A stretch of 8,537 nt of DNA from Maritimibacter sp. (lineage in GTDB: Bacteria > Pseudomonadota > Alphaproteobacteria > Rhodobacterales > Rhodobacteraceae), in the NCBI GenBank assembly GCA_020441225.1, contig JAGRMP010000431.1:525-9061 (forward strand), read 5' to 3'. The translations under genes and the position numbers were made by a program. Within the stretch, counting starts at the first letter, position 1, and each line of letters starts with the position of its first letter. Under the pieces are notes generated by a model. That model was given only the letters and a program-made list of their open reading frames with translations, was not told the DNA's origin and did not search any database. Below, in pieces: positions 1-8,537 of the stretch.

Positions 1-687
1 GAACGACCGGTCGGGATCGATCCGACCCGCTTCCCGGTCGAATTTCCAGTAGGTGACCGCGCCGCGGAACTTTTCGTTGAACTCGCTGAGCGGCGCGAAG
101 CCGCGGCCGAGCACGCCCGGGTATTGCGCCGCTTCGATCACGTATTCCGAGTTCGGGGTCACGAAGGTGCCGCCATGCTCGGATTGCAGGATCGGGTTCA
201 CCACGATCTGCTGGGTTTCGAAGTCATGCAGGCTGACCACACCGACGCGCGGCGCCGACTTGTCGTTGATGAACAGGTATTCGCCGTCGAGATCGCCGTC
301 GGTTTCGGTGATCGCCGGGTGGTGGGTGTCGCCCCACTGGATCTCGCGGCCATCGACCTTGCCGGCTTCGAGGATCGCCTTGGATTCCTCGTCGAACCCG
401 TAGCCCTGCCACGGCTCCGGCGTGAACACCGAGACGTATTTCAGGATCCGCATCGACGGCACACCGTAGACCATGATCTGGCCCGACTGCCCGCCGGAGG
501 AGAATACGATGAATTCGTCCCTGCCGCCGGTCGGCGTATAGGTTTTCGCCGCTGCGAGCAGGTCCTGCTGGGTCAGGCCGCGGGCTTGCATCACCTCGTC
601 CAGCGATTGCGCAGAGGCAATCGTTGGCAGGGTGAGGCCCACCGCGGTCGCTGTCGCCAACAAGCCATTGAAAATGGTCTTGGCCAT
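1..687 (-). CDS. nosZ: Nitrous-oxide reductase NosZ, Sec-type (clade II-like), N-terminal part
   Basis: Periplasmic multicopper enzyme that reduces N2O to N2, the last step of denitrification. The reading frame starts at 687 and is open to the window edge, giving 229 residues, roughly a third of a NosZ; the CuA cupredoxin domain lies outside. Residues 1-26 form a Sec signal peptide ending ASA|Q. There is no twin-arginine motif, whereas classical clade I NosZ is Tat-exported. The beta-propeller begins around residue 57 (FSSGGQSGQ, YGVPSMR). WGDTHHP supplies H122 and H123, and SEHGGTFVTPNSEYV supplies H171; these align with three of the seven histidines of the tetranuclear CuZ centre. LFINDK (138-143) is another NosZ signature. 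The start is supported by a Shine-Dalgarno AAGGGA 8 nt upstream. nosZ is the first gene of its unit, with no nosR before it. Family assignment is firm; the clade II assignment rests on the signal peptide and remembered motif resemblance. Confidence 0.93.
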   Translation of the reverse strand, partial: MAKTIFNGLLATATAVGLTLPTIASAQSLDEVMQARGLTQQDLLAAAKTYTPTGGRDEFIVFSSGGQSGQIMVYGVPSMRILKYVSVFTPEPWQGYGFDEESKAILEAGKVDGREIQWGDTHHPAITETDGDLDGEYLFINDKSAPRVGVVSLHDFETQQIVVNPILQSEHGGTFVTPNSEYVIEAAQYPGVLGRGFAPLSEFNEKFRGAVTYWKFDREAGRIDPDRSF

Positions 688-773
688 TGAGTGCGTCCCT
701 TTCGTCCGGACCGATTCTGAGCGTGTGCAAACACAAGGGCCGGGCGGTCCGAATCCCGTGCCGTGGCCCTAGA

Positions 774-787
774 TCACACGCGCGTGA
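774..787. promoter_or_regulatory. Imperfect inverted repeat, possible operator (TCAC-N6-GTGA)
   Basis: A 14-bp inverted repeat, TCACaCGCGcGTGA, with one mismatched pair, lies 10 bp from the FNR-type box on the nosZ side, overlapping the position where a class II nosZ promoter would have its -10 element. It could be the operator of a second regulator, but it matches no consensus that I can name. GC-rich DNA produces CGCG palindromes easily, so chance is a real alternative. Confidence 0.25.
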
Positions 788-797
788 GCGGGGCTCC

Positions 798-811
798 TTG
801 ACTATTGTTAA
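798..811. promoter_or_regulatory. FNR/Dnr-type box between nosZ and the copper chaperone gene
   Basis: TTGAC-TATT-GTTAA is a near-palindrome matching the CRP/FNR-superfamily consensus TTGAT-N4-ATCAA with two differences. It lies in the divergent intergenic region. If it sits at -41.5, the nosZ transcript would begin near 763 and the chaperone transcript near 846. The -10 hexamers at those positions (GATCTA for nosZ, TACCCG for the chaperone) are weak, so which gene it serves is open; it may serve both. Regulation of nos genes by FNR, Dnr or NnrR homologues is known. The site itself is seen; its function is inferred. Confidence 0.6.
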
Positions 812-884
812 GGCCGCCCCCGGATCGCGGCGTTACCCGGGACGGCAGCGAACCCGACCACCAGAACACTCCCCGGAGACCGAC

Positions 885-1340
885 ATGATCCACCGCCGCA
901 CCCTCCTCGCCGCGCTCGCCGCAGCCGGCCTTTTCGCCCCGGCCGCCCGCGCCCAGGAGGCGACCACCGACACGCTCGAAATCACCGGCGGCTTCGCGCG
1001 GGCCACGGCCGGCATGGCGGTGTCGGGTGCGGCGTTCCTGACCATCGCCTCGCGCGGGCCCGCCGACCGTCTCGTCGGTTTCTCAACTTCAGCCTGTAAC
1101 CGCCCGGAATTGCACACACATATCAACGATGACGGGGTGATGCGGATGCGCCAGGTCGAGGCCATCGACATCCCCGCAGGCGGGGTGGCCGAGCTCAAGC
1201 CCGGCGGGTTGCACCTGATGATGATCGATCTCACCCGGCAACTGGTCGAGGGCGAGACGGTCGAGGTCACGCTGGAGTTCGAGACCGCCGGCACGGTCAC
1301 GCTGACCCTGCCGATCAAAGCCCCCGGCGCGGCGATGTGA
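885..1340 (+). CDS. Periplasmic PCu(A)C-type copper chaperone
   Basis: A 151-residue exported copper(I)-binding protein of the PCuAC (DUF461) family, which delivers copper to CuA and related centres. Residues 1-23 are a signal peptide ending ARA|Q; arginines 4-5 followed by TLL give a weak Tat-like look, though Sec export is as likely. The metal site is exactly canonical: H77-x10-M88-x21-H110-x-M112, with the surrounding DGVMRM, IPAGG and LKPGGLHLM motifs typical of the family. An ATG at 885 is chosen over the upstream frame starts because GGAG lies 6 nt before it and the signal peptide begins there. The gene is divergent from nosZ and ends 18 bp from the convergent menA. Members usually serve cytochrome oxidase CuA; beside nosZ, a role in copper loading of NosZ is the natural inference. 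It is not NosL, which is a different lipoprotein family. Confidence 0.93.
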   Translation: MIHRRTLLAALAAAGLFAPAARAQEATTDTLEITGGFARATAGMAVSGAAFLTIASRGPADRLVGFSTSACNRPELHTHINDDGVMRMRQVEAIDIPAGGVAELKPGGLHLMMIDLTRQLVEGETVEVTLEFETAGTVTLTLPIKAPGAAM

Positions 1341-1358
1341 CCCGCGGACGGTTCTGCC

Positions 1359-2246
1359 TCAGGCGAAGGCGACAACGGCGAGCAGCAACACCTGATACCC
1401 CGCGGTCTGGCCAAGCAGCCGGTTCAGCCGCGCCGAGACCGGCCAGTGCCAGATCGCATGCCCGAGCCAGAGCGCGAGCGCAGCAGGCAACCCGAGCCAG
1501 GGCGTGGGCGCGAACCAGGCCGCAAAGCCAAGCGCGCCCAGAAGTGCTGCGAAATAGAGCAGCCGCGAGGCCGCCGGCCCGACCAATATCGCCAGCGTCC
1601 GCCGCCCGGCGCGGGCGTCCTGCACCCGGTCGCGGTGGTTGTTGAGCATGAGCACCGCCGCCGCCGGCAGGCCGATCATCATCCCCGTCGCGAGGGTACG
1701 GGCCGCAAGCGGATCGACCCCCATGAGCCAGCCCGTGCCCGAAACCGCGACCAGCCCGAAAAACCCGATCACCAGAAGCTCGCCGAAGGGCAGGCCCGAG
1801 AGCGGCAGCGGCCCCATCGAGTAGAAATAGCCCAGCGCCAGCGAGACGAGGCCGATGGCGATGATCGGCCAGCCGCCGACCGCTGCCAGGACCAGCCCGG
1901 CAAGCGCCGCAAGCCCGAAGCTCGCGAGTGCTGCGCGCCGCACCGCCGCCCCGTCGAGCAGGCCGAGCGCCGTCATCCGCGGCGGCCCCAGCCGGTCGGG
2001 CGCATCGACCCCCCGCGCCGCATCCGCCGCGTCGTTCCACAAATTGGTGCCGATCTGGATCGCCGCCGTCGCCACCATCGCCGCGATCAGCACGCCGGGC
2101 CGCAGCCCCGCGCCCGCAAGCCAGCCGCCCGCGAGCACCGGCACCTGGCTGAGGCTCACGGTCTTGAGCCGTGCCGCGATCAACCACAGCGCGGGCGTCG
2201 GCAGCGTGGCGAGCCGGGCGCGGGTTTCCGCGGTGACCGCGCTCAT
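1359..2246 (-). CDS. menA: 1,4-dihydroxy-2-naphthoate polyprenyltransferase MenA
   Basis: Integral membrane prenyltransferase (295 residues) that attaches the polyprenyl tail to 1,4-dihydroxy-2-naphthoate, giving demethylmenaquinone. The first Mg-diphosphate motif is NLWNDAADAARGVD at 68-81 (N71, D72, D75, D81). The second is NNHRDRVQDARAGRRT at 202-217 (D206, D210). The form DxxxDxxxGRRT, together with YSMGPLPLSGLPFGELLV at 142-159, marks MenA as opposed to UbiA or heme O synthase. The length is normal, and the chain is mostly hydrophobic with about eight or nine membrane segments. The start is fixed by GGGAGGA 4 nt upstream. The start overlaps the menG stop by 4 bp (ATGA), indicating translational coupling. 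The substrate is inferred from family and neighbour. Menaquinone is uncommon in alphaproteobacteria, which normally rely on ubiquinone. Confidence 0.9.
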   Translation of the reverse strand: MSAVTAETRARLATLPTPALWLIAARLKTVSLSQVPVLAGGWLAGAGLRPGVLIAAMVATAAIQIGTNLWNDAADAARGVDAPDRLGPPRMTALGLLDGAAVRRAALASFGLAALAGLVLAAVGGWPIIAIGLVSLALGYFYSMGPLPLSGLPFGELLVIGFFGLVAVSGTGWLMGVDPLAARTLATGMMIGLPAAAVLMLNNHRDRVQDARAGRRTLAILVGPAASRLLYFAALLGALGFAAWFAPTPWLGLPAALALWLGHAIWHWPVSARLNRLLGQTAGYQVLLLAVVAFA

Positions 2247-2995
2247 GGCTTCCTCCCGATCTGCAGCCGCGCCACGCCGAAGACGAAAGCGCGCTCCGCC
2301 ACCAGGTCGAGCCCGGCCGCAGCAATGGCGCGGGCGACGTCGGCGCGCCCGGGGAACCGCTCGATCGACTCGACCAGGTAGGTATACGCCCCCCGGTCCC
2401 GCGCCACCGCCGCTCCGATGCGCGGGATCACGTAACGCGCGTGCAGCCCATAAAGCGGCGCAAACCACGCGGCGGGCTGGGAAAACTCCAGGAGCACCAG
2501 GTGCCCGCCGGGGGTCAGCACCCGCGCCACCTCGGCGAGCGCAGCCGCCGGGTCGGTCATGTTCCTGAGCCCGAAGGACAGCGTCACCAGCGCGACCGAT
2601 CCGTCTTCGAACGGCAGTGCCTCGGCGGGGGTCTGCAGATAGTCGAGCGCCGCCCCGCCCCGTTCCCGGGCGATCTCCAGCATCCCCGCCGAGGCATCGG
2701 CGACGACGATCCGCCGCTTTGGCAACCGCTTGCGCAGCGCCAGCGCAAGGTCGCCGGTCCCGCCGGCAAGATCGACCACCGACTCCGGCACCTCGCCCGC
2801 CAACGCCGCCGCCCGCGCCACCGCCGCGCGTTTCCACAGCCGGTGGGTGCCGAAGCTCATCAGATCGTTCATCAGATCATACCGCGGCGCGATCCGGTCG
2901 AAGAGATCGGTCACCGCGCTCTGGCGGTCCGCCTGCGACACCGCCCGCGCGCCGAAGGTCGTGTTCATCTGTTCAAGCTTGGTCGCGCGTTCCAT
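2243..2995 (-). CDS. menG: Demethylmenaquinone methyltransferase (UbiE/MenG family)
   Basis: Class I SAM-dependent C-methyltransferase of 250 residues that converts demethylmenaquinone to menaquinone; family members can also act on the matching ubiquinone precursor. Family signatures run in order: FDRIAPRYDLMNDLMSFGTH (32-51), SAM motif I VVDLAGGTGDLA (73-84), acidic D100 after the second strand, AEALPFED (124-131), FGLRNMTD (141-148), LEFSQP (168-173) and YTYLVESIERFPG (203-215). The protein looks complete with all key motifs. The ATG at 2995 has GGGGA about 5 nt upstream; an internal ATG at 2968 has no ribosome site. It is the first gene of a two-gene unit with menA, behind an FNR-type box. 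The MenG name is preferred over UbiE because of the coupled menA. A separate housekeeping ubiE is expected elsewhere in the genome. Confidence 0.9.
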   Translation of the reverse strand: MERATKLEQMNTTFGARAVSQADRQSAVTDLFDRIAPRYDLMNDLMSFGTHRLWKRAAVARAAALAGEVPESVVDLAGGTGDLALALRKRLPKRRIVVADASAGMLEIARERGGAALDYLQTPAEALPFEDGSVALVTLSFGLRNMTDPAAALAEVARVLTPGGHLVLLEFSQPAAWFAPLYGLHARYVIPRIGAAVARDRGAYTYLVESIERFPGRADVARAIAAAGLDLVAERAFVFGVARLQIGRKP

Positions 2996-3051
2996 GTCGT
3001 CCCCGGGCTCCCGGCCGCCTGCCGGCGCCCCTTATTGCCCCGGTCGCCCCG

Positions 3052-3093
3052 GCTCTACCAGCCCGCACCGCGCACGCCCTTGACTTTCCTCAA
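3052..3093 (-). promoter_or_regulatory. Probable FNR-type activated promoter of menG-menA
   Basis: Plus-strand positions 3080-3093 read TTGAC-TTTC-CTCAA, close to the FNR-family consensus TTGAT-N4-ATCAA. Centred at -41.5, the start of transcription on the minus strand would be near 3045. A -10-like TAGAGC (three of six matches to TATAAT) lies exactly at the expected place, 3057-3052. The resulting leader before menG is about 50 nt. This is the class II FNR-dependent layout, implying anaerobic or nitric-oxide-linked induction. The spacing agreement is seen directly; activity is inferred. Confidence 0.6.
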
Positions 3094-3113
3094 ACCCGGC
3101 CCGGCGTTTCGCC

Positions 3114-3141
3114 GCATGTGACATCCCCCCGTGACACATGC
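3114..3141. terminator. Inverted repeat after the GntR gene, possible transcript end
   Basis: GCATGTG at 3114-3120 is mirrored exactly by CACATGC at 3135-3141, with a C-rich loop and two further pairs inside after one mismatch. It lies 14 bp past the stop of the GntR gene. Immediately next to it on the minus-strand path is a second small stem, GGCG-TTT-CGCC (3103-3113). No U-run follows, so a classical intrinsic terminator is not shown. It may stabilise the 3' end of the sugar-operon mRNA or act as an operator. The position between two unrelated units favours a role at the transcript end. Confidence 0.4.
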
Positions 3142-3154
3142 CAACGCCCCCGGC

Positions 3155-3883
3155 TCACGGGTCGAGATTGTCTTCGGCGCTGCGGATCACATGTTCCATC
3201 GCCGCCCGCGCCCGCTCCGGGTCGTGGTCGGCGATGGCCTGGACGATGACCCGATGCTCGGCGGCGCTCTTTTCGAGCTCGGCCGAAGAGCGGAAACTGG
3301 TCCGGGCATGGACCTCGCGGTCGAACACGGTTACCAGCGTCGTCTGCACCAGATCGCCCAGCGAATGCATGAAGCGGTTGCCGGTCATCCCGAGGATGGC
3401 GGTGTGAAACCCGAGATCCTCGGCGATGAACGCGCGCCGTGTGGTCGCCCCCGCGAGCGCCCTGACCCGTGCCTCGAGCAGCGCGCAATCCGCCGGTCCC
3501 GCCTTGCGCGCGACCATCGCCGCCGCCGCCGGTTCGAACACCAGCCGGATCTCGAACAGCTCGTCGAGAAACCCCCGCGACTGCCTGAGCGAGGCGTGCC
3601 AGCGCAACACGTCGATGTCGAACATGCTCCAGTCGGCGGCCGGGCGCACGCGGGTGCCGACCTTGGCCTTCGACTCGACCAACCCCTTGGCGACAAGGAT
3701 CTTCTTGGCCTCCCGCACCACCGTGCGCGAGACCCCGAACATCTCTTCCAGGTCGGGATCGAACGGCAGGAGCGTCCCTTGCGGGTATTCGCCCGCGACG
3801 ATCCCGAGGCCCAGCTGTTCGACGACATGCATGGTGTTGTTCAGCGCCCGTTCGGTGAACCCGCCGGGCGCGGTGAAGTTCAT
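3155..3883 (-). CDS. GntR-family regulator, FadR subfamily (FCD domain)
   Basis: DNA-binding regulator of 242 residues, likely a sugar-responsive repressor of the transporter operon in which it is the last gene. The N-terminal winged helix spans about 12-80; the recognition region is LEEMFGVSRTVVREAKKIL (45-63), followed by the wing GLVESKAKVGTRVRP. The linker DWSMFDIDVLRW (84-95) is typical of GntR proteins that control sugar or sugar-acid genes (DgoR-like). The FCD effector domain fills 105-235, with putative metal ligands D156, H160, H210 and H231. The chosen ATG at 3883 overlaps the yjfF stop as ATGA, the same junction used twice upstream. An ATG at 3934 has a good ribosome site (AGAAGG, 7 nt away) and would add 17 residues with a 55-bp overlap; either could be right. 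Function as repressor of its own operon is inferred from context. Confidence 0.88.
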   Translation of the reverse strand: MNFTAPGGFTERALNNTMHVVEQLGLGIVAGEYPQGTLLPFDPDLEEMFGVSRTVVREAKKILVAKGLVESKAKVGTRVRPAADWSMFDIDVLRWHASLRQSRGFLDELFEIRLVFEPAAAAMVARKAGPADCALLEARVRALAGATTRRAFIAEDLGFHTAILGMTGNRFMHSLGDLVQTTLVTVFDREVHARTSFRSSAELEKSAAEHRVIVQAIADHDPERARAAMEHVIRSAEDNLDP

Positions 3884-4872
3884 GATCGCGTCGCGGATGC
3901 GTTCCCCGGCCTTCTTCCCTTCGTCGTCGCCCATCCCAATGCCTTCTGCAGCATGATGAACGCGAAGAGCAGCCCCCCGATGACGATCTTGGTCCACCAG
4001 CTCGACAGCGTGCCATCAAACACGATGTATGTCTGTATCAGACCCATGATGAGGATGCCAAAGAAAGTGCCCGCGACATAGCCCGAGCCGCCGGTCAGCA
4101 GCGTGCCGCCGATCACCACCGCGGCGATGGCGTCGAGCTCGACGCCGACGGTGGCGAGCGAATAGCCCGCTGAGGTGTAGATCGAATAGACGATGCCTGC
4201 GAGCCCCGCGAGCCCGCCGCCGATGGCGTAGATCGTGATCGTGGTCCGCGCGATCGGCACGCCCATCAGCCGCGCCGTCGCCGCACTGCCGCCGAGCGCA
4301 TAGACGTTGCGCCCGAAGCGCGTCCGGTGCAGCACGATCAGCGCGACGATATAGGCCAGGATCATGATCCCGCCGATGAGCCGGAACCGCCCGCCCCCCG
4401 GCGCCTTCCACACCACGTCCTGGATCGTGTCGTAGAATTCATGGGTGATCGGAACGGAATCCGTCGACAGCACATAGGCCAGCCCACGCATCAGGAACAT
4501 CCCCGCGAGCGTGACGATAAAGGGCGGCATCTCCAGGTAATGGATGATCCCCCCCATCGCCGCGCCGAAAGCGGTGGTGATCGCGAGCAGCAGCACGAAG
4601 GCAAAGAGCGGGTGAATGCCGGTATCGCGCAGGATCACCGCGAGGAAGACCCCGGAAAAGGCGATCACCGAGCCGACCGAAAGATCGATACCGCCCGAGA
4701 GGATGACAAAGGTCATCCCCACCGCCGTCAGGCCCAGAAAGGCGTTGTCGGTCAACAGGTTGGCGACCACGCGGGTGGAAAACATCGCCGGGTACTGCCA
4801 GCCCGAGATCAGGTAGGCCAGCACGAAGGTGGCCATGGTGATGTAGAGCGCGAGCCGGGGGGAACGCATCAT
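3880..4872 (-). CDS. yjfF: Sugar ABC transporter permease YjfF
   Basis: Inner-membrane permease of 330 residues (BPD_transp_2, ribose/galactose class), one half of the presumed heterodimeric channel. The hallmark GMTFVILSGGIDLSVGS is at 52-68, and a cytoplasmic coupling-type segment, AIAAVVIGGTLLTGGSGYVAG, lies in the C-terminal half. The chain is hydrophobic throughout with some eight to ten membrane helices and a short basic C-terminal tail. A start at 4872 is taken because it overlaps the ytfT stop as ATGA and has GGGAG 8 nt upstream; a second ATG directly follows at 4869. The partner is YtfT and the motor is YtfR. Assignment as YjfF, as opposed to a second YtfT, follows from the order Q-R-T-F and from its similarity to E. 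coli YjfF as I remember it. Confidence 0.9.
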   Translation of the reverse strand: MMRSPRLALYITMATFVLAYLISGWQYPAMFSTRVVANLLTDNAFLGLTAVGMTFVILSGGIDLSVGSVIAFSGVFLAVILRDTGIHPLFAFVLLLAITTAFGAAMGGIIHYLEMPPFIVTLAGMFLMRGLAYVLSTDSVPITHEFYDTIQDVVWKAPGGGRFRLIGGIMILAYIVALIVLHRTRFGRNVYALGGSAATARLMGVPIARTTITIYAIGGGLAGLAGIVYSIYTSAGYSLATVGVELDAIAAVVIGGTLLTGGSGYVAGTFFGILIMGLIQTYIVFDGTLSSWWTKIVIGGLLFAFIMLQKALGWATTKGRRPGNASATRS

Positions 4873-5929
4873 GACCGGGTCTCCCGTGCCTGTGCCGAGG
4901 GGGCGGTGGGCGCGCCGGGCGCATCCGACACGGTCGAACTGGCCTTGGCGCGCAAGAGGTAGAGGCTGTGCTTCACCGTCGGCGACTGGATCACCAGGAT
5001 GACGATGATGATGAGCGCCTTGATGACGAGGTTGAACTCGGGCGGCATGCCCGACAGCAGGATCACCGAGTTGACCGACTGGATGATGAGCGCGCCGAGC
5101 AGCGAGGCGACGATGGAGAACCGCCCGCCAAGGAGCGAGTTGCCGCCGATCACCACGGCGAGGATCGCGTCGAGCTCCATCCAGAGCCCGGCGTTGTTGG
5201 CATCCGCCCCCTTGATGTCGGCGGCCACGATCACCCCCGCGGTGGCGGCGCAGAACCCCGAGGTGAGATAGACGGTCACCAGCAGCACCCGCGAGTTGAT
5301 GCCGGCAAGCCGCGAGGCGGTCTCGTTGATGCCGATGGCCTCGATCAGCATGCCGAGCGCCGTGCGGCGCACCACGAGCGTGACCAGCGTGCCGAGGGCG
5401 ATCCAGATCAGCACCGGGGTCGGCACCCCGGCGATGGTGCCGGCACCGAGATGGATCAGCCCTTCATTGAGAAAGGTCATGATCTTGCCCTCGGTGATGA
5501 GCTGGGCCACGCCCCGCCCCGCCACCATGAGCACCAGCGTCGCCACGATGGGCTGGACCCGGAAAAAGGCAACCAGCACCCCGTTCCACAGCCCCGCCAC
5601 GAGCCCGGCCGCGAGCGCGGCCAGGAGCGCCGTGAACCAACCGCCGCCGCCGGTGACGACGCTCGCCGCCACCGCGCCCGCAATGGCCATCACCGCGCCG
5701 ACCGACAAATCGATCCCCTTGGTCGCGATCACCAGCGTCATGCCGACGGCCAGGAGCGCCACCGGCGCACCGCGGTTGAGCACGTCGATCAGGTTGCCGA
5801 ACAGCCGCCCGTTCTGAAACTCGATGTGGAAAAACCCCGGAAACACCGCGAAGTTGAGCAGGAGCACAACGCCGAGAATGATGAGCTGCGGCAGGATCCG
5901 CCGGAAGGTCGCGCTGAGACTGCTGCCGT

Positions 5930-5933
<4 letters not shown>
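4869..5933 (-). CDS. ytfT: Sugar ABC transporter permease YtfT
   Basis: Inner-membrane permease of 354 residues, partner of YjfF. Segments nearly identical to E. coli YtfT as remembered include GRLFGNLIDVLNRGAPVALL (42-61), VGMTLVIATKGIDLSVGAVM (63-82), LVMLVAGRGVAQLIT-type sequence in the middle and KGADANNAGLWMELDAILAV in the C-terminal half. Lysine 72 replaces the glycine that I recall in the E. coli ATGGIDLSVG motif. The C-terminal tail of about 25 residues is rich in Ala, Ser and Pro and probably cytoplasmic and disordered. The start at 5933 overlaps the ytfR stop by ATGA, and a purine-rich AAGG element lies just upstream. The close resemblance to the galactofuranose transporter makes a furanose sugar the best guess for the substrate. 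Confidence 0.93.
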
Positions 5934-7453
<1,520 letters not shown>

Positions 7454-7510
7454 GGCAATCGTCTCCTCCCACGCATGCGCCGCGCCACACGCAGTTGCGC
7501 GGGCGCGGAT

Positions 7511-7536
7511 CGGGAAGGCCCCTCGGGGCCTCCCCG
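7511..7536 (-). ncRNA. Intercistronic RNA hairpin between ytfQ and ytfR
   Basis: Positions 7511-7521 pair with 7526-7536 around a four-base loop. On the minus-strand RNA all 11 pairs form, one as a G-U wobble; on the plus-strand RNA that pair would be an A-C mismatch, so the structure fits the operon's own direction. It starts 17 nt after the ytfQ stop. No U-run follows, so full termination is unlikely. Hairpins after binding-protein genes, as in malE-malF, protect the upstream message and lower downstream expression, matching the need for excess periplasmic protein. That role is inferred here. This is a cis element in the mRNA, not a separate RNA gene. Confidence 0.65.
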
Positions 7537-7552
7537 CCATGGTGAAGGTATA

Positions 7553-8506
7553 TCAGTAACCGAGGCCTTTTTTCATCTCGTAGACGGCCTGGTTGTCGTC
7601 GTCCGCGGTGTAGAGCTTCGATTCCGTCTGCACCCACTTCGCGGGCATCGTGCCGTCGGCCCAGTAGGCTTCGAGGATATCGAAGGCCGGCCCGGCCATG
7701 TTCGGCGTCAGCTCGACGGTCGCGTTTGCTTCGCCGTTGGCGATGGCCAGGTGCATGTCCGGCACCGCGTCGATGGCGACGACGAGGATGTCTTCGCCGG
7801 GCTTGGCGCCTGCTTCCTTGATCGCCTGGATCGCGCCGACGGCCATGTCGTCGTTATGGGCGTAGAGCGCGCAGATGTTCTCGGCGCCTTCCGCCTTGAG
7901 GAAGCTTTCCATCACCACCTTGCCCTGGGCCCGGGTGAAATCGCCGGTCTGGCTGCGCACGATCTCGATATTCGGCGAGTCGGCGATGGCGGCTTCGAAG
8001 CCCGCCTTGCGGTCGATCGCCGGCGACGAGCCGGTGGTGCCCTGCAGCTCGACCACGCGGCAGTCGGCTCCGGCCAGCGTGTCGACCAGCCACTTGCCGG
8101 CCACTTCGCCTTCGTAGACGGTGTCGGAAGTGACGGCGGTCATGTAGAGATCGTCCGAGGCATCGACCTTGCGGTCGAGCAGGATCACCGGGATCTCGGC
8201 GTCCTGGGCTTCTTCCAGCACCGAATCCCAGCCGGTCGCCACGACGGGGGCGAGCAGGATCGCGTCGACGCCCTGGGCGATGAAGCCGCGCACGGCCTTG
8301 ATCTGGTTTTCCTGCTTCTGCTGCGCGTCGGCGAATTTCAGATCGATCCCGCGGGCTTCGGCCTGTTCCTTGGTGACGGTGGTTTCGGCCGCGCGCCAGC
8401 CCGATTCCGAGCCGATCTGCGAAAAGCCGACGGTCTCTCCTTCGGCCCAAGCGCCGACGGGCGCCATCGCCATAACGGAGACGAGCAGTGCTGACTTGAT
8501 CTTCAT
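7553..8506 (-). CDS. ytfQ: Periplasmic sugar-binding protein YtfQ (galactofuranose type)
   Basis: Exported substrate-binding protein of 317 residues, the first gene of the transporter operon seen here. A Sec signal peptide ends AWA|E after residue 21; there is no lipobox, so the mature protein is soluble. The match to E. coli YtfQ is close over its whole length: VGFSQIGSESGWRAAE (26-41), QQKQENQIKAVR (62-73), APVVATGWD (86-94), VELQGT (152-157), SQTGDFTR (185-192), YAHNDDM (215-221) and ELTPNMAGPAFD near the C terminus. W37-R38 and D111 fall where ligand contacts are expected in the E. coli protein. C149 and C212 are both in conserved places and could form a disulfide. The start has a strong ribosome site, GGGAGG 5 nt upstream. 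Galactofuranose is the best substrate guess; arabinose-type sugars are possible. Confidence 0.95.
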   Translation of the reverse strand: MKIKSALLVSVMAMAPVGAWAEGETVGFSQIGSESGWRAAETTVTKEQAEARGIDLKFADAQQKQENQIKAVRGFIAQGVDAILLAPVVATGWDSVLEEAQDAEIPVILLDRKVDASDDLYMTAVTSDTVYEGEVAGKWLVDTLAGADCRVVELQGTTGSSPAIDRKAGFEAAIADSPNIEIVRSQTGDFTRAQGKVVMESFLKAEGAENICALYAHNDDMAVGAIQAIKEAGAKPGEDILVVAIDAVPDMHLAIANGEANATVELTPNMAGPAFDILEAYWADGTMPAKWVQTESKLYTADDDNQAVYEMKKGLGY

Positions 8507-8537
8507 GGTTTCCTCCCTGGATCAATTCCTCGCTGCG

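Follow-up and report, generated by a model that had tools for sequence, protein, structure and literature searches.

A clade II N2O reductase cluster of Alphaproteobacteria that carries the terminal menaquinone genes and probably needs an imported precursor

Genes and regulatory sites of the window

The window, a stretch of 8,537 nucleotides from Maritimibacter sp., carries within positions 1-2995 the beginning of a clade II nosZ gene, a gene for a copper chaperone and a coupled menG-menA pair (Table 1). A first-pass annotation, made from the letters alone, had named the same genes, and the family models TIGR04246, PF04314, TIGR00751 and TIGR01934 bear it out. The highest-scoring NCBIfam model for the nosZ fragment is the Sec-dependent TIGR04246, at 254.6 bits, with the TAT-type TIGR04244 at 93.5; the TIGR04246 cut-off of 625 bits is meant for full-length NosZ, and the fragment has only 229 residues. 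A PDB search with the fragment returned NosZ structures.

Table 1. Features of the menG-menA-nosZ region, numbered from the first position of the window.
Feature	Position	Strand	Remarks
nosZ, clade II (Sec-type) N2O reductase	1-687	-	first 229 aa; remainder beyond window end
FNR/NnrR-like box, divergent nosZ/PCuAC gap	798-811	+	TTGACTATTGTTAA; 1 mismatch
PCuAC periplasmic copper chaperone	885-1340	+	PF04314, 115.2 bits
menA, 1,4-dihydroxy-2-naphthoate polyprenyltransferase	1359-2246	-	TIGR00751, PF01040
menG, UbiE/MenG-family methyltransferase	2243-2995	-	TIGR01934, 230.4 bits (cut-off 158.35)
FNR/NnrR-like box upstream of menG	3080-3093	-	TTGACTTTCCTCAA; menG strand reads TTGAGGAAAGTCAA; 1 mismatch

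The menA product, scanned over 1359-2240, passes the curated menA model TIGR00751 (112.6 bits, cut-off 102.15), and the other MenA models score it below their own cut-offs. UBIAD1 (8djk/8djm) was the sole family matched when the MenA profile was compared with the PDB. The MenG assignment is at the level of the subfamily model, every specific NCBIfam equivalog being under its cut-off, and the methyl-plastoquinone MpqE model also scores the protein below cut-off. The menG and menA genes overlap by 4 bp (ATGA), as they do in 12 of the 21 relatives compared, with gene starts picked by script.

Sites resembling FNR boxes were scored against the consensus TTGAY-N4-RTCAA. The site upstream of menG lies 98 bp ahead of the gene start, and a third site with one mismatch, at 7284, falls within a coding gene. 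Sites with at most two mismatches number 11 in the window against 4.5 expected, a count reached in 3 of 200 shuffles. A single box of this kind proves little, since 592 of 5000 random 200-bp pieces contain a best site scoring at least 8 of 10; what counts is recurrence among relatives. TTGA(G/T)-N4-GTCAA is found 70-78 bp ahead of the MenG match in 8 of the 20 loci examined (L001-L006, L008 and L010) and was not found there in the other 12. Fifteen nosZ/PCuAC gaps were examined (menA/nosZ where PCuAC was not found). TTAAC-N4-GTCAA is present in nine of them, those of the same eight loci and L012, and a perfect TTGAT-N4-ATCAA in two of the remaining six.

Linkage of menG and menA with clade II nosZ

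The relatives are 31 genomes found through MenA, 29 of which are titled as Alphaproteobacteria. It had been proposed that menA, menG and clade II nosZ travel together as a co-regulated module, and that a survey finding the adjacency in this genome only would speak against it. The adjacency is not unique: menG, menA and clade II nosZ are contiguous in 17 of the 31 menA loci, a recurrence that puts the linkage beyond chance, and some of the loci have FNR-like boxes as well. The PCuAC gene separates menA from nosZ in 14 of these 17. Clade II NosZ is encoded by 20 of the 31 genomes (18 over the cut-off and two partial) and was not found in the other 11. The full-length proteins score 852-890 bits against the Sec-type model in 17 genomes and 782 in G003. 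The relatives' menG is an additional copy that differs from a housekeeping-like ubiE. Maritimibacter sp. HL-12, Pseudothioclava arenosa and Sedimentimonas flavescens are carriers that have been cultured.

Among 390 sampled genomes of the order, the searches found clade II NosZ in three and menA in four, with both in three. NosZ matches of 377-474 bits, under the cut-off, occur in 124 genomes of this sample, none of which has menA; in some genomes only some candidates were scored (three for NosZ), and a weak match may have been missed. In the order sample, menA thus tracks clade II and not clade I-level nosZ. A class-wide sample was uninformative on this point, with clade II NosZ in one of 218 genomes, the centre genome only. 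MenA exceeded the cut-off in 3 of 385 class-wide genomes, and around two of these (G459 and G585) tblastn at E 1e-12 over 19.9 kb found no menG, nos or menA-type transporter gene. Three of the relatives, G017, G009 and G011, have menA without clade II NosZ, a second ubiE or a transporter of the menA-linked clade. In Aliiroseovarius crassostreae (G023), menGA stands beside a clade I-level nos cluster, with the transporter on a separate contig.

The distances of MenA and NosZ correlate at r 0.74, or 0.51 when ubiE is partialled out, across 16 genomes that are kin and not independent. This is consistent with co-inheritance, and it is not leaned on because of that relatedness. A plasmid origin was considered and set aside: 34 plasmid records matched, none of them covering 80% of MenA, and the best identity among the matches listed was 46%.

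The nos genes of the relatives run nosZ-C1-C2-B-D-G-H-F-L-Y, several of them named by position. Their clusters include two di-haem cytochromes (NosC), NosF, NosY and a NosD over its cut-off. NosG and NosH, which the first-pass annotation had expected of such a system, are both present, NosH above the NapH/MauN cut-off and the NosG-like protein under the NapG cut-offs. NosL is under its cut-off, and NosB, matched by no family model, is named by position. The membership of NosB, NosC and NosG/NosH is taken from the relatives' clusters, outside the window. A census of families present in at least 5 of the 31 menA loci returned menA, menG, nos, PCuAC, nor and cytochrome d1-type genes, regulator genes and a BASS transporter. 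The sole unplaced family was an 81-aa ORF in six loci, without a Pfam match, and menA and menG aside, no biosynthetic family reached five loci.

Upstream pathway and transporter

MenD, MenB, MqnA/D and MqnC were each found over their curated cut-offs in none of the 31 relatives, and the same searches gave over-cut-off matches in controls. Neither known route to DHNA was thus found in these genomes (four families tested), so that menA occurs without the tested upstream genes in 31 of 31. The closest candidates were rejected. A MenD-like protein of G006 scores 161.8 bits against a cut-off of 244.2 and is a ThDP enzyme adjoining an epimerase-family gene, with no men genes noticed in the surrounding 4.2 kb. 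In G005, a MenB-like protein clears the BadI (badI) cut-off and is therefore assigned to benzoate degradation and not to menaquinone. A PF02621 near miss in G009 (24.4 against 26 bits) exceeds the NMT1 cut-off and is an NMT1-type substrate-binding protein.

A transporter of the BASS type (sodium/bile acid symporter family) was matched in 29 of the 31 menA genomes. Its gene is on the same contig and within about 14 kb of menA, menG or nosZ in 22, and in three more it sits on contig pieces that hold further genes of that nos cluster. Where there is a clade II nos cluster, the gene stands at its 3' end. In seven genomes where clade II nosZ was not found the transporter gene adjoins menA or menG, which indicates that the association is with menA. 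Since the window's contig ends inside nosZ, no transporter gene is seen in the window. Scores above 150 bits in the order sample of 390 were confined to the three genomes with both clade II nosZ and menA, the next being 120; in some genomes only six candidates were scored, so a weak match may be missed.

In a tree, the transporters found in 27 of the menA genomes group in a single supported clade, and 18 background sequences fall outside it. Those of three distant genomes (G028, G029 and G031) score no higher than background, so that here the link is one of adjacency and tree only. The transporter matches PF01758 at 82.0 bits (cut-off 24.3), and the six menA-adjacent members scanned fall far under the PanS and bass NCBIfam cut-offs. 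S83, N84, E230 and Q234 are invariant in 14 members and correspond in the alignment to the S-N and E-xxx-Q motifs of bacterial ASBT (3zuy), which belong to its Na+ site. The suggested substrate, DHNA or a close naphthoate, is a case of guilt by association only.

A probable imported precursor, its rivals and known systems

The first-pass annotation had named a missing upstream pathway as a refutation, and no such pathway was found in the relatives (four families tested). The missing pathway, together with a BASS transporter that travels with menA, is read here as pointing to an imported precursor: this clade II N2O cluster of Alphaproteobacteria, bacteria reported as ubiquinone-type, would carry the terminal half of the menaquinone pathway and probably needs the rest from outside. 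The transporter would take up DHNA, or a hydroxynaphthoate close to it, together with Na+; MenA would attach a polyprenyl tail, the same as that used for ubiquinone, and MenG would methylate the product to menaquinone. NosG and NosH would oxidise menaquinol and pass electrons via the NosC cytochromes to NosZ, and an FNR/NnrR-type regulator may turn on menGA and nosZ jointly. The menaquinone-linked N2O respiration first proposed thus keeps the support of the module, of NosG/NosH and of the second menG; what lacks support is a normal pathway behind the menaquinone.

Menaquinone may not be strictly required, since NosG and NosH are NapG/H-like and NapGH can accept electrons from ubiquinol. Clade II NosZ also occurs in ubiquinone-based lineages, so that clade II clusters can probably run without menaquinone. 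Described Paracoccaceae are reported as Q-10 (PMC11092380).

The window by itself is one contig, and neighbours by chance could look the same there; the 17 contiguous loci, the recurring 4-bp overlap and the boxes contradict this and leave it a negligible probability. An unlikely alternative is that DHNA comes from a route that is unknown or highly diverged, with MenA and MenG finishing the quinone and the BASS protein carrying something else. The missing MenD, MenB, MqnA and MqnC do mean the absence of known families only, and the survey covered the menA loci. Against such a route, the census returned no further biosynthetic family, the 81-aa ORF without a Pfam match aside; what recurs in addition is a transporter gene.

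Slightly less likely still, MenA and MenG could work on another imported aromatic acid and yield a different low-potential quinone. UbiA-family enzymes differ in substrate, and MenG satisfies a subfamily model only, with an MpqE score under the cut-off; MenA, however, passes the TIGR00751 equivalog cut-off and scores best against MenA models. About as improbable is a linkage that is regulatory or ecological only, menaquinone serving other anoxic enzymes and NosZ being fed from ubiquinol via bc1 or NosGH. Menaquinone does appear to have other uses, since menA and the transporter also occur without clade II nosZ, once beside nor genes (L016), and PMC11539149 describes a route to NosZ by way of bc1. 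The order sample argues against it by tying menA to clade II nosZ, with menA in none of the 124 clade I-level genomes.

Bacteria with clade II NosZ belong to the biological sinks of N2O. Should some of them have to import a menaquinone precursor, their activity would hinge on cross-feeding, and axenic tests would underrate them as N2O reducers. A candidate DHNA uptake transporter would also be gained, along with a rule for the entry of a menaquinone-type reductase into bacteria based on ubiquinone. More tentatively than the need for a precursor itself, the menA-linked BASS clade might be a dedicated DHNA importer, with N2O respiration by the clade II NosZ of a group of Alphaproteobacteria proceeding only when neighbours leak DHNA; this N2O sink would then hang on a vitamin-like compound that is shared, and the module could spread as a unit into bacteria that use ubiquinone. 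Among the titles and abstract openings searched, none reports menA or a BASS transporter within a nos cluster, and no description of a DHNA uptake transporter was found.

The clade II cluster of Wolinella succinogenes, which comprises nosZ, B, D, G, C1, C2, H, F, Y and L, resembles those of the relatives in its Sec-type NosZ, NosC pair, NosD, NosG-like protein, NosH, NosF and NosY. Wolinella is menaquinone-based. Menaquinol is stated to feed NosC1/C2 in PMC11102522. Unlike in Wolinella, menG, menA and a BASS transporter lie within the cluster, in bacteria of a family for which Q-10 is reported. The transporters are like BASS/SLC10 members such as ASBT and PanS in family match and in the ASBT-type motifs, and unlike them in that the menA-tied members form a separate clade.

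A precedent for menA retained without upstream menaquinone genes is Streptococcus agalactiae. According to PMC6030563, its menA shares a respiratory operon with cydAB and ndh, the upstream genes are missing, and the organism makes DMK-10 from DHNA or from short-chain quinones. There menA serves cytochrome bd, and the host needs external quinone, whereas the menA of the relatives is set on a ubiquinone background, together with menG, a candidate importer and an N2O reductase.

Organisation of the menA loci

The menG and menA genes of the window overlap by four bases, as they do in 12 of the 21 relatives tabulated. The remaining 5.5 kb, which encodes a regulator of the GntR type and an ABC transporter of the galactofuranose type, is taken to be a neighbour without relation to the nos and men genes.

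Genes of the window and their positions (nt)
Feature	Position	Strand	Remark
nosZ	1–687	minus	Cut by the window end; fragment falls in the Sec-type (clade II) family
PCuAC copper chaperone	885–1340	plus	
menA	1359–2246	minus	Product passes the curated menA model
menG	2243–2995	minus	
FCD-type GntR regulator and galactofuranose-type ABC transporter (yjfF, ytfT, ytfR, ytfQ)	3155–8506		YtfQ and YjfF over NCBIfam cut-offs

A MenA profile scan of genome contigs yielded 31 loci (designated L, their genomes G), whose titles comprise 29 Alphaproteobacteria (assigned from the names), one Pseudomonadota (L024) and one Gammaproteobacteria (L030). The first-pass annotation had suggested a linkage between nosZ and menG–menA in the window. 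This is borne out and is more general than the window: menG, menA and clade II nosZ are contiguous in 17 of the 31 loci (L001–L006, L008, L010, L012–L015, L022, L024–L027), seven of which are records without a MAG title (L001, L002, L004, L005, L008, L010, L013), and the PCuAC gene lies between menA and nosZ on the opposite strand in 14 of the 17. The linkage is real and recurrent. In G007, menG adjoins nosZ, and the menA found is on a separate contig (L101, L007).

All 31 genomes encode a UbiE-family protein over the curated cut-off. Two matches are present in 25, one copy adjoining menA or nosZ in 23 of these; in G030 and G031 neither does so, and the second match of G031 is under the cut-off. 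G009, G011, G016, G017, G018 and G021 have a single copy. The window MenG is 38–46% identical to 30 housekeeping-like UbiE-family proteins, and the menG beside menA is a dedicated copy.

In the extended loci, nosZ-C1-C2-B-D-G-H-F-L-Y all run in one direction, followed by thioredoxin-like and SCO1 genes on the other strand and then by a gene for a sodium/bile acid symporter family (BASS) transporter. NosD and NosH are over their model cut-offs (TIGR04247, and TIGR02163 of NapH/MauN), NosG is NapG-like and under cut-off, NosL is under its Pfam cut-off, NosY matches the solved NosY, and NosB is named by position. A nor region with a CRP/FNR-type regulator lies upstream of menGA in L010, L013, L015, L022 (part), L023, L025 and L026, and upstream of menA in L016; it encodes cytochrome c, COX1-domain, CbbQ-type and VWA-domain proteins, NorB, NorC and NorD being named from domain and order. 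An FNR-like box precedes menG in 8/20 loci and occurs in the nosZ gap in 9/15; in the window it lies 98 bp before menG, compared with 70–78 bp in relatives.

Every gene called in the 31 loci was included in a census (recurrence cut 4), which gave 21 families present in at least five loci: menA, menG, nos genes, PCuAC, regulator, nor genes, the BASS transporter, cytochrome d1-domain proteins and one 81-aa ORF. Among these there is no further biosynthetic family beyond menA and menG. The transporter appears in just seven census loci because the nos-type loci end before reaching its gene. Cytochrome d1-domain proteins (nirS/nirF type) occur near the menA region in five loci (e.g., L016, 380–1915; L004, 3079–4227), so the module often lies inside a denitrification island. 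The 81-aa ORF, upstream of menG in six loci (including L006, 8912–9157), has no Pfam match and may be a spurious call.

Individual loci show further features. The nosZ of a Maritimibacter MAG (L003, 2653–4942) is split over several reading frames, perhaps by assembly errors. In L007 (9331–10876) and L009 (9391–10870), menA lacks menG and adjoins an Rrf2-family regulator, with an NRPS-like gene upstream in L009. A second NosG/NosH-like pair (31–33% identity), perhaps another quinol dehydrogenase, lies upstream of menG in L024 (5117–6885) and L027 (2092–3851). The menA of Tropicimonas (L017, 5858–10888) adjoins genes for a B12-binding radical SAM protein, a V4R-domain protein and 5-aminolevulinate synthase, apparently a bacteriochlorophyll gene region; neither clade II nosZ nor a menA-type transporter was found there.

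Distribution of clade II NosZ and the transporter

Clade II NosZ is over cut-off in 18 of the 31 menA genomes and partial in two more, G014 (two pieces) and G030 (contig end). G016, G018 and G023 have only NosZ matches of 426–467 bits, taken as clade I level, and eight genomes have none at E 1e-20. In Aliiroseovarius crassostreae (L023, 9222–19345), menG–menA is kept with a partial PCuAC match, and the nosZ at 15392–17140 is of clade I level, with nosD/nosF-like genes; one nos cluster has possibly been replaced by another.

Among 390 genomes of the same order, all three with clade II NosZ over cut-off are among the four with menA over cut-off, the fourth being G017; no probability is given for this overlap, since the sample contains the centre genome and its members are related. 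Another 124 genomes have NosZ matches of 377–474 bits, under cut-off, and none of them has menA. In a class-wide sample, clade II NosZ was found in 1/218, the centre genome only.

The BASS transporter travels with menA. With the protein that closes the G001 nos cluster as query, 29 of the 31 menA genomes gave matches (none in G009 or G017). In 22, no more than about 14 kb separates the gene from menA, menG or nosZ on the same contig (G001–G008, G010, G012, G013, G015, G016, G018–G021, G024, G026, G028, G029, G031). In G014, G022 and G025, its contig piece carries the SCO1 and thioredoxin-like genes of the same cluster, with nos genes too in the latter two. It directly adjoins menA or menG in G016, G018, G019, G021, G028, G029 and G031, in none of which clade II nosZ was found. 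The exceptions are G023 (another contig), G027 (no nos genes in 15 of 29 kb read), G011 (a match in the background clade) and G030 (a weak match).

In the order sample, the three genomes with clade II nosZ and menA score 221–545 bits, the best other scoring 120. Members from the distant G028, G029 and G031 score 114–126, so the argument there rests on adjacency and the tree rather than on score. In a maximum-likelihood tree, one clade (97/88) unites the transporters of 27 of the menA genomes with the second G019 copy. It stands apart (100/97) from 18 others (17 from menA-less genomes and the G011 match), and G030 lies on a long branch outside both. G019, a Hyphomicrobiales MAG without a NosZ match, has two copies of the menA-type transporter (L019, 3535–5165, and L131), one overlapping menG by 4 bp.

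Precursor supply and proposed mechanism

MenA couples the menaquinone precursor DHNA with polyprenyl diphosphate, MenG methylates the product, and quinol is the electron source of NosGH-type proteins. No known DHNA source was found in the 31 menA genomes: MenD, MqnA/MqnD, MenB and MqnC were over cut-off in none, and each search gave over-cut-off matches in some control genomes. Many of the 31 are MAGs that may be incomplete; the absence is uniform nevertheless. Near misses were a ThDP enzyme adjoining an epimerase-family gene (MenD, G006), BadI (MenB, G005) and an NMT1-type binding protein (MqnA/MqnD, G009). The first-pass picture of self-made menaquinone gives way to a module that most likely serves precursor scavenging.

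The BASS transporter is a candidate importer that would bring in DHNA or a like acid, its putative substrate; MenA and MenG would complete menaquinone from the imported precursor, and NosGH may draw on it. The first steps of this mechanism are suggested by gene content. In published work, Streptococcus agalactiae lacks the upstream genes and retains menA, with DHNA or short-chain quinones as the starting material for its DMK-10 (PMC6030563), electrons reach clade II NosZ through either bc1 or NosGH/NosBC2/NosC1 (PMC11539149), and the quinone reported for Paracoccaceae is Q-10 (PMC11092380).

Partial menaquinone pathways are already known and so, separately, are clade II nos clusters. Their combination with a transporter is not described in the portions of the literature surveyed.
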